64,000 nt of DNA from an uncultured Desulfobacterium sp. (lineage in GTDB: Bacteria > Desulfobacterota > DSM-4660 > Desulfatiglandales > Desulfatiglandaceae): the NCBI GenBank assembly GCA_900258555.1, contig LT984854.1, forward strand, positions 391,156 to 455,155. Direction: 5' to 3'. Within the stretch, counting starts at the first letter, position 1; the number at the start of each line of letters is the position of its first letter. Made by a program: the position numbers and the translations under genes. Under the pieces are notes generated by a model. It had not been told where the DNA came from and did not search any database. It saw nothing but the letters and a program-made list of their open reading frames with translations. Positions 1 through 64,000 of the stretch are shown here, piece after piece.

Positions 1-160
1 CCAGCCATTCCGCGCTTCAGATATTTGTGAAGCCAGATTTGGTGGACTTTGAGGTCTGTTTTGGTATGGGCACCCAGTTGATAACGTCGCATAGCGACAT
101 GTATTAACTTTTCTTCGCCTAAAGGCGAGGGATTTCAACCATCCCTGAAAGGGACATTAA
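1..160 (-). mobile_element. Left-end fragment of a non-autonomous IS200/IS605-like element
   Basis: The reverse complement of this stretch reads base for base like 40020-40179. It holds the element's left-end hairpins (TCCCT/AGGGA, CGCC/GGCG, GTCGC/GCGAC) and the first codons of a TnpA-like protein (MRRYQLGAHTKTDLKVH). The copy is cut by the window edge, so its right end and integrity are unknown. It abuts the terminator of the neighbouring small secreted-protein gene. The boundary shares the sequence TTTAATG with the other copy, which suggests a preferred target. The identity between copies is seen directly; assignment to IS200/IS605 rests on the Y1-transposase-like start of the encoded peptide. 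Confidence 0.8.
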
Positions 161-188
161 AGGCAGGGTTAGAAATGACCCTGCCTTT
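159..188 (-). terminator. Hairpin terminator of the 91-residue protein gene
   Basis: A perfect 11-bp stem (AAAGGCAGGGT / ACCCTGCCTTT) with an 8-base loop lies 14 bases past the stop of the leftward gene at 202-477. The T-run on the transcript is short (TTT) because the inserted element begins right at its edge, so termination strength is uncertain. Confidence 0.65.
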
Positions 189-201
189 AGGTCGAGCATT
201 C

Positions 202-477
202 TTAGCCGCCGAGCATCGCCTTGATAGAATTGAGTGTATCAACGTCTTTCTGCAGCGCATCCAGGTGTGTTTGAATATCGCTGATGGACGTCCCCAGTTT
301 AGCCGCTGCGCCAAGTGATCCGCCTTGCTCTCCGGCCTTTTCCATGACCGCCTTTCCAACGTCGCCCAGTTGCGCCTCGGCGCTGCGCTGGCTAACTGCC
401 CCGCAGAACCACCCGGATGCGAAAATGGCAACCACTGCCCCGATTCGAACTGACTTGCCAACTATTGTTTTTTTCAT
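202..477 (-). CDS. Small exported or membrane-anchored protein of unknown function
   Basis: This is a 91-residue protein that I do not recognise. A basic start (MKKTIVGKSVR) and a hydrophobic stretch at about residues 12-30 look like a signal peptide or single anchor. A predicted cleavage region around AEAQ (near residue 35) is followed by a short, soluble, helix-prone domain with Gly/Ala-rich and heptad-like parts. A strong ribosome site (GGAGG) lies about 7 bases before the ATG. It is transcribed leftward and has its own hairpin terminator. The region before it is a dispersed repeat rather than a conserved operon, so context gives no function. Confidence 0.6.
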   Translation of the reverse strand: MKKTIVGKSVRIGAVVAIFASGWFCGAVSQRSAEAQLGDVGKAVMEKAGEQGGSLGAAAKLGTSISDIQTHLDALQKDVDTLNSIKAMLGG

Positions 478-564
478 GTGTTACCTCCTTGTCTTAAGTG
501 GTTAAATAGCGGAAGTTGAAGCATCCCCCTTACCCGATTAGGCACGATTCTTTTTAACTTAAAA

Positions 565-722
565 AAGGCTGTTAGCTGTTAGTGATTAGCCGTTAGCTTA
601 AAGAATTCAATATATTGAAACAATTTCTATGTTCACCCACCGGGTGCAACCTTTAAAGTTGTCAAGATGTCGAAATTTCTTGCCTAATAGCTAAAGGCTA
701 AGTGCTGACTGCTTTTTTTAGG
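565..722 (-). repeat. Dispersed ~155-bp element, copy A
   Basis: Read on the minus strand this matches the intergenic stretch 53572-53726: GCTATTAGGCAAGAAATTTCG, a TTGACAACTT core, a CACCC..GGGTG-like middle, then TTAAGCTAACGGCTAAT and a final AGCTAACAGCC followed by T. Both ends carry related AGCTAATAGC-type words in opposite orientation, giving imperfect terminal inverted repeats. It begins 1 base after the aqpZ stop codon, just as copy B begins at the stop of the methyltransferase gene at 52827. No coding capacity is evident. It behaves like a MITE or terminator-associated repeat. Confidence 0.65.
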
Positions 723-723
723 T

Positions 724-1413
724 TTAATCTTCCGTGCCGCCAATATAACGATAGATTGCCGCCCCAAGCAGGGCGCCGATAATAGGCGCCACCCAAAACA
801 GCCACAGTTGTGCAACGGCCCAATCACCAACGAAAACAGCAACACCCGTACTGCGTGCAGGATTGACAGATGTATTGGTTACCGGAATACTAATCAGGTG
901 AATCAAGGTAAGGCAAAAACCGATAGCAACAGGCGCCAAACCTTGCGGTGCTCGCTTATCAGTCGAACCGAGAATGACAAGAATAAACATCATTGTCATA
1001 ACCACCTCTGAGACCAGGGCCGCAATTAAAGAATAGCCTCCCGGTGAATGGGCGCCGTAACCATTGCACGCAAAGCCCGCTGAAACATCAAAGCCGGCTT
1101 TGCCGGTGGCTATGACGTAAAGGACCCCACCGGCAACGACAGCGCCCAGGACCTGAGCGATGATGTAAGGCAACAATTGATTTGCCTGGAAACGACCACC
1201 AGCCCAGAGTCCAACAGAAACCGCCGGGTTGAGGTGACAGCCGGATATGTGCCCGATTGCAAAGGCCATCGTCAGCACGGTCAGGCCGAAGGCGAGTGAA
1301 ACGCCGAGCAGACCGATACCAACATTGGGAAAGGCCGCTGCCAACACCGCACTTCCGCACCCGCCAAGGACCAGCCAAAATGTCCCGAAAAACTCAGCGC
1401 CGTACTTTTTCAT
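724..1413 (-). CDS. aqpZ: Aquaporin Z (water channel)
   Basis: This 229-residue inner-membrane channel of the MIP family passes water and possibly small neutral solutes. Both pore motifs are present: HLNPAVS near residue 61 and SVNPARS near residue 183. Six hydrophobic helices can be seen, and the length is typical of bacterial AqpZ. The N terminus ([20 protein letters not shown]) matches the family signature. The start is supported by AAAGGAG about 7 bases upstream. It is transcribed leftward and appears monocistronic, with a dispersed repeat directly after its stop. Identification as an aquaporin is firm; water versus glycerol selectivity is inferred from the overall AqpZ-like sequence. Confidence 0.93.
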
Positions 1414-1785
1414 GCTTTTCTCCTTTCAATCAATGCGTATAACACATAAAAACAGATTAAATAGGCGGAAACCAAAAAGGCAGGTCAACGGCTCCCAACA
1501 GGCAATAAGTGCCTGTCAGGAGCAGGGCATGCATAGCTTGAGTCGTCTTTTTTTCATGGAGGGCCACCTCTAATTTGAGGCTGATAATGGTTGGGGTCAA
1601 AATAACATACTATTAGATAAAACAAAGATCAAGATACTTTTTAATTAGGACTTATTCAATGTTATCATTAAAACTTCTCTCAATATGCCTGATTTTTTTT
1701 GCTTTCAATTTTTAGTAAACCCAGTAAAGTTTAAATATTGGGCGCATTGCACCTTTTTTTGTATGATAGTATTTTTCTTAAGGAA
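1414..1785. other. Intergenic region between aqpZ and the sigma-54 activator
   Basis: This region is AT-rich with no convincing gene on either strand. It separates the divergently transcribed aqpZ and activator genes. Apart from the promoter and inverted repeat listed next, I see only short A/T runs and no tRNA-like or riboswitch-like fold. Confidence 0.5.
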
Positions 1786-1814
1786 TTGACAAAAACGCCC
1801 ATAAAGAATATAGT
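1786..1814 (+). promoter_or_regulatory. Sigma-70-type promoter for the GAF/sigma-54 activator gene
   Basis: A perfect -35 (TTGACA, 1786-1791), a 17-base spacer and a good -10 (TATAGT, 1809-1814) point rightward. Transcription would start near 1820, within the inverted repeat that follows, leaving a leader of about 105 bases. Confidence 0.7.
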
Positions 1815-1817
1815 GCC

Positions 1818-1867
1818 GGCAATAGGTGGCGGCCCCTTATATGAAATTTACAGGTCGGCCTATTGCC
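1818..1867 (+). promoter_or_regulatory. Inverted repeat at the start of the activator leader
   Basis: A perfect 9-bp inverted repeat (GGCAATAGG at 1818-1826, CCTATTGCC at 1859-1867) encloses 32 bases directly after the -10 box. It could be an operator or a leader hairpin. Its position, overlapping the expected start point, favours control of this gene's expression. Confidence 0.5.
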
Positions 1868-1926
1868 TTATTTGGGTCTGATAAAAATATAATCCGGCAG
1901 GTGTTTATACTTACACCATTTTTACC

Positions 1927-3423
1927 ATGAAGCCTTCACATCCTCCATCCGAAACAGATCGTTTTAGAGAGATATCGTCCTGGGTGTCATCGGTCCATGA
2001 TTTGGATCAGCACCTGGAGCCCATTATCGGGACAGTCACCCAGGTGTTGCGAGCCAAAATGGTGTTTCTAATGCTTGTAGACAGGAAGGCCAAAAGGCTC
2101 TATGTCAAAACCGCTGCCGGTGATGTGCTTGATGAATACAAAAAGCGTGAAGTGCAACTGGGCGAAGGTATTGCCGGTTATGTTGCAGAAAAAGGTGAGG
2201 CCGTTGTTGTGCCCGATGTTTCTAATGACATTCGCTGGGCCAAAGAGGCGGCAGAATCCAGTGCTTCCTTTGCCCATACCGTGGCCTGTGCTCCAATGAA
2301 AATCGCAAACGAGACAATAGGGGTAATTGAGCTGATCAACAGGACCGATGGCGGTTATTTTCAGGATGCAGACCTAAAGCTCCTGGCTGTCTATGCCGAG
2401 GCCGCAGCCCTTGCCATTAACAAGGCCGAGCAGGAAGTAAAAGCCGATGCCGAAGGAGAGTCATTCAGGGAGGAACTATGCAGCAAGTACCAGATCATAG
2501 GCAAGGGAGATGCATTAAATAGGGTTGTATCAGAGGCCTTTAAGGTGGCCAAGTCAAAGGCCAGCACCCTTATACTGGGTGAGAGCGGTACAGGAAAGGA
2601 ACTACTTGCAAGACTGATACACCAGGCAGGTCCAAGAAGGGATAACCCCATGATAGGACTCAACTGCGCCGCTCTCCCCGAGACCCTGATGGAGGATGAG
2701 CTCTTCGGACACGAAAAAGGTGCTTACACCGGAGCCTTGAACCGCAAGATCGGCAAGTTTGAGCTGGCCAACAACGGCACATTATTTTTGGATGAAATCG
2801 GCGAGATGAGCCCGGGCATGCAGGCAAAGATGTTAAGGGTCTTGCAGGAAGGGGTGTTTTACAGGGTCGGCGGAAACCTTCCCGTCTCGGTTGATGTCAG
2901 GGTGATCTGCGCTACCAACAGGGATATCTTAAAAGAGGTCACCGAAGGCAGATTCAGGGAAGACCTATATTACCGGATGAATGTTGTCCAAATCCAAATG
3001 CCGCCTCTGCGCGAGAGAAGGGAGGATATACCCCTTCTGGCCGATTACTTTCTGGAGCTTTTTAAGACGGAGAGAGGATTGCCGGAATTAAGGATATCGC
3101 CAAAGGCACTCCAAAATATGACACACTATGACTGGCCCGGAAACATCAGAGAATTACGAAACGCCCTCGAGCGGGCCGTGGTTATGGGCAACCATGAAGA
3201 AATCCAACCGGAAGACCTGCCCATATTCGGTCCAAGGACTGCATATAAGGGGATCGAGGTGGGTTTGACCTTGGATGAGGCCATTGACAGATTCAAGAGG
3301 GAGTTTATCATCGCAAACCTTAGGAGCACCGGGGGCAACAGGACAAAGGCAGCCAAAAAATTGGACATACAGAGGACATACTTATCTCGTCTGATATCAA
3401 AGCTTGACATTAAGGAGGTTTGA
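1927..3423 (+). CDS. GAF-domain sigma-54-dependent transcriptional activator, NifA-like
   Basis: This 498-residue enhancer-binding protein uses ATP hydrolysis to open promoters held by sigma-54 RNA polymerase. An N-terminal GAF sensor domain spans roughly residues 20-165. The AAA+ domain (about 190-420) has the Walker A GESGTGKE, the sigma-54 contact loop as GAYTGA (Tyr instead of the usual Phe), Walker B in LFLDEIGEM and the arginine-finger region. The C terminus is a Fis-type helix-turn-helix (TGGNRTKAAKKL...). The GAF ligand cannot be read from sequence. No Shine-Dalgarno is visible before the ATG. The neighbouring pckG is a possible but unproven target. Confidence 0.9.
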   Translation: MKPSHPPSETDRFREISSWVSSVHDLDQHLEPIIGTVTQVLRAKMVFLMLVDRKAKRLYVKTAAGDVLDEYKKREVQLGEGIAGYVAEKGEAVVVPDVSNDIRWAKEAAESSASFAHTVACAPMKIANETIGVIELINRTDGGYFQDADLKLLAVYAEAAALAINKAEQEVKADAEGESFREELCSKYQIIGKGDALNRVVSEAFKVAKSKASTLILGESGTGKELLARLIHQAGPRRDNPMIGLNCAALPETLMEDELFGHEKGAYTGALNRKIGKFELANNGTLFLDEIGEMSPGMQAKMLRVLQEGVFYRVGGNLPVSVDVRVICATNRDILKEVTEGRFREDLYYRMNVVQIQMPPLRERREDIPLLADYFLELFKTERGLPELRISPKALQNMTHYDWPGNIRELRNALERAVVMGNHEEIQPEDLPIFGPRTAYKGIEVGLTLDEAIDRFKREFIIANLRSTGGNRTKAAKKLDIQRTYLSRLISKLDIKEV

Positions 3424-3728
3424 AAATAGCAATTACCAGTGTCCACCCACAAGTGGCCATTTTGCCTAACCTCTGCGTTATGCTCAGAGTTTAATCCTCA
3501 AAATACTACGCCGTATTTCTGCGGTTAAAATCTTCGCATGACTTGACCTTGGACAAAATATCTCATTTCTGGTTGGACGCTATCCAATCCAGAGACAGTT
3601 TAAAAATGTTCCTTTTTATAGCACCTTAAGCCCAGCAAGCCCGAGGGGGTCAGGTGCAGCGTTTTAACAAAGGGGGACACATTGAAACTGGCTCTTATTG
3701 TTATACATAAATTTCTAAGGAGAGCCAT
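3424..3728. other. Intergenic region before pckG
   Basis: About 300 bases hold only short hairpins (for example CTCTG..CAGAG near 3470-3490) and no gene. I looked for a -24/-12 sigma-54 promoter (TGGCAC..TTGCA) that would link pckG to the upstream activator and found no good match. The last bases contain the pckG ribosome site (AAGGAG). Confidence 0.4.
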
Positions 3729-5693
3729 ATGTTTGAATTAAAGAAAGGGATAGATATAGTCAGCTATATCGGTGGGTTAAAAAATGATAAGGAGGCCGAG
3801 AAGATCTTCCGGGAGAAAATGGATGACATCAATTTTGCCAAGATCCAGAAGATCACAAATAAAGAGGCCCGGTTAAAGATTGCAAATGCCATTGTAATGG
3901 GGCAACCGGACAGTGTGTTTGTCAACACTGGATCTCCGGAAGACAGAAAGTTTATCATTAATCTTTCGGTCAAAACCGGTGAGGAATCACCCCTGGCCAT
4001 CAACGGCCATACCATCCATTACGATCTGGCCGAGGAACAGGCCCGCATTATTGACCGCACATTTTATATCACCAATGACGATGAAAAGGTAAGCACCCTT
4101 GCGCTCAGGATAAGCAGAATTGATGCCCTAAAGTATGTGCAGGGATACATGACAGGGATGATGAAGGGCATGACCTTGATTGTCGGGTTTTATTCCCGTG
4201 GGCCCATCGGGGCCTTTCCCACCATACCAGCCATTGAGGCAACCACCTCCTGCTACGTCTGTCACAGTGCTGAATTGCTCTACAGGAATTGTTTCAATGC
4301 ATTTGATTCCGAGGTTGAGAGGGTTGGGCATTTCTTCACAAATATACACAGCCAGGGGCCGAATCGCTCTGAAGATCTGCCGAATGCCCGCGTTTTTATG
4401 GACAGGGCACACCAGACCACTTACAGCACGTTCTGTACCTATGCGGGAAACACCTTGCTGCTCAAAAAGGGAAACCACAGGCTTGCGGTTGACAGGGCAA
4501 CTTACTACAGACGCGGAAAAGAGATCTCCGAGCACATGTTTATCACGGGCATCCAAGGCCTTGGCGGCCGCATGACCTTCTTCGCAGGTGCCGCCCCAAG
4601 CGGGTGCGGAAAGACTACTACCGCCATGACAGGACATGAATTTATCAGCGACGACCTTGCACAGATCTGGATCGCCGAAGACGGGACCCTAAGGAGCGTT
4701 AACCCGGAATGCGGGATCTTCGGTATCATCAAAGACGTCAACTGGGTGGACGACCCCATGATGCTCAAGCTCTTCCGCAATGAAAATGCCGAGATCATCT
4801 TCTCCAATGTCCTTATTGATGAAAATAAAAAGCCCCACTGGGAAGGCTATGGGGAAGAGGCACCAAAGAAGGGCTTCAATTTCCAGGGTGAGTGGCAAGA
4901 AGGAAAGAAAGACCAAAAGGGAAAGCCCGTACCGATATCACATCCAAATGCACGTTTTACCTTAAAGTGTGAAGTCCTTGATAATTATAGCAAAAAAATA
5001 GACGACCCCGTCGGTGTCATTACAAAGGTCTTTACATACAGCGGCCGAGACAGCGACACTATGCCGCCTGTGTGGGTGGCGAAAAACGCCGATCACGGTG
5101 TGGCAATCGGGGCATCCTTGGTCTCCCAGGCAACTGCTACGGAGGTGGGCGCAACCGGCGTCAAACGTTCCCCCTGGGCGAATCAGGCCTTTATCCCCGG
5201 CCGCCTCGGCGATTATATGCACGGCCAGTTCGAATTCTTTAACAGCGACAAAATCAAGCCCGAGCATCGCCCGATACTGGCGGGGCTTAACTATTTTCTA
5301 ACCGAAGGCGCACGGGGCGGACAGGGAGAAAAGCTCTTGGGCGAAAAGCGGGATGTCCATGTCTGGATGGGGTGGCTTGAAAGGCTTGTGCACAATGAGG
5401 TTGGAGCCATCGAAACCCCCATCGGTTTTCTGCCGAGATATGAAGACCTGAAGGCACTGTTCAAGACCTTAATCAATAAAGACTACGACAGGGCACTGTA
5501 TGACAGGCAGTTTTCATTATATATTGATAATATTGTAAGACGTCTTGATCTTCAGACCGAGGCATACAGAAAGGACGAAAATATCCCTGAAAGATTGTTT
5601 GAGATATATGAGGAGCAAAAAAAGGGACTACTTGCCCTCAAGGCGAAATACGGCCCTATTGTAACTCCGGACCAGCTTGAAAAAGGCATTTAA
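3729..5693 (+). CDS. pckG: Phosphoenolpyruvate carboxykinase, GTP type
   Basis: This 654-residue cytosolic enzyme interconverts oxaloacetate and phosphoenolpyruvate plus CO2, linking the citric-acid cycle to gluconeogenesis. The nucleotide loop reads APSGCGKTTTAM, near residue 295, with the cysteine typical of GTP-dependent enzymes. It is followed by FISDDLAQIW (metal-binding Asp pair) and NPECGIFGI. Length fits the GTP family (about 600-650) rather than the shorter ATP family. An AAGGAG site precedes the ATG. In an organism fixing carbon through CODH/ACS, this enzyme would feed C4 and C3 intermediates to biosynthesis. It is divergent from animal enzymes, but the catalytic motifs are intact. 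Confidence 0.88.
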   Translation: MFELKKGIDIVSYIGGLKNDKEAEKIFREKMDDINFAKIQKITNKEARLKIANAIVMGQPDSVFVNTGSPEDRKFIINLSVKTGEESPLAINGHTIHYDLAEEQARIIDRTFYITNDDEKVSTLALRISRIDALKYVQGYMTGMMKGMTLIVGFYSRGPIGAFPTIPAIEATTSCYVCHSAELLYRNCFNAFDSEVERVGHFFTNIHSQGPNRSEDLPNARVFMDRAHQTTYSTFCTYAGNTLLLKKGNHRLAVDRATYYRRGKEISEHMFITGIQGLGGRMTFFAGAAPSGCGKTTTAMTGHEFISDDLAQIWIAEDGTLRSVNPECGIFGIIKDVNWVDDPMMLKLFRNENAEIIFSNVLIDENKKPHWEGYGEEAPKKGFNFQGEWQEGKKDQKGKPVPISHPNARFTLKCEVLDNYSKKIDDPVGVITKVFTYSGRDSDTMPPVWVAKNADHGVAIGASLVSQATATEVGATGVKRSPWANQAFIPGRLGDYMHGQFEFFNSDKIKPEHRPILAGLNYFLTEGARGGQGEKLLGEKRDVHVWMGWLERLVHNEVGAIETPIGFLPRYEDLKALFKTLINKDYDRALYDRQFSLYIDNIVRRLDLQTEAYRKDENIPERLFEIYEEQKKGLLALKAKYGPIVTPDQLEKGI

Positions 5694-5702
5694 CCTTAAA
5701 CG

Positions 5703-5727
5703 CGCCGCCCCGTCTAAAGGGGTGGCG
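5703..5727 (+). terminator. GC-rich hairpin after pckG
   Basis: CGCCGCCCC and GGGGTGGCG pair with one G-T wobble-type mismatch around a 7-base loop, 9 bases after the pckG stop. There is no T-run, so it may be an mRNA-stabilising or weak terminator structure rather than an intrinsic terminator. Confidence 0.45.
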
Positions 5728-5749
5728 TATGACGAGACTTTGCCAATAG

Positions 5750-7594
5750 ATGAACCAGGACGCGAGGAAACCGAAGTTTGATTCAGAGGCACGCGATGTT
5801 CTGGTCCTGGAATCCTTCAAGAAATTCATCCTGTCTTTAGATTACAAGAATTCAAAGTTTATCCTGTCCCTGGGTGCTGCAAAAGGCTACCCCACAGTGG
5901 AGTCTTTGCAGCGCTACCTGGAAGACTCTCTAAAGTCCTTTGCCCGAAATCCGGATATAAAAAGGATATTTTATCAGATTATCAGTAACGTAAAAGGCAA
6001 TGTGAAGATGTCCGCCGATGAGATAGAGACTTATCTGACGGAAATCATCCTTGAAAACGATTACTCTTACTGGAATCAATATGTAAAAGAGAGTCGGTCG
6101 CCGGAAAAGACAAAGGCCGCTGTTCTGAGATTGATTGATATTGTCCTGGCCAAAAAACTCAGACAGATCGTATCGCACAGGATAGATAATAAGGACTACT
6201 CCAATCCGCAGGTATTGATCAATATACTCAACTACTTTTCCGAAGGAAGACCGATCTATATCCTCATCGTAGATTCGTTAATAAAGATAATACTCGAAGA
6301 GACATACTTTGATATAGAAGAAAGAGGCATAGCTTGCCGGATAGTTGTCAATAACTACAGGATCGAAAACACACTGATATATATACTGACAAACAAAGAG
6401 CTGGACAACAGACAGAAATATTTGATCTGCACCGCGATCAGGGCATATCAAAAGGTATACTGGAAGATGTTGTTGCTTGACTATGATCCCGGTCAGGAAA
6501 AGGAGACGGTTGCGAAAACCTGGTTCGGAGTAAAGGACTTTGAATCGGTCCGTTATTATCAGGCCCCTAAGATAACAAACGATTATATTGACAGTATTAT
6601 TGCCGGCGATCACGTCGCCTCCACAATGTATGCCCGGTATCTGGTTCTCTCCATGGATTTTGAGGACTTACTGAGGCTTTTGTATGTGGCAATCCATGAC
6701 AGGGGGGGCTTTGATCATGATGAAGAACTGATCTTTGCCTTATATAAGCAGTTATATACCGTGATGAATGACTACCGGGATATCTGCCAGATGGAGCGGC
6801 AGTCTGCAAGGTCACTGAAGAGTAAATTATCCGACAGATCCAAAGAAACCAGGCTCTCCGAACAGCCCATTATTTCCGCGGTCAAGCGCCATGCGGACAT
6901 GACGCCTATGCTGGAAACGAGGACCCCTCATCCCCTGCTTCCGGAGACTGTAAAAAACCTTGAGGAAAGCGGCCTGCTTCATCTCTTTAAGATCTGGCCT
7001 ATTCCGGAGATATCTCAGAACCTATTCAATATAGTTTGTAAGTTAAAAGACCGGATTCCTGAAGGCAAAGAATTTGCCATCAGTCACCTGTTACACCGGG
7101 AAAAACTGTTGGCATTTTTGATGCGCCTTGACAGGGCGGGCATTAAGATAATTAAGACCGATCTGCCCTTAATCACCAATGCAGTCCAATTGGAGACACA
7201 CAATTATTTCAGGCAGGGTCAGTATTTCGGCTCCACAGGATTCTGGCAGTTTCTGGCCGAAAAACCCCCTTCAGTATGGTATTGTGCAAGGCCCCATGCC
7301 GTCGGCAACTGCCTTGATCAACCGCTTCGTCATGTCATCTTAAGAATTTTTTTGGGCAGCGGCGAGCTTTACAGATCCCCTTTTATTGTGGACAGCACCC
7401 CCAGATTCGGATCAATTGATGAAGGCATTGACGAAGATGGTATTGTCAATTCCCTCTTAATCCGGCCCGGCATGTTTTTGCTCGATATCCCACAAAAAAT
7501 AAAAACCCTGTGGGCCATGACCCAAAGCGCTCAGATGAAGACACTCCAAGAGGTGATATCAAAAAAGATATCCGATGCAAACCGCGCAAGGTGA
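5750..7594 (+). CDS. Conserved-looking 614-residue protein of unknown function
   Basis: I do not recognise this protein. It is long, soluble, rich in Leu, Ile, Tyr and charged residues, and looks almost wholly helical. There is no signal peptide, membrane segment, nucleotide loop or Cys cluster. A basic, Ser/Arg-rich stretch near residues 355-380 (RQSARSLKSKLSDRSKET) may be a linker between two helical parts. The C-terminal third contains an aromatic-rich segment around GSTGFWQFLAEKPPSVWYC. It lies between pckG and the parS-parAB locus in the same direction, without a clear ribosome site before the ATG. Codon use resembles its neighbours, so a real native gene is likely. Confidence 0.65.
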   Translation: MNQDARKPKFDSEARDVLVLESFKKFILSLDYKNSKFILSLGAAKGYPTVESLQRYLEDSLKSFARNPDIKRIFYQIISNVKGNVKMSADEIETYLTEIILENDYSYWNQYVKESRSPEKTKAAVLRLIDIVLAKKLRQIVSHRIDNKDYSNPQVLINILNYFSEGRPIYILIVDSLIKIILEETYFDIEERGIACRIVVNNYRIENTLIYILTNKELDNRQKYLICTAIRAYQKVYWKMLLLDYDPGQEKETVAKTWFGVKDFESVRYYQAPKITNDYIDSIIAGDHVASTMYARYLVLSMDFEDLLRLLYVAIHDRGGFDHDEELIFALYKQLYTVMNDYRDICQMERQSARSLKSKLSDRSKETRLSEQPIISAVKRHADMTPMLETRTPHPLLPETVKNLEESGLLHLFKIWPIPEISQNLFNIVCKLKDRIPEGKEFAISHLLHREKLLAFLMRLDRAGIKIIKTDLPLITNAVQLETHNYFRQGQYFGSTGFWQFLAEKPPSVWYCARPHAVGNCLDQPLRHVILRIFLGSGELYRSPFIVDSTPRFGSIDEGIDEDGIVNSLLIRPGMFLLDIPQKIKTLWAMTQSAQMKTLQEVISKKISDANRAR

Positions 7595-7642
7595 AGGGCG
7601 ACAGGGAAAGTGGATACAGGGATAACGGCTGTTATTGAGGCA

Positions 7643-7658
7643 TGTTTCACGTGAAACA
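7643..7658. promoter_or_regulatory. parS: parS chromosome-partition site
   Basis: TGTTTCACGTGAAACA is a perfect match to the 16-bp palindromic parS consensus known from Bacillus and most bacterial chromosomes. It is the loading site for ParB, where the CTP-dependent clamp starts to spread and SMC is recruited. It lies 146 bases before parA. I saw no second copy in the window. Its position about 23 kb from dnaA fits the usual clustering of parS near the origin. Confidence 0.95.
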
Positions 7659-7803
7659 TGGTTTTTTGCTTTAAATAAACCCACGATTGTGATATCACCT
7701 GAAAACCCTTGCGAATCCTTAGGTTGACAATGGGCTCCTTAGCCCCTTTCGGTTTAAGGGCCGGGAATTGCCGAGCAAAACACACAAGAAGTTGCCTTGA
7801 TCT

Positions 7804-8565
7804 ATGGGACAAGTCATAACTATCGCCAACCAAAAGGGGGGGGTGGGAAAGACCACCACCGCCGTTAATCTTTCCGCTTCAATAGCGGCAGCGGAACGCA
7901 CGTGCCTGTTGATAGACTGCGACCCGCAGGGAAACGCCACTACAGGTCTGGGCATAAACAAGGCTACTCTAGAAAAGGGACTCTATGATCTGCTGGTTTC
8001 AGACGGGAGGCAGAACGACCTGATCATAAAGACAGGGCTTTCCCGTCTGGACCTGATCGGTGCGACCAGTAATCTTATCGGGGTTGAAGTGGAATTGTTC
8101 GACATGGAGGATAAGGAATTCAGGCTGAAAAGGGCCATCGAAAAATTGAGAAACAATTATGACTACATCCTCCTTGATTGTCCCCCGTCCCTTGGCTTTC
8201 TTACCATAAACGCACTCACCGCCGCCGACTCTGTCCTTATCCCGCTGCAATGTGAATATTATGCCCTGGAGGGACTTTCCCAGTTGATCGAGACGGTCAA
8301 TGCAATTAAAAAAAGCCTTAACCCCTCACTTAAGATAGAGAATATCTTATTGACCATGTATGATAAAAGAAACAACCTTTCACAAGAGGTTGCCGAAGAC
8401 GTGCGCCTGCATTTCAAGGGGAGGGTTTTTTCCACGGTCATCCCGCGAAATGTCCGCCTAAGTGAGGCCCCGAGTCACGGAAAACCCATTCTTTTATACG
8501 ATATACGCTCCTCCGGGGCCCAGAGCTACCTGGCCCTGGCAAAGGAGCTTATCGGAAAGGATTAG
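7804..8565 (+). CDS. parA: Chromosome-partitioning ATPase ParA (Soj)
   Basis: This 253-residue Walker-type ATPase binds DNA nonspecifically as an ATP dimer and drives origin segregation together with ParB bound at parS. The deviant Walker A (KGGVGKTTTAVNL, from about residue 10) is intact. So are the switch motif DCDPQGNATTGLG and the Walker B region ILLDCPPSLGFLT. Length and motifs are typical of the chromosomal short ParA/Soj type, which lacks the N-terminal DNA-binding domain of plasmid ParA. parB begins 7 bases after its stop, so the two are co-transcribed. Confidence 0.95.
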   Translation: MGQVITIANQKGGVGKTTTAVNLSASIAAAERTCLLIDCDPQGNATTGLGINKATLEKGLYDLLVSDGRQNDLIIKTGLSRLDLIGATSNLIGVEVELFDMEDKEFRLKRAIEKLRNNYDYILLDCPPSLGFLTINALTAADSVLIPLQCEYYALEGLSQLIETVNAIKKSLNPSLKIENILLTMYDKRNNLSQEVAEDVRLHFKGRVFSTVIPRNVRLSEAPSHGKPILLYDIRSSGAQSYLALAKELIGKD

Positions 8566-8572
8566 TCCGGCA

Positions 8573-9409
8573 ATGTCAAAGAGAAGCGCCCTGGGAAAAG
8601 GACTATCCGCCTTGATCCCTTCTGCTGCTGAATCAGATACCCAGTTTTTCCTTTGCCCGATCGAGCTGATAGAGCCCAACCCCTATCAGCCCAGGCAGGA
8701 GTTCTCAGCCCCGGAACTGGAAGAGATGGTCCTATCCGTAAAGGAAAAGGGGGTTATCACTCCCCTTCTCGTAACCAAGACGGAGAAGGGCTACCAGCTT
8801 ATAGCGGGAGAGCGCAGATGGCGCGCGGCCCAGAAGGCCGGCCTTGAGAGGGTCCCGGTGGTGGTAAGGGAGGTGACTCCTACGGAGTCACTGGAACTCG
8901 CCCTAATAGAAAACATCCACAGAAAGGACCTAAACCCTATTGAGGAGGCCCTTGCCTACAACAGGCTTATGGAGGATACGGGACTTACACAGGAACTGAT
9001 AGCCAAAAGACTGGGAAAAGACCGTTCCACGGTCACCAACATACTGCGGCTGCTGAAACTCCCTTCATTTATTCAAAAGGATATTATTGACGGCAATATT
9101 GCAATGGCCCATGCGCGGGTCCTGGCAGGCATAAAGAATGCCAACGAGCTCAAAAGGCTTAGGGATGCCATTATCAGCAGGGGGCTTTCCGTACGAACCC
9201 TTGAGGCCATGGCCAGAAAGATAAATTCCCCTGCTCCGACCAGGAAGAAGAAAAAGGCTGATGACGATTACATGGAATCCCTGGCACAAACCCTCAAGCG
9301 GGCACTTGGCACAAAGGTGGACATACGTAAGAAAGGCAAGGAGGGCCGAATCATAATCTATTTTTTCTCAGACAATGAACTGGAAAGGCTTCTGGAACGG
9401 CTTGCATGA
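8573..9409 (+). CDS. parB: Chromosome-partitioning protein ParB (Spo0J), CTP-dependent clamp
   Basis: This 278-residue centromere-binding protein has the usual order. A short N-terminal ParA-contact segment (KRSALGKGLSALIPS) is followed by the CTP-binding ParB domain with GERRWRAAQKAGL near residues 80-95. Next comes a helix-turn-helix around LTQELIAKRLGKDRSTVTNI that reads parS, and a C-terminal dimerisation segment. The chosen ATG gives the canonical N terminus. An upstream in-frame extension overlapping parA would add 37 unrelated residues, and GGAAAGG precedes the chosen start. It acts with parA and the parS site at 7643. Confidence 0.95.
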   Translation: MSKRSALGKGLSALIPSAAESDTQFFLCPIELIEPNPYQPRQEFSAPELEEMVLSVKEKGVITPLLVTKTEKGYQLIAGERRWRAAQKAGLERVPVVVREVTPTESLELALIENIHRKDLNPIEEALAYNRLMEDTGLTQELIAKRLGKDRSTVTNILRLLKLPSFIQKDIIDGNIAMAHARVLAGIKNANELKRLRDAIISRGLSVRTLEAMARKINSPAPTRKKKKADDDYMESLAQTLKRALGTKVDIRKKGKEGRIIIYFFSDNELERLLERLA

Positions 9410-9443
9410 CCCGCGACCTCAACATTAATTTCAGGATGACACA

Positions 9444-9860
9444 ATGAAACTCATGGTTATGGACGGCCAGGGAGGCGGAATGGGCGCTGCAATAATTAAG
9501 GGGCTTCGCGAATCCGTCGGCAATGACATAGAAGTCCTCGCACTGGGGACCAATTCCATCGCAACCTCCATGATGATGAAGGCGGGAGCCAACAGGGGCG
9601 CCACAGGTGAAAATGCCATTGTAGAGACCAGCAGGAAAGTGGATTTTATCATAGGGCCCCTTGCCATAATCATGGCCAATGCCATGATGGGTGAGGTTAC
9701 CCCTCAAATGGCCACCGCCGTAAGCTCGGCGGATGCAAGAAAGATTCTCATACCGCTTACCCAGGAAAAGGTGACAATCGTCGGGATAGGCGATGAGCCC
9801 TTGCCGCACCTGGTAAGAAAGATCATAGCAATGATCAAGGAGATAACGGAAGATGTGTGA
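9444..9860 (+). CDS. DUF3842 family protein
   Basis: This 138-residue protein matches the pattern I know for DUF3842. It has a glycine-rich Rossmann-like start (VMDGQGGGMG), the block LGTNSIATSMMMKAGAN with GATGENAIV, and a hydrophobic IIGPLAIIMANAMMGE segment. The family occurs in anaerobes and its function is not established. The gene overlaps the following cooT-like gene by 8 bases, so translation of the two is coupled and a joint role is likely. The overlap suggests a link to nickel or CODH maturation, but that is inference from context. Confidence 0.75.
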   Translation: MKLMVMDGQGGGMGAAIIKGLRESVGNDIEVLALGTNSIATSMMMKAGANRGATGENAIVETSRKVDFIIGPLAIIMANAMMGEVTPQMATAVSSADARKILIPLTQEKVTIVGIGDEPLPHLVRKIIAMIKEITEDV

Positions 9861-10044
9861 GTCAAACGCATACATTATAACCAGCGGAAAAGAACAAAAC
9901 ATCATTGAGGGGGTTGCACTTATGGAAATAAAAGGCAGCCTTATCAGATTGGTAAGTCTCTTTGGAGAGGAGAGGGTCATTGAGGCCAGGGTCAAATCCC
10001 TTTCCCTGGTGGATCACAAGATAATCCTTGAACCGATATCTTAG
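9853..10044 (+). CDS. cooT: CooT-like small nickel-binding protein
   Basis: This 63-residue protein begins with Met-Cys, the hallmark of CooT, where Cys2 binds Ni(II) in a homodimer. The rest fits the small beta-barrel pattern of the family (VALMEIKGSLIRLVSLFGEE, then HKIILEPI at the end). In Rhodospirillum CooT helps deliver nickel to carbon monoxide dehydrogenase. Here a CODH gene (cooS) and cooC lie about 22 kb away, so a partner is available on the same chromosome. The start ATG lies inside the DUF3842 gene, 8 bases before its end. Confidence 0.75.
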   Translation: MCESNAYIITSGKEQNIIEGVALMEIKGSLIRLVSLFGEERVIEARVKSLSLVDHKIILEPIS

Positions 10045-10050
10045 CGCTCG

Positions 10051-10881
10051 TCACGTGCTTAATTTCATCGGAAGATCAAGGTAGTATCTGCCCTCCTCGA
10101 TCCTCCCCCTCTTGATGCAGCCGGCCGAGTAAACTCCGCACTTTTTTTTCAACTCATCCAAGACCGCATTTCGTTGTTGCTCATTTAAGAGACGAGACCC
10201 TAAAAGCTTTACCATGGATATGATCCTGAAGCGGTCCATGCCCGAATGGGCCGTGGAAAGCTGGTCAGCATGTCCCCCTTGCTTTACCATAAGCTCCTGC
10301 CCGATCAGGTAAACAGGGTGACGGCATCCGATCCTCAGCCAAAGGTCATAGTCTTCGCAGGCGGGGAGGGTCTCGTCAAAGAGACCCACTTCCTCCAAAA
10401 GTGTCCTTTTTAACATCACGGCAGAAGGGCTTACAAGGCACAGTCTGAGAGAGGGGATAAAGATATCTCCAGACGGCTTTTGGTGTCTTTTCTTAGGGTT
10501 AACCCGCCTGCCGTTTTTTATCCATGTCTCCCCTGTCTGGCAGGCTACTGCATGGGGATTTTTTTCAAAAAACTCCATCTGGGTCTCGAGTTTTTTCGGG
10601 AGCCAATAATCATCAGAGTCCAGAAAGGCTATAAAAGGGGCGTTTGAATTCTTGATCCCGGTGTTCCTTGCAGCAGAGACCCCGTAATTTGCCGGATGGG
10701 CCATGTATCTTACCCTGCCCCCGAATTCGGTTACGAGCTTTTTGGTCCCGTCCCTTGAGCCGTCATCAACTACGATAACCTCGTATTGAGTAAAGGTCTG
10801 ATCCAGGACAGAGGATATGGCGCGGCCGAGCATCCTTTGCCTGTTAAAGGTTGGGATAATCACACTTACATCAACCATCAC
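10051..10881 (-). CDS. Family 2 glycosyltransferase
   Basis: This 276-residue GT-A fold enzyme probably transfers a sugar from a nucleotide donor onto a glycan or lipid. Visible motifs are VSVIIPTFNRQRML at the start, VVDDGSRDGT (nucleotide-binding Asp), and FLDSDDYWLP (the DXD metal site). CEDYDLWLRIG supplies the ED acid motif near residue 190. It has no membrane segment. It is the last gene of a leftward operon and overlaps the IspH-UbiA fusion gene by 4 bases, suggesting it acts on a polyprenyl or surface-glycan product. The acceptor cannot be deduced. Confidence 0.85.
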   Translation of the reverse strand: MMVDVSVIIPTFNRQRMLGRAISSVLDQTFTQYEVIVVDDGSRDGTKKLVTEFGGRVRYMAHPANYGVSAARNTGIKNSNAPFIAFLDSDDYWLPKKLETQMEFFEKNPHAVACQTGETWIKNGRRVNPKKRHQKPSGDIFIPSLRLCLVSPSAVMLKRTLLEEVGLFDETLPACEDYDLWLRIGCRHPVYLIGQELMVKQGGHADQLSTAHSGMDRFRIISMVKLLGSRLLNEQQRNAVLDELKKKCGVYSAGCIKRGRIEEGRYYLDLPMKLST

Positions 10882-12608
10882 AGGCCCTGCCAGATCAGGG
10901 CGAGAAGCCCGGCGAGCACAAAATTGCCTTCAACCATGGCCTCAAGGGCAGAGCCAGGATAGATCCATCGCCTTTCATAGGCAACAAGGCAAAATGACAG
11001 GGTTACCACAGGAATAAGGAGTATAAATGAGAACCGGCCTACAAGACCAAGCAGCGGACTTGCCAGGAGAAACAGACTGTCGACCACAAGGACTGTCTTT
11101 AGGATGATCAGGGTTTTTCTTGTTCCGATGCTGATGGGCAGGGTCTCAATCCCCACAATCAGGTCTCCCTGGACATCAAATATGTCAAACAGGGTGGATC
11201 TGACGTAGCTCATGGTAAAGACGGTCATTGCCGAGACAAACACCGCAGGCCAGGCAATATGGTCGGATTCCAGAATCGGAATAACCGCTACTATTGCCAC
11301 CCATGCAAGGGATTCCGAAAGGCTCCTTGAGCCCGGGATATCCTTGATCTTGTAATAGGAGTAACGGTGCCTGATCCTTTCCGGCACAAGGGGAAGGCTG
11401 TAGGCAAGACCGATCAGGCTCAGGCCGCAAAGGGCTAAGAAGGTTTTCAGTCCGATTATAAAAGAAATCACCACCGAGCTGGCAACGGCGACAATTCCTG
11501 AAACAATCAAAAACGGCCTGTGTTTCTTTAAAAAGAATGCCCTCTCCGGGTCATTGTACGCGCTTGCCCCCCTGTCCAAAAAACGGTTTAGGACATGCAT
11601 GGCATATATATAGAGAAATGCCAGGGACGGAAATATCATATCTGTCGGCCTTTCAATCAAAATCGCAGTCGCGTAGGAAAGACAGAATGCCCCGAATGAC
11701 ACCCCGATCTTGTTTGCAAGCAGAGATTTGAACAGACGCTTTAACCAATGGTAAAAAGCCCCCTCGGTTTTTCCCCTTATGCCCTCGATTTCGCTTACAA
11801 CCTTCTTTATCATCCAATTGGGGGTGGATGCACCGGCAGTGACGCCTATCACCTTCATGCCGGAGAGCATTTTTCTGTCAAGGTCTTTTTCCGTCTCAAC
11901 ATGAAAGGTCGGGGTGTTTGATTCCCTCGAAACCTGGACAAGCCTGCACGTGTTTCCGCTGTGAAAACCACCGACAACAACCGTTGCATCCACCTGCCCT
12001 GCAAAGGATCTGACCTCTTTTTGGCGGTTGGAGGTAGCATTACAGATGGTATTAAGCACCTGGGCATAGGGAAACCTGACTTTAATGGCCTTAGCGACCT
12101 TGCTGAAATTTTTTACATTCTGTGTAGTTTGGGCGACTACCACCACACGCTCAAGATCAGGTAAGCTATTAACGTCTTCCACGGTCTCGATTACATAGGC
12201 CGGCGTTTTACAGTAACCCAACAGGCCGACGACCTCAGCGTGCCCCCGGTTTCCCACAATAACAGCGGTTGAACCCTTTTTTGTATGATAGCGAAGCAGC
12301 GCCTGGACCTTTGCCACCTTCGGGCACGTTGCGTCAATTACCTTCAGGCCGGTTTCTTTGATCTCCTGTCGCTTCTTCGGGGAGATGCCGTGCGCCCTTA
12401 TTGCGATAGCGCCCTTATCAATGCCAGTTAGATCATCAATCGGCTTAACCCCCTTAGATTCAAGAAGATCCAGCACCTGGTTGTTGTGTATTAAAGGGCC
12501 GAAGGTAAAAAGGGGGCCTTTTTTCTTGTTGACCTCTGTGAGGACAAGCTCCATTGCCCTGCGCACGCCCATGCAGAACCCAGCGGTCTTTGCCAGTTTC
12601 ACCTTCAA
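10878..12608 (-). CDS. ispH: IspH (HMBPP reductase) fused to a UbiA-type prenyltransferase
   Basis: One 576-residue reading frame joins two enzymes. Residues 1 to about 283 are a full IspH/LytB, the last step of the MEP isoprenoid pathway. It has the three [4Fe-4S] cysteines (GFCMGVRRA, DATCPKV, NTICNATS) and the substrate residues in PLIHN, RAHGIS and QTTQN. From about 290 to the end is a polytopic membrane domain with two UbiA-like Asp motifs, NRFLD and DIFDVQGD, typical of aromatic or lipid prenyltransferases. IspH alone is normally about 280-320 residues. No stop or frameshift separates the parts. It overlaps dusB and the glycosyltransferase gene by 4 bases each. Confidence 0.88.
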   Translation of the reverse strand: MKVKLAKTAGFCMGVRRAMELVLTEVNKKKGPLFTFGPLIHNNQVLDLLESKGVKPIDDLTGIDKGAIAIRAHGISPKKRQEIKETGLKVIDATCPKVAKVQALLRYHTKKGSTAVIVGNRGHAEVVGLLGYCKTPAYVIETVEDVNSLPDLERVVVVAQTTQNVKNFSKVAKAIKVRFPYAQVLNTICNATSNRQKEVRSFAGQVDATVVVGGFHSGNTCRLVQVSRESNTPTFHVETEKDLDRKMLSGMKVIGVTAGASTPNWMIKKVVSEIEGIRGKTEGAFYHWLKRLFKSLLANKIGVSFGAFCLSYATAILIERPTDMIFPSLAFLYIYAMHVLNRFLDRGASAYNDPERAFFLKKHRPFLIVSGIVAVASSVVISFIIGLKTFLALCGLSLIGLAYSLPLVPERIRHRYSYYKIKDIPGSRSLSESLAWVAIVAVIPILESDHIAWPAVFVSAMTVFTMSYVRSTLFDIFDVQGDLIVGIETLPISIGTRKTLIILKTVLVVDSLFLLASPLLGLVGRFSFILLIPVVTLSFCLVAYERRWIYPGSALEAMVEGNFVLAGLLALIWQGL

Positions 12609-13606
12609 GATATCAGATCCCCCGCGTTAGACCGACCTTCCAAAAAAGAAAAATAGGAATCAATAGCGGAAACCAACGTATCAAGGCCGCTGATTTTTGT
12701 GAACGCGCCACGAAAACACCTGCTCTTGGGAAGCCCCTTAGTGTAAGATATCAGGATTCCACGCATATCTCTTGCCGCCCTCAGCTCGCCTTTGATCTGG
12801 CTTAGCAGTGCATAGTGCTCAACAATAAGGTCCTTACGTTCAGAAAGCAAGGGGGCTGCAGTTTTGCCGCCGTTTTCAAGTGCAAGTATTTGCTTAAATA
12901 TCCAAGGGTTACCCACAGCAGCCCTGCCGATCATCACACCGTCGCATCCCGTCTGAGACCTGATATGCTGTGCATGTTCAGGGCTTACAATATCCCCGTT
13001 TCCTATGACAGGGATCTTTAACCGCCTCTTTACCCTTAAGATCACATCCCAATCAGCACAACCGGAAAAACCCTGTGTTACAAAACGGGGGTGAACGGTC
13101 AGGGCATCTGCCCCGCAGTCTTCCACCATGAGCCCGATCTCCTCTGCCGCAGTACCCCCGGCAGCCCATCCGGAGCGTATCTTAACTGTAAGAGGGACAT
13201 AACAGACCCTTCTGACAGCGGTGAGAATCTGTCTCACCTTAGTCAGATCATTAAGAAGCGCCCCGCCGGCGCCCGTCTTGATAACCTTCTTGGCAGGACA
13301 ACCCATGTTGATATCTATAATGTCCGCCCCGTTCTCAACAGCAATCTCCGCGGCCAGGGCCATAGCTTCCGGCCTTGCACCGAATATTTGAACGGCAAGG
13401 GGCCTTTCAAAAGGATGACTTTTTAGATAATCCCTGGTTTTTTTATCGCCAAGCACAAGACCCATGGCGCTTATCATTTCAGATGTGACCAAACCCGCAC
13501 CAAGCTTTTTTACCATCATTCTGAATGGCAGATTAGTGATCCCGGCCATGGGAGCCATAATCAGGCGGTTTTCTAATCTGACATTGCCGATGAAAAACAT
13601 TTTCAA
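12605..13606 (-). CDS. dusB: tRNA-dihydrouridine synthase, DusB type
   Basis: This 333-residue FMN-dependent enzyme reduces uridines in the tRNA D-loop. The TIM-barrel start (LIMAPMAGITNLPFR), the catalytic cysteine in INMGCPAKKV (near residue 100), VKIRSGW and the FMN-phosphate loop VIGNGDIVSPEHA with GCDGVMIGRAAVGNPW are all present. Length and motifs fit DusB. It opens the leftward operon dusB, ispH-ubiA, glycosyltransferase, with 4-base overlaps. The grouping is probably one of convenience rather than pathway. Confidence 0.92.
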   Translation of the reverse strand: MKMFFIGNVRLENRLIMAPMAGITNLPFRMMVKKLGAGLVTSEMISAMGLVLGDKKTRDYLKSHPFERPLAVQIFGARPEAMALAAEIAVENGADIIDINMGCPAKKVIKTGAGGALLNDLTKVRQILTAVRRVCYVPLTVKIRSGWAAGGTAAEEIGLMVEDCGADALTVHPRFVTQGFSGCADWDVILRVKRRLKIPVIGNGDIVSPEHAQHIRSQTGCDGVMIGRAAVGNPWIFKQILALENGGKTAAPLLSERKDLIVEHYALLSQIKGELRAARDMRGILISYTKGLPKSRCFRGAFTKISGLDTLVSAIDSYFSFLEGRSNAGDLIS

Positions 13607-13700
13607 AAACGTTTAACAGAAAAAGAAGTTAAAAGTTGAAATAATTAAAAAAGTCGCAAATTGAACGACTTAAATTCTTAAATTAGGGGCCGATAGCTTT

Positions 13701-15704
13701 TTATATCATAAGCCCCACCTCAAAGCCTTCCCGGATCGCATCAAGTGCATGCCTTGGGGCCTTTGCATCCCCAATGGTGTAAGCCTCCGTAACCAGCGAT
13801 TCCACCTGATTAACTAGTGCATTTTCGGGCCTTGAGCCGACAGCGATAACCACAGTATCCGCCTTCAGAAGCTGAACATTTCCGTCCTTTTCTGTCATCA
13901 GTCCTTCCGGCGTTACCTCCACGGCCCTATAGCCCTTTAGCATAGTTACCCCCAGTCGTTCCAGCTCCGCCAGCACGGTCCACCGGGTTGATGCCCCTAT
14001 GTCCTGACCGAGCTTCATGGTCATCTCAACGACCGACACTTTTTTATCACCCCTGTCCAAAAGGGCGAAAAGCGTATCTATGGTCTCGGCCCTGTTAATC
14101 ATCAAAAAATGCAGGACCTCGGGCGAAAGCGTTCCCTGCCGGCCGAGGTAGAGCGCTGTCTCCAGCCCCACTGCATTTCCGCCGACTATTACCACCTTAT
14201 CGCCTGCACTCCCCTTACCCGCCAGGACATCCCATGCATGAAGCACATTTGGTCCGTGAATGCCCGGAACAGAGGGCAATATGGGCGTGGCCCCGGTTGC
14301 TATAACAACAGCATCAGGGCTGATATCTTTTACCAGATGGATATCTGCCTCCTTGCCCAGGATTAGCTCCACGTTTAATTCCTTAAGATTATTGAGAAGA
14401 TCCGATACGGCCGCGACAAGCTCCTGTCTTCCGGGTATATTGCGATTTAAGAGTAATTGTCCGCCAAGATATTCTTTTTTTTCAATAAGCGTCACCTTGT
14501 GCCCCCGACCTGCTGCAACGCAGGTGGCCTTCATGCCCGCAGGCCCTCCGCCGATTACCAGCACCTTTTTGGGCCGTGGGGCTGAGCGGGACTCCAGTTC
14601 CCACTCTCTTCCCGCCCATGGATTAACAAGGCATGTGGCGGGCTCTGATTTAAAGATACTGTCAAAGCAGCCCTGATTGCACGCCACACAATGATAGATC
14701 AGACGTGTCTTTTTCCCGCGGGCCTTTTCCGGGAGTTCCGGATCGGCGATAAGCGCCCTGGCCATGGTTACCAGGTCTGCCTCACGGTTTTTAAGGACCT
14801 CTTCGGCCAGGGCCGGATCATTGATCCGGTTGCTTGCAAGGACAGGGACTTTGACCGCGTCCTTTATGCCCTTGGCGAGATAGACAAAGGCCCTATGAGG
14901 AACGGACATGGTCAACTGCGGGATGCGGGTCTCGTGCCAGCCGCCGGTCACATTAAAAAGGTCAACACCCGCCTCTTCCAGGGCTGCGGCAAAAGTCTTC
15001 GCCTCCTTATTGGTGTTGCCCCCCTCCATAAAATCATTTCCCGCTATACGCATCACCAGCGGGTAGTCGGGCCCGACCGCATCTCTGACTTTTTCCACAA
15101 CCTCGATGCCAAAGCGCATCCGATTTTCGCAGGATCCTCCGTATAGATCTGGGCGCTGGTTTGTCAGAGGCGAAAAAAACTGGCTTATCAGGTAGCCTGC
15201 GCTCCCAAGGATCTCCACTGCGTCAAAACCCGATTCTTTGGCCCTGACGGCCGCCTGGGCAAAAAGCGTCAACAAACGGGGGATCTCTCTGGTATCAAGC
15301 GCCCTGGGTGTTTCACCTGTCAGTTTGGAACGAATTGCAGAGGCGGAAAAGGGTGCCTTTCCCCCAATGGTGGAGGAGTGTGTATATCTGCCTGCATGGT
15401 AGAGCTGGGCTGCGATCTTGGCCCCGTGGGCCTTTACTGTATCGGTTAGTCTCTTAAGGCCCGGAATGCACCTGTCTTCATTAATCCCTATCATGCTCGG
15501 CATCCCGCCATAGTCGTCAAACCGGCAACCCCCTACGATAATAAGGCCCACACCGCCCTTTGCACGGAGTCTGTAAAATTCCGTCAGCCGATCTGTTACT
15601 TCTCCCTGCGGCGTATACCCGAGATGCATGGCAGTCATCACAATGCGGTTTCTAAGGGCCATGCCGTTAATATTGATCGGTGAAAACAGATTCTGAAATT
15701 CCAC
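13701..15704 (-). CDS. Old Yellow Enzyme family FMN/Fe-S/FAD oxidoreductase (2,4-dienoyl-CoA reductase-like)
   Basis: This 667-residue enzyme has the domain order of FadH and trimethylamine dehydrogenase. An FMN TIM barrel (1 to about 330) contains GGCRFDDYGG and QLYHAGRYTH. A [4Fe-4S] motif CVACNQGC with a further Cys in TCLVNP follows near residues 340-360. Then come an FAD-binding GGGPAGMKA segment and an NAD(P)-binding GGNAVGLETALYLG segment. It probably reduces an activated C=C bond with NAD(P)H. The substrate is unknown; enoate or dienoyl-CoA are equally possible. It is leftward and monocistronic in appearance. Confidence 0.85.
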   Translation of the reverse strand: MEFQNLFSPININGMALRNRIVMTAMHLGYTPQGEVTDRLTEFYRLRAKGGVGLIIVGGCRFDDYGGMPSMIGINEDRCIPGLKRLTDTVKAHGAKIAAQLYHAGRYTHSSTIGGKAPFSASAIRSKLTGETPRALDTREIPRLLTLFAQAAVRAKESGFDAVEILGSAGYLISQFFSPLTNQRPDLYGGSCENRMRFGIEVVEKVRDAVGPDYPLVMRIAGNDFMEGGNTNKEAKTFAAALEEAGVDLFNVTGGWHETRIPQLTMSVPHRAFVYLAKGIKDAVKVPVLASNRINDPALAEEVLKNREADLVTMARALIADPELPEKARGKKTRLIYHCVACNQGCFDSIFKSEPATCLVNPWAGREWELESRSAPRPKKVLVIGGGPAGMKATCVAAGRGHKVTLIEKKEYLGGQLLLNRNIPGRQELVAAVSDLLNNLKELNVELILGKEADIHLVKDISPDAVVIATGATPILPSVPGIHGPNVLHAWDVLAGKGSAGDKVVIVGGNAVGLETALYLGRQGTLSPEVLHFLMINRAETIDTLFALLDRGDKKVSVVEMTMKLGQDIGASTRWTVLAELERLGVTMLKGYRAVEVTPEGLMTEKDGNVQLLKADTVVIAVGSRPENALVNQVESLVTEAYTIGDAKAPRHALDAIREGFEVGLMI

Positions 15705-15764
15705 TTGGTATCTCCTTTTTAATCAGAGGGGAACAATAGTCTACAGGGGTATACCCGTCAAGCG

Positions 15765-16658
15765 CTATGGGCGCTCTTCCTCCGCCATTGACCTTTTTTT
15801 TATCATTAACCTGATAAATCCATATATACAGACAATGGCCATCAGGGCAAATAATATCTCATAGAGATTATTGCTGAGCTGTGTAAACCACGTTATCCTT
15901 TTTCTCACCCAATCCCGCCACTCCATTTCAAGATCATCAAGCGGTATGGAAAGGGCGCTCAAAAAGGCCTTGTTGACGTTTTCACCATTCTTCATATGAT
16001 TAAGTACCGCAAGGATGCCATCTTTTCCGAACCGGCCTATTAGGTATGAAATAAAGCTCTTGCTCTGCTCATATGCCAAAAGCATTTCCACCTTTTCCTC
16101 AGGAAAACTGTTTTTAAGAGAGCGGAGAGGCAAGAATTTTCCCCTCACGGCGAACCGATTCAGGTATGATTGCTTTTGATCCATTATGATATTGCCGATC
16201 CAGTCGCTGGCCCACTGGCTGACACCCTCATCCAGCCAACGCGGCAAGGCAGAACCTTTTATATGGTGGTGAAGCAGGAGGTGACACAGCTCATGTTTAA
16301 GAGTGCTTCTGATGTTGAAGGGATGCTGCGTCATCTTTAGGTAATCAATCACAATCAAATCATTTGCTGGCTCTGCAAAGGCTACAATCAGGGGATTTGC
16401 CATAATGCCGTAACGGCCTCGGTCAAGCGTCAACATTACGGTCGGGCTAAACCCCATGTCCCAACCGAATGACGTTTCTAGCCCGGAGCTTATTTCAGGG
16501 TATATCTCTAACACCTCCTCTGCGGCCCGAATCAGGTTTGCATCAAACAGGACAGTGATATCCTCTTTTTCCAGCATTTGAACTTGTCCTCCACGTGTAA
16601 TGCATACGGAAAAAATAATTACTGCAGGGACAAAAATGGAAAAAAGACCTCTTTTCAT
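15765..16658 (-). CDS. Membrane-anchored MA-family metallopeptidase
   Basis: This protein of about 297 residues has an N-terminal signal or anchor (KRGLFSIFVPAVIIFSV) and a C-terminal membrane helix (EILFALMAIVCIYGFI), so the catalytic part probably faces the periplasm. The zinc motif is HELCH in LKHELCHLLLHHH, with a downstream Glu in LPRWLDEGVSQW, the gluzincin pattern of the peptidase MA-like family. The ATG at 16658 is preferred over a GTG 15 bases upstream because GGAGGAG sits right before it. The substrate is unknown. Confidence 0.8.
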   Translation of the reverse strand: MKRGLFSIFVPAVIIFSVCITRGGQVQMLEKEDITVLFDANLIRAAEEVLEIYPEISSGLETSFGWDMGFSPTVMLTLDRGRYGIMANPLIVAFAEPANDLIVIDYLKMTQHPFNIRSTLKHELCHLLLHHHIKGSALPRWLDEGVSQWASDWIGNIIMDQKQSYLNRFAVRGKFLPLRSLKNSFPEEKVEMLLAYEQSKSFISYLIGRFGKDGILAVLNHMKNGENVNKAFLSALSIPLDDLEMEWRDWVRKRITWFTQLSNNLYEILFALMAIVCIYGFIRLMIKKRSMAEEERP

Positions 16659-16949
16659 TTCTCCTCCAGACACAGCTCAAGCCAAACTGCTGGTTCAACA
16701 AATTGTGTTGGTCTCAATAAAACAGGAAATTAGTCCTTCTATCCAATATTACATAAAATTTCTGTTTGCTGCATTATTTTTATAAACGACAATATTTAAT
16801 CATTACATATGGTTATTCTTAATAATGATAAAATGTCGCTTGCAAATGCAAATAATGATAAAAAAGTAATTGCAATTTATATTGTTTTCATATTTAATGC
16901 GCTTGTTAGCTCCATTTTTTGTTTCACTTATTTTTTGGGTGTTTTCATT

Positions 16950-17195
16950 ATGAAAGTAGGAAAGATAGAAAAAAAGGTCCCAGTTCCTGTTGTGCATTCC
17001 AAGATCAGGTACCCTTGGCATGACATGAAGGTTGGAGAATCGGTTTTAATAGAGGCCGAGGAAGGAGAATCCTTATTCAACCTGAAAAGGAAAGTCGGCC
17101 CGGCCGCGCGCTATTTCGGGGAAAAGACCGGGAGGGCCTTTAAAACCCTCCTTATGCGCGAGGAGAACGGCGTAAGGGTATGGCGGACAAAGTAA
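16950..17195 (+). CDS. Small phage-type protein (DUF7303-like)
   Basis: This 81-residue basic protein has the pattern YPWHDMKVGES, then AARYFGEKTGRAF, ending in NGVRVWR. It resembles a family of small phage and mobile-element proteins of unknown role that I know as DUF7303. No other phage genes surround it, so it is either a stray cargo gene or a domesticated one. The ATG at 16950 is chosen because the upstream in-frame extension encodes an unrelated hydrophobic segment from AT-rich intergenic DNA. The family assignment is moderate. Confidence 0.55.
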   Translation: MKVGKIEKKVPVPVVHSKIRYPWHDMKVGESVLIEAEEGESLFNLKRKVGPAARYFGEKTGRAFKTLLMREENGVRVWRTK

Positions 17196-17472
17196 AATTT
17201 GTTCCTGCCTACAGTGACCCTATTTCCTGAGCCGTTCGAGGCGGGTGCCCGAAGCTATTTTTCCAATACTATTTGTCAGATACAGATCGTGTTTTTTTCA
17301 GGGTTGAAAAAATATCTCATTAATCGGACATCCGCCAAGCCTGCTTACACCCATCCTCACTGTTTTATCGCCTCCTGATTTTGCAATTGCAAGGCGCTCT
17401 TCTTTGCAGTATAGGGATAGTTCGCCCTCTTCAGGGCCCTTTTCGATTTCATTAATTCGGAACATACAAGAT

Positions 17473-18645
17473 ATGAAAACGGTTCACACTGGCCTTGACC
17501 GCATGGCCGATAGCCATAAAGATATAAAGGGCGCAAGATTGGGTCTGCTTGCCAACCAGGCCTCCTTGAGCCAAGGTCTGGAAACAGCAAAAGATGTAAT
17601 TATAAGACTATTCCCAGGTCAACTAAAGGCCCTCTTCGGCCCGCAGCATGGCTATGGTGGTGAGGACCAGGACAACATGATCGAGACGCGCCACTCCAAA
17701 GACCCCTCATCCAATATCCCGGTATATAGCCTATATTCTGAGACGAGAGAACCCCTCACCCATATGGTGGAAGATATAGACGCGCTCATAATTGACCTCC
17801 AGGATGTCGGCACCAGGGTCTACACCTTTGCCTCCACCATGCTCAATTGCATGAGGTCCATGACAAAATATAAAAAGAAAGTGGTAGTCCTTGACAGGCC
17901 AAATCCCCTGGGTGGCAGGATTGTGGAGGGAAACCTGCTTGATCCCGGCTTGCATTCGTTTGTCGGCCCTTATAAAATTCCCATGCGACACGGCCTTACA
18001 ATGGGCGAAATGGCGCAGATGTTTAACAAGGTGTTTTCCCTGGACTGCGACCTGGAGGTCATACCAATGGGCGGCTGGCGTCGTCACATGCTATGGAATG
18101 AGACAGGTCTGAGATGGCTCATGCCTTCCACAAATATGCCCTCTTTTCTTACCGCCGCTGTCTACCCTGGACAAGTGATATGGGAAGGCACCATGATCTC
18201 AGAGGGGAGAGGGACGTGCCGGCCGTTTGAGATCTTCGGCGCACCCTATCTGGACACGGCCTTAATACTTAAGAGGCTTGCACCTGAGGCAACCCGGGGT
18301 TGTTATCTACAGCAATATTCATTCAGGCCCACATTCAATAAACATCAGGGTGCGCTGTGTAAGGGTTTTATGATACATGTGCTCGATCCGGATTCATATC
18401 ATCCATACTTCACTTCCTTGTGTATCTTAAAGACAATCATGGAAATACATCCAGCGCAATTTAAATGGAAAGAGCCGCCTTACGAATATGAATATCAAAA
18501 GATGCCCATTGATTTGATTCTGGGTGATTCAGCCCTGCGTCAAGGACTTGAATCAGGCGAGGAACCATCTGCCTTAAGGGAAAAATGGCAGGCAGGGCTG
18601 GATGCCTATGTCCGATGGAGGGAACCCTTCCTGCTCTACACATAA
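17473..18645 (+). CDS. DUF1343 / NamZ-like exo-beta-N-acetylmuramidase
   Basis: This protein of about 390 residues belongs to the DUF1343 family, whose studied member NamZ removes terminal N-acetylmuramic acid from peptidoglycan fragments. Family landmarks are GLLANQASL near the start, FGPQHGYGGEDQDNM, DLQDVGTRVYTF, VLDRPNPLGG and WEGTMISEGRGTCRPFE. No signal peptide is evident, so it may act in the cytoplasm or on recycled fragments. The ATG at 17473 gives the family-like start; an upstream in-frame ATG at 17404 would add 23 unconvincing residues. The next gene (thermonuclease) follows closely. Confidence 0.82.
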   Translation: MKTVHTGLDRMADSHKDIKGARLGLLANQASLSQGLETAKDVIIRLFPGQLKALFGPQHGYGGEDQDNMIETRHSKDPSSNIPVYSLYSETREPLTHMVEDIDALIIDLQDVGTRVYTFASTMLNCMRSMTKYKKKVVVLDRPNPLGGRIVEGNLLDPGLHSFVGPYKIPMRHGLTMGEMAQMFNKVFSLDCDLEVIPMGGWRRHMLWNETGLRWLMPSTNMPSFLTAAVYPGQVIWEGTMISEGRGTCRPFEIFGAPYLDTALILKRLAPEATRGCYLQQYSFRPTFNKHQGALCKGFMIHVLDPDSYHPYFTSLCILKTIMEIHPAQFKWKEPPYEYEYQKMPIDLILGDSALRQGLESGEEPSALREKWQAGLDAYVRWREPFLLYT

Positions 18646-18658
18646 TAAAACCCGGACC

Positions 18659-19273
18659 ATGATCAAGCCTTCACGACCATTGTTGCTCCTTATCCTGGCG
18701 GTCTGCCTGGCTCTAGGCAATGCTGTCCGCCACAGGGTAAAGTATGTATATGATGGAGACACGGTGCAGCTTGAAAACGGTCAGCGCCTGAGATACCTGG
18801 GGATTAACGCGCCGGAGGTCCGCCACGGGGACCGAAAAGCGGAGCACATGGCCGACGCCGCGCGCAACTTAAACCGTGAACTTGTATTAAATGCGAAAGT
18901 CAGCCTGGAGTACGACAAAAGAAGAAAAGACCGTTACGGTCGTCTGCTGGCCTATGTATTTCTCGAGAACGGAGAGACGGTTAACAACATACTCATCCAA
19001 AAGGGGCTTGCCCATGTGATGATTAATGATGAAGACATCAAATACAGGGCTCTTCTCCTGGCCAGTCAGAGGACAGCCATAGAAAACAGGATCGGAATCT
19101 GGCGGGAATTATTGAAAACAGATCAGAATTCATATCTGGGAAATAGGGCCTCACACAGGTTTCACAAAAAAACTTGCAGGTTTTCAAAAGAGATTAAGAA
19201 AATAGTCTGGTTCAAGTCGCGTCGAGACGCTTACTGGGAAGGCTACAGCCCATGCAGGCAATGTAACCCTTGA
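18659..19273 (+). CDS. Thermonuclease-family (SNase) nuclease with C-terminal Cys/His module
   Basis: This exported nuclease-like protein of about 204 residues begins with a signal peptide (RPLLLLILAVCLALG). The staphylococcal nuclease fold follows, with YDGDTVQL, RYLGINAPEVRHG (catalytic Arg and acidic residues) and RYGRLLAYVFLENG. After residue 155 comes a small extra module with KKTCRF and a final CRQC, likely to bind zinc as in other SNase-plus-finger proteins. The ATG at 18659 is preferred because it gives an intact signal peptide and does not overlap the preceding gene. Confidence 0.8.
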   Translation: MIKPSRPLLLLILAVCLALGNAVRHRVKYVYDGDTVQLENGQRLRYLGINAPEVRHGDRKAEHMADAARNLNRELVLNAKVSLEYDKRRKDRYGRLLAYVFLENGETVNNILIQKGLAHVMINDEDIKYRALLLASQRTAIENRIGIWRELLKTDQNSYLGNRASHRFHKKTCRFSKEIKKIVWFKSRRDAYWEGYSPCRQCNP

Positions 19274-19277
19274 GATG

Positions 19278-20447
19278 CTATATATATCGCGTCACACGCC
19301 TGTCATTGTAAATGTTGTTGGAAATGACGATCTTTTGTATCTCAGATGAGCCCTCATATATAGTGAATACCCTGGCATCCCTGTAAAACCGTTCTACGGG
19401 ATATTCTCTGGTGTAACCATAGCCGCCGTGGATCTGTAAGGCCTTTGCCGTAATCCTGTTGGCCATCTCAGAGGCATAGAGCTTTGCCATTGATGCCGTA
19501 GTGGTAAAATTTTCTCCCCTGTCTTTCATGCCCGCAGCAGAAAGGGTCAACTGCCTTGCAGCCTCGATTTCCGTGGCCATCTCGGCTATCATCCACCGAA
19601 GACCCTGAAACTTTGAAAGCGGCTGGCCGAACTGGAACCTTGACGACGAATACCTGACTGCTGCATCCAACGCGGCCTGGGCCACGCCTATTGACTGCGC
19701 GGCAATTCCGATCCGGCCGCCATCCAAGGCCTTCATGGCAATGCCAAAGCCCTCGCCTTCTCTTCCAAGCATTTGGTCAGCAGGAACGCGACAATCTTCA
19801 AATATGAGATCCGTTGTATCAGAGGCACGCAGCCCAAGCTTCTCCTCCTCTCTTCCCACAGCAAGTCCAGGTGTTTTCTTAGGCACAATAAATGCACTGA
19901 TGCCCTGGTGACGCTTAGATGGATCTGTCTTTGCAGTGACGATTACCACCCCGGAATTCTTACCGGAGGTGATGAAGCGTTTGGTCCCGTTTATGACAAA
20001 ATGGTCGCCTTCCCTGACTGCCGTTGCAGACTGACCGAGCGGATCAGAGCCTGCCTGAGGTTCTGTCAGGCCGAAGGCGCCGATGATATCCCCTGCTGCA
20101 AGAGGCTTTAAGAACCGCTCCTTTTGTCCTTCCGTACCGAATCTATACAGGCTTTCGCAGATAATGGAATTCTGCACTGACATCACAACCGCGGTAGAGG
20201 CGCAGGAATAGGCGATCTCGGAAAGCGCCAGAACATAGGCGACGGTGTCCGCCCCAGAGCCGTTATACTCAAACGGAATCATCATCCCCATCAGACCAAG
20301 GGCGCCCATTTGCCTTAGTATCGCCGCGGGAAATTCTCGATTTCGGTCCCTTACCGCGGCATCAGCGGCAACGACATCCCTGGAAAACTGCCTGACCATG
20401 CTCATGATCATCCGTTGCTCGCCGGTAAACTGTTCTGTTATGTCCAT
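19278..20447 (-). CDS. Acyl-CoA dehydrogenase
   Basis: This FAD enzyme of about 389 residues introduces the alpha-beta double bond into acyl-CoA esters. Signatures are AFGLTEPQAGSDP, the ITSGKNSGV segment, QIHGGYGYTREYPVERFYRD and IYEGSSEIQ, whose Glu is the usual catalytic base position. It is full length for the short/medium-chain group. The ATG at 20447 is chosen as the family-like start (MDITEQFTGEQ); an upstream start would add 22 unrelated residues. It ends 4 bases from the convergent nuclease gene. Chain-length specificity cannot be read. Confidence 0.9.
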   Translation of the reverse strand: MDITEQFTGEQRMIMSMVRQFSRDVVAADAAVRDRNREFPAAILRQMGALGLMGMMIPFEYNGSGADTVAYVLALSEIAYSCASTAVVMSVQNSIICESLYRFGTEGQKERFLKPLAAGDIIGAFGLTEPQAGSDPLGQSATAVREGDHFVINGTKRFITSGKNSGVVIVTAKTDPSKRHQGISAFIVPKKTPGLAVGREEEKLGLRASDTTDLIFEDCRVPADQMLGREGEGFGIAMKALDGGRIGIAAQSIGVAQAALDAAVRYSSSRFQFGQPLSKFQGLRWMIAEMATEIEAARQLTLSAAGMKDRGENFTTTASMAKLYASEMANRITAKALQIHGGYGYTREYPVERFYRDARVFTIYEGSSEIQKIVISNNIYNDRRVTRYI

Positions 20448-20563
20448 TTTCTTACCATACAATGAGAGTTGATGCTTCGGCCTCCATTCAGCCTTAAACA
20501 TGGCCGGAATCATTGTTATCCAGGGACATAGATGTTGTCAAACAAAGACATGCCTATGGTCTC

Positions 20564-20592
20564 TTGACATGCTGAACGACTTGGCATAAAGT
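20564..20592 (+). promoter_or_regulatory. Sigma-70-type promoter before the DegT aminotransferase gene
   Basis: TTGACA (20564-20569), a 17-base spacer and TAAAGT (20587-20592) face rightward about 100 bases before the aminotransferase start. The -35 is perfect and the -10 matches four of six positions. Confidence 0.5.
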
Positions 20593-20694
20593 CGGGAATC
20601 AGTCCGCTAACGACAGGATCCCTTCGGTTTCATTCCGGATTCTGATTTCTGGCTTGTAATTATCTACAATTAACCCACAAGTGAAAGGCGTAAC

Positions 20695-21855
20695 ATGCAA
20701 TTTATTGACCTTCCTACACAGCAAAAGAAGATACGCAGCAAAATTGAAGACAACATCAGGGCGGTCCTGGATCACGGCCAGTATATCATGGGGCCGGAAA
20801 TAGGAGCACTGGAAACAAGGCTTGCTGACTATGTGGGCGCAGGACATGCTATCGGCTGCGCCTCGGGAACGGACGCCCTGTTGCTCGCCCTTATGGCATA
20901 TGATGTGGGACCGGGCGACGCAATCATAACCACGCCATTTACTTTTATAGCCACTGCAGAGGTGATAAGCCTGCTGGGGGCGACACCTGTCTTTGCCGAT
21001 ATTGATCCAAAGACCTATAATATTGATCCTATAAGACTTGAAAAAACCATCATGGCCCTGATTTCAGAAGGAAGCCCTGATATTCCCATACCCCAGCCGC
21101 TGATAATGAATGCCCCTAAACCAAAAGGCATCATTGCGGTTGATCTCTTTGGTCTACCTGCTGATTACGACAGAATTAATGCCATTGCGGCCGAACACGG
21201 CCTTTTTGTCATTGAAGATGCGGCCCAGTCATTCGGGGCCGTTTATAGGGGCAAGAGGTCATGCTCATTGGGCAATATCTCCTGCACCTCTTTTTTCCCC
21301 GCAAAACCCCTGGGCGGTTATGGTGACGGCGGGATGTGCTTTACCAATGATTCCGGACTGGACGAGATCATGCGTTCCCTAAGGGTCCACGGTCAGGGAA
21401 GAGACAAGTATGACAATGTCCGCATAGGAATAAACGGCAGGCTGGACACCCTTCAGGCGGCAATACTGCTCGCCAAGTTCGATATATTTGATGAAGAGAT
21501 CGCCCTGCGCCAGGAGGTTGCAGGTCTTTACAACAGATACTTTGAAGCGACCGGTGTGCTCACAGCCCCTTATGTGCCTTCCGACTGTCAGTCTGCATGG
21601 GCGCAGTACTCCTTGCTTTCAAAGGACAGTCAATCCAGGACGATGTATCAGGAGAAACTAAAAAAGGAAGGCGTCCCAACCGCGATCTATTACCCAAAGC
21701 CCTTGCACCTTCAGGAGGCTTTTGCACATCTTGGCTACAAGCAGGGGGCATTTCCTGTTACAGAGGACTGCGCTTCACGGATCTTCAGCCTGCCCATGCA
21801 TCCGTATCTAACAACGAAGGATCAGGAAAGGATCTGCAAGGCGTGTATTTCCTGA
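20695..21855 (+). CDS. DegT/DnrJ/EryC1/StrS-family sugar aminotransferase
   Basis: This 386-residue PLP enzyme probably aminates a keto-sugar nucleotide for surface polysaccharide synthesis. The start (IDLPTQQKKIRSKIEDNI) and GHAIGCASGTDALLLAL are typical. The PLP-contact FVIEDAAQSFGA and the Schiff-base lysine in FFPAKPLGGYGDGG are present, as is the ARxRxHGQG-like stretch (SLRVHGQGRDKYD). Length is normal. The genes around it are not a sugar cluster; only the family 2 glycosyltransferase 10 kb away is related. The exact sugar is unknown. Confidence 0.88.
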   Translation: MQFIDLPTQQKKIRSKIEDNIRAVLDHGQYIMGPEIGALETRLADYVGAGHAIGCASGTDALLLALMAYDVGPGDAIITTPFTFIATAEVISLLGATPVFADIDPKTYNIDPIRLEKTIMALISEGSPDIPIPQPLIMNAPKPKGIIAVDLFGLPADYDRINAIAAEHGLFVIEDAAQSFGAVYRGKRSCSLGNISCTSFFPAKPLGGYGDGGMCFTNDSGLDEIMRSLRVHGQGRDKYDNVRIGINGRLDTLQAAILLAKFDIFDEEIALRQEVAGLYNRYFEATGVLTAPYVPSDCQSAWAQYSLLSKDSQSRTMYQEKLKKEGVPTAIYYPKPLHLQEAFAHLGYKQGAFPVTEDCASRIFSLPMHPYLTTKDQERICKACIS

Positions 21856-21869
21856 GCAAAAAACCGACC

Positions 21870-22046
21870 TCATTTTTCACTGTAAAAAGACCTCAGATAG
21901 TTTTCGTCCTTTGGAGACAGGTTGAACTTGAGGGCTGCCTTTTCGATCAGCGAAAATACTGATGCATTTTCATCCTCTTGCTTTATTTCGGAGATCCATT
22001 TCACCGCCTGTCGGATCTTTTCTCCTTCCGGTATGATTGTAGCCAT
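21870..22046 (-). CDS. Small conserved-looking 58-residue protein
   Basis: This short reading frame starts MATIIPEGEKIRQAVKWI and ends near LSPKDENYLRSFYSEK. It has a good ribosome site (AGGAG about 7 bases before the ATG), native codon use and a soluble, helical, charged composition. It follows birA in the same leftward run, 32 bases after that gene's stop. I recall similar small proteins in sulfate reducers but know no function. It is unrelated to the reading frame on the opposite strand. Confidence 0.65.
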   Translation of the reverse strand: MATIIPEGEKIRQAVKWISEIKQEDENASVFSLIEKAALKFNLSPKDENYLRSFYSEK

Positions 22047-22078
22047 ATATGAACTCCTATTTAAAAGGCCTTTCCCTT

Positions 22079-22897
22079 TCAGGCATGGTTTATCACGGAA
22101 ACATCGCCGTTTAAAACCCTGTGTTCCACCCCTCGGTCATCCAGGACAATCAGTGCCCCTTTCCGATCTATCCTTATGGCCTTTCCCTTTACCCTTTCGC
22201 CGGCCATCTCAATTTCAACCTTATTGTTGAAAAGCATTGATCGCCTGTTCCATGCCTCATATACTTCATTAAGGTCAGAGAGTTTACCGTCCTGATAAAA
22301 TGAATCAAATCTTTTTAATAATTCGATCAACAACCATTCCCTGTCAACATACCTGCCGGAGGCCTCCAAAAGACTTGTTGTCTCATAGAGGACAGGTACA
22401 TCATCCGCAGGCCTCCAGTTGACATTAAGTCCTAGCCCCAGGATCATATAATCCACAAAAGGGCCGCTGACCGAAAATTCTGTCAGGATTCCCCCCAGTT
22501 TTTTTCCTTCAAGGTAGAGGTCATTTGGCCATTTTATCATTACCCTTAAATCGCACACCGCTTCTGCCGCATAGGAGACGGCAAGGGCAAAGGCCATTGT
22601 GAGCGAAAAGGCGTCCTCCGCGGGCACCTGCGGCCGGATCAGGACCGACAGCAGGAGATTGACATTACCTTCTGAAAGCCAACTCCTCCCCATCCTTCCC
22701 CGGCCCTGACTCTGCTGTTCTGCAACTACAACCGTATTGTCAGGCGCGCCGTTGGCAGCAAGGGACTTGGTTATTGCATTTGTAGATCCGATGGTGTCAT
22801 ACCATAAGAGGTTTCCAGCAAAAGGGGAGGCCCCCAACTTGCTGCTAATATAGTCCGTTTGAAGGGGTTGTCTTTCCAACTCTTTTGGCTTCCTCAT
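22079..22897 (-). CDS. birA: Biotin--[acetyl-CoA-carboxylase] ligase
   Basis: This 272-residue enzyme activates biotin with ATP and attaches it to carboxylase carrier proteins. Present are DTIGSTNAITKS, the biotinyl-AMP loop GRGRMGRSW, IKWPNDLYLEGKKLGGIL and LGLGLNVN, followed by a short SH3-like C-terminal domain. It lacks the N-terminal DNA-binding domain of Escherichia BirA, so it should be a monofunctional ligase without repressor activity. Its start overlaps the last base of the gpsA stop codon, so the two are translationally coupled. Confidence 0.92.
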   Translation of the reverse strand: MRKPKELERQPLQTDYISSKLGASPFAGNLLWYDTIGSTNAITKSLAANGAPDNTVVVAEQQSQGRGRMGRSWLSEGNVNLLLSVLIRPQVPAEDAFSLTMAFALAVSYAAEAVCDLRVMIKWPNDLYLEGKKLGGILTEFSVSGPFVDYMILGLGLNVNWRPADDVPVLYETTSLLEASGRYVDREWLLIELLKRFDSFYQDGKLSDLNEVYEAWNRRSMLFNNKVEIEMAGERVKGKAIRIDRKGALIVLDDRGVEHRVLNGDVSVINHA

Positions 22898-23931
22898 CAG
22901 TGTTCGAGTTCCGCCTTAAGCCCCCTGCTCATCAATTCCTTGACAGCCTCTTTCGGATTCTTCCCCTCGTATAGTATCTGATAGACCTGGGTTGTTATGG
23001 GCATATCCACACCCATTTTTTTTGCCAGTTCATAGGTAGACCTGGCTGTCTTGATCCCCTCCGCCACCATTGTCATCCCATGGGTGATTTCATCAATACT
23101 TCTGCCTCTACCAATCTCAAGACCTACGGTCCTGTTTCTGCTCAAATCCCCGGTGCACGTAAGCACCAGATCTCCCATCCCTGCAAGACCTGCAAATGTA
23201 TGCGGATTCGCCCCCATGGCGACACCCAGCCGGGTTATCTCTGCCAGGCCCCTTGTTATCAATGCGGCCCTTGCATTGAGTCCGAATTTCAGTCCGTCCG
23301 CAGCGCCCGCCGCAATGGCGATAACATTCTTAAGCGCTCCGCCCAGTTCAACACCGATTACATCCCGACTGACATACACACGGAAAAAATCCGTATTGAA
23401 CAGCCTCTGCAACCTCTCTGCATGTTGTATATCAGGGCAGGCGACAGTAACAGCCGTAGGCAGTTTCCTGCTGACCTCCTTGGCAAAGCTGGGGCCATCA
23501 ATGCAGGCAAAATCTTTCATATACATTTCCGGTAGTATACTTGCGGTTACCTGCGACATCACCATCAAAGACTGGTTTTCTATTCCCTTTGTGGCGGATA
23601 TGATGGACATATTCTCCTGCATATGAGGCTTGAGATCCATCAGGACCTGCCTGAAGACATGAGAGGGAACCACCATCAGCACAAGCTCGCGGCCGTCCAA
23701 TGCATCTTGAAAGGTTCTTACCGGTTTTAAACGCTCATCCAACAACACATCAGGCAGAAAGACCTTGTTAATATGAGCTTCTTGGATCTGATTAAACACC
23801 TCTTCTTCCCTGACCCAAAGGTTTACATCCACCCCCTTTTGGGCCAGGAGATTGGCAAGAGCTGTCCCCCAGCTTCCCGCACCTATTACCGCCACTGTTG
23901 ATATTTCATCTGTTGTCACAGGATTCCTCAT
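22897..23931 (-). CDS. gpsA: NAD(P)H-dependent glycerol-3-phosphate dehydrogenase
   Basis: This 344-residue enzyme reduces dihydroxyacetone phosphate to sn-glycerol 3-phosphate for phospholipid synthesis. Motifs are VAVIGAGSWGTALANLL (nucleotide binding), GPSFAKEVSRKLPTAV, the catalytic lysine in GALKNVIAIAAG and TCTGDLSRNRTVG. Length is typical. It follows gyrA by 16 bases and is coupled to birA, so both appear to ride on the dnaA-dnaN-gyrB-gyrA transcription direction. Confidence 0.95.
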   Translation of the reverse strand: MRNPVTTDEISTVAVIGAGSWGTALANLLAQKGVDVNLWVREEEVFNQIQEAHINKVFLPDVLLDERLKPVRTFQDALDGRELVLMVVPSHVFRQVLMDLKPHMQENMSIISATKGIENQSLMVMSQVTASILPEMYMKDFACIDGPSFAKEVSRKLPTAVTVACPDIQHAERLQRLFNTDFFRVYVSRDVIGVELGGALKNVIAIAAGAADGLKFGLNARAALITRGLAEITRLGVAMGANPHTFAGLAGMGDLVLTCTGDLSRNRTVGLEIGRGRSIDEITHGMTMVAEGIKTARSTYELAKKMGVDMPITTQVYQILYEGKNPKEAVKELMSRGLKAELEH

Positions 23932-23947
23932 TGAACCGAATATACAC

Positions 23948-26377
23948 CTAATCTTCCTCCATCACCTTTGCTACTCCAATGACCTTTTCGCCCTGCCCGA
24001 GATTTATAAGTTTAACGCCCTGGGTATTGCGACCTATTATGGAGATATCTGCAACCCGCAACCTTATTATCTTTCCCTGATCTGTAATGATCATCAATTG
24101 ATCAACCTGAGATACCTGGCAGGAATAGACTATAAGGCCGTTTCTCTCTGTAGTCTTTATAGTCAATATCCCTTTGCCGCCCCTGGTCTGCCGCCGGTAT
24201 TCATCTGTATTAGTCCTTTTACCGTATCCATTTTGAGTAACAGTCAAAATTGTTGCGCCTTCTCCGCTGTCAAGGACCTCAAGGCCTACAACTGAATTTC
24301 CGGGCTCAAGCCTTATTCCGATATTACCTGTCGCAACCCTGCCCATGTTTCTTAATTCAGATTCATGGAACCTGATGGATTTACCGTCTTTTGTGGAAAG
24401 AAATATATCCTGTTCACCGTTTGAAATACGCACTGCAATCAACTCATCATCCTCTCTGATATTGAGTGCAATAATGCCAGCGGATCTCGGATGGCTGAAA
24501 GACGCAAGGTCTGTCTTTTTAATCAGCCCGTTCTTGGTCGCCATTACCACATATCTTTCCTGTTCAAAATCCCTCACAGATAATGTGGCGGCCACGCGTT
24601 CCCCATTTTTTAGATCCAGCAGATTTACAATGGCCTTGCCCCTGGATATGCGGCTCCCCTCCGGGATTTCATGCACCTTTTTCCAATAGACGCGGCCCAA
24701 ACTGGTAAAGAAAAGCAGGTAGTCATGAGAGGAGGCGACAAACAAAAGCTCGATAAAATCCTCTTCTTTGGGTCTGGCCCCTGTCAAACCCTTTCCGCCC
24801 CGGCGCTGTGCCCTATAGAGGCTGACAGGATTTCTCTTTATGTAGCCCTCATGGCTGAAGGTTACCACCATATCTTCTTCGGCGATCAGATCTTCAACAT
24901 CAATGTCTTCCACGTCTTCGATGATCTCTGTCCTGCGTTCATCTCCGTATTGTTCCTGCACCAGTTTTATCTCATCCTTTATTATCTGAAGGACCAAAGC
25001 CGGGTTTTCTATAATCTCCTTGAATCTGGCAATGTCCTTTATCAGATCCCGGTGTTCGCTGTTGATCTTTTCTCGCTCAAGGCCGGTCAACCTCTGCAGC
25101 CTCATTTCCAATATTGCCTGGGCCTGTATATCAGATAAGGTAAATTCATTTATCAGCCTGCTTTTTGCCTCCTTGGGATCGGGCGAGGTTCTGATCAACT
25201 CGATTACATCGTCAAGAAAATCAAGGGCCTTTTTGAGTCCTTCAAGGATATGTGCCCGTTCTTCCGCCTTTTTAAGGTCGTAGATTGTCCTTCGTATTAC
25301 AATCTCGCGGCGGTGATATATAAACTGTTGGAGGATATCCTTTAAAGTGAGGACCTGAGGACGACCGTTTACAATGGCGAGCAATATTATCCCGAATGAA
25401 GTCTCCATTTGGGTGAACTTGTAAAGGTTATTGAGGATCACCATTGCAACTGCGTCTCGTTTGACCTCTATTACAATCCTCATTCCTTCTCTGTCGGATT
25501 CGTCCCTGATCTCGGAAATACCATCTATCTTTTTTTCCTGAACCAGTTCGCCGAATCTCTCAAGGAGTCTGGTCTTGTTTACCTGATAGGGAATCTCAGA
25601 TATAATAATTTTTTCTTTATTATTTGCGAGCTTCTCAATAAAGGCCCTTCCTCTTATTCGTATAATACCCCTTCCTGTTGTATAGGCCTCTTGAATTCCC
25701 CTCCTTCCAATAATAAAACCTGCGGTTGGAAAATCAGGTCCGGCTATATCCCTCATCAGCTCTGTTATACTACTATCAGGATTATCAATAAAATTCCTGA
25801 TTGCGTTACACACCTCTGTCAGATTGTGGGGCGGTATATTTGTCGCCATGCCGACCGCTATACCGGATGAGCCGTTTAATAGGAGATTAGGGATAGTAGT
25901 AGGCAGCAATACAGGCTCAAGGAGTGATCCGTCGTAGGTAGGTATGAAATCAACAGTCTCCTTTTCCAGATCAGACAGGAAATCCTGTGCAAGCCTGGTC
26001 ATCCTGACCTCTGTATACCTCATCGCAGCCGGAGGATCACCGTCAACAGAGCCGAAATTTCCCTGCCCGTCCACCAATTGATATCTCATGGAGAAATCCT
26101 GGGCCATTCTGACTATCGTATCATATACAGCCGTATCTCCATGGGGATGGTATTTACCTATAACATCGCCGACAACCCTGGCTGATTTTTTAAAGGACTT
26201 GTTAAAATAATTTTTAAGCTCATGCATGGCGAAAAGCACACGCCTGTGCACAGGCTTGAGCCCGTCTCTGACATCAGGGAGAGCCCTGCCCACGATCACG
26301 CTCATGGAGTATTCGAGATAAGACTTCTTCATCTCTTCTTCTATGCTTACAGAAGCATTATTCAGGTCCAGAATCAT
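23948..26377 (-). CDS. gyrA: DNA gyrase subunit A
   Basis: This 809-residue subunit cuts and rejoins DNA in gyrase. The active-site region [15 protein letters not shown] carries the catalytic Tyr near residue 121. The quinolone-determining region ([17 protein letters not shown]) is normal. The C-terminal DNA-wrapping domain includes a GyrA box, QRRGGKG, which marks it as true gyrase rather than topoisomerase IV. It follows gyrB in the leftward dnaA-dnaN-gyrB-gyrA order common near bacterial origins. Confidence 0.97.
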
Positions 26378-26420
26378 TCTTGCTCTCCGGTTATATTATC
26401 CATTAAATCATACGTAAACA

Positions 26421-28832
<2,412 letters not shown>

Positions 28833-28842
28833 TTAATAAAAC

Positions 28843-29958
28843 TTATATTGTCATGGGCATTAGCAGACCGAGAAAACCGTTGTCCGCATCCCCCTTAATT
28901 ATGGTGGGTCTTTTTCTTTCGGCAAACGACAAATGAACTGTATCGCTTTCCATTGACTGTATCATCTCAATAAAATACTGCGGATTAAACCCCACCTCTC
29001 TCCTTTCGCCATTGTATGACACATCCATTTTTTCCTGAGCATCTCCCAGGTCAGGGTTGGTTGAAACCAGTTCCATGGAATCATCTTCAAGGATAATTTT
29101 TACAGCCCTGTATCTGTCATTAGTCAAGATCAACATCCTTCTCATTGCCTCTAAAAGAGATATCCTGTCTACATCTATGACAAATTCTTCATGTTCAGGG
29201 ATAACTGCTTGATAGTCTGGAAATTTTGTCTCCAGCAAACGCACGACAAGAAGGCTGTTTTCTCTCTTTGCAACGCAATGATTTGCCTTAAAACCTATCT
29301 GGATATGTCCCCCTTCAATGCCCATTTTATTTAATTCCAGCATGCCCTTTTTAGGAATCATTATTCCATCACCAAGTTCCAGAGTTTCAAGACCCTCAAC
29401 CGCCTTGTCAACCATTGACAAACGATGTCCGTCGGTTGCGACAAATCTTAAAACCTGATTGCCGTCAATATCCACTTTCTGTACAAATACCCCGGAAAGC
29501 TTAAAACCGGAATCCTCTCTTGTTACGGAATAAACCGTCTTATTTATCATCTCTCTAAGTATCTCGCCTTCTATCTGCACCATGGAAACCCCTTCAGGTT
29601 CGGCAAATACAGGGTACTCATCCGCAGGCAGGCATGCCAGATTGAATCGAGCCACACTGTCTGATATAAAAATCCAATTATTTTCCTTTTCTTTTATATG
29701 AATATTTGGTGCTTTACTTTCCTTTAGAATCTCAAATAATTTTCTAGCAGATATTGTAACGCTTCCCTCCTCAATAACCTCGGCAGGCAATATCTGCTGA
29801 AAACCCAGTTCCAGATCGGTAGCCGAAACATGGACTGCAGAAGGACCTACTGAAAGTAAAATTGTTGAAAGGATGGGCATTGTGCTTTTTCTTTCAGTAA
29901 TGCTTTGAACTTTTGATACACATTTATAGAGTTCTTCTCGATCAATTTTTACTTCCAT
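28843..29958 (-). CDS. dnaN: DNA polymerase III beta subunit (sliding clamp)
   Basis: This 371-residue ring-forming processivity clamp is made of three similar domains. Recognisable parts are the start KIDREELYKCVSKVQSIT, ISARKLFEILKE, RFVATDGHRLSMVDK and the C-terminal FLGLLMPMTI, which fits the usual ending (..YVIMPMRL-type). A GGAGG site precedes the ATG. It lies between dnaA and gyrB, leftward, in the standard origin order. Confidence 0.95.
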   Translation of the reverse strand: MEVKIDREELYKCVSKVQSITERKSTMPILSTILLSVGPSAVHVSATDLELGFQQILPAEVIEEGSVTISARKLFEILKESKAPNIHIKEKENNWIFISDSVARFNLACLPADEYPVFAEPEGVSMVQIEGEILREMINKTVYSVTREDSGFKLSGVFVQKVDIDGNQVLRFVATDGHRLSMVDKAVEGLETLELGDGIMIPKKGMLELNKMGIEGGHIQIGFKANHCVAKRENSLLVVRLLETKFPDYQAVIPEHEEFVIDVDRISLLEAMRRMLILTNDRYRAVKIILEDDSMELVSTNPDLGDAQEKMDVSYNGERREVGFNPQYFIEMIQSMESDTVHLSFAERKRPTIIKGDADNGFLGLLMPMTI

Positions 29959-30195
29959 GAATGCCTCCGCAAAAAGGTCTTTTTTTATTATTGGTTAACA
30001 TATTACATCTAAAAATAATAATAAAGAGGCTGTGAAATTGTCTGACAATAGAATATCCTTTTGAAATGCAAATGGATTTTTTTAGTATATTTTCAAAGAA
30101 TATCTGTCATATCCTTAAATTGAACAACCCGTTAGAACCTGACAGGACCTTTTAAAAAGATTCTGACAGAGTTTTAAAATATCATTGTTCATAAT
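29959..30195. other. dnaA-dnaN intergenic region, candidate origin segment with CTGACA repeats
   Basis: This 237-base AT-rich region contains no reading frame. It has no good match to the standard DnaA box TTATNCACA. Four copies of a TCTGACA-like word occur: TCTGACA at 30041-30047, its reverse TCTGTCA at 30103-30109, CCTGACAGG at 30138-30146 and TCTGACAGA at 30162-30170. The last two are near-palindromes. The left end carries a T-run and AT-rich stretch (TTTTTTTATTATTGG) that could unwind. Whether this is oriC is inference from gene order. Confidence 0.4.
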
Positions 30196-31509
30196 TTATA
30201 AGCCCTGTGAAAGAAGATTCTGTAACTTATTTAAGTCATCTGTAAGTGTGTTGTTTGATTCTTTATCTCTGTTAATGCATTTGACTGCATTGATAATAGT
30301 GGAATGATCTTTATTGCCAAATGCCTTTGCGATTTCTTTGTATGATAATCCTGTCAGTTTCCTGCTTAGATACATAGAGATATGTCTGGGATATGAGTAC
30401 CGATGAGTCTTTTTATTTGATAAAAGCTCCGCCAAGGAGATTTTAAAATACTCCGCGGTGATCTTTTGAATATCATCCACAGCGATGTTGCTGACATGTT
30501 TGTTTGATAATAGTGATTTTACTAGAGATATATTAATCTCTTTTTTATTAAGCGAAACATAAGCACCTATTGTTACTATATGCTGAAACAGGTTTTTCAG
30601 GTCATATGAGGAACTTGCCAGAAAAAAGGCCACATCATCCGGGATGGATATTTTTTCATCCTTACCTTTTTTCTTTATAATTTTCATCCTTGTCTTCGAG
30701 TCAGGGTTCTTGATCTCTGCAAGAACCCCCCATTCCAATCTCGACCTCAGCTCAGGCATCAGGTTTTTTATAAGCCCTGGCGGCAGTTTTCCAGCCAATG
30801 CAATATATTTTTTGGATTCCAAGTAATTATTGATTATAGATATCAGCTCCTTTTGTAGTTTTTCTCTGCCGGATATCAAATGAATATCGTCAATAAGTAA
30901 TAAATCAGAATTATTATAGCTAGCTCTAAATTTAATTAAATTTCTATTTTTTGCTGAAATTGAGAAATCTGATGATAGTTGATCTATTGATACATATATG
31001 ATATTTGATTCGGGATTATTAATAACTACTTGATTTCCGATGGCATTTAAAAGATGAGTCTTACCACAAACAGAGCTGCTGAAAATATATAACGGGTTGT
31101 AAATTGTTGAGTTTTTACCAACTATATCAGAGGCGGAAGAATAGGCAAATCGGTTGCCTTTTGCTATAACAAAATTGCTGAACGTAAAGGACTTATTTAA
31201 GTTATTAGCACCAACTACTATAGGTTGATTTTTATACTGAAAAGAGCTTGTCTTTCCCGGCGTTATTTGTGCATAAATAAATCGAATCTCCGGAAGACAA
31301 CTTAGATGGTTTTTAAAACAGTCTTTTATATTGGCAAGATAGTTTTCTGTAAGCCAGCTTGCAATGTACTTGTTTGGGACCTCTATCACGGCAATGTCTT
31401 TGTCCAGGCTGATCAGGGAAGTGTTGGCAAACCAGGAGCCGATCTCTGATTTTGAAACCACACCGCTTAGGGTTGAGGTAATCTGGTCCCAAATAGTTTT
31501 TGTATTCAT
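30196..31509 (-). CDS. dnaA: Chromosomal replication initiator DnaA, with degenerate nucleotide-binding motifs
   Basis: This 437-residue protein has recognisable DnaA domains: an N-terminal DnaA_N-like part, AAA+ (about 110-320) and a well-kept C-terminal DNA-binding domain (YPRHISMYLSRKLTGLSYKE, then GNKDHSTI). The Walker A normally reads GGxGxGKT. Here it is SSSVCGKT (residues 144-151), so only GKT survives. Walker B is intact (LLIDDIH, Asp207-208) and the arginine-finger region RSRLEWG is kept. The sensor I TSD is replaced by AGK and the sensor II RELEGAL motif by KNLFQHI. Base composition is more AT-rich than its neighbours. Gene order says it is the true initiator. Confidence 0.9.
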   Translation of the reverse strand: MNTKTIWDQITSTLSGVVSKSEIGSWFANTSLISLDKDIAVIEVPNKYIASWLTENYLANIKDCFKNHLSCLPEIRFIYAQITPGKTSSFQYKNQPIVVGANNLNKSFTFSNFVIAKGNRFAYSSASDIVGKNSTIYNPLYIFSSSVCGKTHLLNAIGNQVVINNPESNIIYVSIDQLSSDFSISAKNRNLIKFRASYNNSDLLLIDDIHLISGREKLQKELISIINNYLESKKYIALAGKLPPGLIKNLMPELRSRLEWGVLAEIKNPDSKTRMKIIKKKGKDEKISIPDDVAFFLASSSYDLKNLFQHIVTIGAYVSLNKKEINISLVKSLLSNKHVSNIAVDDIQKITAEYFKISLAELLSNKKTHRYSYPRHISMYLSRKLTGLSYKEIAKAFGNKDHSTIINAVKCINRDKESNNTLTDDLNKLQNLLSQGL

Positions 31510-31612
31510 CACAGTCGCTTATATAGGTATAGTAAAAAGTTTATAGCACCAGATATTGTATTAAAATCCTGGTTATATATCAACAAAAATATGACTTAAC
31601 AATGGGGGGATA
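31510..31612. promoter_or_regulatory. Divergent intergenic region between dnaA and cooC
   Basis: Only about 103 AT-rich bases separate the two divergent genes, so their promoters must overlap or share regulators. I could not pick a convincing -35/-10 pair for either, and no standard DnaA box is visible. The right end holds the strong cooC ribosome site GGGGGGA. Confidence 0.4.
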
Positions 31613-32362
31613 ATGACTTATTCAATTGGTTTTGCAGGAAAAGGCGGCACAGGAAAGACGACTGTAGCAGGGCTTCTTGTCAAGTACCTTGTGGAAAACA
31701 AAAAAACGCCTGTGTTGGCGGTTGATGCTGATTCAAATTCAAATCTGAATGAGGTATTGGGTCTTGAGGTGACAGAGACCTTGGGCGATGCAAGAGAGGA
31801 AATGAAACGCGGTGTATCAAGCGGCATGACAAAAGATATTTTTATGGAGATGAAAGTCCAGCAGGCAATTGTCGAGTCAAAAGGTTTTGACCTGGTGGTG
31901 ATGGGAAGACCTGAAGGAGCCGGATGCTATTGCGCGGCAAATACCCTGCTGACAGCATTTCTTGAAAAACTAACTGATAACTACAAATATGTTGTTATTG
32001 ATAATGAGGCGGGGATGGAACATATCAGCCGTCTGACCACAAATAATATAGACCTGTTGATTGCGGTTTCCGACCCTACCCGAAGGGGAATACAGGCGGC
32101 ATCGCGGATTATGGAACTTACCGATGAACTGGGTCTGAATATTAAGAGAAAATGCCTGATCGTCAACCAAACCAGGCAAGGGCAGGAAGAGTCAATATTA
32201 CAGGCTGTTAAAGAACATAAACTTGAGCTGATAGGCACTGTCCCTGAAGACGATAAGTTGCAGGAGTTAGATCTCAAAGGAATTCCCACTGTGCAACTGG
32301 GCCCGGAAAGCCTAGCTGTTTCAGCGGCATATAAGATATTTGATGGGCTTTTTAAAAAATAG
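31613..32362 (+). CDS. cooC: CODH maturation ATPase CooC
   Basis: This 249-residue MinD/ParA-type ATPase helps insert nickel into the C-cluster of carbon monoxide dehydrogenase. The deviant Walker A (GKGGTGKTTVAGLL) starts near residue 8. VDADSNSNLNEVLG follows. The GCYCAAN motif near residue 104 holds the Cys-X-Cys pair that binds nickel or zinc across the dimer. The switch ending in VIDNEAGMEHISR is normal. It opens the CODH/ACS cluster and is divergent from dnaA. cooT, another nickel-delivery gene, lies about 22 kb to the left. Confidence 0.92.
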   Translation: MTYSIGFAGKGGTGKTTVAGLLVKYLVENKKTPVLAVDADSNSNLNEVLGLEVTETLGDAREEMKRGVSSGMTKDIFMEMKVQQAIVESKGFDLVVMGRPEGAGCYCAANTLLTAFLEKLTDNYKYVVIDNEAGMEHISRLTTNNIDLLIAVSDPTRRGIQAASRIMELTDELGLNIKRKCLIVNQTRQGQEESILQAVKEHKLELIGTVPEDDKLQELDLKGIPTVQLGPESLAVSAAYKIFDGLFKK

Positions 32363-32658
32363 TGTCCATATATTGTACTTTATTTAATCAATTTATACAA
32401 TATATAGAAAAAAGAATTTACTTGAAACTGTTTTAAATCATTAGAAAAATTACTTGACAACGAGCGCATGTTTATTTATTTTCGAACCCAAATTTTATAT
32501 TGAAGAAACCGTAATTTTTGTAATTGATTGTTATAATTTTCACAATTAACTCAGGAAGATAAGTATCTTTAATTAAGTCAATGGATCGCGGCCATTGTTT
32601 CGTGCCGCGAATTTATTTTCACCAAACTGAGATATTATCCAGAAAAGGAGGTAGAACA
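32363..32658 (+). promoter_or_regulatory. Promoter and leader of the acsD-cooS-acsB-acsC-acsE operon
   Basis: This gap of about 296 bases holds a strong sigma-70-type promoter: TTGACA at 32454-32459, a 17-base spacer and TATTTT at 32477-32482. The leader of about 170 bases includes a perfect 7-bp hairpin (TCGCGGC at 32586-32592, GCCGCGA at 32604-32610). It ends in AAGGAGG (32645-32651), the acsD ribosome site. An in-frame ATG at 32581 lies in front of that hairpin and is rejected as a start. Confidence 0.6.
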
Positions 32659-34233
32659 TTGGCCTTTGAGATTCCCAAACAGCCCTATTCCGGAAAAATA
32701 GGGGAAACAAAGATAGGAACAGGGGGTGGTGCTGTTACTCTTGGGGGAGAAGACTCATATCCATTTCATCTTTTTGAGGGCAAGATGCCTAACCAACCAA
32801 AGATTGCCATGGAAGTATGGGACTATGATCCCTCGGAAGAATGGCCTGCCGCAGCGGTTGCGCCCTTTAAAGACGTTATATCTTCACCAGAAAAATGGGC
32901 AAAAAAGTGTGTGGAAAAATACGGCGCAGACATAATTGTTCTTCAACTCAAGAGCACTGACCCTAATGGGATGAACAGAGATGCAAATGAGGCAGCGGAA
33001 GTAGCAAAAAAGGTCTCAGACGCTGTAAAGGTGCCATTGGTTGTCCTGGGCACGGCAAACGCCCAGAAAGACGAAGATGTCTTAAAAAAGATATCAGAGC
33101 TCTGTGAAGGAAAAAACGTCGCCTTGGGGCCTGTGGAAGAAAAAAACCACAAGGGTATCGGCGCCAGTGCCTTGGGCTACGGTCATACCATAGTCGCATC
33201 CACACCCATTGATGTTAACCTTGCAAAACAATTAAATATTCTCCTTGCCAATCTTGGCGTTAAGAGCGACAAGATCATAATTGATCCGACAACCGGCGGC
33301 CTTGGCTACGGTCTGGAATACAGTTATTCCGTCATGGAACGTATCATGATGGCGGCCCTGACCCAGGACGACGATAAACTGATGCTCCCCATGATAAACA
33401 ACGTGGGAAACGAGGTCTGGAAGAGCAAAGAGGCAAAACAGACCATTGAAGATGCGCCCACCCTGGGCGACCCCGAAAAGCGTGCAGTATTAATGGAAAC
33501 CGTTGCCGCAGTAGCTTATCTGATGGCCGGCTCAAACGTGCTGATCTTAAGACACCCGGAGACCGTACGGCTTATCAGGTCCTTTATCGGACTTATGACA
33601 AACGGAGGAAGCGCCGGCGATATCCAAGGAATAGCCAAGAATCTGGAACCGGCTGCTGTGGATCTTATAGCTCTTTCACCCAAACCAAACTTGGATTTTG
33701 GCAAGGCAGAAGAGGCACCAAAGGAAAAACCCAAGGCGGCCAAGAAAGAGGCCCCGGCTCCCAAGGCAGCCAAAGCGGCCCCAGCCCCGGCACCAAAGGT
33801 GGAAAAGAAGGTAGAGGAAAAACCCAAGGTAGAGGCAGCCCCGAAACCCGTGGAAGATGCCAAGGCAAAGGCAGAAGCAGAGGCAAAGGCCAAAGCGGAT
33901 GCTGAAGCCAAGGTAAAGGCAGACGCAGAGGCAAAGAAAAAGGCAGAAGCGGACGCCAAGGCAAAGGCAGAGGCGGATGCCAAGGCAAAGGCACAACAGG
34001 AAGCCGATGCAAAGAAGAAGGCAGAGGCAGACGCAAGGGCAAAGAGAGACGCAGAGGAAGCCGAGCTGAGACTGAAAAGGGCTGAAGAACGCGAGAAGCT
34101 TTCGGCCGCAAGAGAAGGCAAAGAAAAAGAAGTATCCATGACACCTTCATCTGAACAGAAAAATGAACAGGAAAGAATCATTGAAAGGTTGAACAGGATA
34201 CACAGACGAATTCCCTTGTACAAATGGAATTAG
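32659..34233 (+). CDS. acsD: CODH/ACS corrinoid protein delta subunit with long Ala/Lys/Glu tail
   Basis: The start is TTG, 7 bases after a perfect AAGGAGG, giving 524 residues. Residues 1 to about 346 form the TIM-barrel small subunit of the corrinoid iron-sulfur protein, which partners AcsC in passing a methyl group to acetyl-CoA synthase. Landmarks are VLGTANAQKDEDVL, IIDPTTGGLGYGLEYSYS and LRHPETVRLIRSFI. From about 347 to 495 follows a low-complexity Pro/Ala/Lys then (K/D)AEAKAKA-type repeat, like the helical part of TolA. A short end, RLNRIHRRIPLYKWN, follows. The tail adds roughly 175 residues to the usual protein. It is first in the operon before cooS. Confidence 0.9.
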   Translation: MAFEIPKQPYSGKIGETKIGTGGGAVTLGGEDSYPFHLFEGKMPNQPKIAMEVWDYDPSEEWPAAAVAPFKDVISSPEKWAKKCVEKYGADIIVLQLKSTDPNGMNRDANEAAEVAKKVSDAVKVPLVVLGTANAQKDEDVLKKISELCEGKNVALGPVEEKNHKGIGASALGYGHTIVASTPIDVNLAKQLNILLANLGVKSDKIIIDPTTGGLGYGLEYSYSVMERIMMAALTQDDDKLMLPMINNVGNEVWKSKEAKQTIEDAPTLGDPEKRAVLMETVAAVAYLMAGSNVLILRHPETVRLIRSFIGLMTNGGSAGDIQGIAKNLEPAAVDLIALSPKPNLDFGKAEEAPKEKPKAAKKEAPAPKAAKAAPAPAPKVEKKVEEKPKVEAAPKPVEDAKAKAEAEAKAKADAEAKVKADAEAKKKAEADAKAKAEADAKAKAQQEADAKKKAEADARAKRDAEEAELRLKRAEEREKLSAAREGKEKEVSMTPSSEQKNEQERIIERLNRIHRRIPLYKWN

Positions 34234-34320
34234 TCTGGAATAGCTTATGCTAAAAGTAAGGCTATTTTTGACTTTTGATTGTACATGCCAAGTAAACATA
34301 ATAATGAGGAGGAACCTCTA

Positions 34321-36357
34321 ATGGCAGAAGAAAAGATAACGAAGGCGGCTGATACGGAAAAGGCGGCAAAGCTGGCTGATCCGGTTGAGGCTTCCATGGA
34401 TATTGCAACCCAGGAGATGATCGAAAGGTCACACAAACTGGGCATAGATACGGTATTTGACAGAGCAGTGAGCATGAAACCCTGTAACATCGGAGTTCAG
34501 GGCATCTGCTGTAAAAACTGTGCGATGGGGCCATGTCGTCTTCCATTACCAAAGGGTGGAATTCAAGGGGAAGATACGAGAAAAGGTCTGTGTGGCGCTA
34601 GCCCGAACACCATTGCAGCCCGAAACTTTATCAGAATGATCGCAGGCGGTGCAGCTGCACACTCTGATCACGGTAGAAGTGTGGCAGAGGTCTTTATGGC
34701 GGCAGCTAGAAAAGAATCTGATGCCTATAAGATAAAAGATACTGTAAAACTCCTTGCGGTCGCACCCCACCTTGGTGTTGCCACCAAAGTGGAAGTTGAC
34801 GGTGAAGAAAAGGACAGGGATATTGACGAGATCGCTTTGGAGGTTGCTGAAAAGGCCTTGAACGAATGGGGCAAGGCCGAGGGAGAACTCCTATATCTTA
34901 AGAGGGCGCCCGAGGCTTTGTATGAAAAATGGAAAAAACAGGGCGTGCTCCCAAGGAACATTGACAGGGAAATCGTAGAGATAATGCACAGAACCCATAT
35001 GGGCGTGGACCAGGATTACAGAAACCTGATCAAGCAAGGCACCAGGGCAGCCCTTGCAGACGGATGGGGCGGCTCGATGCTTGCCACCGACCTTCAGGAT
35101 ATACTCTTTGGGACACCTTCTCCTCTCCAATCCGAGGCAAATCTCGGCATCATGAAGGAAGACCATGTCAATATTATCGTTCATGGTCATGAGCCTGTGC
35201 TTTCTGAAATGATTGTTGCGGTTTCACAAAAACCCGAGATCATTGAATACGCAAAATCAAAAGGCGCAAAAGGCATTCAACTGGGTGGTATCTGCTGCAC
35301 AGCCAATGAGATCCTTCAGCGCCATGGCGTACCTCCTGCAGGTACATTTCTGCAGCAGGAACTGGTGATTATCACCGGTGCCTGTGATGCAATGGTTGTA
35401 GACATCCAGTGTGTGTTTCAGAATCTCGCCAATGTGGCAAAGTGTTTCCACACCAAGCTGATTACAACTCACCCCATCGCGAAGATGGAGCAGGATAATG
35501 TTATACACATCGAATTTGATGAGCACTATGCGCTGCAGGATGCTGAAAAGATCGTAAGGATGGCAATAGATAACTTTAGTAACCGCGGCACCGAGGTCAT
35601 GATTCCGAAGTACAAGGCAACACAGATTGCAGGCTTTGGTGTTGAGTCAATAGAGTATCACCTTGGCGGCATGTTCCGCGGTTCTTATTACACCCTGAAC
35701 GATAATATTATCAACGGCCGGATAAGAGGCGTTGCAGGTGTGGTCGGATGCAACAATGCCAGAACAAGGCATAATGAGGCCCACATCACTGTTGTAAAAG
35801 AGTTGATAAAGAATGATGTCCTGGTACTTACCACAGGCTGTAACGGCATTGCCTGCGCAATGGAAGGACTGCTGACTCCTGAAAGCGCCGCGGTTTATTG
35901 CGGCCCAGGTCTGGCAGAGGTTTGTGAGACTGTCGGTATCCCACCAGTCCTCCATCTTGGTTCATGCGTTGATAACAGCCGTATCCTCCTGGCTGCTACA
36001 GAGGTGGTGAAGGCGGGAGGCCTTGGCAAAGACATATGTGATCTGCCGGTCGCGGGAAGCGCTCCGGAATGGATGAGTGAAAAGGCCATTAGTATTGGTC
36101 AATATGTTGTTGCCTCAGGCATATACACGGTGTTCGGCGTAACCCTTCCCACATCAGGCGCCCCCGTATTCGAAAACTACATAACAAAAGAGCTCGAAAA
36201 GTTGTACGGCGGTATGTGGGATATTGAGCCTGATCCAATAAAACATGCACACTTGATGATTGCCCATATTGACAAAAAGCGCAAGGAGTTGGGCATTGAC
36301 AAGGCCAGGGAAAGGGTCATGATGAGCATGGCGGATCGTCAGGCATTGGGATTATAA
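34321..36357 (+). CDS. cooS: Anaerobic Ni-Fe carbon monoxide dehydrogenase catalytic subunit
   Basis: This 678-residue enzyme interconverts CO2 and CO and is the CODH half of the CODH/ACS complex. Fe-S ligands for the B and D clusters are in GICCKNCAMGPCRLP. C-cluster ligands can be placed in HGHEPVLSE (His), GGICCTANE, GACDAMVVDIQC, GVVGCNNAR, TTGCNGIACAMEG and LGSCVDNSRI, all intact. The ATG at 34321 is chosen because GAGGAGG lies 8 bases upstream; an earlier in-frame ATG has no such site. It is followed 30 bases later by acsB. Nickel is presumably supplied with help from CooC and CooT. Confidence 0.96.
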   Translation: MAEEKITKAADTEKAAKLADPVEASMDIATQEMIERSHKLGIDTVFDRAVSMKPCNIGVQGICCKNCAMGPCRLPLPKGGIQGEDTRKGLCGASPNTIAARNFIRMIAGGAAAHSDHGRSVAEVFMAAARKESDAYKIKDTVKLLAVAPHLGVATKVEVDGEEKDRDIDEIALEVAEKALNEWGKAEGELLYLKRAPEALYEKWKKQGVLPRNIDREIVEIMHRTHMGVDQDYRNLIKQGTRAALADGWGGSMLATDLQDILFGTPSPLQSEANLGIMKEDHVNIIVHGHEPVLSEMIVAVSQKPEIIEYAKSKGAKGIQLGGICCTANEILQRHGVPPAGTFLQQELVIITGACDAMVVDIQCVFQNLANVAKCFHTKLITTHPIAKMEQDNVIHIEFDEHYALQDAEKIVRMAIDNFSNRGTEVMIPKYKATQIAGFGVESIEYHLGGMFRGSYYTLNDNIINGRIRGVAGVVGCNNARTRHNEAHITVVKELIKNDVLVLTTGCNGIACAMEGLLTPESAAVYCGPGLAEVCETVGIPPVLHLGSCVDNSRILLAATEVVKAGGLGKDICDLPVAGSAPEWMSEKAISIGQYVVASGIYTVFGVTLPTSGAPVFENYITKELEKLYGGMWDIEPDPIKHAHLMIAHIDKKRKELGIDKARERVMMSMADRQALGL

Positions 36358-36387
36358 TAAAAATCCTCAACGAAGGAGGAAGAAAAT

Positions 36388-38601
36388 ATGTCTAAGTTAG
36401 TTGCATTTGCTGTCATTCAGGGCGGCTATAAGGTTGTATCAACGGTTGAAGGAGAGCTGCGTAATGCCCTAGAGTCCTATAGTGCAGATACAAAGATCGG
36501 CTTTGGCAACACTGCCTATTATCTCCCGGTCATCTATTCTCTTACAGGAATGAAGTGTGAGACACTGGAAGACCTTAAAAAACCCATGGAATTCGCCAGG
36601 GGTCTTTTGCCCCCACATGTAAAAAACAAGCACCATTTACCCTATCTCGGGCCACTGCTGGATGCCGGCATGGCTGCCCTCTTTGCCTATGAGATCAGCG
36701 AGGCCATACGTATTCTGAGGGAGCCGGACTTTTATACATTTACAGAAGAACCGGACATTGATGCGGGAAAGATCTGGGTCGGTCCTGCTGATGATATCAT
36801 CCTGCGAAAGAGGGGTGTGGAATTTGTTGATGGCTCAGCCCCAGGTTTTGCCGCCATGGTCGGCGCTGCGCCCAATGCACAGATCGCCAAGAAACTGGTT
36901 GAAGAATACCAGAAGAGGAGCCTCTATATCTTCTGTGCTGCCCACCACAATGGGACAAGTGTGGCGGAGCAGTGCCTTGAGGCCGGCATGCAGATAGGGT
37001 GGAACACCAGGATCGTACCGTTCGGGCCTGATATCTCTTCCGCCATCTTTGCCCTTGGCTTTGCAAACAGGGCCGCCATGGCCTTTGGCGGTGTAAAACC
37101 AGGGGACTACAAAAAGATCCTTCTTTATAATAAGGACAGGATCTTTGCATTTGTAAACGCCTTGGGCGATGTGGGAACTGAATGGGCGGTTGCGGCCGCT
37201 GGTTGCGTAAGCTGGGGCTTCCCCACGCTTGCCGACACCGATATTCCGGAGATCCTGCCTACCGGTATCTGTACATATGAACATGTGGTTGCTAATGTCA
37301 GCCCTGATGAGATGTGTGAAAAGTCTATTGAGATCAGGGGCCTTAAGGTTTCGGTTACGGAGATAGACATCCCATGTGCCTTTGGTCCGGCATTTGAGGG
37401 TGAGCGTGTCAGGGGAGAAGACCTTTACTGTCAGACGGGTGGCGGCAAGACACAGTGTACCGAACTTTGCAAGATGGCAGAGATGAATGAGATCGAGGAT
37501 GGAAAGGTCCAGGTCATCGGCCCTGATATCCCGGATATGAAACCTGGAGACCGATTCTACCTGGGCATTTATGTGCAGGTGGCAGGTCGAGAGTTTCAAA
37601 CAGATTTTGAGCCGATCCTGGAACGTCAGATACATCACCTGACAAACTATATCCAGTATATCATGCACATCGGACAGCGTGATATTTCATGGGTGCGTGT
37701 AAGTAAGGCCGCTGTTGAGAAGGGCTTTACCCTGAAAGACATCGGCGTTGTCATTCACGCCAAATTCCATCAGGATTTTAAAAAGATTGTGGATAAGGTA
37801 CAGGTAACCCTGTATACAAATAAAGAAGATGTTGAAAAACTCACAAAAAGGGCAAGGGCCGAATATAAGTTAAGAGATGATCGTGTCGAAAATATGCGGG
37901 ATGAAGACGTGGATACCTTTTACTCATGCACCCTTTGTCAGTCCTTTGCACCCAGCCATGTGTGTACAGTCAGTCCTGAAAGAACAGGCCTTTGCGGCGC
38001 ATACAACTGGATGGATTGTAAGGCCTCCTTTGAAATCAACCCCACAGGCCCCAATCAGCCTGTAAAGATCGGTGAATGCCTTGACCCGGTTCTTGGTCAG
38101 TGGAAAGGGGTCAATGAGTTTGTTACAAAGGCCTCCAGGGGAACAACTACGCATTACAATTTCTACTCAATGGTTTACGACCCGATGACCACATGCGGTT
38201 GCTGCGAATGTATTGCGGCAATGCTTCCAGGCTGCAACGGCGTCATGACCGTGGGCAGGGACTACAATGGTGATACGCCCTGCGGCATGAAGTTCACCAC
38301 ACTTGCGGGTGTTATGGGCGGCGGGGCTTCATCCCCGGGTTTTGTCGGGCACTCCAAGTTCAATATCACCCAGGGTAAGTTTATCAAGGGCGACGGCGGA
38401 CTCCTTCGTATGGTATGGATGCCGAAGATACTGAAAGAAGAAATTAAGGACAGGATCATGAAGCGCGCAGCGGCGCTTGGGGTTCCGGACCTTTATGACA
38501 AGATCGCGGATGAAACAGTGGGTACCACAGAGGAAGAGATACTCCCGTTCCTCCAGAAGGTAGGGCACCCTGCATTAAGCATGGATCCTATTGTTGGATA
38601 A
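36388..38601 (+). CDS. acsB: Acetyl-CoA synthase, CODH/ACS alpha subunit
   Basis: This 737-residue subunit joins CO, a methyl group from the corrinoid protein and CoA into acetyl-CoA. The A-cluster ligands are visible: Cys residues in FYSCTLCQSFAPSHVC and TGLCGAYNW near residues 510-540, and the CGC pair in TTCGCCECIAAMLPG near 600. The N-terminal CODH-contact domain is present, so this is the bacterial three-domain form rather than the shorter archaeal one. A GGAGG site precedes the ATG. Confidence 0.96.
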   Translation: MSKLVAFAVIQGGYKVVSTVEGELRNALESYSADTKIGFGNTAYYLPVIYSLTGMKCETLEDLKKPMEFARGLLPPHVKNKHHLPYLGPLLDAGMAALFAYEISEAIRILREPDFYTFTEEPDIDAGKIWVGPADDIILRKRGVEFVDGSAPGFAAMVGAAPNAQIAKKLVEEYQKRSLYIFCAAHHNGTSVAEQCLEAGMQIGWNTRIVPFGPDISSAIFALGFANRAAMAFGGVKPGDYKKILLYNKDRIFAFVNALGDVGTEWAVAAAGCVSWGFPTLADTDIPEILPTGICTYEHVVANVSPDEMCEKSIEIRGLKVSVTEIDIPCAFGPAFEGERVRGEDLYCQTGGGKTQCTELCKMAEMNEIEDGKVQVIGPDIPDMKPGDRFYLGIYVQVAGREFQTDFEPILERQIHHLTNYIQYIMHIGQRDISWVRVSKAAVEKGFTLKDIGVVIHAKFHQDFKKIVDKVQVTLYTNKEDVEKLTKRARAEYKLRDDRVENMRDEDVDTFYSCTLCQSFAPSHVCTVSPERTGLCGAYNWMDCKASFEINPTGPNQPVKIGECLDPVLGQWKGVNEFVTKASRGTTTHYNFYSMVYDPMTTCGCCECIAAMLPGCNGVMTVGRDYNGDTPCGMKFTTLAGVMGGGASSPGFVGHSKFNITQGKFIKGDGGLLRMVWMPKILKEEIKDRIMKRAAALGVPDLYDKIADETVGTTEEEILPFLQKVGHPALSMDPIVG

Positions 38602-38617
38602 TATTAAATCTTGCACA

Positions 38618-38651
38618 GGTCTTCAGCGCTCTTACTTGGAGCGCTAAGACC
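38618..38651 (+). promoter_or_regulatory. Strong hairpin between acsB and acsC
   Basis: GGTCTT plus AGCGCTC pair with GAGCGCT plus AAGACC around a 7-base loop, with a single bulged C, giving 13 base pairs. No T-run follows, and the acsC ribosome site (GAGGAG) comes soon after. This suggests mRNA processing or stabilisation between the enzyme genes and the corrinoid-protein gene rather than termination. Confidence 0.6.
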
Positions 38652-38678
38652 CTGTTCTATTACGATGAGGAGTAAATT

Positions 38679-40022
38679 ATGGGACTAACTGGAATTCAGA
38701 TTTTTAAGTTGTTGCCCAAGACAAACTGTACGGAGTGTGGGGTCCCGACATGTCTGGCCTTTGCCATGAACCTGGCGGCAGGCAAGGCGGAGTTGGATTC
38801 GTGCCCCTACGTTTCTGATGAGGCAAAGGAACAGCTTGCTGAGGCCTCTGCTCCGCCGATCAGGCCTATCGCCATCGGCGCAGGTGTCAGGGCATTTAAG
38901 GTCGGCGGTGAAACCGTGATGTTCAGGCACGAAAAGACCTTTTATAATCCCACTGCACTGGCGGCGATGGTCTCTTCAGACATTGCCGCTGACGCCCTGG
39001 ACAAGAAACTGAAGGAATGGAATGCCCTTCAGTATGAAAGGGTGGGTTTGAACCTGTGCCCTCAACTGGTTGCAGTAAAAGACGCCAACGGTGATGCCGC
39101 AGCCTTTGCAGCCACAGCCAAGAAGATTGCCAAGGAAAGTGAATTCGCCGTGATACTGATGAGCGACAAGGTGGATGTAATGAAGGCAGGAGTTGAGGCC
39201 AGTGCATTCAAAAAACCGCTGATTTATGCGGCAACCAGCGATAATGCCGATGCAATGGGCGCCCTTGCAAAGGACAACGGGCTTCCTTTGGCCATAAAGG
39301 CGACCAACATTGACGGACTCATTGCCCTCAGTGATAAGCTCACCGGCATGGGCCTTAAGGACCTGGTGCTCGATTCAGGCGCAAGGGAGATGAAACAGCT
39401 CTTTGCAGACCAGGTGGCTATAAGGCGTGCGGCCTTAAAGGCAGGCAATCGTTCCCTGGGATTTCCCACAATCACATTTCCCTGTGAGATGGCCTCCAAT
39501 CTGGACATGGAGACCGCCATTGCCGCCATGCTTGTTGCAAAATATGCAGGGATCGTGGTCCTTTCGGATTTCAAGGGTGAGAGCGTATTCCCATTGATGC
39601 TCGAAAGGTTGAATATCTACACAGACCCGCAGCGGCCGATGACAGTTACACAGGGTATTTACGAGATCGGCTCGCCCAATGAGAATTCTCCGGTTCTGAT
39701 AACCACCAACTTCTCACTGACCTACTTTATTGTAAGCGGTGAGATAGAAGGAAGCAGGGTGCCGAGTTGGCTCCTGATTATGGACACAGAGGGGCTTTCC
39801 GTTATGACTGCCTGGGCAGCGGGAAAGTTTGCCGGTGATGCGGTAGGCGCGTTTGTTAAGAAGAGCGGGATCGCAGACAAGGTCGCTCACAAGAAGATCA
39901 TTATCCCCGGCTATGCAGCCTCTATCAGCGGTGAAATGGAAGAGGAACTTCCCGGATGGGAGATCATTATCGGTCCAAGGGATGCCTCCCTTATTCCCAA
40001 GTTTCTCAAGGACATGGTTTAA
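38679..40022 (+). CDS. acsC: CODH/ACS corrinoid iron-sulfur protein gamma (large) subunit
   Basis: This 447-residue protein carries the [4Fe-4S] cluster and cobamide that take the methyl group from methyl-tetrahydrofolate. The N-terminal cluster motif (CTECGVPTC, with a later Cys in LDSCPYVS) lies at residues 17-45. The TIM-barrel middle and the corrinoid-binding C terminus (IIPGYAASISGEMEEELPGW) are complete. The stop codon TAA is at the exact boundary of the inserted IS200-like element, so the protein is intact but its 3-prime context is altered. Confidence 0.95.
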   Translation: MGLTGIQIFKLLPKTNCTECGVPTCLAFAMNLAAGKAELDSCPYVSDEAKEQLAEASAPPIRPIAIGAGVRAFKVGGETVMFRHEKTFYNPTALAAMVSSDIAADALDKKLKEWNALQYERVGLNLCPQLVAVKDANGDAAAFAATAKKIAKESEFAVILMSDKVDVMKAGVEASAFKKPLIYAATSDNADAMGALAKDNGLPLAIKATNIDGLIALSDKLTGMGLKDLVLDSGAREMKQLFADQVAIRRAALKAGNRSLGFPTITFPCEMASNLDMETAIAAMLVAKYAGIVVLSDFKGESVFPLMLERLNIYTDPQRPMTVTQGIYEIGSPNENSPVLITTNFSLTYFIVSGEIEGSRVPSWLLIMDTEGLSVMTAWAAGKFAGDAVGAFVKKSGIADKVAHKKIIIPGYAASISGEMEEELPGWEIIIGPRDASLIPKFLKDMV

Positions 40023-40330
40023 TGTCCCTTTCAGGGATGGTTGAAATCCCTCGCCTTTAGGCGAAGAAAAGTTAATACATGTCGCTATGCGACGTTATCA
40101 ACTGGGTGCCCATACCAAAACAGACCTCAAAGTCCACCAAATCTGGCTTCACAAATATCTGAAGCGCGGAATGGCTGGTGCGGTGGCGATACGGACTCGT
40201 GATGTTTTGCACGGACGAAATGATCCAGCAATATTTTCAAAAGCAAGAAGGGGAGCCGATTCCTGATGATAGTCGATTTGAAATCGACCCCTCATAAAAC
40301 CCCTCGACTTATAGTCGAGGGTGGTTTAGT
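40020..40330 (+). mobile_element. Non-autonomous IS200/IS605-like element between acsC and acsE
   Basis: This element of about 310 bases begins with nested hairpins and ends with a strong hairpin (CCCTCGACT / AGTCGAGGG, 40301-40321) followed by T-rich DNA. That is the end structure expected of single-strand transposons of this group. Its first 160 bases equal, in inverted orientation, positions 1-160. It carries only the two ends of a transposase gene, so it must move with help from a complete element elsewhere. It sits inside the acs operon, where its terminal hairpin could reduce read-through into acsE. Confidence 0.8.
40087..40297 (+). pseudogene. Remnant of IS200-type transposase (TnpA), internally deleted
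   Basis: The start encodes MRRYQLGAHTKTDLKVHQIW and about 20 more residues, like the N terminus of Y1 transposases (HTKTDLKVHxxW). Near 40205-40215 the frame changes. From 40220 another frame encodes MIQQYFQKQEGEPIPDDSRF, the usual TnpA C terminus, up to the stop at 40295. The middle, including the catalytic HUH and Tyr region, is missing. The first frame alone gives a 59-residue peptide ending at 40266. Confidence 0.75.
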
Positions 40331-40372
40331 TTTTTTACAAACTGATCAACCCATACAATATGGAGCGTAACC

Positions 40373-41257
40373 ATGCTATTGATAGGTGAAAATTTAAATG
40401 TAATAAACAGGGTCATCGGAAAGGCCTTTAAGGAAAAGGACCCTGGGCCCATTGCCGAAGAGGCAAAGAGGCAGAAGGAAAAGGCTGTGGACTGGATAGA
40501 CATAAACCTGGGACCGGCCAAAAAGGGCGGCCCTGAGCTGATGGAATTCGTTGTAAAGACGGTCCAGGAGGCCATAGGAGATTCTCCTCCCCTTTGCCTT
40601 GACACCTCCAACATCGAGGCCATGGAGGCAGGGCTGGCAGCCCACAAGGGAACGGCCATTATCAACTCGATCATGGCGCGACCCGAGCGATATGAGAAGA
40701 TGATACCCCTGGCGGTCAAGTATAACGCAAACATGATTGCCCTAATGTGGGGTCCGGAGGGCCTGCCCAGGGACGAGAACGAGAGAGGCGCCCTGGCCGC
40801 AGAGCTTTTGTATGCGGCAAACGAGGCAGGTGTCCCCAATGAGAATATCTTTGTAGACGGGATCGTAACGCCGGTAAATATCCAGCAGCAGCAATTGATG
40901 AGCCTCCTGGCCTTTCAGGAGATGCTTCAGGACATGTTCCCGGGTGTAAAATCCACCTGCGGGCTCTCCAACATATCCAATGGGCCGCCTGAGCACTTAA
41001 GGTCCATACTCAATACCACATACATGGTTATGCTGGAGAGAAAGGGCATGTATTCCTGCATTGCAGACGCCTATGATGATGAGCTGGCTGCAGTGGCCAG
41101 GGGTAAGAGGCCTGACATTGTCAGCCTTATCCACAACATCATGGACGGACAAGATATTGACATGGGAGGACTGTCCAAGGAATTGCAAGGTTATGCAAAG
41201 ACTGCAAGGGTGATCCTCGGCCATTCGCTTTATTCTGATTCATGGCTCGATCTGTAG
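40373..41257 (+). CDS. acsE: Methyltetrahydrofolate:corrinoid/iron-sulfur protein methyltransferase
   Basis: This 294-residue TIM-barrel enzyme passes the methyl group of methyl-tetrahydrofolate to the AcsCD corrinoid protein, joining the two branches of the Wood-Ljungdahl pathway. Family features are LIGENLNVINR at the start, WIDINLGPAKKGG, LDTSNIEAMEAGL, and CGLSNISNGPP with the Asn/Ser that hold the pterin. It belongs with the acs operon but is separated from acsC by the inserted element. A GGAG site precedes the ATG, and an intrinsic terminator follows. Confidence 0.93.
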   Translation: MLLIGENLNVINRVIGKAFKEKDPGPIAEEAKRQKEKAVDWIDINLGPAKKGGPELMEFVVKTVQEAIGDSPPLCLDTSNIEAMEAGLAAHKGTAIINSIMARPERYEKMIPLAVKYNANMIALMWGPEGLPRDENERGALAAELLYAANEAGVPNENIFVDGIVTPVNIQQQQLMSLLAFQEMLQDMFPGVKSTCGLSNISNGPPEHLRSILNTTYMVMLERKGMYSCIADAYDDELAAVARGKRPDIVSLIHNIMDGQDIDMGGLSKELQGYAKTARVILGHSLYSDSWLDL

Positions 41258-41298
41258 ATTGGCGGGTTGATCCGAAGAGCATGGCTTAAAACAGACAC

Positions 41299-41345
41299 AA
41301 AAGGCCTTCCCACAAAGGACAAAAGCTGTGGGGAGGCCTTTTTTT
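41299..41345 (+). terminator. Intrinsic terminator after acsE
   Basis: AAAGGCCTTCCCACA and TGTGGGGAGGCCTTT pair around a 12-base loop and run straight into TTTTTTT. This is a classic rho-independent terminator and marks the end of the CODH/ACS transcript. Confidence 0.9.
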
Positions 41346-41384
41346 GGCAGTAGGCTTCAATATAAAAAGGTTGCGGAGGGCCAG

Positions 41385-41630
41385 ATGCCTATCTATGAGT
41401 TTGAATGTCTTGACTGCGGAAAAACCACGGAGATATTGATTGCCAGCAGTGAAATCGGGCTTGTGGTCTGTGGCTCCTGCGGAGGAAGGAACCTTAAAAA
41501 GCTGTTGTCGGCCCATGCAGCGGTCAGCTCTAACAGGGGATTCCCGGAAAGCGCCGCCGACAGGTGCTGCGGTGCTCAAGGGCCACCCTCCACATGCTCG
41601 GGGCCGGGTAGTTGCTGCGGCAGGAGCTGA
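41385..41630 (+). CDS. FmdB-like zinc-ribbon protein
   Basis: This 81-residue protein starts MPIYEFECLDCGKTTEIL, the FmdB/CxxC zinc-ribbon pattern, with a second CGSCGG pair near residue 30. The C-terminal half is Ser/Gly/Cys-rich and ends SCCGRS. The ATG at 41385 with the preceding GGAGG gives the family start. It lies after the acsE terminator and so is probably expressed separately. Members are often called regulatory proteins, but a specific role is not known. Confidence 0.8.
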   Translation: MPIYEFECLDCGKTTEILIASSEIGLVVCGSCGGRNLKKLLSAHAAVSSNRGFPESAADRCCGAQGPPSTCSGPGSCCGRS

Positions 41631-41669
41631 AGGCGGCCCATAGATACTGTATAATAATTTGTATGCGTC

Positions 41670-42317
41670 TTACTCGACCATGTTAATCGCATAGAGGTAT
41701 TCAGAACCCTTCTTTATCTTTGCAACCCTGAAATCGGTCTCCTTTGTGCTTGTTTTACCTTCGGCTTCCACAGTTCCTTTGAGTGTATAAACTCCCTCGG
41801 GCAGGTTTGCAGGAAAAGTGACCTCCTGTTCTGTTATATAGGTGCCGGAGTTACGTTTCTTTACTGCAGGTCCGATTTCTTTAAGCGATTTGCCGGAACT
41901 CTTTATTTCTCGTATTTCGGTAACAGGTATTGCCTTCTCGGCGTCAGGCGACAATATTGCGTAATTAATAACCAGCCTGGATGCCTCGCCAGGCCTGATC
42001 TCCGCCGGTTCCATGGCAACTTCTTCTATGTTTACCACTGTGCCTTCTTCCGGTTGGTAGTCATATACGGTTGCAGTCTCCTCTGCGCTTTTTTGCTTTT
42101 TGTCAATGTAATGGCCTATTACTGCGCCTGCAATCGCCCCCACAGCAGCCCCTATCAAGGCCCCTTCCGCCGGGTGGTCTTTACTGACAAGCCCCCCGAC
42201 CACGGCGCCCACGCCTGCTCCGACGATGGCACCCTTTTCCGTGGCACCCATATTTGCGCAGCCGGAGGTGAAACAAATAAATGAAACAGTCAACAAGGTA
42301 GCGATGATTTTTTTCAC
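41670..42317 (-). CDS. Glycine-zipper outer-membrane lipoprotein
   Basis: This 215-residue protein has a lipoprotein signal (lipobox FTSGC, Cys near residue 20). A glycine-zipper membrane segment follows, with GAxxGAxxG spacing at about 30-70 (AIVGAGVGAVVGGLV and ALIGAAVGAIAGAVIG). The C-terminal half is a beta-rich domain without recognised family. Translation starts at GTG inside the stop of the upstream kinase gene (GTGA overlap) with GGAGG before it, so the two products are coupled and may act together at the envelope. Confidence 0.75.
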   Translation of the reverse strand: MKKIIATLLTVSFICFTSGCANMGATEKGAIVGAGVGAVVGGLVSKDHPAEGALIGAAVGAIAGAVIGHYIDKKQKSAEETATVYDYQPEEGTVVNIEEVAMEPAEIRPGEASRLVINYAILSPDAEKAIPVTEIREIKSSGKSLKEIGPAVKKRNSGTYITEQEVTFPANLPEGVYTLKGTVEAEGKTSTKETDFRVAKIKKGSEYLYAINMVE

Positions 42318-43900
42318 GGTTCCTCCTTTTTACGGTCTGTCAAGGGTTTGATGATCCATTCGCCGTTCTTGGGAATTGGCTTCAATTCGGCATGAATCGG
42401 ATATACATCTTCTTTATCCAGCGTAACCTGGGTATTCCATGTCTGATAATCAGAAAGCTTCAATGTAATCTTGTATGTTCCAGGTGAAAGCTTGATAGTT
42501 GCGGGCGTCTTTCCTTTAGTCTTGTCATCAACGATAATATCAGCACCTAGGGGGGTGCTGAGGACTTTCAGACATGCCCTTTTAACCGCCGGTTTTAAGG
42601 CAACAGATTCCCTTGCGGGTTTTACCGGCACAGGCGCCTGTTTTTCAGGTAAAGCTGCCTGTTGATTAGCCCTGTCTTCCCCTGTTGGTTGCTCTTCTGA
42701 CTTACCGCCCATTTCAACCTGTTTTTCTTCGTCCGCCTTTACCGTATCCTCAGGGGCTTCAACAGGGGGTGTCGTCGTGATTGCAACAGGGGGCTCAGGC
42801 TGAGGGGTTGCCACCTCTTCAACCGTCTCCTGTTTTGGTGTTTCTTCAGGTGTCTTTTCCATCTCCTTAGGGACTTCAGCCGGGGGAATAGATGTGATTG
42901 GTCCCGGGGCCTCAGCCTGTGGTGTTATGGCCACTGGAGGCGATTGTTCTTTGGGCATCCTGCCTTGATACTCAAAAAAATAGTAATACGCGCCTCCTCC
43001 GATCACAATGACAAGGGCCGCGAGGAGAAGCGCCGCATATTTTTGAGGCTTTTTCCCCGAAGATGGCTTTACGACGGATTCACCTTCGACCTTTAGGCAA
43101 TTGGTAAGGGCAGCAGACAATTCCATCCCGGTCTGAAAGCGCTCCTCCGGTGACTTGTTCAGGCATTTCATCACGACTTGTGAAAGCCCCTTCGGGATCA
43201 GATCTGTTTCAAATGCAGGTTCACCGGGTGAATGATGAATGATTTCATTAAAGACAGTGGCTATATTTTTACCCTCTCCGCCGAATGGCCTCTTACCAGA
43301 GGCCAATTCATAAAGCACAACACCCAGGGAGAAGATGTCGGTTCTGCCGTCCACTGGTTTACCCAGCACCTGCTCGGGCGACATATACGCGGGGGTGCCC
43401 ATGATCTCGCCCTCAAGTGTCAACAGGGTTGAAGACGAATCTTCCATGTGGGCGATGCCAAAGTCGGTGATCTTTATCTGTCCATTGGGTTGAAGGATGA
43501 TATTGCTGGGTTTTATGTCCCTGTGGACCACTCCCTTTTGATGGGCGTAATCAAGCACCTGGGCGGCCTGTATGCCCAATTGTATTGCCTGTTCGAGAGG
43601 AAATCTCTTTTGCCGGATAACCTGATTAAGGGGCTCTCCCTCGACAAATTCCATCGCAATATATACATCTTCCCGATCCTGCCCGATATCATAAACCGTT
43701 ACGATATTGGGGTGGGAAAACCTGCCGATCACTCTGGCCTCTTTTAGGAATCTCTTTACGAATGATTCTCCTTCCACCCTGTCGCGGCGCAGGACCTTTA
43801 GGGCGACTAGACGGTCAATCTGGGGGTCATGGGCCTGATAGACCACCCCCATAGAACCCTTGCCCACCTCTTTAACGATCCTGTACCGGCCAAGATTCAT
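42314..43900 (-). CDS. Membrane Ser/Thr protein kinase with extracytoplasmic PEGA domain
   Basis: This 528-residue Hanks-type kinase has its catalytic domain at 1-265, with GKGSMGVVYQAHD, the VAxK lysine in LVALKVLRRD, VVHRDIKPSN, and DFG in ITDFGIAHM. One membrane helix (about 288-309) leads to a long Pro/Glu-rich linker and a PEGA-like domain (about 445-510, TPLGADIIVDD...KLSPGTYKITL). The layout implies sensing outside and phosphorylation inside. It is followed with overlap by a glycine-zipper lipoprotein and preceded by a secreted protein gene. Substrates are unknown. Confidence 0.9.
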   Translation of the reverse strand: MNLGRYRIVKEVGKGSMGVVYQAHDPQIDRLVALKVLRRDRVEGESFVKRFLKEARVIGRFSHPNIVTVYDIGQDREDVYIAMEFVEGEPLNQVIRQKRFPLEQAIQLGIQAAQVLDYAHQKGVVHRDIKPSNIILQPNGQIKITDFGIAHMEDSSSTLLTLEGEIMGTPAYMSPEQVLGKPVDGRTDIFSLGVVLYELASGKRPFGGEGKNIATVFNEIIHHSPGEPAFETDLIPKGLSQVVMKCLNKSPEERFQTGMELSAALTNCLKVEGESVVKPSSGKKPQKYAALLLAALVIVIGGGAYYYFFEYQGRMPKEQSPPVAITPQAEAPGPITSIPPAEVPKEMEKTPEETPKQETVEEVATPQPEPPVAITTTPPVEAPEDTVKADEEKQVEMGGKSEEQPTGEDRANQQAALPEKQAPVPVKPARESVALKPAVKRACLKVLSTPLGADIIVDDKTKGKTPATIKLSPGTYKITLKLSDYQTWNTQVTLDKEDVYPIHAELKPIPKNGEWIIKPLTDRKKEEP

Positions 43901-43906
43901 GATGGT

Positions 43907-44575
43907 CTATTTTCCCTTAGGCATCATCCCTTCAGGAAATCCTTTCGGCATCTGGGGCATTTCAAATTTTTGGGGCGTCTCGGAAATCTCGGTCTTTGCC
44001 CCTGTCCCATGACCGATCAACACCATTTCCTGTGTTTTTGATTTTGACTTGATCAGGCCGTAAGGGGGGACATCTTTGTTTATCCATACATCAACTAGAT
44101 CCTGCCCGTTTTTATATTGCAGGTGCTGGGCCGTAAATGTCCCTGCCGGGACTGTAATGGTTTCTGTCCCCTTGTCAACAGCCGCAGGCTGTTGTCCTGC
44201 CGCCTCTCTTTTGGGAAGCTGCTGCCCCATCGCAGCAGGCATCTCCATGGCTGGTTCATCACCGGTTTTTACGATCATCTTTTTGACATTATTTTGCGCC
44301 TTTGGGTCTCCTGATATCAGCATCTTGGTTATTGTTCGGCCTTCGCCCTTGGTCTCTGTAACCATTTCATACCAATATGAGACATCCTCTTTTCCCACAA
44401 TGGCGATCTTCATTTTTGAGGGGTTTGCCCCAGTAATCTGATATTCGGACCAGCTGCCCATAACCGGCTTGAAATCACCGTAGAAATCAGGCCCGGCATT
44501 GCCGAACTGGGCACGGGAAACGGCAAAACAAGACAACACCAGTATAGTAACCAACAAGAAGATGATCCTTTTCAT
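43907..44575 (-). CDS. Exported protein of unknown function, first gene of the kinase group
   Basis: This 222-residue protein has a clean signal peptide (KRIIFLLVTILVLSCFAVSRA). The mature part is probably beta-rich periplasmic, with GSWSEYQI and VPAGTFTAQHLQY, patterns seen in lipid-binding-like or DUF3108-type exported proteins, then a Met/Pro/Lys-rich tail. It ends 6 bases before the Ser/Thr kinase gene in the same direction, so the three leftward genes form an operon. Function is not recognised. Confidence 0.65.
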   Translation of the reverse strand: MKRIIFLLVTILVLSCFAVSRAQFGNAGPDFYGDFKPVMGSWSEYQITGANPSKMKIAIVGKEDVSYWYEMVTETKGEGRTITKMLISGDPKAQNNVKKMIVKTGDEPAMEMPAAMGQQLPKREAAGQQPAAVDKGTETITVPAGTFTAQHLQYKNGQDLVDVWINKDVPPYGLIKSKSKTQEMVLIGHGTGAKTEISETPQKFEMPQMPKGFPEGMMPKGK

Positions 44576-44886
44576 AATTCGCTCCTTTTAAGAGGTTTCT
44601 CCGTCATTGCGATAAGTTATGTTGAGCTATCAGCTTTTGGCCATTAACTGTTAGCTGAATGAATGTAATGTTTTGAAATTGCCTGTCTATTGCAAATACT
44701 AGTCAGATGACGGCTTTTTATCAAGGACAATTTGCGGCGGGAAAGTGGTTAAAAAGAACTTTTGACTGTGAGGAAAAAAACCTGATAATTGGCTCTACTA
44801 ATTTGAGATCTTAGCCGGTGCAGGATAATGGCCTATTCGCCTAAAGCTTTGTCAGCACCAAGTTGATAAAAATGGGAGAAGAAATA
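44576..44886. repeat. Divergent intergenic region with partial copy of the dispersed ~155-bp element
   Basis: This gap of about 310 bases lies between divergent genes. Positions about 44628-44690 (GGCCATTAACTGTTAGCT, then a GAATGTAATGTTTTGAAA stretch) resemble one half of the dispersed element seen at 565-722, with more mismatches. The other half is missing. A weak TTGACT near 44760 could be a -35 for the rightward gene. No coding region is visible. Confidence 0.45.
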
Positions 44887-45345
44887 ATGCAGAATTCTAA
44901 TAACAAAAAAGAACTATCCGCACATCGCCAGATATGGAAGGCATTCATGTTTATGTTAACTTGTTTCATGTTGTTAACAATTGTAAATGAACTTTGGGAC
45001 CTGCCCCACTATCTGTTTTTTGATGAACCTACTTCATTTTCCCAACGCAAGGGTGAAGTGATATTTGAATTAGTTATTTATATTAGTGTAATTTGGTTTT
45101 CCTATTATTTCTTTCAAAAAAAGCTGAAGGCACAAATTAAGATACTCGAAGGATTTATTCCAATATGTGCCAATTGTAAAAAAATAAGACAAGATATTGA
45201 TTGGAAAACATTGGAAGAATATATAACGGAAAATTCTCTCGCGCATTTTACACATTCCATATGTCCTGAATGTATAAAAAGTCTTTATCCTGAAATTGCT
45301 GATAAACTGTCCGCGATAAGTAATCCGAAGGGCAAAAATCCATAG
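44887..45345 (+). CDS. Two-helix membrane protein with CxxC...HSICPEC module
   Basis: This protein of about 152 residues has two membrane helices (near residues 20-40 and 60-85). A cytoplasmic module follows with FIPICANCKKIRQDIDWKTL and, 20 residues later, LAHFTHSICPEC. This Cys/His module is commonly found at the C terminus of sensor histidine kinases and response regulators, where it probably binds a metal. Here it stands alone behind a membrane anchor. The ATG at 44887 is preferred because GGGAG lies 9 bases upstream. DNA is more AT-rich than the neighbours. Confidence 0.65.
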   Translation: MQNSNNKKELSAHRQIWKAFMFMLTCFMLLTIVNELWDLPHYLFFDEPTSFSQRKGEVIFELVIYISVIWFSYYFFQKKLKAQIKILEGFIPICANCKKIRQDIDWKTLEEYITENSLAHFTHSICPECIKSLYPEIADKLSAISNPKGKNP

Positions 45346-45355
45346 CAGGTGAACC

Positions 45356-46420
45356 ATGAAATCTAATATTCAAATGCCGCTGTCATCTATCCTTGCAAAA
45401 CAACCAATAGAGGCCTCTGCGCCTTGCCGCGTTGACTCGGGAGGCACATGGGACATCAAGGCCATGTCGCTTCCTTTAGAGGCGGAAAGGCCCACCACCG
45501 TCAATGTCGCCCTTAACCTCAGGACACATGTGGCTCTGTCCCCTTACAAAGAGGGCTGGGTGAAGATCTCTTCAGATGGCTTCAGAAAGACAGAGGAGTG
45601 TTACAGGGATCGTCTTTTTTTCGACTCGATATTTGGGTTATTTTTTGCGGCTATTTCCCATTTTGGGTTTCACGGTCTTAAGGTCAATATCCGTTCAGAG
45701 TCTCCGGTTAAATCTGCACTGGGCGGATCGAGTACGGCACTTGTAGCTCTTCTCCAGGCCCTCAACAAGGCATCGGCACTTGTTGGTGGAAGGAGGCTAT
45801 CCAAAAAGGATCTTCTGCACCTGGGCTATCACCTTGAAGATGGGATAGCAGGCGGCAACTGCGGTCTTCAGGACCAGGCCGCGGCCGTATACGGGGGTGT
45901 TAATCAGTGGCTGTGGCAATATGGTGACAGAGCCGGTGCATTTAAAAGGGTTCCTTTGCTCGACCGAAAGGGACAAAAGGCCCTCTCCGACTGCATACTG
46001 GTAGCCTATAGCGGGACAAGTCACGTGTCATCGCGGATCAATCGAAATTGGATAACTCAATTTCTATCCGGAAAGACGAGACAGGGCTGGATCAGGGTAA
46101 ATAAGATAATTCACGAGCTGGCCGCAGCAGTAAAAGATCAGAATTGGACACGGGCCGCAGGGCTTGTGCAGGAGGAGATGGCCATCAGGAAAAAGATTAC
46201 CCCCGAGGCCTTGGTCCCGGTCACATTAAGGCTGATAAGGGAAGCGGAAAGACAGGGCTGTGGCGCCAGGTTCGCAGGGGCGGGTGCAGGAGGCTCCCTG
46301 TGGGCAATCGGCGACAAAAAAGATATCCAGAGGTTGAGGGAAAGATGGGCCTATAGCCTGTCAACTGTAAAGGGCGCAAGGCTCCTGGATTGTCAGGTGG
46401 ACCCTGTCGGCATCAGGTAA
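45356..46420 (+). CDS. GHMP-family small-molecule kinase
   Basis: This 354-residue kinase carries the GHMP phosphate loop as SALGGSSTALVALLQALN near residue 120 and the C-terminal GAGAGGSLWAIG motif. The substrate loop near the start, APCRVDSGGTWDIKAM, resembles the sugar-kinase branch (galactokinase, heptose or fucose kinase-like). It probably phosphorylates a sugar for nucleotide-sugar or envelope synthesis, but the substrate cannot be set. It starts 10 bases after the preceding gene and may be co-transcribed. Confidence 0.82.
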   Translation: MKSNIQMPLSSILAKQPIEASAPCRVDSGGTWDIKAMSLPLEAERPTTVNVALNLRTHVALSPYKEGWVKISSDGFRKTEECYRDRLFFDSIFGLFFAAISHFGFHGLKVNIRSESPVKSALGGSSTALVALLQALNKASALVGGRRLSKKDLLHLGYHLEDGIAGGNCGLQDQAAAVYGGVNQWLWQYGDRAGAFKRVPLLDRKGQKALSDCILVAYSGTSHVSSRINRNWITQFLSGKTRQGWIRVNKIIHELAAAVKDQNWTRAAGLVQEEMAIRKKITPEALVPVTLRLIREAERQGCGARFAGAGAGGSLWAIGDKKDIQRLRERWAYSLSTVKGARLLDCQVDPVGIR

Positions 46421-46427
46421 GAGAGGA

Positions 46428-47060
46428 TTAAATTTTCCCCGCCTGGCCAAGGGCTTCCATGAACACCCTGTAAAAATTCTCATTGTCCGATATGGCGTTT
46501 TTTAGAATGCCGCCCAGTTTGTCCATGTCTCTGCGGTTGATGACCAGGTTGGCGCTCATGGCAAAGGCCATCATCTGATCCATGGTGGTAAAATGATCTG
46601 CCACGAGGACGACAAACATCTGCCTTCGCACTGACATGGAGATATGATTGATGTACTGACGGACTGGGTTTTGGTCCAGTTCGATGCCGTCAAAGTGGTC
46701 AGACAATAGAACCAGGTCAAGCTTATTGAACCTCATCTTGCTGATGGCCTGACTGGTGCTTTCCGCCATGATGCATTTATATCCGATATCATCAAGGGAT
46801 CGCCCTGTCTTTTCCTTATTTTCAGTGCTATTTTCAGCCACCAGGGCCAACTTTGTCCCTTCCTCGTAAGACTCCATTGGGCTGGGCTCAGGTGCAGGAG
46901 GCGGGGCCTGGGGAGGTTCAGGGCTGTTTAAAGCAGCAGGCGCTTCAATCGTCAGTTTCTCCTTACACTTTGGACAGGTAATGGCTATTCGCTGACCTGA
47001 CGGGATTTTTTCGTCAGGGATATTGAGTCTTGCATTACACTTATCGCATGTTATTTCCAT
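46428..47060 (-). CDS. Zinc-ribbon (MJ0042-type) protein with receiver-like domain
   Basis: This 210-residue protein begins with a zinc ribbon (ITCDKCNARLNIPDEKI, then ITCPKCKEKL), typical of the MJ0042 family. A Pro-rich linker follows. The C-terminal part (about 70-210) has the alternating beta-alpha pattern of a receiver domain (KLALVAENSTE, LDLVLLSDHF) without a clear phosphorylation-site Asp set. It lies directly downstream of the two PilT genes in the same direction, suggesting a link with pilus retraction or motility. Confidence 0.7.
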   Translation of the reverse strand: MEITCDKCNARLNIPDEKIPSGQRIAITCPKCKEKLTIEAPAALNSPEPPQAPPPAPEPSPMESYEEGTKLALVAENSTENKEKTGRSLDDIGYKCIMAESTSQAISKMRFNKLDLVLLSDHFDGIELDQNPVRQYINHISMSVRRQMFVVLVADHFTTMDQMMAFAMSANLVINRRDMDKLGGILKNAISDNENFYRVFMEALGQAGKI

Positions 47061-47084
47061 GTCTTGGTCCTCAAAAACGCGGGT

Positions 47085-48263
47085 TTATCTTCTTCTTTCG
47101 GCGGTTCTCCCATAGTCATTGTCAATGGACAGTCCATCAATGGCAGTGGTCTTCTCACCCCTTGCCGACTTGATGGAATCAATAGTCCTGCCCATTACGG
47201 ATTTTCTGCTGGAATAACTCATCGCGGTCTGCTCGGTAATCAGTCCATTCCTGAAGAGTTCAGCTATGTTCTGGTCAAAGGTCATCATACCAAAGGGCTG
47301 GCATGACTCGATGATTTCATAATAGGTTTTGCCTTCTGATTCGCCGTGTTCTATGACCTCTTTTACCCTTAAGTTGCTTCCCATGACCTCAAAGGCCGCC
47401 ACACGGTCTCCGCCGACCTTTGGAAGCAGGCGTTGACAGGCGACCCAGCGCAGGGTGTCTGCAAGCCTGGTCCTGATCTGCCTTTCCTCGTCGGTGTTGA
47501 ACATGCCTATTATTCTGTTGATCGCCTGACCTGCGTCAATAGTATGGACGGTGGTAAAGACCAGATGACCGGTCTCTGCCGCGGAAAGACCGATCTCCAC
47601 GGTCTCCCTGTCGCGCATCTCACCTACGAGGATCACCTTTGGGGCCTGTCTTAATGCGGCCCGCAGGCCGGAGGCAAAGGCGTCAAAATCCATACCCAAT
47701 TCCCTCTGATTGAACGTGGCCTTTTTCTGGGAGTGGACATATTCAACAGGGTCCTCCAAGGTAACCACATGAACAGCGCGCTTTTCGTTTATCTCATTTA
47801 ATACTGCCGCAAGGGAGGTGGTCTTTCCTGTGCCTGTTGCGCCAGATATCAGGATAATACCGTTTCTTTCATCCGTCATCCTGCTGAAGGCCTCAGGAAG
47901 CGCCAATTCAGCAATGGTCGGGATCCTCGAGTACAACTGCCGCATCACTGTGGAATAACAGCCCTTTTGAGAAAAGATATTTACCCTGAAACGGGCCCGT
48001 CCCGGCAACTGGTATGATGAGTCGCATGAGCCTTCGGTCAGGAGGTTTCTTGTCAGACGCCGGTCTGACTGGATCAGATTCAGGGCAAAGATCTCCGCCT
48101 GAAAGGGGGTTAAGCGATCAATCGGGGGATTGATCGATACCGGCCGCAGTTGCCCTGAGGTCTCCACCTGAAGGGGTTTATCAACGGTGATGTTAAAATC
48201 AGATACCTTGTCATAAGATTCCAGCATGGTTGCAAGGATATAATCAATCTGTTGTCGTCTCAT
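47085..48263 (-). CDS. PilT/PilU-like type IV pilus retraction ATPase
   Basis: This 392-residue secretion-type ATPase has Walker A SGATGTGKTTS near residue 145, the Asp box VVTLEDPVEYVHS, Walker B in KVILVGEMRDRETVE and a His box (GHLVFTTVHT). It is more divergent than the neighbouring PilT, starts with its own PAS-like N terminus, and is best seen as PilU-like. It follows pilT by 13 bases, as in pilT-pilU pairs of other bacteria. Confidence 0.85.
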   Translation of the reverse strand: MRRQQIDYILATMLESYDKVSDFNITVDKPLQVETSGQLRPVSINPPIDRLTPFQAEIFALNLIQSDRRLTRNLLTEGSCDSSYQLPGRARFRVNIFSQKGCYSTVMRQLYSRIPTIAELALPEAFSRMTDERNGIILISGATGTGKTTSLAAVLNEINEKRAVHVVTLEDPVEYVHSQKKATFNQRELGMDFDAFASGLRAALRQAPKVILVGEMRDRETVEIGLSAAETGHLVFTTVHTIDAGQAINRIIGMFNTDEERQIRTRLADTLRWVACQRLLPKVGGDRVAAFEVMGSNLRVKEVIEHGESEGKTYYEIIESCQPFGMMTFDQNIAELFRNGLITEQTAMSYSSRKSVMGRTIDSIKSARGEKTTAIDGLSIDNDYGRTAERRR

Positions 48264-48276
48264 GGCCCTATCTCCG

Positions 48277-49371
48277 TTATATCTCGGTAAAATCAGCAGG
48301 GGAATTTTTCATAAATGGCAAGAACTTGGCCTTATCCTCGGCCTTGGCGTATGCCTGGTCGGCCGAGATTATCTTCTTGTTCAGGAGCTTCAATATGGCA
48401 TCGTCCAGTGTCTGCATGCCATACTTAGCGCCTGTCTGAATCATGGATGGGATCTGAAAGGTCTTTGCCTCTCGAATCAGGTTCCTGACCGCAGGTGTTG
48501 CGATCATGATTTCAAGGGCAGCCACCCTCCCCTTTATATCGGTGCGCTTAAAAAGGGTCTGGGATATTACCGCGCGGATGCCGTCCGCCAGGGTGTTTCT
48601 GACCTGTTGTTGCTGGGCATCAGGGAATACCTCTATGATCCTGTCCACGGTCTTTGAGGCGCTCTGGGTATGAAGTGTCGCAAAGACCAGGTGTCCGGTG
48701 GTGGCAGCCTCAATTGCAAGTGATATGGTCTCAAGATCACGCATTTCGCCTACCAGTATTATGTCAGGGTCTTCCCTAAGTGCGCCTTTCAGGGCGGCTG
48801 AAAAGGTCTTTGTATGGACGTAGACCTCTCTGTGGTTTATCACGGCCTTTTCACTCTTGTGGACAAATTCGATCGGATCCTCAATCGTAAGGATATGTTC
48901 CTTGCGGGTGATGTTGGCCTCGTGGATGATAGCCGCAAGGGTGGTGGATTTTCCGCTGCCGGTAGGTCCGGTGACCAGGACAAGGCCCCTGGGAAGGCTT
49001 GCGAGTCTCTTGATAACAGTGGGCAGGCCCAGCTCTTCAACGGTCAGAATTGTTGCCGGGATCTCTCTGAAGACCGCACCTACGCCGTTTCTGTGTTGGA
49101 AAAAGTTGGCCCTGTATCGGGCAAGCCCCGGGATCTCATATGCAAAGTCCACATCCCCTGTTTCTTCAAAGACCTTAACATGGTGCTCAGGGGCTATCTC
49201 ATAAAGCATGGCCTTCAGGCTGTCGTTATCGAGGGTCTTGTATTTTACCCTTTCCAGATCACCCTGAATACGCAACACAGGTTGCTGGCCTGATACCAGG
49301 TGCAGGTCAGAGGCCCCTTGTTCGTTCATCAATTTAAAAAAGGCGTCTATCTGTGCCATATACCCCTCCAC
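48277..49371 (-). CDS. pilT: Type IV pilus twitching-motility ATPase PilT
   Basis: This 364-residue hexameric ATPase pulls pilin subunits out of the fibre. It has the typical N terminus (GASDLHLVSGQQPVLRIQG), Walker A TGPTGSGKSTTLA near residue 138, the Asp box ILTIEDPIEFVHK, Walker B in DIILVGEMRDLETI and the His box GHLVFATLHT. The AIRNLIRE-type motif (TPAVRNLIREAKTFQIPSM) near residue 290, needed for retraction in studied PilT, is present. It heads a three-gene leftward operon. Confidence 0.93.
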   Translation of the reverse strand: MEGYMAQIDAFFKLMNEQGASDLHLVSGQQPVLRIQGDLERVKYKTLDNDSLKAMLYEIAPEHHVKVFEETGDVDFAYEIPGLARYRANFFQHRNGVGAVFREIPATILTVEELGLPTVIKRLASLPRGLVLVTGPTGSGKSTTLAAIIHEANITRKEHILTIEDPIEFVHKSEKAVINHREVYVHTKTFSAALKGALREDPDIILVGEMRDLETISLAIEAATTGHLVFATLHTQSASKTVDRIIEVFPDAQQQQVRNTLADGIRAVISQTLFKRTDIKGRVAALEIMIATPAVRNLIREAKTFQIPSMIQTGAKYGMQTLDDAILKLLNKKIISADQAYAKAEDKAKFLPFMKNSPADFTEI

Positions 49372-49520
49372 AAAATATCTATGGCTGAATGGTAATGATG
49401 AAATGAATCATTAATTAGATCGGCAAATGGCCGGGAAACTTGAACTGAGATAAGAGTTTTTACGGCCCAATAAAGCCTAACCCGCAACCCGCTACTCGTA
49501 ACCCATAACAACGTCTTTTA

Positions 49521-49549
49521 TTGACAAGGGATATTGAGCCAGGTAGATT
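49521..49549 (+). promoter_or_regulatory. Sigma-70-type promoter for panB-panE
   Basis: TTGACA (49521-49526), 17 bases, TAGATT (49544-49549), about 95 bases before panB. The -35 is perfect and the -10 keeps four of six positions. The rest of the 270-base gap shows no gene. Confidence 0.5.
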
Positions 49550-49643
49550 ATAAGTGTCTTAATTAATCCAAAAAACCCTCACCCATAACGTCAGACCTTA
49601 ATGGCGCAGCCACAACCGCAGGTGCTGATTCAAGGAGGCTCAT

Positions 49644-50477
49644 ATGGAATCCCAAAAGGTTACTATAGCGTCTTTACAGAAAAAAAAGTCATCCGGCCAA
49701 AAGATCACCATGATGACGGCCTATGATTTTCCCACTGCCTCGCTGGTGGATCAGGCGGGCATTGATACGATTCTCGTCGGTGATTCCCTGGGAATGGTGA
49801 TGCTGGGTTATCAGTCCACCGTGCCCGTGACCATGGATGAGATGCTTCACCACTGTAAGGCAGTGGTCAGGGCGGCAAAACGAGGTTTTGTTATCGGAGA
49901 CATGCCGTTTATGTCTTATCACATCAGCGTTGAAGACGCGATACTCAATGCAGGCAGATTCATCAAGGAGGCCGGTTGTGACTGTATCAAGCTGGAGGGC
50001 GGAAGCGAGATGGCCCATGTGGTTGAGGCCATTGTCAGGATAGGTATCCCTGTCTGCGGTCACATCGGCCTTACCCCCCAGACCGCAACTAAACTTAGCG
50101 GTTACAATGTGCAGGGTAAAGACGCAGAGAGCGCAAAGGCACTACTGCAATCCGCAAGAGACCTGGAGAATGCGGGCGCCTTCATGATCGTCATGGAGTG
50201 CATACCGGACATGCTGGCCGCAAGGATCACCAAAGAGCTTAGCGTCCCTACTATCGGGATAGGCGCGGGCAAGGACTGCGACGGTCAGGTCCTTGTATAT
50301 CATGACCTGGTCGGGCTCTTTGAGCGGTTTACCCCGAAGTTTGTAAAACAATATGTCAACCTCTCACCCCAGATCAGGGATGCCCTGGTTAAGTTTAAAA
50401 ATGAAGTGGAGTCAGGGGCATTTCCAGGGCCTGAGCACAGTTTTGCCATGAAGCCTGAAGAGGCCAAAAAGATATAA
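49644..50477 (+). CDS. panB: Ketopantoate hydroxymethyltransferase
   Basis: This 277-residue TIM-barrel enzyme makes ketopantoate from ketoisovalerate and methylene-tetrahydrofolate, the first step of pantothenate and CoA synthesis. Motifs are MMTAYDFPTASLVDQAGID, VGDSLGMVMLGYQSTVPVTM, CIKLEGG and GIGAGKDCDGQVLVYHDLVG. AAGGAGG precedes the ATG. It is followed after 13 bases by panE, the next enzyme. In a CODH/ACS organism it also draws on the folate C1 pool. Confidence 0.96.
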   Translation: MESQKVTIASLQKKKSSGQKITMMTAYDFPTASLVDQAGIDTILVGDSLGMVMLGYQSTVPVTMDEMLHHCKAVVRAAKRGFVIGDMPFMSYHISVEDAILNAGRFIKEAGCDCIKLEGGSEMAHVVEAIVRIGIPVCGHIGLTPQTATKLSGYNVQGKDAESAKALLQSARDLENAGAFMIVMECIPDMLAARITKELSVPTIGIGAGKDCDGQVLVYHDLVGLFERFTPKFVKQYVNLSPQIRDALVKFKNEVESGAFPGPEHSFAMKPEEAKKI

Positions 50478-50490
50478 TCGGAGCGGACAG

Positions 50491-51423
50491 ATGAATTTTC
50501 TGATTGTGGGTCCGGGCGCCATGGGCTGTCTGTTTGCAGCGCGACTCAAATTGGCGGGCCATGTGGTCACGCTCTTAGACCACATTGAACAGAGGGCGGA
50601 ACTGATCAATAAACAAGGCATCAGGGTAGAGGGCATACTTGGGGAATATACCGTGCAAGTCCCCACGATGATCGGAGCGATTCCCGCTGAGCCGGACGTG
50701 GCCGTTATTTGTGTCAAGGCAAATGAGACCAGGACGGCGGCGCAGGATATCCGGCCGATTATAGGCCCCAGGGCATATGTGCTCACCCTGCAAAACGGCC
50801 TGGGAAACCTGGAGGTGCTCCAGGAGGTATTCGGGAGTCAGAGGGCGCTTGGCGGGGTGACCGCAGAGGGCGCGACACTTTTGGGTGACGGCCATGTCAG
50901 GCATGCGGGCCACGGGGACACAAAGTTCGGCTCCGAGACCCCGATGGGGGATGCCTTGGCCGATATGGTTGCAGCCTTTAACGATGCAGGGTTCAAGACC
51001 CAATCCGCTGAAAACGTCAGCGGTCTCATCTGGGGGAAACTGATCGTCAATGTGGGGATAAATGCCCTTACCGCGATTACAGGCCTAAAAAACGGCCGTC
51101 TCCCGGATGTGGCGGGCACCATGGCGGTGATGGAAAAGGCTGTAATCGAAGCGGTTGCCGTCTCAAGGGCAAAGGGCATAGAACTGCCTTATAAAGACCC
51201 GCTTGGCCGGGTGGTGGAGGTGTGCAGGGCCACAGCCGCCAATATCGCATCCATGCTCCAGGATGTGCTCAAACAGGCGGTCACTGAGGTTGCGTTTATA
51301 AATGGGGCCATTGTCCGCGAGGGAAAGGCCTTTGCTATACCGACACCGGTCAATGAAACACTCACCTGTCTTGTCCAGGCTATCCAGGAGACATATCAGG
51401 AAAGGGTGATAAGGCAGGCTTGA
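50491..51423 (+). CDS. panE: 2-Dehydropantoate 2-reductase (ketopantoate reductase)
   Basis: This 310-residue NADPH enzyme reduces ketopantoate to pantoate. The nucleotide-binding start (NFLIVGPGAMGCLFAARL), KANET, LTLQNGLGN, the catalytic Lys region (SGLIWGKLIVNVGINALTA) and the final Glu/Ser-bearing helix are present. It is of the usual length. Being next to panB, it should act on PanB's product. The genes after it (MFS transporter, small gene, methyltransferase) are closely spaced and may be in the same transcript. Confidence 0.93.
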   Translation: MNFLIVGPGAMGCLFAARLKLAGHVVTLLDHIEQRAELINKQGIRVEGILGEYTVQVPTMIGAIPAEPDVAVICVKANETRTAAQDIRPIIGPRAYVLTLQNGLGNLEVLQEVFGSQRALGGVTAEGATLLGDGHVRHAGHGDTKFGSETPMGDALADMVAAFNDAGFKTQSAENVSGLIWGKLIVNVGINALTAITGLKNGRLPDVAGTMAVMEKAVIEAVAVSRAKGIELPYKDPLGRVVEVCRATAANIASMLQDVLKQAVTEVAFINGAIVREGKAFAIPTPVNETLTCLVQAIQETYQERVIRQA

Positions 51424-51442
51424 GCGTCTGCGAAACCCGCGC

Positions 51443-52609
51443 ATGTCAAACCGGAAGATCTTTTTCACCCTGTTTCTCGCCGTATTGGTCACCACCACAG
51501 GTGTGGGGCTCGTTGCGCCTCTGCTTCCCGTATACGCCCATGAGCTGGGCGCGGGGTCTTTTCAGATAGGCCTGATCTTCGGGGCATTTTCCCTGACCAG
51601 GAGCCTCTTTGTCCCTTATTTCGGCAGGCTTTCAGACAGAAAGGGTAAGAAAGGCCTGCTGTCCGCCGGGCTCTTTCTGTATTTTATCATCTCGCTTTCA
51701 TATGCAGCCTCGAAAGACATCTGGACCCTGATACTATTAAGGCTGGCGCAGGGGTTTTCATCCGCCATGATCCTGCCGGTGGCCCAGGCCTATGTGGGCA
51801 TTATCAGCCCGGAACACAAAGAGGGTAGGATTATGGGGCTCTTTAATCTCTCCCTTTATATCGGACTCAGCATTGGGCCCCTGCTGGGCGGTGTGGTAAA
51901 GGATATGTTTAATATCCAGGTATCGTTTCTCTGCATGGCTGCAATGACATTGGCAGGTTTTCTGCTTTGTCTGTTGTTCCTTCCTTCTGAGGCTGCTTCA
52001 GCCAAAAAAGATGCGGGGGCCGGAAACATGCAGATAATCTCTTATTTCACCCTGATAAAAAGCCCTGCTAATATGTCCCTTTTCCTCTTCCGATTATGCT
52101 TTACACTGTGCATTGGCATTACATGGGCCTTTATTCCGGTGCTGGCAAGTACCAGGCTTGGGCTTTCAAGCTCGGCCATAGGGGTTGTGGTGATGATCAA
52201 CGTCTTGATCTCCGGGCTGCTCCAGGCCCCTATGGGGATTTTGGCAGATAAATACAGCAAGAAATTCCTGGTGACAGCAGGAGGGGTCCTTGGTATTATT
52301 TCGATATTATATCTCAATGTGGCCTCTTCCTTTGCAGGGGTCTTTTTTGCAAACGCCCTCCTCGGGCTTGCCGGGGGTTTTGCCGTCCCGTCCATCATGG
52401 CCCTTGGTGTAATTGAGGGAAGACGCATAAACGCGATGGGGGCCATGATGGGCCTTCTTGCCCTGGCCCACAGCCTGGGGATGCTTGTCGGGCCGCTTCT
52501 TGCGGGGGCCCTGATTGACCTGACTTCGTTTGAGGATGTCTTTTCCCTCGGGGCGGTGATTATTGGTGTCGGCACCATCGTGTTCAGGCGCTTTGCAGAA
52601 ACAAGATGA
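51443..52609 (+). CDS. MFS transporter
   Basis: This 388-residue membrane protein has twelve predicted helices. The major-facilitator loop motif GRLSDRKGKKGLL lies between helices 2 and 3 (near residues 55-68), with a second copy-like ILADKYSKKFLV in the second half. The sequence resembles drug or sugar efflux carriers, but the substrate cannot be told. It starts 20 bases after panE, so pantothenate-related export or import is possible but unsupported. Confidence 0.85.
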   Translation: MSNRKIFFTLFLAVLVTTTGVGLVAPLLPVYAHELGAGSFQIGLIFGAFSLTRSLFVPYFGRLSDRKGKKGLLSAGLFLYFIISLSYAASKDIWTLILLRLAQGFSSAMILPVAQAYVGIISPEHKEGRIMGLFNLSLYIGLSIGPLLGGVVKDMFNIQVSFLCMAAMTLAGFLLCLLFLPSEAASAKKDAGAGNMQIISYFTLIKSPANMSLFLFRLCFTLCIGITWAFIPVLASTRLGLSSSAIGVVVMINVLISGLLQAPMGILADKYSKKFLVTAGGVLGIISILYLNVASSFAGVFFANALLGLAGGFAVPSIMALGVIEGRRINAMGAMMGLLALAHSLGMLVGPLLAGALIDLTSFEDVFSLGAVIIGVGTIVFRRFAETR

Positions 52610-52615
52610 GGTACA

Positions 52616-52843
52616 ATGGAATCCGCGGGTTTTATTGAAGTAGAGATGTTTTCCGAGGACGTAAACAGCCTGGATCACCCGGATGTGAAGAGTTTTAAGC
52701 GGGTTTTGCTGGAGGTGGCAGAGGAATATGACTGCTTTCTTGTCACCTTTGAAATCAACCACGGCACAGTAACCTTTTCCTTTGACAGCGATGAGTTGAC
52801 CGCAGAGATTTTGACGATCTTGAAAAATGGCAACAGGGGCTAG
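52616..52843 (+). CDS. Small 75-residue protein of unknown function
   Basis: This short acidic protein begins MESAGFIEVEMFSEDVN, with a mixed beta-alpha pattern and no signal or Cys motif. It lies 6 bases after the MFS gene and overlaps the start of the methyltransferase gene by 17 bases, so it is likely translated in coupling with both neighbours. I do not recognise a family. Confidence 0.6.
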   Translation: MESAGFIEVEMFSEDVNSLDHPDVKSFKRVLLEVAEEYDCFLVTFEINHGTVTFSFDSDELTAEILTILKNGNRG

Positions 52844-53582
52844 ACTGGAAAACATCTCAATCGTCCTTGTAGAGACCCAGATCCCTGAAAACATAGGCTC
52901 TGTGGCCAGGGCAATGGATAATATGGGGGTGAGGCGCTTAGTGCTCGTTGAGCCAAAGAACTGCGATCTTACCCGGATTCTGAGACCCGCTACAGGCAGC
53001 TCTGTTGATGTTGTCGAGCAAATGGAGGTCTTCGCTGATTTCAAAGAGGCCTTGGGGCCTTTTCAATATGTGGTTGGGACAACGGCGCGTATTGGGGCGC
53101 ACCGGCCTTCCATGACACAGCCAAGGAGGCTGGCCTATGACATCATCCCCATATCGCAGGAAAACCAGGTCGCCATTGTCTTTGGCCCTGAAGACAGCGG
53201 CCTTACAAATGAACACCTCCGTTACTGCCACAGCATTGCAACAATCCCAACCGCCAGGTTTCCATCACTTAATCTTGCCCAGGCAGTAATGATCTTCTGC
53301 TATGAGCTCTTCATGGCAAGCATTGATACAGAGCCCAGGTCCGTTCCCAGGCTTGCGAACCGCTTTGAGCTGGAAGGGATGTATGAGCACATGGCCGATG
53401 TGCTTAAAAAGATCGGGTTCATTAATCCCCAGAACCCTGAGCACTGGATGCTCAGCATCAGGCGGTTTCTCTCAAGGCTACCCTTAAGGGCGGGAGAGGT
53501 CCGGCTGATCAGGGGGATATGCAGGCAGATGAACTGGTATACGGATCAGTATGAGAAGGAAAAGAACAGAAAAGGCCGTTAG
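52827..53582 (+). CDS. SpoU-family tRNA/rRNA 2'-O-methyltransferase, TrmJ-like
   Basis: This 251-residue knotted methyltransferase has all three SPOUT motifs: IVLVETQIPENIGSVARAM at the start, IVFGPEDSGL, and the knot FPSLNLAQAVMIFCYEL near residue 155. The order and length fit group 1 of the TrmH family (TrmJ, which methylates position 32 of tRNAs). The C-terminal helix bundle is present. Its stop codon TAG is supplied by the first bases of the dispersed repeat that follows, suggesting the original 3-prime end was replaced. Confidence 0.88.
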   Translation: MATGARLENISIVLVETQIPENIGSVARAMDNMGVRRLVLVEPKNCDLTRILRPATGSSVDVVEQMEVFADFKEALGPFQYVVGTTARIGAHRPSMTQPRRLAYDIIPISQENQVAIVFGPEDSGLTNEHLRYCHSIATIPTARFPSLNLAQAVMIFCYELFMASIDTEPRSVPRLANRFELEGMYEHMADVLKKIGFINPQNPEHWMLSIRRFLSRLPLRAGEVRLIRGICRQMNWYTDQYEKEKNRKGR

Positions 53583-53726
53583 CCATTAGCTATTGGCTGT
53601 TAGGTAAGAAATTTCGATACGTTGACAACTTCAATAAGTACACCCAACGGGGGAAGGCATAAATTGGTACAATATTTTGAAATCCTTAAGCTAAAGGCTA
53701 ATTGCTAACAGCTAAAGGCTTTTTTT
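53572..53726 (+). repeat. Dispersed ~155-bp element, copy B
   Basis: It fills the whole gap between the methyltransferase and rhodanese genes. It starts GGCCGTTAGCCATTAGC and ends GCTAACAGCTAAAGGCTTTT, with terminal words in inverted relation. It shares with copy A (565-722, opposite strand) the blocks AAGAAATTTCGA, GTTGACAACTT and TTAAGCTAA-GGCTAAT. It supplies the stop of the upstream gene and ends at the base before the next start codon. It has no coding capacity. Confidence 0.7.
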
Positions 53727-54242
53727 ATGTTCATAAAAGACATCATCAAAGAGCTTGCGATCTTACTGGGACTTGCCGTTGTCACTGCCTTTGCGGTAAA
53801 TGCACTTTCCCCCAAAGGCATTGCACTTTTTGGTGAATGGGATACTGCCAGGGGAGTAATAACAGCAAGGCCGAAGGACGATGTGGTGGCCCGTGAGCTG
53901 GAAATGGGGGATTTTGAGGCAGTCAAAGAGATCTATGACAGCGGCGCCGCCGTGTTTGTTGACGCCCGATCCGACGAAGATTACAGCAGGGGTCATATTG
54001 CAGGTGCTGTCTCCCTGCCTGTAAGTCAGGCTGAGGCCCTGATGGATAACTTTAAGATGGACTACCCCGCATATCAGATGATCATAACCTATTGCTCGGG
54101 GAGGGAGTGTGAAGACAGTCATATCCTTGCCCAGTTGCTCCTGGATGTGGGTTACACAGACGTAAGGGTCTTTGTTGACGGGTATCCGTGCTGGGAAAAG
54201 GAGGGTTATCCTGTTGAGAAATCAAACGCTGTTCCACAATAG
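53727..54242 (+). CDS. Membrane-anchored rhodanese-domain protein
   Basis: This 171-residue protein has an N-terminal hydrophobic anchor (ELAILLGLAVVTAFAVNAL). A rhodanese domain follows: AAVFVDARSDEDYSRGHIAGAVSLP, then the active-site loop TYCSGRECEDSH, whose first Cys would carry the persulfide. It probably transfers or detoxifies sulfane sulfur on the periplasmic side. The T-rich end of the repeat lies where a ribosome site is expected and none is visible. A MauE-like gene follows, and the pair may form a redox or sulfur module. Confidence 0.82.
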   Translation: MFIKDIIKELAILLGLAVVTAFAVNALSPKGIALFGEWDTARGVITARPKDDVVARELEMGDFEAVKEIYDSGAAVFVDARSDEDYSRGHIAGAVSLPVSQAEALMDNFKMDYPAYQMIITYCSGRECEDSHILAQLLLDVGYTDVRVFVDGYPCWEKEGYPVEKSNAVPQ

Positions 54243-54248
54243 CAGGCC

Positions 54249-54393
54249 AGGAGGCTGTCCGAGAATAGCAATTTTTTCCAAAATCGAGGCATGCCCGAAA
54301 AAATTACCGGAGGCATGTGGTTGATATGTTGAGGATAATTTTTTTGGGCATAACAAAGAGTTTGGGGAAAAGGGCATTCTCGGACAGCCTCCT
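54249..54393. repeat. 145-bp palindromic element overlapping the MauE-like gene start
   Basis: A perfect 18-bp inverted repeat (AGGAGGCTGTCCGAGAAT at 54249-54266, its complement at 54376-54393) bounds a large imperfect palindrome. Internal arms pair further (AATTTTTTCGGGCAT against AATTTTTTTGGGCAT). It starts just after the rhodanese stop and runs into the coding region of the next gene. It is MITE-like, and no transposase is present. Confidence 0.8.
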
Positions 54394-54817
54394 AGAGCTT
54401 ATCGTGCGCCTAACCCTTGGCGTCGTATTCCTATTTGCCTGTTATCACAAGATTACAGATCCGGCCCGCTTTGCAAAGGTTATATACGGCTATGGCCTTT
54501 TTCCCGCCTCTGCGATAAACCTGATCGCGATCATAATGCCGTTTGTAGAGCTTTACGCAGGGCTCGCCCTTGTCTTGGGCATTTATCCCCGGGCAGGGGC
54601 CGTTGCTGTTAACACCATGCTCCTGGCCTTTATCATCTCCATAACCATTAACCTTATCAGGGGCCACGAATTCGACTGCGGCTGTTTTTCGTTCGGAGGC
54701 TCCGTACACATCTCCAACATGCAATTACTCGTTCGGGATGTCATTTTATTTTTAATGGGTTTGGATGTCCTGCTTTTTAATCAAGGCCGGATGTGGTGTA
54801 TCAGGCAGGGCAGATGA
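54317..54817 (+). CDS. MauE/DoxX-like membrane protein
   Basis: This 166-residue protein has four hydrophobic helices and the DoxX/MauE-type start LIVRLTLGVVFLFACYHKITDP. A DCGCFSFGG motif lies near residue 120, a Cys pair seen in MauE-type and vitamin-K-reductase-like redox proteins. Its first 25 or so residues (including RAFSDSLLEL) come from the palindromic element, which also supplies the GTG start and GGAGG site. The original start was probably further along or has been lost. It may work with the preceding rhodanese. Confidence 0.72.
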   Translation: MVDMLRIIFLGITKSLGKRAFSDSLLELIVRLTLGVVFLFACYHKITDPARFAKVIYGYGLFPASAINLIAIIMPFVELYAGLALVLGIYPRAGAVAVNTMLLAFIISITINLIRGHEFDCGCFSFGGSVHISNMQLLVRDVILFLMGLDVLLFNQGRMWCIRQGR

Positions 54818-54821
54818 GCCT

Positions 54822-56129
54822 CTATCTCTTCCTGAACAGCAGTTTGATTGGTGAATGACCCAGATTGAAATGCGAGCGCAGGTGATTGATCAGGAAGCGC
54901 TCGTAAGAGAAATGTATAACATCAGGCCTGCTGACAAATATTACAAATGTCGGGGGCCTGGTGCGGGTCTGTGTGGCGTAAAAAAATTTTAGTCTCCCCT
55001 GCCCGATCCTGGGAGGCGGGTGTTTTTCGATTATCTCCTGGATGGCTCTGTTTACAACCCCAGTGTTGATCCTGCTTGAAAACTGCTCAAAGAGGAGATC
55101 AATTCTGTCAAAGAGTCTGATAACACGCTCCCCTGTCATGGCCGACAGATTGATCCTGGGGCAATAGGAGATGAAGTTCAACTGTCTGTCTATTTCATTG
55201 TCCAGGGTCTTTTTCTTTTGGGGGTCGTTCTTGATCAGGTCCCACTTGTTTACGACCAGGATCACGCCCCTGGCCTGTTCAAATGCATAACCGCAAATCC
55301 TGGCATCCTGTTCAGAGACCCCTTCACTGGCGTCTATCAGTAACAGGGCGATGTGGCAGCGCTTGAGGCACTCCATGGACTTTATCATGGAAAACCGCTC
55401 TATCTTTTCCTTGACCCTGGCCTTTCTTCGTATCCCTGCGGTATCAATCAGCAGATATTCCTTTCCCCGATAATTAAACGGGGTGTCCACTGCATCGCGG
55501 GTGGTGCCTGGCAGGTCACTGACCACCAGCCTTTCCGTCCCCAGTATCCTATTGATGAGGGATGACTTTCCGACATTTGGCTTACCCAGGACCGCCACCC
55601 GGATCTGTTCATGGTTCGTCTCTGCTGGTTCCCCTTCAGGAAGGTCATTTACCAAATCCTCCATAAATGACCGTACGCCAAAGCCGTGGGCCGCGGACAT
55701 GGGATAAATGGGGTCGATCCCCAGGGTGCAAAAATCCGAGATCACGTGCCCCTGTTCCGGGCCGTCGGCCTTGTTGACCACCAGAAAGGTCTTTTTCCTG
55801 CTCATGCGCAGGACCCGGGCGATCTCTTCGTCTCCCGGCATTATGCCCTGGCGGCCGTCCACCATGAAGATGATCCGATCCGCCTCTTCAATAGCGGTCT
55901 TCACCTGGTCTTTGACCTTTTCAAGCAGGGGATCGGTGGCCAGGTCATCAAAACCGCCTGTGTCCACTAGTCTGAAGGTCTTTCCCTCAAAGTCAACTGA
56001 GATCTCAAGCCGGTCCCTGGTGACACCCGGATAATTGTCCACCAGGGCACCCCTGGATCTGGACAGGCGGTTGAATAATGTGGATTTACCCACATTCGGT
56101 CTTCCCACTATGGCGATTGTTGGGGGCAT
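54822..56129 (-). CDS. der: Ribosome-assembly GTPase Der (EngA)
   Basis: This 435-residue essential GTPase assists 50S subunit maturation. Two tandem G domains are clear: GRPNVGKSTLFNRLSRSRG near residue 8 with VNKADG, and GKPNVGKSSLINRILG near 182 with TTRDAVDT and NKWDLI. A KH-like C-terminal domain follows (to about 430). Motifs and length are normal. It is leftward and alone between unrelated genes. Confidence 0.96.
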   Translation of the reverse strand: MPPTIAIVGRPNVGKSTLFNRLSRSRGALVDNYPGVTRDRLEISVDFEGKTFRLVDTGGFDDLATDPLLEKVKDQVKTAIEEADRIIFMVDGRQGIMPGDEEIARVLRMSRKKTFLVVNKADGPEQGHVISDFCTLGIDPIYPMSAAHGFGVRSFMEDLVNDLPEGEPAETNHEQIRVAVLGKPNVGKSSLINRILGTERLVVSDLPGTTRDAVDTPFNYRGKEYLLIDTAGIRRKARVKEKIERFSMIKSMECLKRCHIALLLIDASEGVSEQDARICGYAFEQARGVILVVNKWDLIKNDPQKKKTLDNEIDRQLNFISYCPRINLSAMTGERVIRLFDRIDLLFEQFSSRINTGVVNRAIQEIIEKHPPPRIGQGRLKFFYATQTRTRPPTFVIFVSRPDVIHFSYERFLINHLRSHFNLGHSPIKLLFRKR

Positions 56130-56174
56130 AGAACAGTTTAAAAGAGTTAAAGTAGTTGAAAAAGTTAAAAGCTC

Positions 56175-56198
56175 AAAAAGGGCCTCAGCTATTGGCCC
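56175..56198 (-). terminator. Intrinsic terminator overlapping the PfpI gene end
   Basis: On the minus strand GGGCC, a 9-base loop and GGCCC are followed by TTTTT. The stem begins inside the last codons of the leftward PfpI-like gene and includes its stop region. Confidence 0.7.
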
Positions 56199-56712
56199 TT
56201 AGTCCAGCTATAACCGCCTTCATAAATGCCGGCAGATCATCCGGTTTTCTGCTGGTTATCAAATTGCCATCTACAACAACCTCCTGATCCACCCATTCAG
56301 CGCCCGCATGGACCAGATCGTCCTTTATGGCGAAAAAGGAGGTCACTGTACGGCCCCTTAAGATATCCGCAGATGAGAGCATCCAGCCAGCGTGGCATAT
56401 GGCCGCTACCACCTTGCCCGCCTGGTGGATCTCCTTGACCAGGCTGACCATCTTGCTATGGCGCCTCATGTGATCGGGCGCATAGCCCCCAGGGATGATG
56501 ATGCCGTCAAATTCAGAGCTTGAGACCGCATCAGCATCAACATCCGCTGCGGCCCTGGTTCCGGCCTTACCGGTATATTCGCGGCTTGAGCCTGAACCTA
56601 CAACAACCACCTTGGCCCCCGCCTCTTTGAGTCTGTAATAGGGATACCAGAACTCCTGATCATTGAACATCTCCTCGACCAATATGATTACCTTTCTGCC
56701 CTCAAGTTCCAT
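56185..56712 (-). CDS. DJ-1/PfpI-family protein
   Basis: This protein of about 175 residues is a class I glutamine-amidotransferase-like member of the PfpI group, often linked to stress protection or deglycation. The nucleophile elbow VAAICHAGWML carries the reactive Cys followed by His. GIIIPGGYAPDHMRR holds the usual Glu/Asp partner region. GKVVAAICH and EWVDQEVVVDGNLITSRKPDDL are typical of YhbO/PfpI proteins. The start at 56712 is preferred since AGGGAGG lies about 5-6 bases before it. Confidence 0.88.
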   Translation of the reverse strand: MELEGRKVIILVEEMFNDQEFWYPYYRLKEAGAKVVVVGSGSSREYTGKAGTRAAADVDADAVSSSEFDGIIIPGGYAPDHMRRHSKMVSLVKEIHQAGKVVAAICHAGWMLSSADILRGRTVTSFFAIKDDLVHAGAEWVDQEVVVDGNLITSRKPDDLPAFMKAVIAGLRANS

Positions 56713-56736
56713 CATTCCCTCCCTTATAATTCCCAA

Positions 56737-56950
56737 CTTGTTTTTTGGAAATGATCCTTGCCCTCAGTACCTCCTCGCAAAGCGGGTGTTGAATCCTTGT
56801 CGCTCACAATGAACCAGACGGCTCAAAATATCAAGCCGGTTTTGGGTGAGATACCGCTCCTGCCCGGGTAGTTTGCGTCTTATTTCGTAGCCATTGACAC
56901 ACGGCCGTAAACTCTGATAAAGATTTAAAATAAGCAATATTATAATCACA
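56737..56950. other. Intergenic region between pfpI-like and rdgC-like genes
   Basis: This divergent gap holds a TTGACA at 56894-56899, 17 bases before a weak ATAAAG, and a TATAAT at 56941-56946 that lies too close to the next start codon to act alone. No coding region is evident. Confidence 0.35.
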
Positions 56951-57598
56951 ATGCCGTCTTATTCAATTGGGGTTTACATGGGTCTCATCTCCGGCTCTGG
57001 AAGTATCACGCGATATCAGGTGGAAGGCGCTTTGCCCGCTAATTTCATGGAAGAATATCCCTTGAGGATCAGCCGCTATGCATTTAAGAATTTCGATGAA
57101 AATTCCCTGGAAGAACGCTCAATCGGCTGGGTCAACATCATGGACATCTTTGACAGCAGGTTTGCGGCCATGGAATATCTCAAAGAGCCCTTTATCGCGA
57201 TGACCTTAAGGGTTGATGAGCGAAAGGTTCCGCAGACAGCGCTCAGGCAGTATTGCCTTGAGGCCGAGGAAAAGGTTAAGGAGCTTGAGAAGCTGGAGTT
57301 CCTGCCCAAGAGCACCCGGCAGGAGATAAAGGAGCACGGTCGCATCCAACTTTTAAAGCGCTCCATTCCCGTCACCAGGACATACGACATGCTGTGGAAT
57401 ACCACTAGCGGCGTTGTGATCTTCGGCGGTGTCAACAATAAGGTGGGAGACGAGTTTTGCGAGCTCTTCCTAAAGACCTTTGATCTGCAACTATCCCCTC
57501 TTTTCCCCTATGCCATTGCAGCAAAGGCCCTTGAAAAAGATGGCGTTTCATCGGATGTCCTGGACGGTCTCATACCGTTTCACGCTTCAAGGGGGTAG
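56951..57598 (+). CDS. RdgC-like protein, N-terminal part (split gene)
   Basis: This 215-residue protein resembles the first half of recombination-associated RdgC, a ring-shaped DNA-binding protein that restrains RecA. Similar parts are RSIGWVN, the MTLRVDERKVPQTALRQY segment, then FLPKSTRQEIKEHGRIQLLK and the strand TTSGVVIFGGVNNK. It ends at a TAG. The next reading frame begins only two codons later in the same frame and looks like the rest of RdgC, so this is either one gene split by an amber codon or a naturally two-part version. There is no clear ribosome site at the ATG. Confidence 0.68.
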   Translation: MPSYSIGVYMGLISGSGSITRYQVEGALPANFMEEYPLRISRYAFKNFDENSLEERSIGWVNIMDIFDSRFAAMEYLKEPFIAMTLRVDERKVPQTALRQYCLEAEEKVKELEKLEFLPKSTRQEIKEHGRIQLLKRSIPVTRTYDMLWNTTSGVVIFGGVNNKVGDEFCELFLKTFDLQLSPLFPYAIAAKALEKDGVSSDVLDGLIPFHASRG

Positions 57599-57604
57599 AA
57601 AGAC

Positions 57605-58129
57605 GTGCAGGTTTTAGAAAAGGTTAGGGATACGGCGTTCCTGGGCAGGGAGTTTTTGGCCTGGCTGTGGTTTAAGACCGAGACGGAGGACGAGCTTTTT
57701 GACCTGGGAGAGGCAGGAAAGGCGGAAATTTGGTTTGACGGCAGGATGACCCTTCAGGCGGAAACAGAGCAAGGCATTGAGACCATCACCTGCAGCGGGG
57801 ACAAGCCCAACATGAAGCAGGCCCGCTTCGCCCTTTCCGAACACAAAGAGATCACCCAGGCGATGATCAGGATGGTGATAGGTGAAAACAACTGGTCCTT
57901 TGTCCTTGATTCCACCTGGATGAACCTCAGATCCTTTAAGACCCCGAAGGTCATACAGGATAAGAATGATGATCCGGACGGCATATTCTATGAAAAGGCC
58001 TTTTTGACCGAGGAGGCCATTGCCGCGATTGACACCGTTTTTTTCCTGTTCATCAGGCTTCGCGTATCCCGGGAGTGGGGGGAAAAGGAAGGCCCGGCCC
58101 TGTCCAAATGGATCAATGAGGTCAGTTGA
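57605..58129 (+). CDS. RdgC-like protein, C-terminal part (split gene)
   Basis: This 174-residue reading frame starts at GTG. It begins with a block typical of RdgC relatives (FLGREFLAWLWFKTE), followed by a beta-rich part with WFDGRMTL and a helical end. AAGGGGG, at the very end of the preceding gene, lies 7 bases before the GTG and could reinitiate ribosomes. The frame is the same as that of 56951-57598, separated by TAG and two codons. Together they give about 390 residues, close to full RdgC-type proteins with this extra domain. Confidence 0.66.
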   Translation: MQVLEKVRDTAFLGREFLAWLWFKTETEDELFDLGEAGKAEIWFDGRMTLQAETEQGIETITCSGDKPNMKQARFALSEHKEITQAMIRMVIGENNWSFVLDSTWMNLRSFKTPKVIQDKNDDPDGIFYEKAFLTEEAIAAIDTVFFLFIRLRVSREWGEKEGPALSKWINEVS

Positions 58130-58224
58130 GCCTAAAAAAATAAGCGCTCAGTCCCGCCATGGCGGGCTTGACTTTGAGCTATTAGCGCCAAGGAGTTTGA
58201 AAGCCTCCGATTTCGTCCAATATC

Positions 58225-59520
58225 ATGGAAGTTATTACCACACACAGAAATACCGATTTTGATGCGCTGGCCTCGGTATTCTCCGCCAAGTTACTATATC
58301 CGAGGGCCATGCCTGTGCTCCCCCAGAACATCAATCCCAATGTCCGCGCTTTTCTGGCCATTCATAAAGACCTCTTTCCCTTTAATACCCCAAAGGACAT
58401 TGATGTAGGCGACATATCAAGGCTGATCGTGGTGGATACCAACAAATGGGCCCGTCTGGACGGGATGGAATCCCTTAAGGAAAATACAGAGCTTGGCGTC
58501 CACCTGTGGGACCATCACCAGGAGCGAGGCGATATAAAGGCCGACTGGTCCTGTTGCGATCCGATGGGCGCAACCACCACCCTGCTGGTCAGGCGGATTG
58601 AGGAGGAGAAAACCGCTATCTCGCCCATACAGGCATCCCTTTTTCTGGCCGGCATCTATGAGGACACCGGCAATCTGACCTTTCCATCTACAACCGCCCA
58701 GGATGCAAAGGCGGCCGCCTTTCTCCTTGAACAAAAGGCGGATCTTAGCATGATCAATAACTTTTTGAGGCCTGTTTATGGTCCAAAACAGAAAGACCTG
58801 CTCTTTGAGATGCTGAAAAACACCAAGCGCACCAAGGTCAAAGGATACAGCATAAGTGTAATAAAACAAAAGGTGGACGGCCACACCCCCGGACTCGCCC
58901 TGGTTGTAGACATGTATCAGGACATAGTCAATGTAGATGCAGCATTCGGCATCTTTAAGGTGGCCAAGAAAGACAGGACAATGGTCATCGGGCGGAGCGG
59001 CACAAGCGATTTGAACATCGGCTCCATAATGAGGAGCATGGGGGGCGGAGGGCACCCGAACGCGGGATCAGCAATGTTAAAGGCGGTAAATCCCGATGCA
59101 GTGGAAAAATGGATCGTGGAGCTGATAAAGGGAAATCAACAGACATCCGTGCAGATCAGTGATCTGATGTCCTTTCCGGTCTTTACGATTTCACCGGATA
59201 CCTCAATGAAAGATGTGGCCCACTTACTTAGACAAAGAGGCTGCTCAGGCTTTCCGGTTGCAGAGGGAGACAGGATTGTCGGCGTGATTTCCAGAAGGGA
59301 TTTTAAAAAGGTGAATTCAGAGCAGCTTAATGCCCCTGTAAAGACGTTTATGTGCACTGCAATAATAAAGATTGACCCGGGCAGCAGCGTAGCACAGGCC
59401 GCCCGTCTGATGATCAAACACGATATCGGAAGGCTTCCGGTGGTAAAGGATGACAAGCTTATAGGGATTATCACCAGGACAGATACGATGAGGTATTATT
59501 ATGATCTGTTGCCGGAGTAA
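58225..59520 (+). CDS. DHH-family phosphoesterase with two CBS domains
   Basis: This 431-residue protein has a DHH hydrolase domain (TTHRNTDFDALAS, VVDTNKW, and WDHHQER near residue 93) and a DHHA1 nucleic-acid-contact part (GRSGTSDLNIGSIMRSMGGG near 258). A CBS pair follows (about 305-430: LMSFPVFTISPDTSMKDV and FMCTAIIKIDPGSSVAQA). In many relatives this array continues into a poly(A) polymerase or CCA-adding domain. Here it stops at the second CBS with a normal ending, so it may act as a nucleotide-regulated phosphodiesterase. Confidence 0.85.
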   Translation: MEVITTHRNTDFDALASVFSAKLLYPRAMPVLPQNINPNVRAFLAIHKDLFPFNTPKDIDVGDISRLIVVDTNKWARLDGMESLKENTELGVHLWDHHQERGDIKADWSCCDPMGATTTLLVRRIEEEKTAISPIQASLFLAGIYEDTGNLTFPSTTAQDAKAAAFLLEQKADLSMINNFLRPVYGPKQKDLLFEMLKNTKRTKVKGYSISVIKQKVDGHTPGLALVVDMYQDIVNVDAAFGIFKVAKKDRTMVIGRSGTSDLNIGSIMRSMGGGGHPNAGSAMLKAVNPDAVEKWIVELIKGNQQTSVQISDLMSFPVFTISPDTSMKDVAHLLRQRGCSGFPVAEGDRIVGVISRRDFKKVNSEQLNAPVKTFMCTAIIKIDPGSSVAQAARLMIKHDIGRLPVVKDDKLIGIITRTDTMRYYYDLLPE

Positions 59521-59564
59521 GTTGTTGCAATGTTCGTAGGCCGGGCTTTGTTAGGAGGTATGTC

Positions 59565-59798
59565 ATGTCTGAAAGGATTACCGTAGAGAGGATCAAATCA
59601 ATTTCGATAAAACTTGATGTCTACAAAGAGGGCATGGCGATAGATGAACTGATGGACAAGCTCCTGGACAGGATCGAGCAACTGGCCACAGAGCAGGGCC
59701 ACAAGTGGAGGAGTAACAACGAGGAGGTGGTCAGGTTTTACAACGACGCTGTCGAAGAAATGGAATTGATGCTTGAATATGAAGGACTGTTTTTTTAA
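59565..59798 (+). CDS. Small 77-residue helical protein of unknown function
   Basis: This short, charged, mostly helical protein (MSERITVERIKSISIKLD start, EEMELMLEYEGLFF end) has AGGAGG 7 bases before its ATG. It precedes the S1-domain protein by 14 bases in the same direction, so the two are probably co-expressed. I do not recognise a family, and there is no Cys, membrane or nucleotide motif. Confidence 0.65.
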   Translation: MSERITVERIKSISIKLDVYKEGMAIDELMDKLLDRIEQLATEQGHKWRSNNEEVVRFYNDAVEEMELMLEYEGLFF

Positions 59799-59812
59799 AG
59801 GATATAAAAATT

Positions 59813-61027
59813 ATGGATGAAGAAAACGAGGGTCAGGTTTCAGATTATGACCCGGAAGAAAATTTTGAGGAACTATTAAACCAGAGCCTTAAGGCGCCGG
59901 TCCGTCTGAGCGCCGGTGAAAAGGTCAAGGCCGTTATCAGCAATATAACAAAGGAGTGGGTCTTTATAGACCTTGGCGGAAAATCAGAGGGCTACATCCC
60001 GATAGATGAATTCAGGGATGATCAGGGAAATGTTGCAATAAAAGAAGGCGATACAATAAGCGCCTTTTTTTTATCCTCCAAACACAATGAAATGCTGTTC
60101 ACCACCCGGCTGGGCCGTGACTCAACCGGTAATGAACACCTGGAAGATGCATATCATAACAGAATCCCGCTCGAAGGCCTTGTAGAAAATGAGATCAAGG
60201 GCGGATTCGAGGTAAAGATAGCGGGAAATGTAAAGGCATTCTGTCCTTATTCACAGATGGGTCTTAAAAGGGTTGAAAACGCGGCAGAGTATATCGGGCA
60301 ACAACTCATTTTCAAGATAATAGAATACAGTGAAAAAGGCCGCAAACTGGTAGTCTCCCACAGGATCGTTCTGGAAGAGGAGATCCAAAGACAAAAAGAA
60401 GACCTGCGTTTATCCCTTAAAGAGGGGATGACCGTGAGGGGTGAGATCACCTCCATCAGAAAATTCGGGGCCTTTGTAGATATCGGGGGCCTTGAGGGAC
60501 TGCTCCCGATATCCGAGATCTCATGGGGCAGGGTGGCGGATGTAGGCTCTTCACTTTCGGTCGGGCAGGGTGTAGATGTTATGATCAAGAAGCTAGACTG
60601 GGCGAACGACAAATTCTCCTTCAGCTTAAAAGAGGTCCTACCAGACCCGTGGGAAGGCATTGAGCTGAAATTTCCCGAAGGCTCTGCCCACACCGGAAAG
60701 GTTGCGGCACTGATGGCCTTTGGCGCGTTTGTAACACTGGAGCCTGGTGTAGATGGTCTGCTACACATCTCAGAGCTGGGAAAGGGAAAGAGGATCAACA
60801 ATCCCCGCGAGGTCCTAAGCATCGGCCAGACCGTCGAAGTAAAGATAGGCAAAATAGACAAAGCACAAAGACGCCTGTCTCTCAAAATGGTCTCGGAAGC
60901 GGACGATTCAGAAGACGGCAACAACTACAAAGCGCAACTCCATGAAGTAAACAAAAATTCCTCCGGCTCCTTAGGCACGCTGGGAGATATCCTTAAAAAA
61001 CAGATGGAAAAGAAAAAGAGGAAATAA
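59813..61027 (+). CDS. Multi-S1-domain RNA-binding protein, ribosomal S1-like
   Basis: This 404-residue protein is made of four S1-type OB folds. Typical strands are AVISNITKEWVFIDLGGKSE (about 40), EGLVENEIKGGFEVKIAGNV (about 120), VRGEITSIRKFGAFVDIGG (about 210) and HTGKVAALMAFGAFVTLEPG (about 295), followed by a Lys-rich end. Full ribosomal S1 usually has six domains and about 550 residues, so this is probably a shorter S1 paralog binding mRNA rather than S1 itself. The start codon follows a weak AAAGGA site. Confidence 0.85.
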   Translation: MDEENEGQVSDYDPEENFEELLNQSLKAPVRLSAGEKVKAVISNITKEWVFIDLGGKSEGYIPIDEFRDDQGNVAIKEGDTISAFFLSSKHNEMLFTTRLGRDSTGNEHLEDAYHNRIPLEGLVENEIKGGFEVKIAGNVKAFCPYSQMGLKRVENAAEYIGQQLIFKIIEYSEKGRKLVVSHRIVLEEEIQRQKEDLRLSLKEGMTVRGEITSIRKFGAFVDIGGLEGLLPISEISWGRVADVGSSLSVGQGVDVMIKKLDWANDKFSFSLKEVLPDPWEGIELKFPEGSAHTGKVAALMAFGAFVTLEPGVDGLLHISELGKGKRINNPREVLSIGQTVEVKIGKIDKAQRRLSLKMVSEADDSEDGNNYKAQLHEVNKNSSGSLGTLGDILKKQMEKKKRK

Positions 61028-61035
61028 TGGGGTTT

Positions 61036-61167
61036 ACCGGAGGTTGTTGTGAAGAAAAATGGGAATTATGGGAATCATGAGAGTACTGGGAAGCATGGGA
61101 AAAGAGCCTTTCATAATTCCCATGAGTCCCATAACTCCCATAATTCCCACACCCAGGAGCCTCCGGT
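61036..61167. repeat. GGGAATTATG-type inverted-repeat element at the start of the four-helix gene
   Basis: ACCGGAGG (61036-61043) and CCTCCGGT (61160-61167) bound a segment. Its left side carries ATGGGAATTATGGGAAT (from 61059) and its right side the complementary words CATAATTCCC and CCCATAATTCCC. The whole can fold into a long imperfect hairpin. It is translated as the repetitive, Asn/Ser/His-rich N terminus of the gene below. Confidence 0.7.
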
Positions 61168-61720
61168 GATTCTTCCGCCGCGAGGCGATTATCGCACCTT
61201 GCTTTCTTACCAAAAGGCGGAAGTGATCTACGAAATAACCTACCGCTTTTGTAAACGCTTCCTCGCCAGGGGCGACCGCACCATTGATCAAATGGTGCAG
61301 GCGGCCCGATCGGGAAAGCAGAACGTCATAGAGGGCAGCAAGGCCGCAGTGACCTCTAAGGAGACCGAGATAAAACTGACGAATGTCGCCCGCGCAAGCC
61401 TGGAGGAGTTGCTGGAGGATTACCGCGATTTTCTGCGCGTGCGCGATCTACAAATCTGGGACAAGGACGGCCGCGAAGCACTTTATGTCCGCAAGTTGAG
61501 TAAGACGACACCGTTGACGTTCGATATCTTTCGGGAGTTTGTGGAAACCAGGCCCGCTGAAGTGGTGGCGAATATCGCCATTTGTCTGATTCACCAGGCC
61601 AACTTCCTGCTTGACCGGCAACTAAAGGGGCTTGAAGAAGCGTTCCTAAAGGATGGCGGCCTTAGAGAAAGGATGACGCGAGCCCGCTTGGAGGCGCGGG
61701 ATCAGCAGCGTGGAAGGTAA
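61049..61720 (+). CDS. Four-helix-bundle suffix-domain protein
   Basis: This 223-residue protein has a core (about 45-210) that matches four-helix-bundle proteins: LLSYQKAEVIYEITYRFCKR, then QMVQAARSGKQNVIEGS, then SLEELLEDYRDFLR. These are relatives of the proteins encoded in 23S rRNA intervening sequences, here in the longer suffix-domain form. The first 40 residues are low-complexity (NSHESHNSHNSHT) and are encoded by the inverted-repeat element. The GTG start follows GGAGG by 5 bases. Function is unknown; homologs are often associated with mobile or variable DNA. Confidence 0.8.
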   Translation: MKKNGNYGNHESTGKHGKRAFHNSHESHNSHNSHTQEPPVILPPRGDYRTLLSYQKAEVIYEITYRFCKRFLARGDRTIDQMVQAARSGKQNVIEGSKAAVTSKETEIKLTNVARASLEELLEDYRDFLRVRDLQIWDKDGREALYVRKLSKTTPLTFDIFREFVETRPAEVVANIAICLIHQANFLLDRQLKGLEEAFLKDGGLRERMTRARLEARDQQRGR

Positions 61721-62094
61721 TACCGAAAAAACCTTTAAAATTCCTTTGGCGCCCTTACTGTCTTAGCAGTTACAAGAAAACCCTCTTGCTTTTTTTCGAT
61801 TCACCCGCTATTTTCTATCACCGATATCCATTATCCATTTTTGAATCATATCTCCACCGATTCATAAGTTTTTCTGATTAGTTACAAGAATAAACTGGTT
61901 CACCTGTCAGCCGAATAGGGCCGGAACATGGATGAATTATGACAATTAAATAGTTATGCCCGTTCCCTTGAAGGCAGGCCGCCGGAGGAAAGGCAGACAC
62001 TTGAGGAACCTATCTATAATACACCCAAGCTCGTAAAATTTATGGCTTATAATTGGTTATTTGTTGCATTTCACTAAGGGGGGTTAAACAAGAG
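61721..62094 (+). other. Region upstream of cas5, with putative operon promoter and cas3 remnant
   Basis: These 374 bases contain no complete gene. The first half is AT-rich, with two copies of AGTTACAAGAA (near 61768 and 61881). The second half holds the decayed cas3 start described separately, then the cas5 ribosome site region (GGGGGG about 13 bases before ATG). No CRISPR repeat or spacer pattern is present. Confidence 0.5.
61946..62008 (+). pseudogene. Remnant of the cas3 N terminus
   Basis: The frame starting near 61946 reads YARSLEGRPPEERQTLEE from 61955 to 62008. This closely resembles the beginning of Cas3 helicase-nucleases of type I-C and related systems (Y-A-H-S-L-x-G-x-P-x-x-x-W-Q-x-L-E-E-H). 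After it the frame continues with unrelated residues and stops at about 62076. There is no start codon in frame: a TGA lies just before. cas3 normally stands directly before cas5 in type I-C operons, so a deletion of almost the entire gene is the simplest explanation. Confidence 0.65.
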
Positions 62095-62742
62095 ATGAAC
62101 AGTGAATACTTAATTTCAATGGAAGTATCAGGAAAAACCGCAATGTGGACAAGGCCCGATACCGGAGCAACTCCAGTAAGCTATCCTGTGCCGCCATGGT
62201 CAGCCGCCAAAGGGCTTTTTGAGGCGATTGTACGTCTGAAAAATACAATTATCATCCCGACTGCTGTTGAAATCTGTTCTCCGATAACATACCACGATTA
62301 CACTACCAATTACGGAGGCCCTCTCAGAAAAGGGGAGCAGATCACAAAGAACGACTCCTTCCAGCACAAAGCTACCGTACTAATCAATGTTTGCTACAAG
62401 CTTTATGCGAAAATTGAGGATTTGAAATATGTTCCTAAGACTCTTTCCGAGGCTGCAGCACTCAACGGTGTCAATTCACGACACTATTGCCAAGATCGTT
62501 TTAATAGGCGGCTTAGAAGAGGGCAGTTCCACGACACCCCTTGCCTGGGATGGCGGGAATTTGTCCCGGACTATATTGGCGCATGCCGGGACAGCACTAA
62601 AATCGAGACATCTCATAATGAGGAAATAGCGTCTTTTTTATATTGTGTATTTGATCCAGAAACTGGTGTTCCCAAACCAAGATATGTAAAAAACTCCTCT
62701 GGCCGGAAAATTGTGAATGGGAGGTTGGAATATGCTGAATGA
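62095..62742 (+). CDS. cas5: Cas5, type I-C (Cas5d) CRISPR RNA-processing protein
   Basis: This 215-residue protein is of the Cas5d type. In I-C systems Cas5d both cuts precursor crRNA and caps the 5-prime end of the Cascade complex. Family features are the beta strand ISMEVSGKTAMWTRPDTGA, the SYPVPPWSAAKGLFEAI segment and FNRRLRRGQFHDTPCLGWREF, the glycine-rich region with the conserved RG..F..P.LG.REF. The ATG at 62095 follows a GGGGGG run. It overlaps the next gene by 11 bases. No complete cas3 precedes it. Confidence 0.88.
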   Translation: MNSEYLISMEVSGKTAMWTRPDTGATPVSYPVPPWSAAKGLFEAIVRLKNTIIIPTAVEICSPITYHDYTTNYGGPLRKGEQITKNDSFQHKATVLINVCYKLYAKIEDLKYVPKTLSEAAALNGVNSRHYCQDRFNRRLRRGQFHDTPCLGWREFVPDYIGACRDSTKIETSHNEEIASFLYCVFDPETGVPKPRYVKNSSGRKIVNGRLEYAE

Positions 62743-64000
62743 GTTTATCGAAATCAACCCTATGTTAAAAGCGCTTGGTTGTGATTTAGGTGAGTCTCAT
62801 CCCAGCTTCAAGCGGTGTCCTAAAAAGAAAGGTTTTATAATCTTCCTGGATCAAACGGGACATATTGAAGATGTTGATATTCCAGCCTTCGGTTTGGAAT
62901 CTGTTTATAGATGGCAAAAAGGCAAGAAAGACCCTGCTTTCCCCGTTTTCAATGCCAGGGCCTTTTTTGAAGTGACCTGCGATCCTTCCCTTATTCCTAC
63001 TTGTGTCTCTGTCGCCCTTAAAGAAAAGGACACCAAGAAAAGCAAAAAAAAGGTAGAAGCCAGCTCTCAGGCGGAACATATAGAAAAAAGGAACATTGAT
63101 GAACATAAGCTCCAAGCCTTCATTGCAGGTTGCAGTGATCTCTGGAAAGAAGACTTAACGCTTATAGGCCGGAGCCTAAATGAACTACCCTTTGAACTGT
63201 TACGTGTTTTAGAGGAGGCTGAAGAAAAACCCGAGAGCTTTATGGCGTTTAAGGATCTGGTCAAAAGAGCAGGGCTTTGCCATCCGGAAAAATTTTGTGA
63301 AGAGGCTCGAAAAATCTTTATAAATAAACTCCTAGACACAGGAAAAAAGGAATTCGCAGAGGGGCTATTCGCACTAAAAAAAAAGGGTAAGAAAGGCCGT
63401 GGAAAGGAACATGGAAGGGATTTTCTTTATCTGCTGACAATAAAGGATTGGGATAAACCCGAGTATGGGAAAGAGCGCTTCCCGCCATACCATAGTATTT
63501 TCCAGAGTTGGATGGCGCGGATTTTTGAGCAACACGGTAATGAGTCATGTAAGCCCATTGGGAAGAAAGATGCCTTTGGGCTCGATATGGCAGGAGCAGA
63601 AGACCACTATGACGATGTTAATGCTGCCGGACTGGGGCAAATTAAACTTTTCGCTGCAAATGAAGACATCCCTTGCCTAAAGCGTTACGGTCTAGAAGGA
63701 GTGGATCTTTTTCCAGCAGGACGTAACGCAAGAGAAACGGGAAGAAAAAGCTTAGAATACATTCTTGATCAGCAGAGGGAGGGGACCACATGGAGGAGCC
63801 TTAGAAAATATGAAAACCGCAATGCGGTGGCTTTTGCGTATTGCACAAGACTAACAAATGCCAAGGTCATACAGATCTTTGATGATGATGACATATCTGG
63901 ACAGGATAACATCTATATAAGCGAAGAGGCTACGAAAACTGCATTGAAAACGCTCGAAGGAATTGTCGGGATTGAACCTGCAGCAGAGATTGTAATAGGG
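62732..64000 (+). CDS. Cas8c/Csd1-like large subunit of type I-C Cascade (partial, divergent)
   Basis: The frame is open from the ATG at 62732 to the window edge (423 codons seen; Csd1 proteins are about 550-650). Position directly after cas5 and overlap by 11 bases fit cas8c. Family-like parts include a short beta-rich start (GFIIFLDQTGHIEDV), a domain with FAEGLFALKKKGKK, a GQIKLFAANEDIPCLKRYG stretch and the RNAVAFAYCTRL segment, comparable to the AAFAYTTALN region of Csd1. Overall similarity to well-known Csd1 is low, so it is either a distant Cas8c or a variant. The end and the cas7 gene lie outside. Confidence 0.6.
   Translation, partial: MLNEFIEINPMLKALGCDLGESHPSFKRCPKKKGFIIFLDQTGHIEDVDIPAFGLESVYRWQKGKKDPAFPVFNARAFFEVTCDPSLIPTCVSVALKEKDTKKSKKKVEASSQAEHIEKRNIDEHKLQAFIAGCSDLWKEDLTLIGRSLNELPFELLRVLEEAEEKPESFMAFKDLVKRAGLCHPEKFCEEARKIFINKLLDTGKKEFAEGLFALKKKGKKGRGKEHGRDFLYLLTIKDWDKPEYGKERFPPYHSIFQSWMARIFEQHGNESCKPIGKKDAFGLDMAGAEDHYDDVNAAGLGQIKLFAANEDIPCLKRYGLEGVDLFPAGRNARETGRKSLEYILDQQREGTTWRSLRKYENRNAVAFAYCTRLTNAKVIQIFDDDDISGQDNIYISEEATKTALKTLEGIVGIEPAAEIVIG

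Follow-up and report, generated by a model that had tools for sequence, protein, structure and literature searches.

A second full-length DnaA accompanies a canonical-locus DnaA with degenerate ATPase motifs in an uncultured Desulfobacterium sp. and related families

To our knowledge, bacterial DnaA is generally treated as a single-copy, essential and ATP-switched protein. Two dnaA genes per genome occur in the Chlamydiales and in Desulfovibrio, which carries dnaA-1 and dnaA-2, and eukaryotic ORC and the clamp loaders are hetero-AAA+ assemblies that include catalytically dead subunits. The roles of individual residues have been described for the E. coli protein: sensor I underpins its very high affinity for ATP, R285 and R281 serve DnaA-DnaA action, and V211 and R245 serve the binding of single-stranded DNA (PMC5742627; PMC3401641), whereas R334 is required for hydrolysis, initiation complexes being formed without it (PMC5742627).

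The DNA analyzed here (the window) is a stretch of 64,000 nucleotides of contig LT984854.1 from an uncultured Desulfobacterium sp. An earlier note, made from its letters alone, had recognized the order dnaA-dnaN-gyrB-gyrA as the canonical chromosomal locus. Open reading frames and synteny bear out this order, which extends to cooC-dnaA-dnaN-gyrB-gyrA when the cooC-like gene upstream is included (Table 1). The dnaA product (DnaA1) comprises the three DnaA domains, Pfam DnaA_N, Bac_DnaA and Bac_DnaA_C, with scores of 44.3, 142.5 and 93.7 bits against cut-offs of 24.6, 23 and 31.5, and it reaches 375 bits with the NCBI DnaA equivalog TIGR00362 (cut-off 343.9). Like Hda, DnaA1 is a DnaA-related AAA+ protein present alongside a full DnaA; unlike Hda, which has neither domain I nor domain IV, it possesses both, and its score with the Hda model (104.2 bits) falls below the cut-off of 194.8, so the identification of DnaA1 as Hda was rejected. 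An AlphaFold2 model of the protein without ATP (mean pLDDT 84.9) overlays domain III of B. subtilis DnaA at 1.7 Å (37% identity) and the crystal structure of DnaA domain IV with its box at 0.7 Å; because of these superpositions, the fold is predicted to be retained. Elsewhere in the window, an acetyl-CoA decarbonylase/synthase-like protein (32581-34233) ends in a long low-complexity tail rich in Ala, Lys and Glu (33690-34110).

Table 1. Coordinates of the dnaA1 locus and of the DnaA1 motifs in the window, and of dnaA2 in the same genome (G000). Residue names follow E. coli DnaA.
Feature	Position	Strand	Remarks
gyrA	23948-26377	-	ORF and synteny
gyrB	26421-28823	-	ORF and synteny
dnaN, 3' neighbor of dnaA1	28843-29958	-	ORF and synteny
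dnaA1-dnaN spacer	29959-30195		GC 28%; TTATCCACA cluster absent
dnaA1 (degenerate AAA+ motifs, canonical locus)	30196-31512	-	438 aa; GTG at 31512, ATG of codon 2 at 31509
Domain IV recognition helix FGNKDHST	30298-30321	-	near canonical GGKDHST
Sensor II KNLFQHI (expected RELEGAL)	30577-30597	-	Arg to Lys; context DLKNLFQHI
Arginine finger R258 (E. coli R285)	30739-30741	-	box VII ELRSRLEWG; retained in 33/33 orthologues
Glu at box VII R281 position	30751-30753	-	
Sensor I AGK (expected TSD)	30787-30795	-	context ALAGK
Walker B LLLIDD, intact	30886-30903	-	context LLLIDDIH
Asn at R227 position (AID-1, DnaA-DnaA contact)	30913-30915	-	
Ser at V211 position (H motif, ssDNA binding)	30961-30963	-	always I/V in canonical DnaAs and DnaA2s
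Walker A SSSVCGKT (expected GGxGLGKT)	31057-31080	-	three glycines gone; P-loop Gly-Lys-Thr retained
cooC-like ATPase (carbon monoxide dehydrogenase maturation type)	31613-32362	+	divergent from dnaA1
dnaA2, second full-length DnaA	G000:C2:580612-581925		about 450 aa; contig differs from that of dnaA1

In its three domains, its dnaN/gyrB locus, its canonical-like recognition helix, its arginine finger and its Walker B motif, DnaA1 resembles the DnaA of E. coli and B. subtilis, from which it differs by the loss of the P-loop glycines, of sensor I, of the sensor II Arg and of the R281, V211 and R227 equivalents, as well as by the company of a second full-length DnaA. Among the features expected of an ATP-dependent initiator, the Walker B Asp-Asp pair and the arginine finger (R285) are present, and the sensor I Asp (D269) and the sensor II Arg (R334) are missing. 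The extended Walker A reads FSSSVCGKTH, so that the pattern GxxxxGK[ST] is replaced by SxxxxGKT, with Ser in 79% of 33 orthologues; a one-residue deletion common to the clade lies immediately before sensor II; and the single-stranded DNA-binding positions of the H and B motifs, V211 and R245, are occupied by Ser and Lys, the former being mostly Ser or Thr among the orthologues. The earlier note had described the altered Walker A and sensors, the intact Walker B pair and the well-kept DNA-binding domain correctly, but the erosion reaches further than it had stated, as it also affects the V211, R227 and R281 equivalents.

Residues were tabulated in E. coli numbering for 33 DnaA1s, 43 DnaA2s and 83 canonical DnaAs, using as a ruler an E. 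coli DnaA sequence that is a few residues short at the C-terminus and on which 19 landmarks matched published numbers. In the canonical proteins, K178, G177, D235, D236, D269, R281, R285 and R334 are at or near 100%. The changes seen in the window are conserved in the 33 DnaA1s, a check proposed in the earlier note: these proteins retain K178, G177, D235 and R285 (100% each), D236 and H434 (97% each) and, in domain I, F46 (Phe/Tyr in 100%) and E21 (Glu in 79%); little is left of G172, the first P-loop Gly (18%), G175 (36%), R227 (12%), V211 and R281 (9% each), D269 is present in about 3 of 33 and R334 is Arg in a single sequence. With GKT and Walker B intact, DnaA1 may possibly still bind nucleotide.

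The earlier note had also considered that this dnaA might be a paralog with another copy elsewhere, and had proposed a genome search. A PF00308 search of the window genome (5.43 Mb, 98.9% complete) yielded exactly two matches, dnaA1 and dnaA2, and no third one in the whole genome. Two dnaA genes thus share one genome, as in the Chlamydiales and Desulfovibrio. DnaA2 contains the three DnaA domains, scores 397.7 bits, above the DnaA cut-off, and shares 27% identity with DnaA1. The motifs of DnaA2 include CSDTGLGKTH, LLLEEVHF (Walker B), FTSS (sensor I), SRLTSG and RQMESA (sensor II), and its recognition helix, NRSHSTVV, is changed with respect to the canonical one. All 43 DnaA2s have Ile or Val at position 211, R227, K243, R285, R334, G175 and K178; they depart from canonical proteins in a mostly Glu-Glu Walker B, in the absence of the first P-loop Gly, D269 and R281, and in a changed D433. 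Judged by these motifs, the ATP site of DnaA2 looks usable. The proposal that ATP control of initiation is altered or lost is therefore plausible for DnaA1, whose orthologues also lack sensors I and II and the P-loop glycines, but does not extend to the cell, because DnaA2 retains this usable-looking site. In the window genome, dnaA2 adjoins an rng-like gene. Upstream of dnaA2 (within about 350 bases; locus L072 and most relatives) there is a conserved CTTTGACA element with a spacer of about 17 and a TAnAAt-like -10, probably a strong conserved sigma-70 promoter.

The 33 DnaA1 orthologues with a common erosion pattern come from two families of the order (f1 and f2), and most genomes of these families contain both DnaA1 and DnaA2. 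A DnaA1-type gene, whole or as a fragment, was found in 35 of 40 f1/f2 genomes with a completeness of at least 90%, and dnaA1 and dnaA2 lie on one contig in 15 surveyed genomes, including the single-contig G046. The usual arrangement in relatives is dnaA1>dnaN>gyrB>gyrA and then a convergent dnaA2, mostly about 10-12 kb from dnaA1. In the sister families f3-f6, DnaA2 is present in 12 of 12 genomes and DnaA1 in none. The single-contig genome G041 has a dnaN-gyrB-gyrA operon without dnaA, which adjoins yidC-, jag- and mnmE-like genes and shows an acyl-CoA dehydrogenase-like gene at the expected place of dnaA; its sole DnaA is of the DnaA2 type and lies about 150 kb away. Therefore, unless such genomes encode an unrelated initiator, a DnaA2 is sufficient to run a chromosome on its own.

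Family f18 combines a DnaA2-type gene with a DnaA of intact motifs (GGxGLGKT, TSD, RTRFEWG and VRVLEG), which in the f18 genome G069 lies in cooC-dnaA-dnaN synteny. Because the cooC-like neighbor is common to f18 and the f1/f2 relatives, the intact f18 protein can be tied to the locus of the window gene, and the f18 state, an intact canonical-locus DnaA plus DnaA2, is likely ancestral. Family f42 is intermediate: its dnaN-adjacent copy has no sensor I and carries the deletion before sensor II, and R334 is retained in most members. In an IQ-TREE phylogeny, the DnaA2s of all three lineages formed one clade (SH-aLRT 100) and the f1/f2 DnaA1s another (SH-aLRT 94), and all these types grouped with the f18 canonical copy (88), apart from other canonical DnaAs; long branches were flagged in this tree, and the placement of the f42 DnaA1s is unsure. 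A pattern scan of contigs followed canonical P-loops and thus recovered only one close relative, so it was used mainly as a source of outgroups.

Several further observations were made in these genomes. Pfam DnaA_N is not detectable in the canonical-locus DnaA of G126 (L205), and Cys or His replaces the arginine finger in the partner DnaA2-type genes L203 and L204. The finger is lost in the DnaA2-type genes of G126 and G093, which suggested a reciprocal loss with the partner; this idea was dropped, since other f42 members keep the finger. The single-contig relative G046 encodes a second DnaN-like protein (G046:C1:4310380-4311480), 32% identical to the window DnaN, and in the single-contig G042 gyrB is split into two open frames adjoining dnaN (L347:6115-8490), which reflects either misassembly or a genuine break. 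In G011, ORFs of about 245-283 aa that match PF00308 and are nearly identical to one another occur by the dozen over many contigs; they probably encode helper ATPases of the IS21 type and indicate a heavy insertion-sequence load.

The dnaA1 gene is under purifying selection. Its NG86 omega ranged from 0.12 to 0.19 in six pairs, and that of dnaA2 from 0.07 to 0.11. In comparison, dnaN gave 0.03-0.09, a value that dnaA1 exceeded about two- to fourfold when the same pairs were compared, and the gyrase genes gave 0.02-0.07. Thus, dnaA1 is functional, yet the least constrained gene of the operon.

In the complete relative G046, the minimum of the cumulative GC skew (400 kb) falls at 1,374,149, within the dnaA1-dnaN spacer (dnaN end, 1,374,125; dnaA1 start, 1,374,615). 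This places DnaA1 at the probable origin, where it might still act as a true initiator. The skew of the window genome takes a local turn at 30 kb, and no clear regional switch was found in 400 kb around dnaA1 or around dnaA2. Clusters of TTATCCACA boxes (at most one mismatch) were found neither at dnaA1 or dnaA2 of the window genome, nor at the loci of 23 relatives, nor in 2 x 400 kb of the window genome, the whole of which has no same-strand TTATCCACA pair at most 30 bp apart. Across 80 genomes the box pattern is not a clean discriminator, although pairs 2-3 bp apart seem commoner in single-DnaA genomes in an after-the-fact count; box absence is therefore claimed only at the dnaA1 and dnaA2 loci. 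The dnaA1-dnaN spacer is AT-rich in most relatives, where a search for shared or repeated k-mers found only simple AT repeats, and AATAATAA, present in 9 of the 28 spacers, is no commoner there than in shuffled sequences. An AT-rich segment of the window spacer (30000-30030) contains TAATAATAA repeats resembling DnaA-trio repeats.

The reading that we favor, with a probability of roughly 0.5, is that ATP-dependent melting was handed to DnaA2 and that DnaA1 was retained as a degenerate, DNA-binding, finger-bearing partner after an ancient duplication. An ancestral canonical initiator would have given rise anciently to DnaA1, its positional descendant, and to DnaA2, which would have kept the ATP-binding pocket, the sensor II Arg, the arginine finger and the residues for binding single-stranded DNA; ATP-gated filament formation and origin melting would then have passed to DnaA2 in the order. 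In DnaA1, tight ATP binding would have disappeared with sensor I and the P-loop glycines, and hydrolysis with sensor II; the single-stranded DNA motif and part of the DnaA-DnaA contacts would be gone as well. Because of the known roles of these residues in E. coli (PMC5742627; PMC3401641), DnaA1 would be unable to gate or melt, and DnaA2 able to do so. Selection would maintain DnaA1 in an accessory role at the origin, where its domain IV probably binds double-stranded DNA and its intact arginine finger could dock onto ATP held by a DnaA2 neighbor; it may help to position the DnaA2 filament, to cap it or to restrict its extent, or may recruit the helicase via domain I. We infer the takeover of initiation by DnaA2 from the patterns of loss and retention, and we propose a physical partnership of the two proteins in a mixed assembly and an accessory role of DnaA1.

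The same locus would be compatible with DnaA1 remaining the chromosomal initiator, its site being weak or independent of ATP, and DnaA2 acting as a regulator or second initiator. The canonical position, the origin-like skew minimum at the 3' spacer in G046, the near-canonical domain IV and the intact GKT, Walker B and finger agree with this, as do the E. coli initiation complexes that form without R334 (PMC5742627). The favored reading is also weakened by DnaA2 being itself off-canon in its Glu-Glu Walker B and its lack of the first P-loop Gly, D269 and R281. Nevertheless, not only the ATP sensors of DnaA1 are gone but also its equivalents of V211, R227 and R281, it evolves faster than DnaA2, and families f3-f6 keep DnaA2 without dnaA1, all of which makes this explanation unlikely. 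The absence from f3-f6 could also be the end point of a graded erosion from f18 through f42 to f1/f2, DnaA1 being a relic on which constraint is weakening, whose main remaining use would be to regulate itself or, in a minor way, other genes before it is lost; its long branches and an omega that exceeds that of dnaN about two- to fourfold point in this direction. However, omega is well below 1, the ORFs are intact across two families, and the finger, the P-loop Lys and the Walker B Asp are nearly invariant despite very long branches, which is unexpected in a relic, and we judge such decay to be quite unlikely.

DnaA is known as a transcription factor in other bacteria, and domain IV belongs to the most conserved regions of DnaA1, as would be expected if it had become a dedicated transcription factor without a role at the origin. 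We regard this as improbable, since the retention of the finger, Walker B, the P-loop Lys and E21/F46 better fits DnaA-DnaA or helicase contacts, and the place of DnaA1 at the origin locus is fixed. As for error, the genomes are drafts and many are metagenome-assembled, but the erosion recurs in 33 orthologues. The earlier note had reasoned that orthologues with a normal GGVGLGKT would reveal a sequencing artefact; the only such positional orthologue is that of f18 (GGSGLGKT), and a sequencing error is excluded because the erosion is shared within f1/f2, as is contamination because both dnaA types share a contig in 15 genomes, leaving a negligible probability for explanations of this kind.

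The transfer of melting to DnaA2, with DnaA1 kept as its partner, might be taken one step further. We suggest, tentatively and as a rather doubtful extension, an ORC-like initiator of two diverged AAA+ subunits, in which DnaA2 would provide ATP and single-stranded DNA binding and DnaA1 a dead ATP site, an arginine finger, canonical box binding and, perhaps, a means of recruiting the helicase; the origin served would lack ordinary clusters of DnaA boxes. A degenerate ATP site with an intact arginine finger beside an ATP-competent paralogue would recall ORC and the clamp loaders as a functional analogy only, DnaA1-DnaA2 being a different system.

In the open-access literature, which our search covered, no described case was found of a canonical-locus DnaA with an eroded ATPase together with a partner sufficient alone in sister families. 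If the favored reading holds, a whole order would split the role of DnaA into two proteins, and the dnaA-dnaN locus alone would be insufficient to name the initiator. The phylum offers a natural series, with a family in which both ATP sites are intact, families with an eroded canonical copy and families without it. This series would allow one to ask which protein needs ATP affinity, hydrolysis, single-stranded DNA binding and box binding, and it bears on whether the DnaA-ATP switch is universal.
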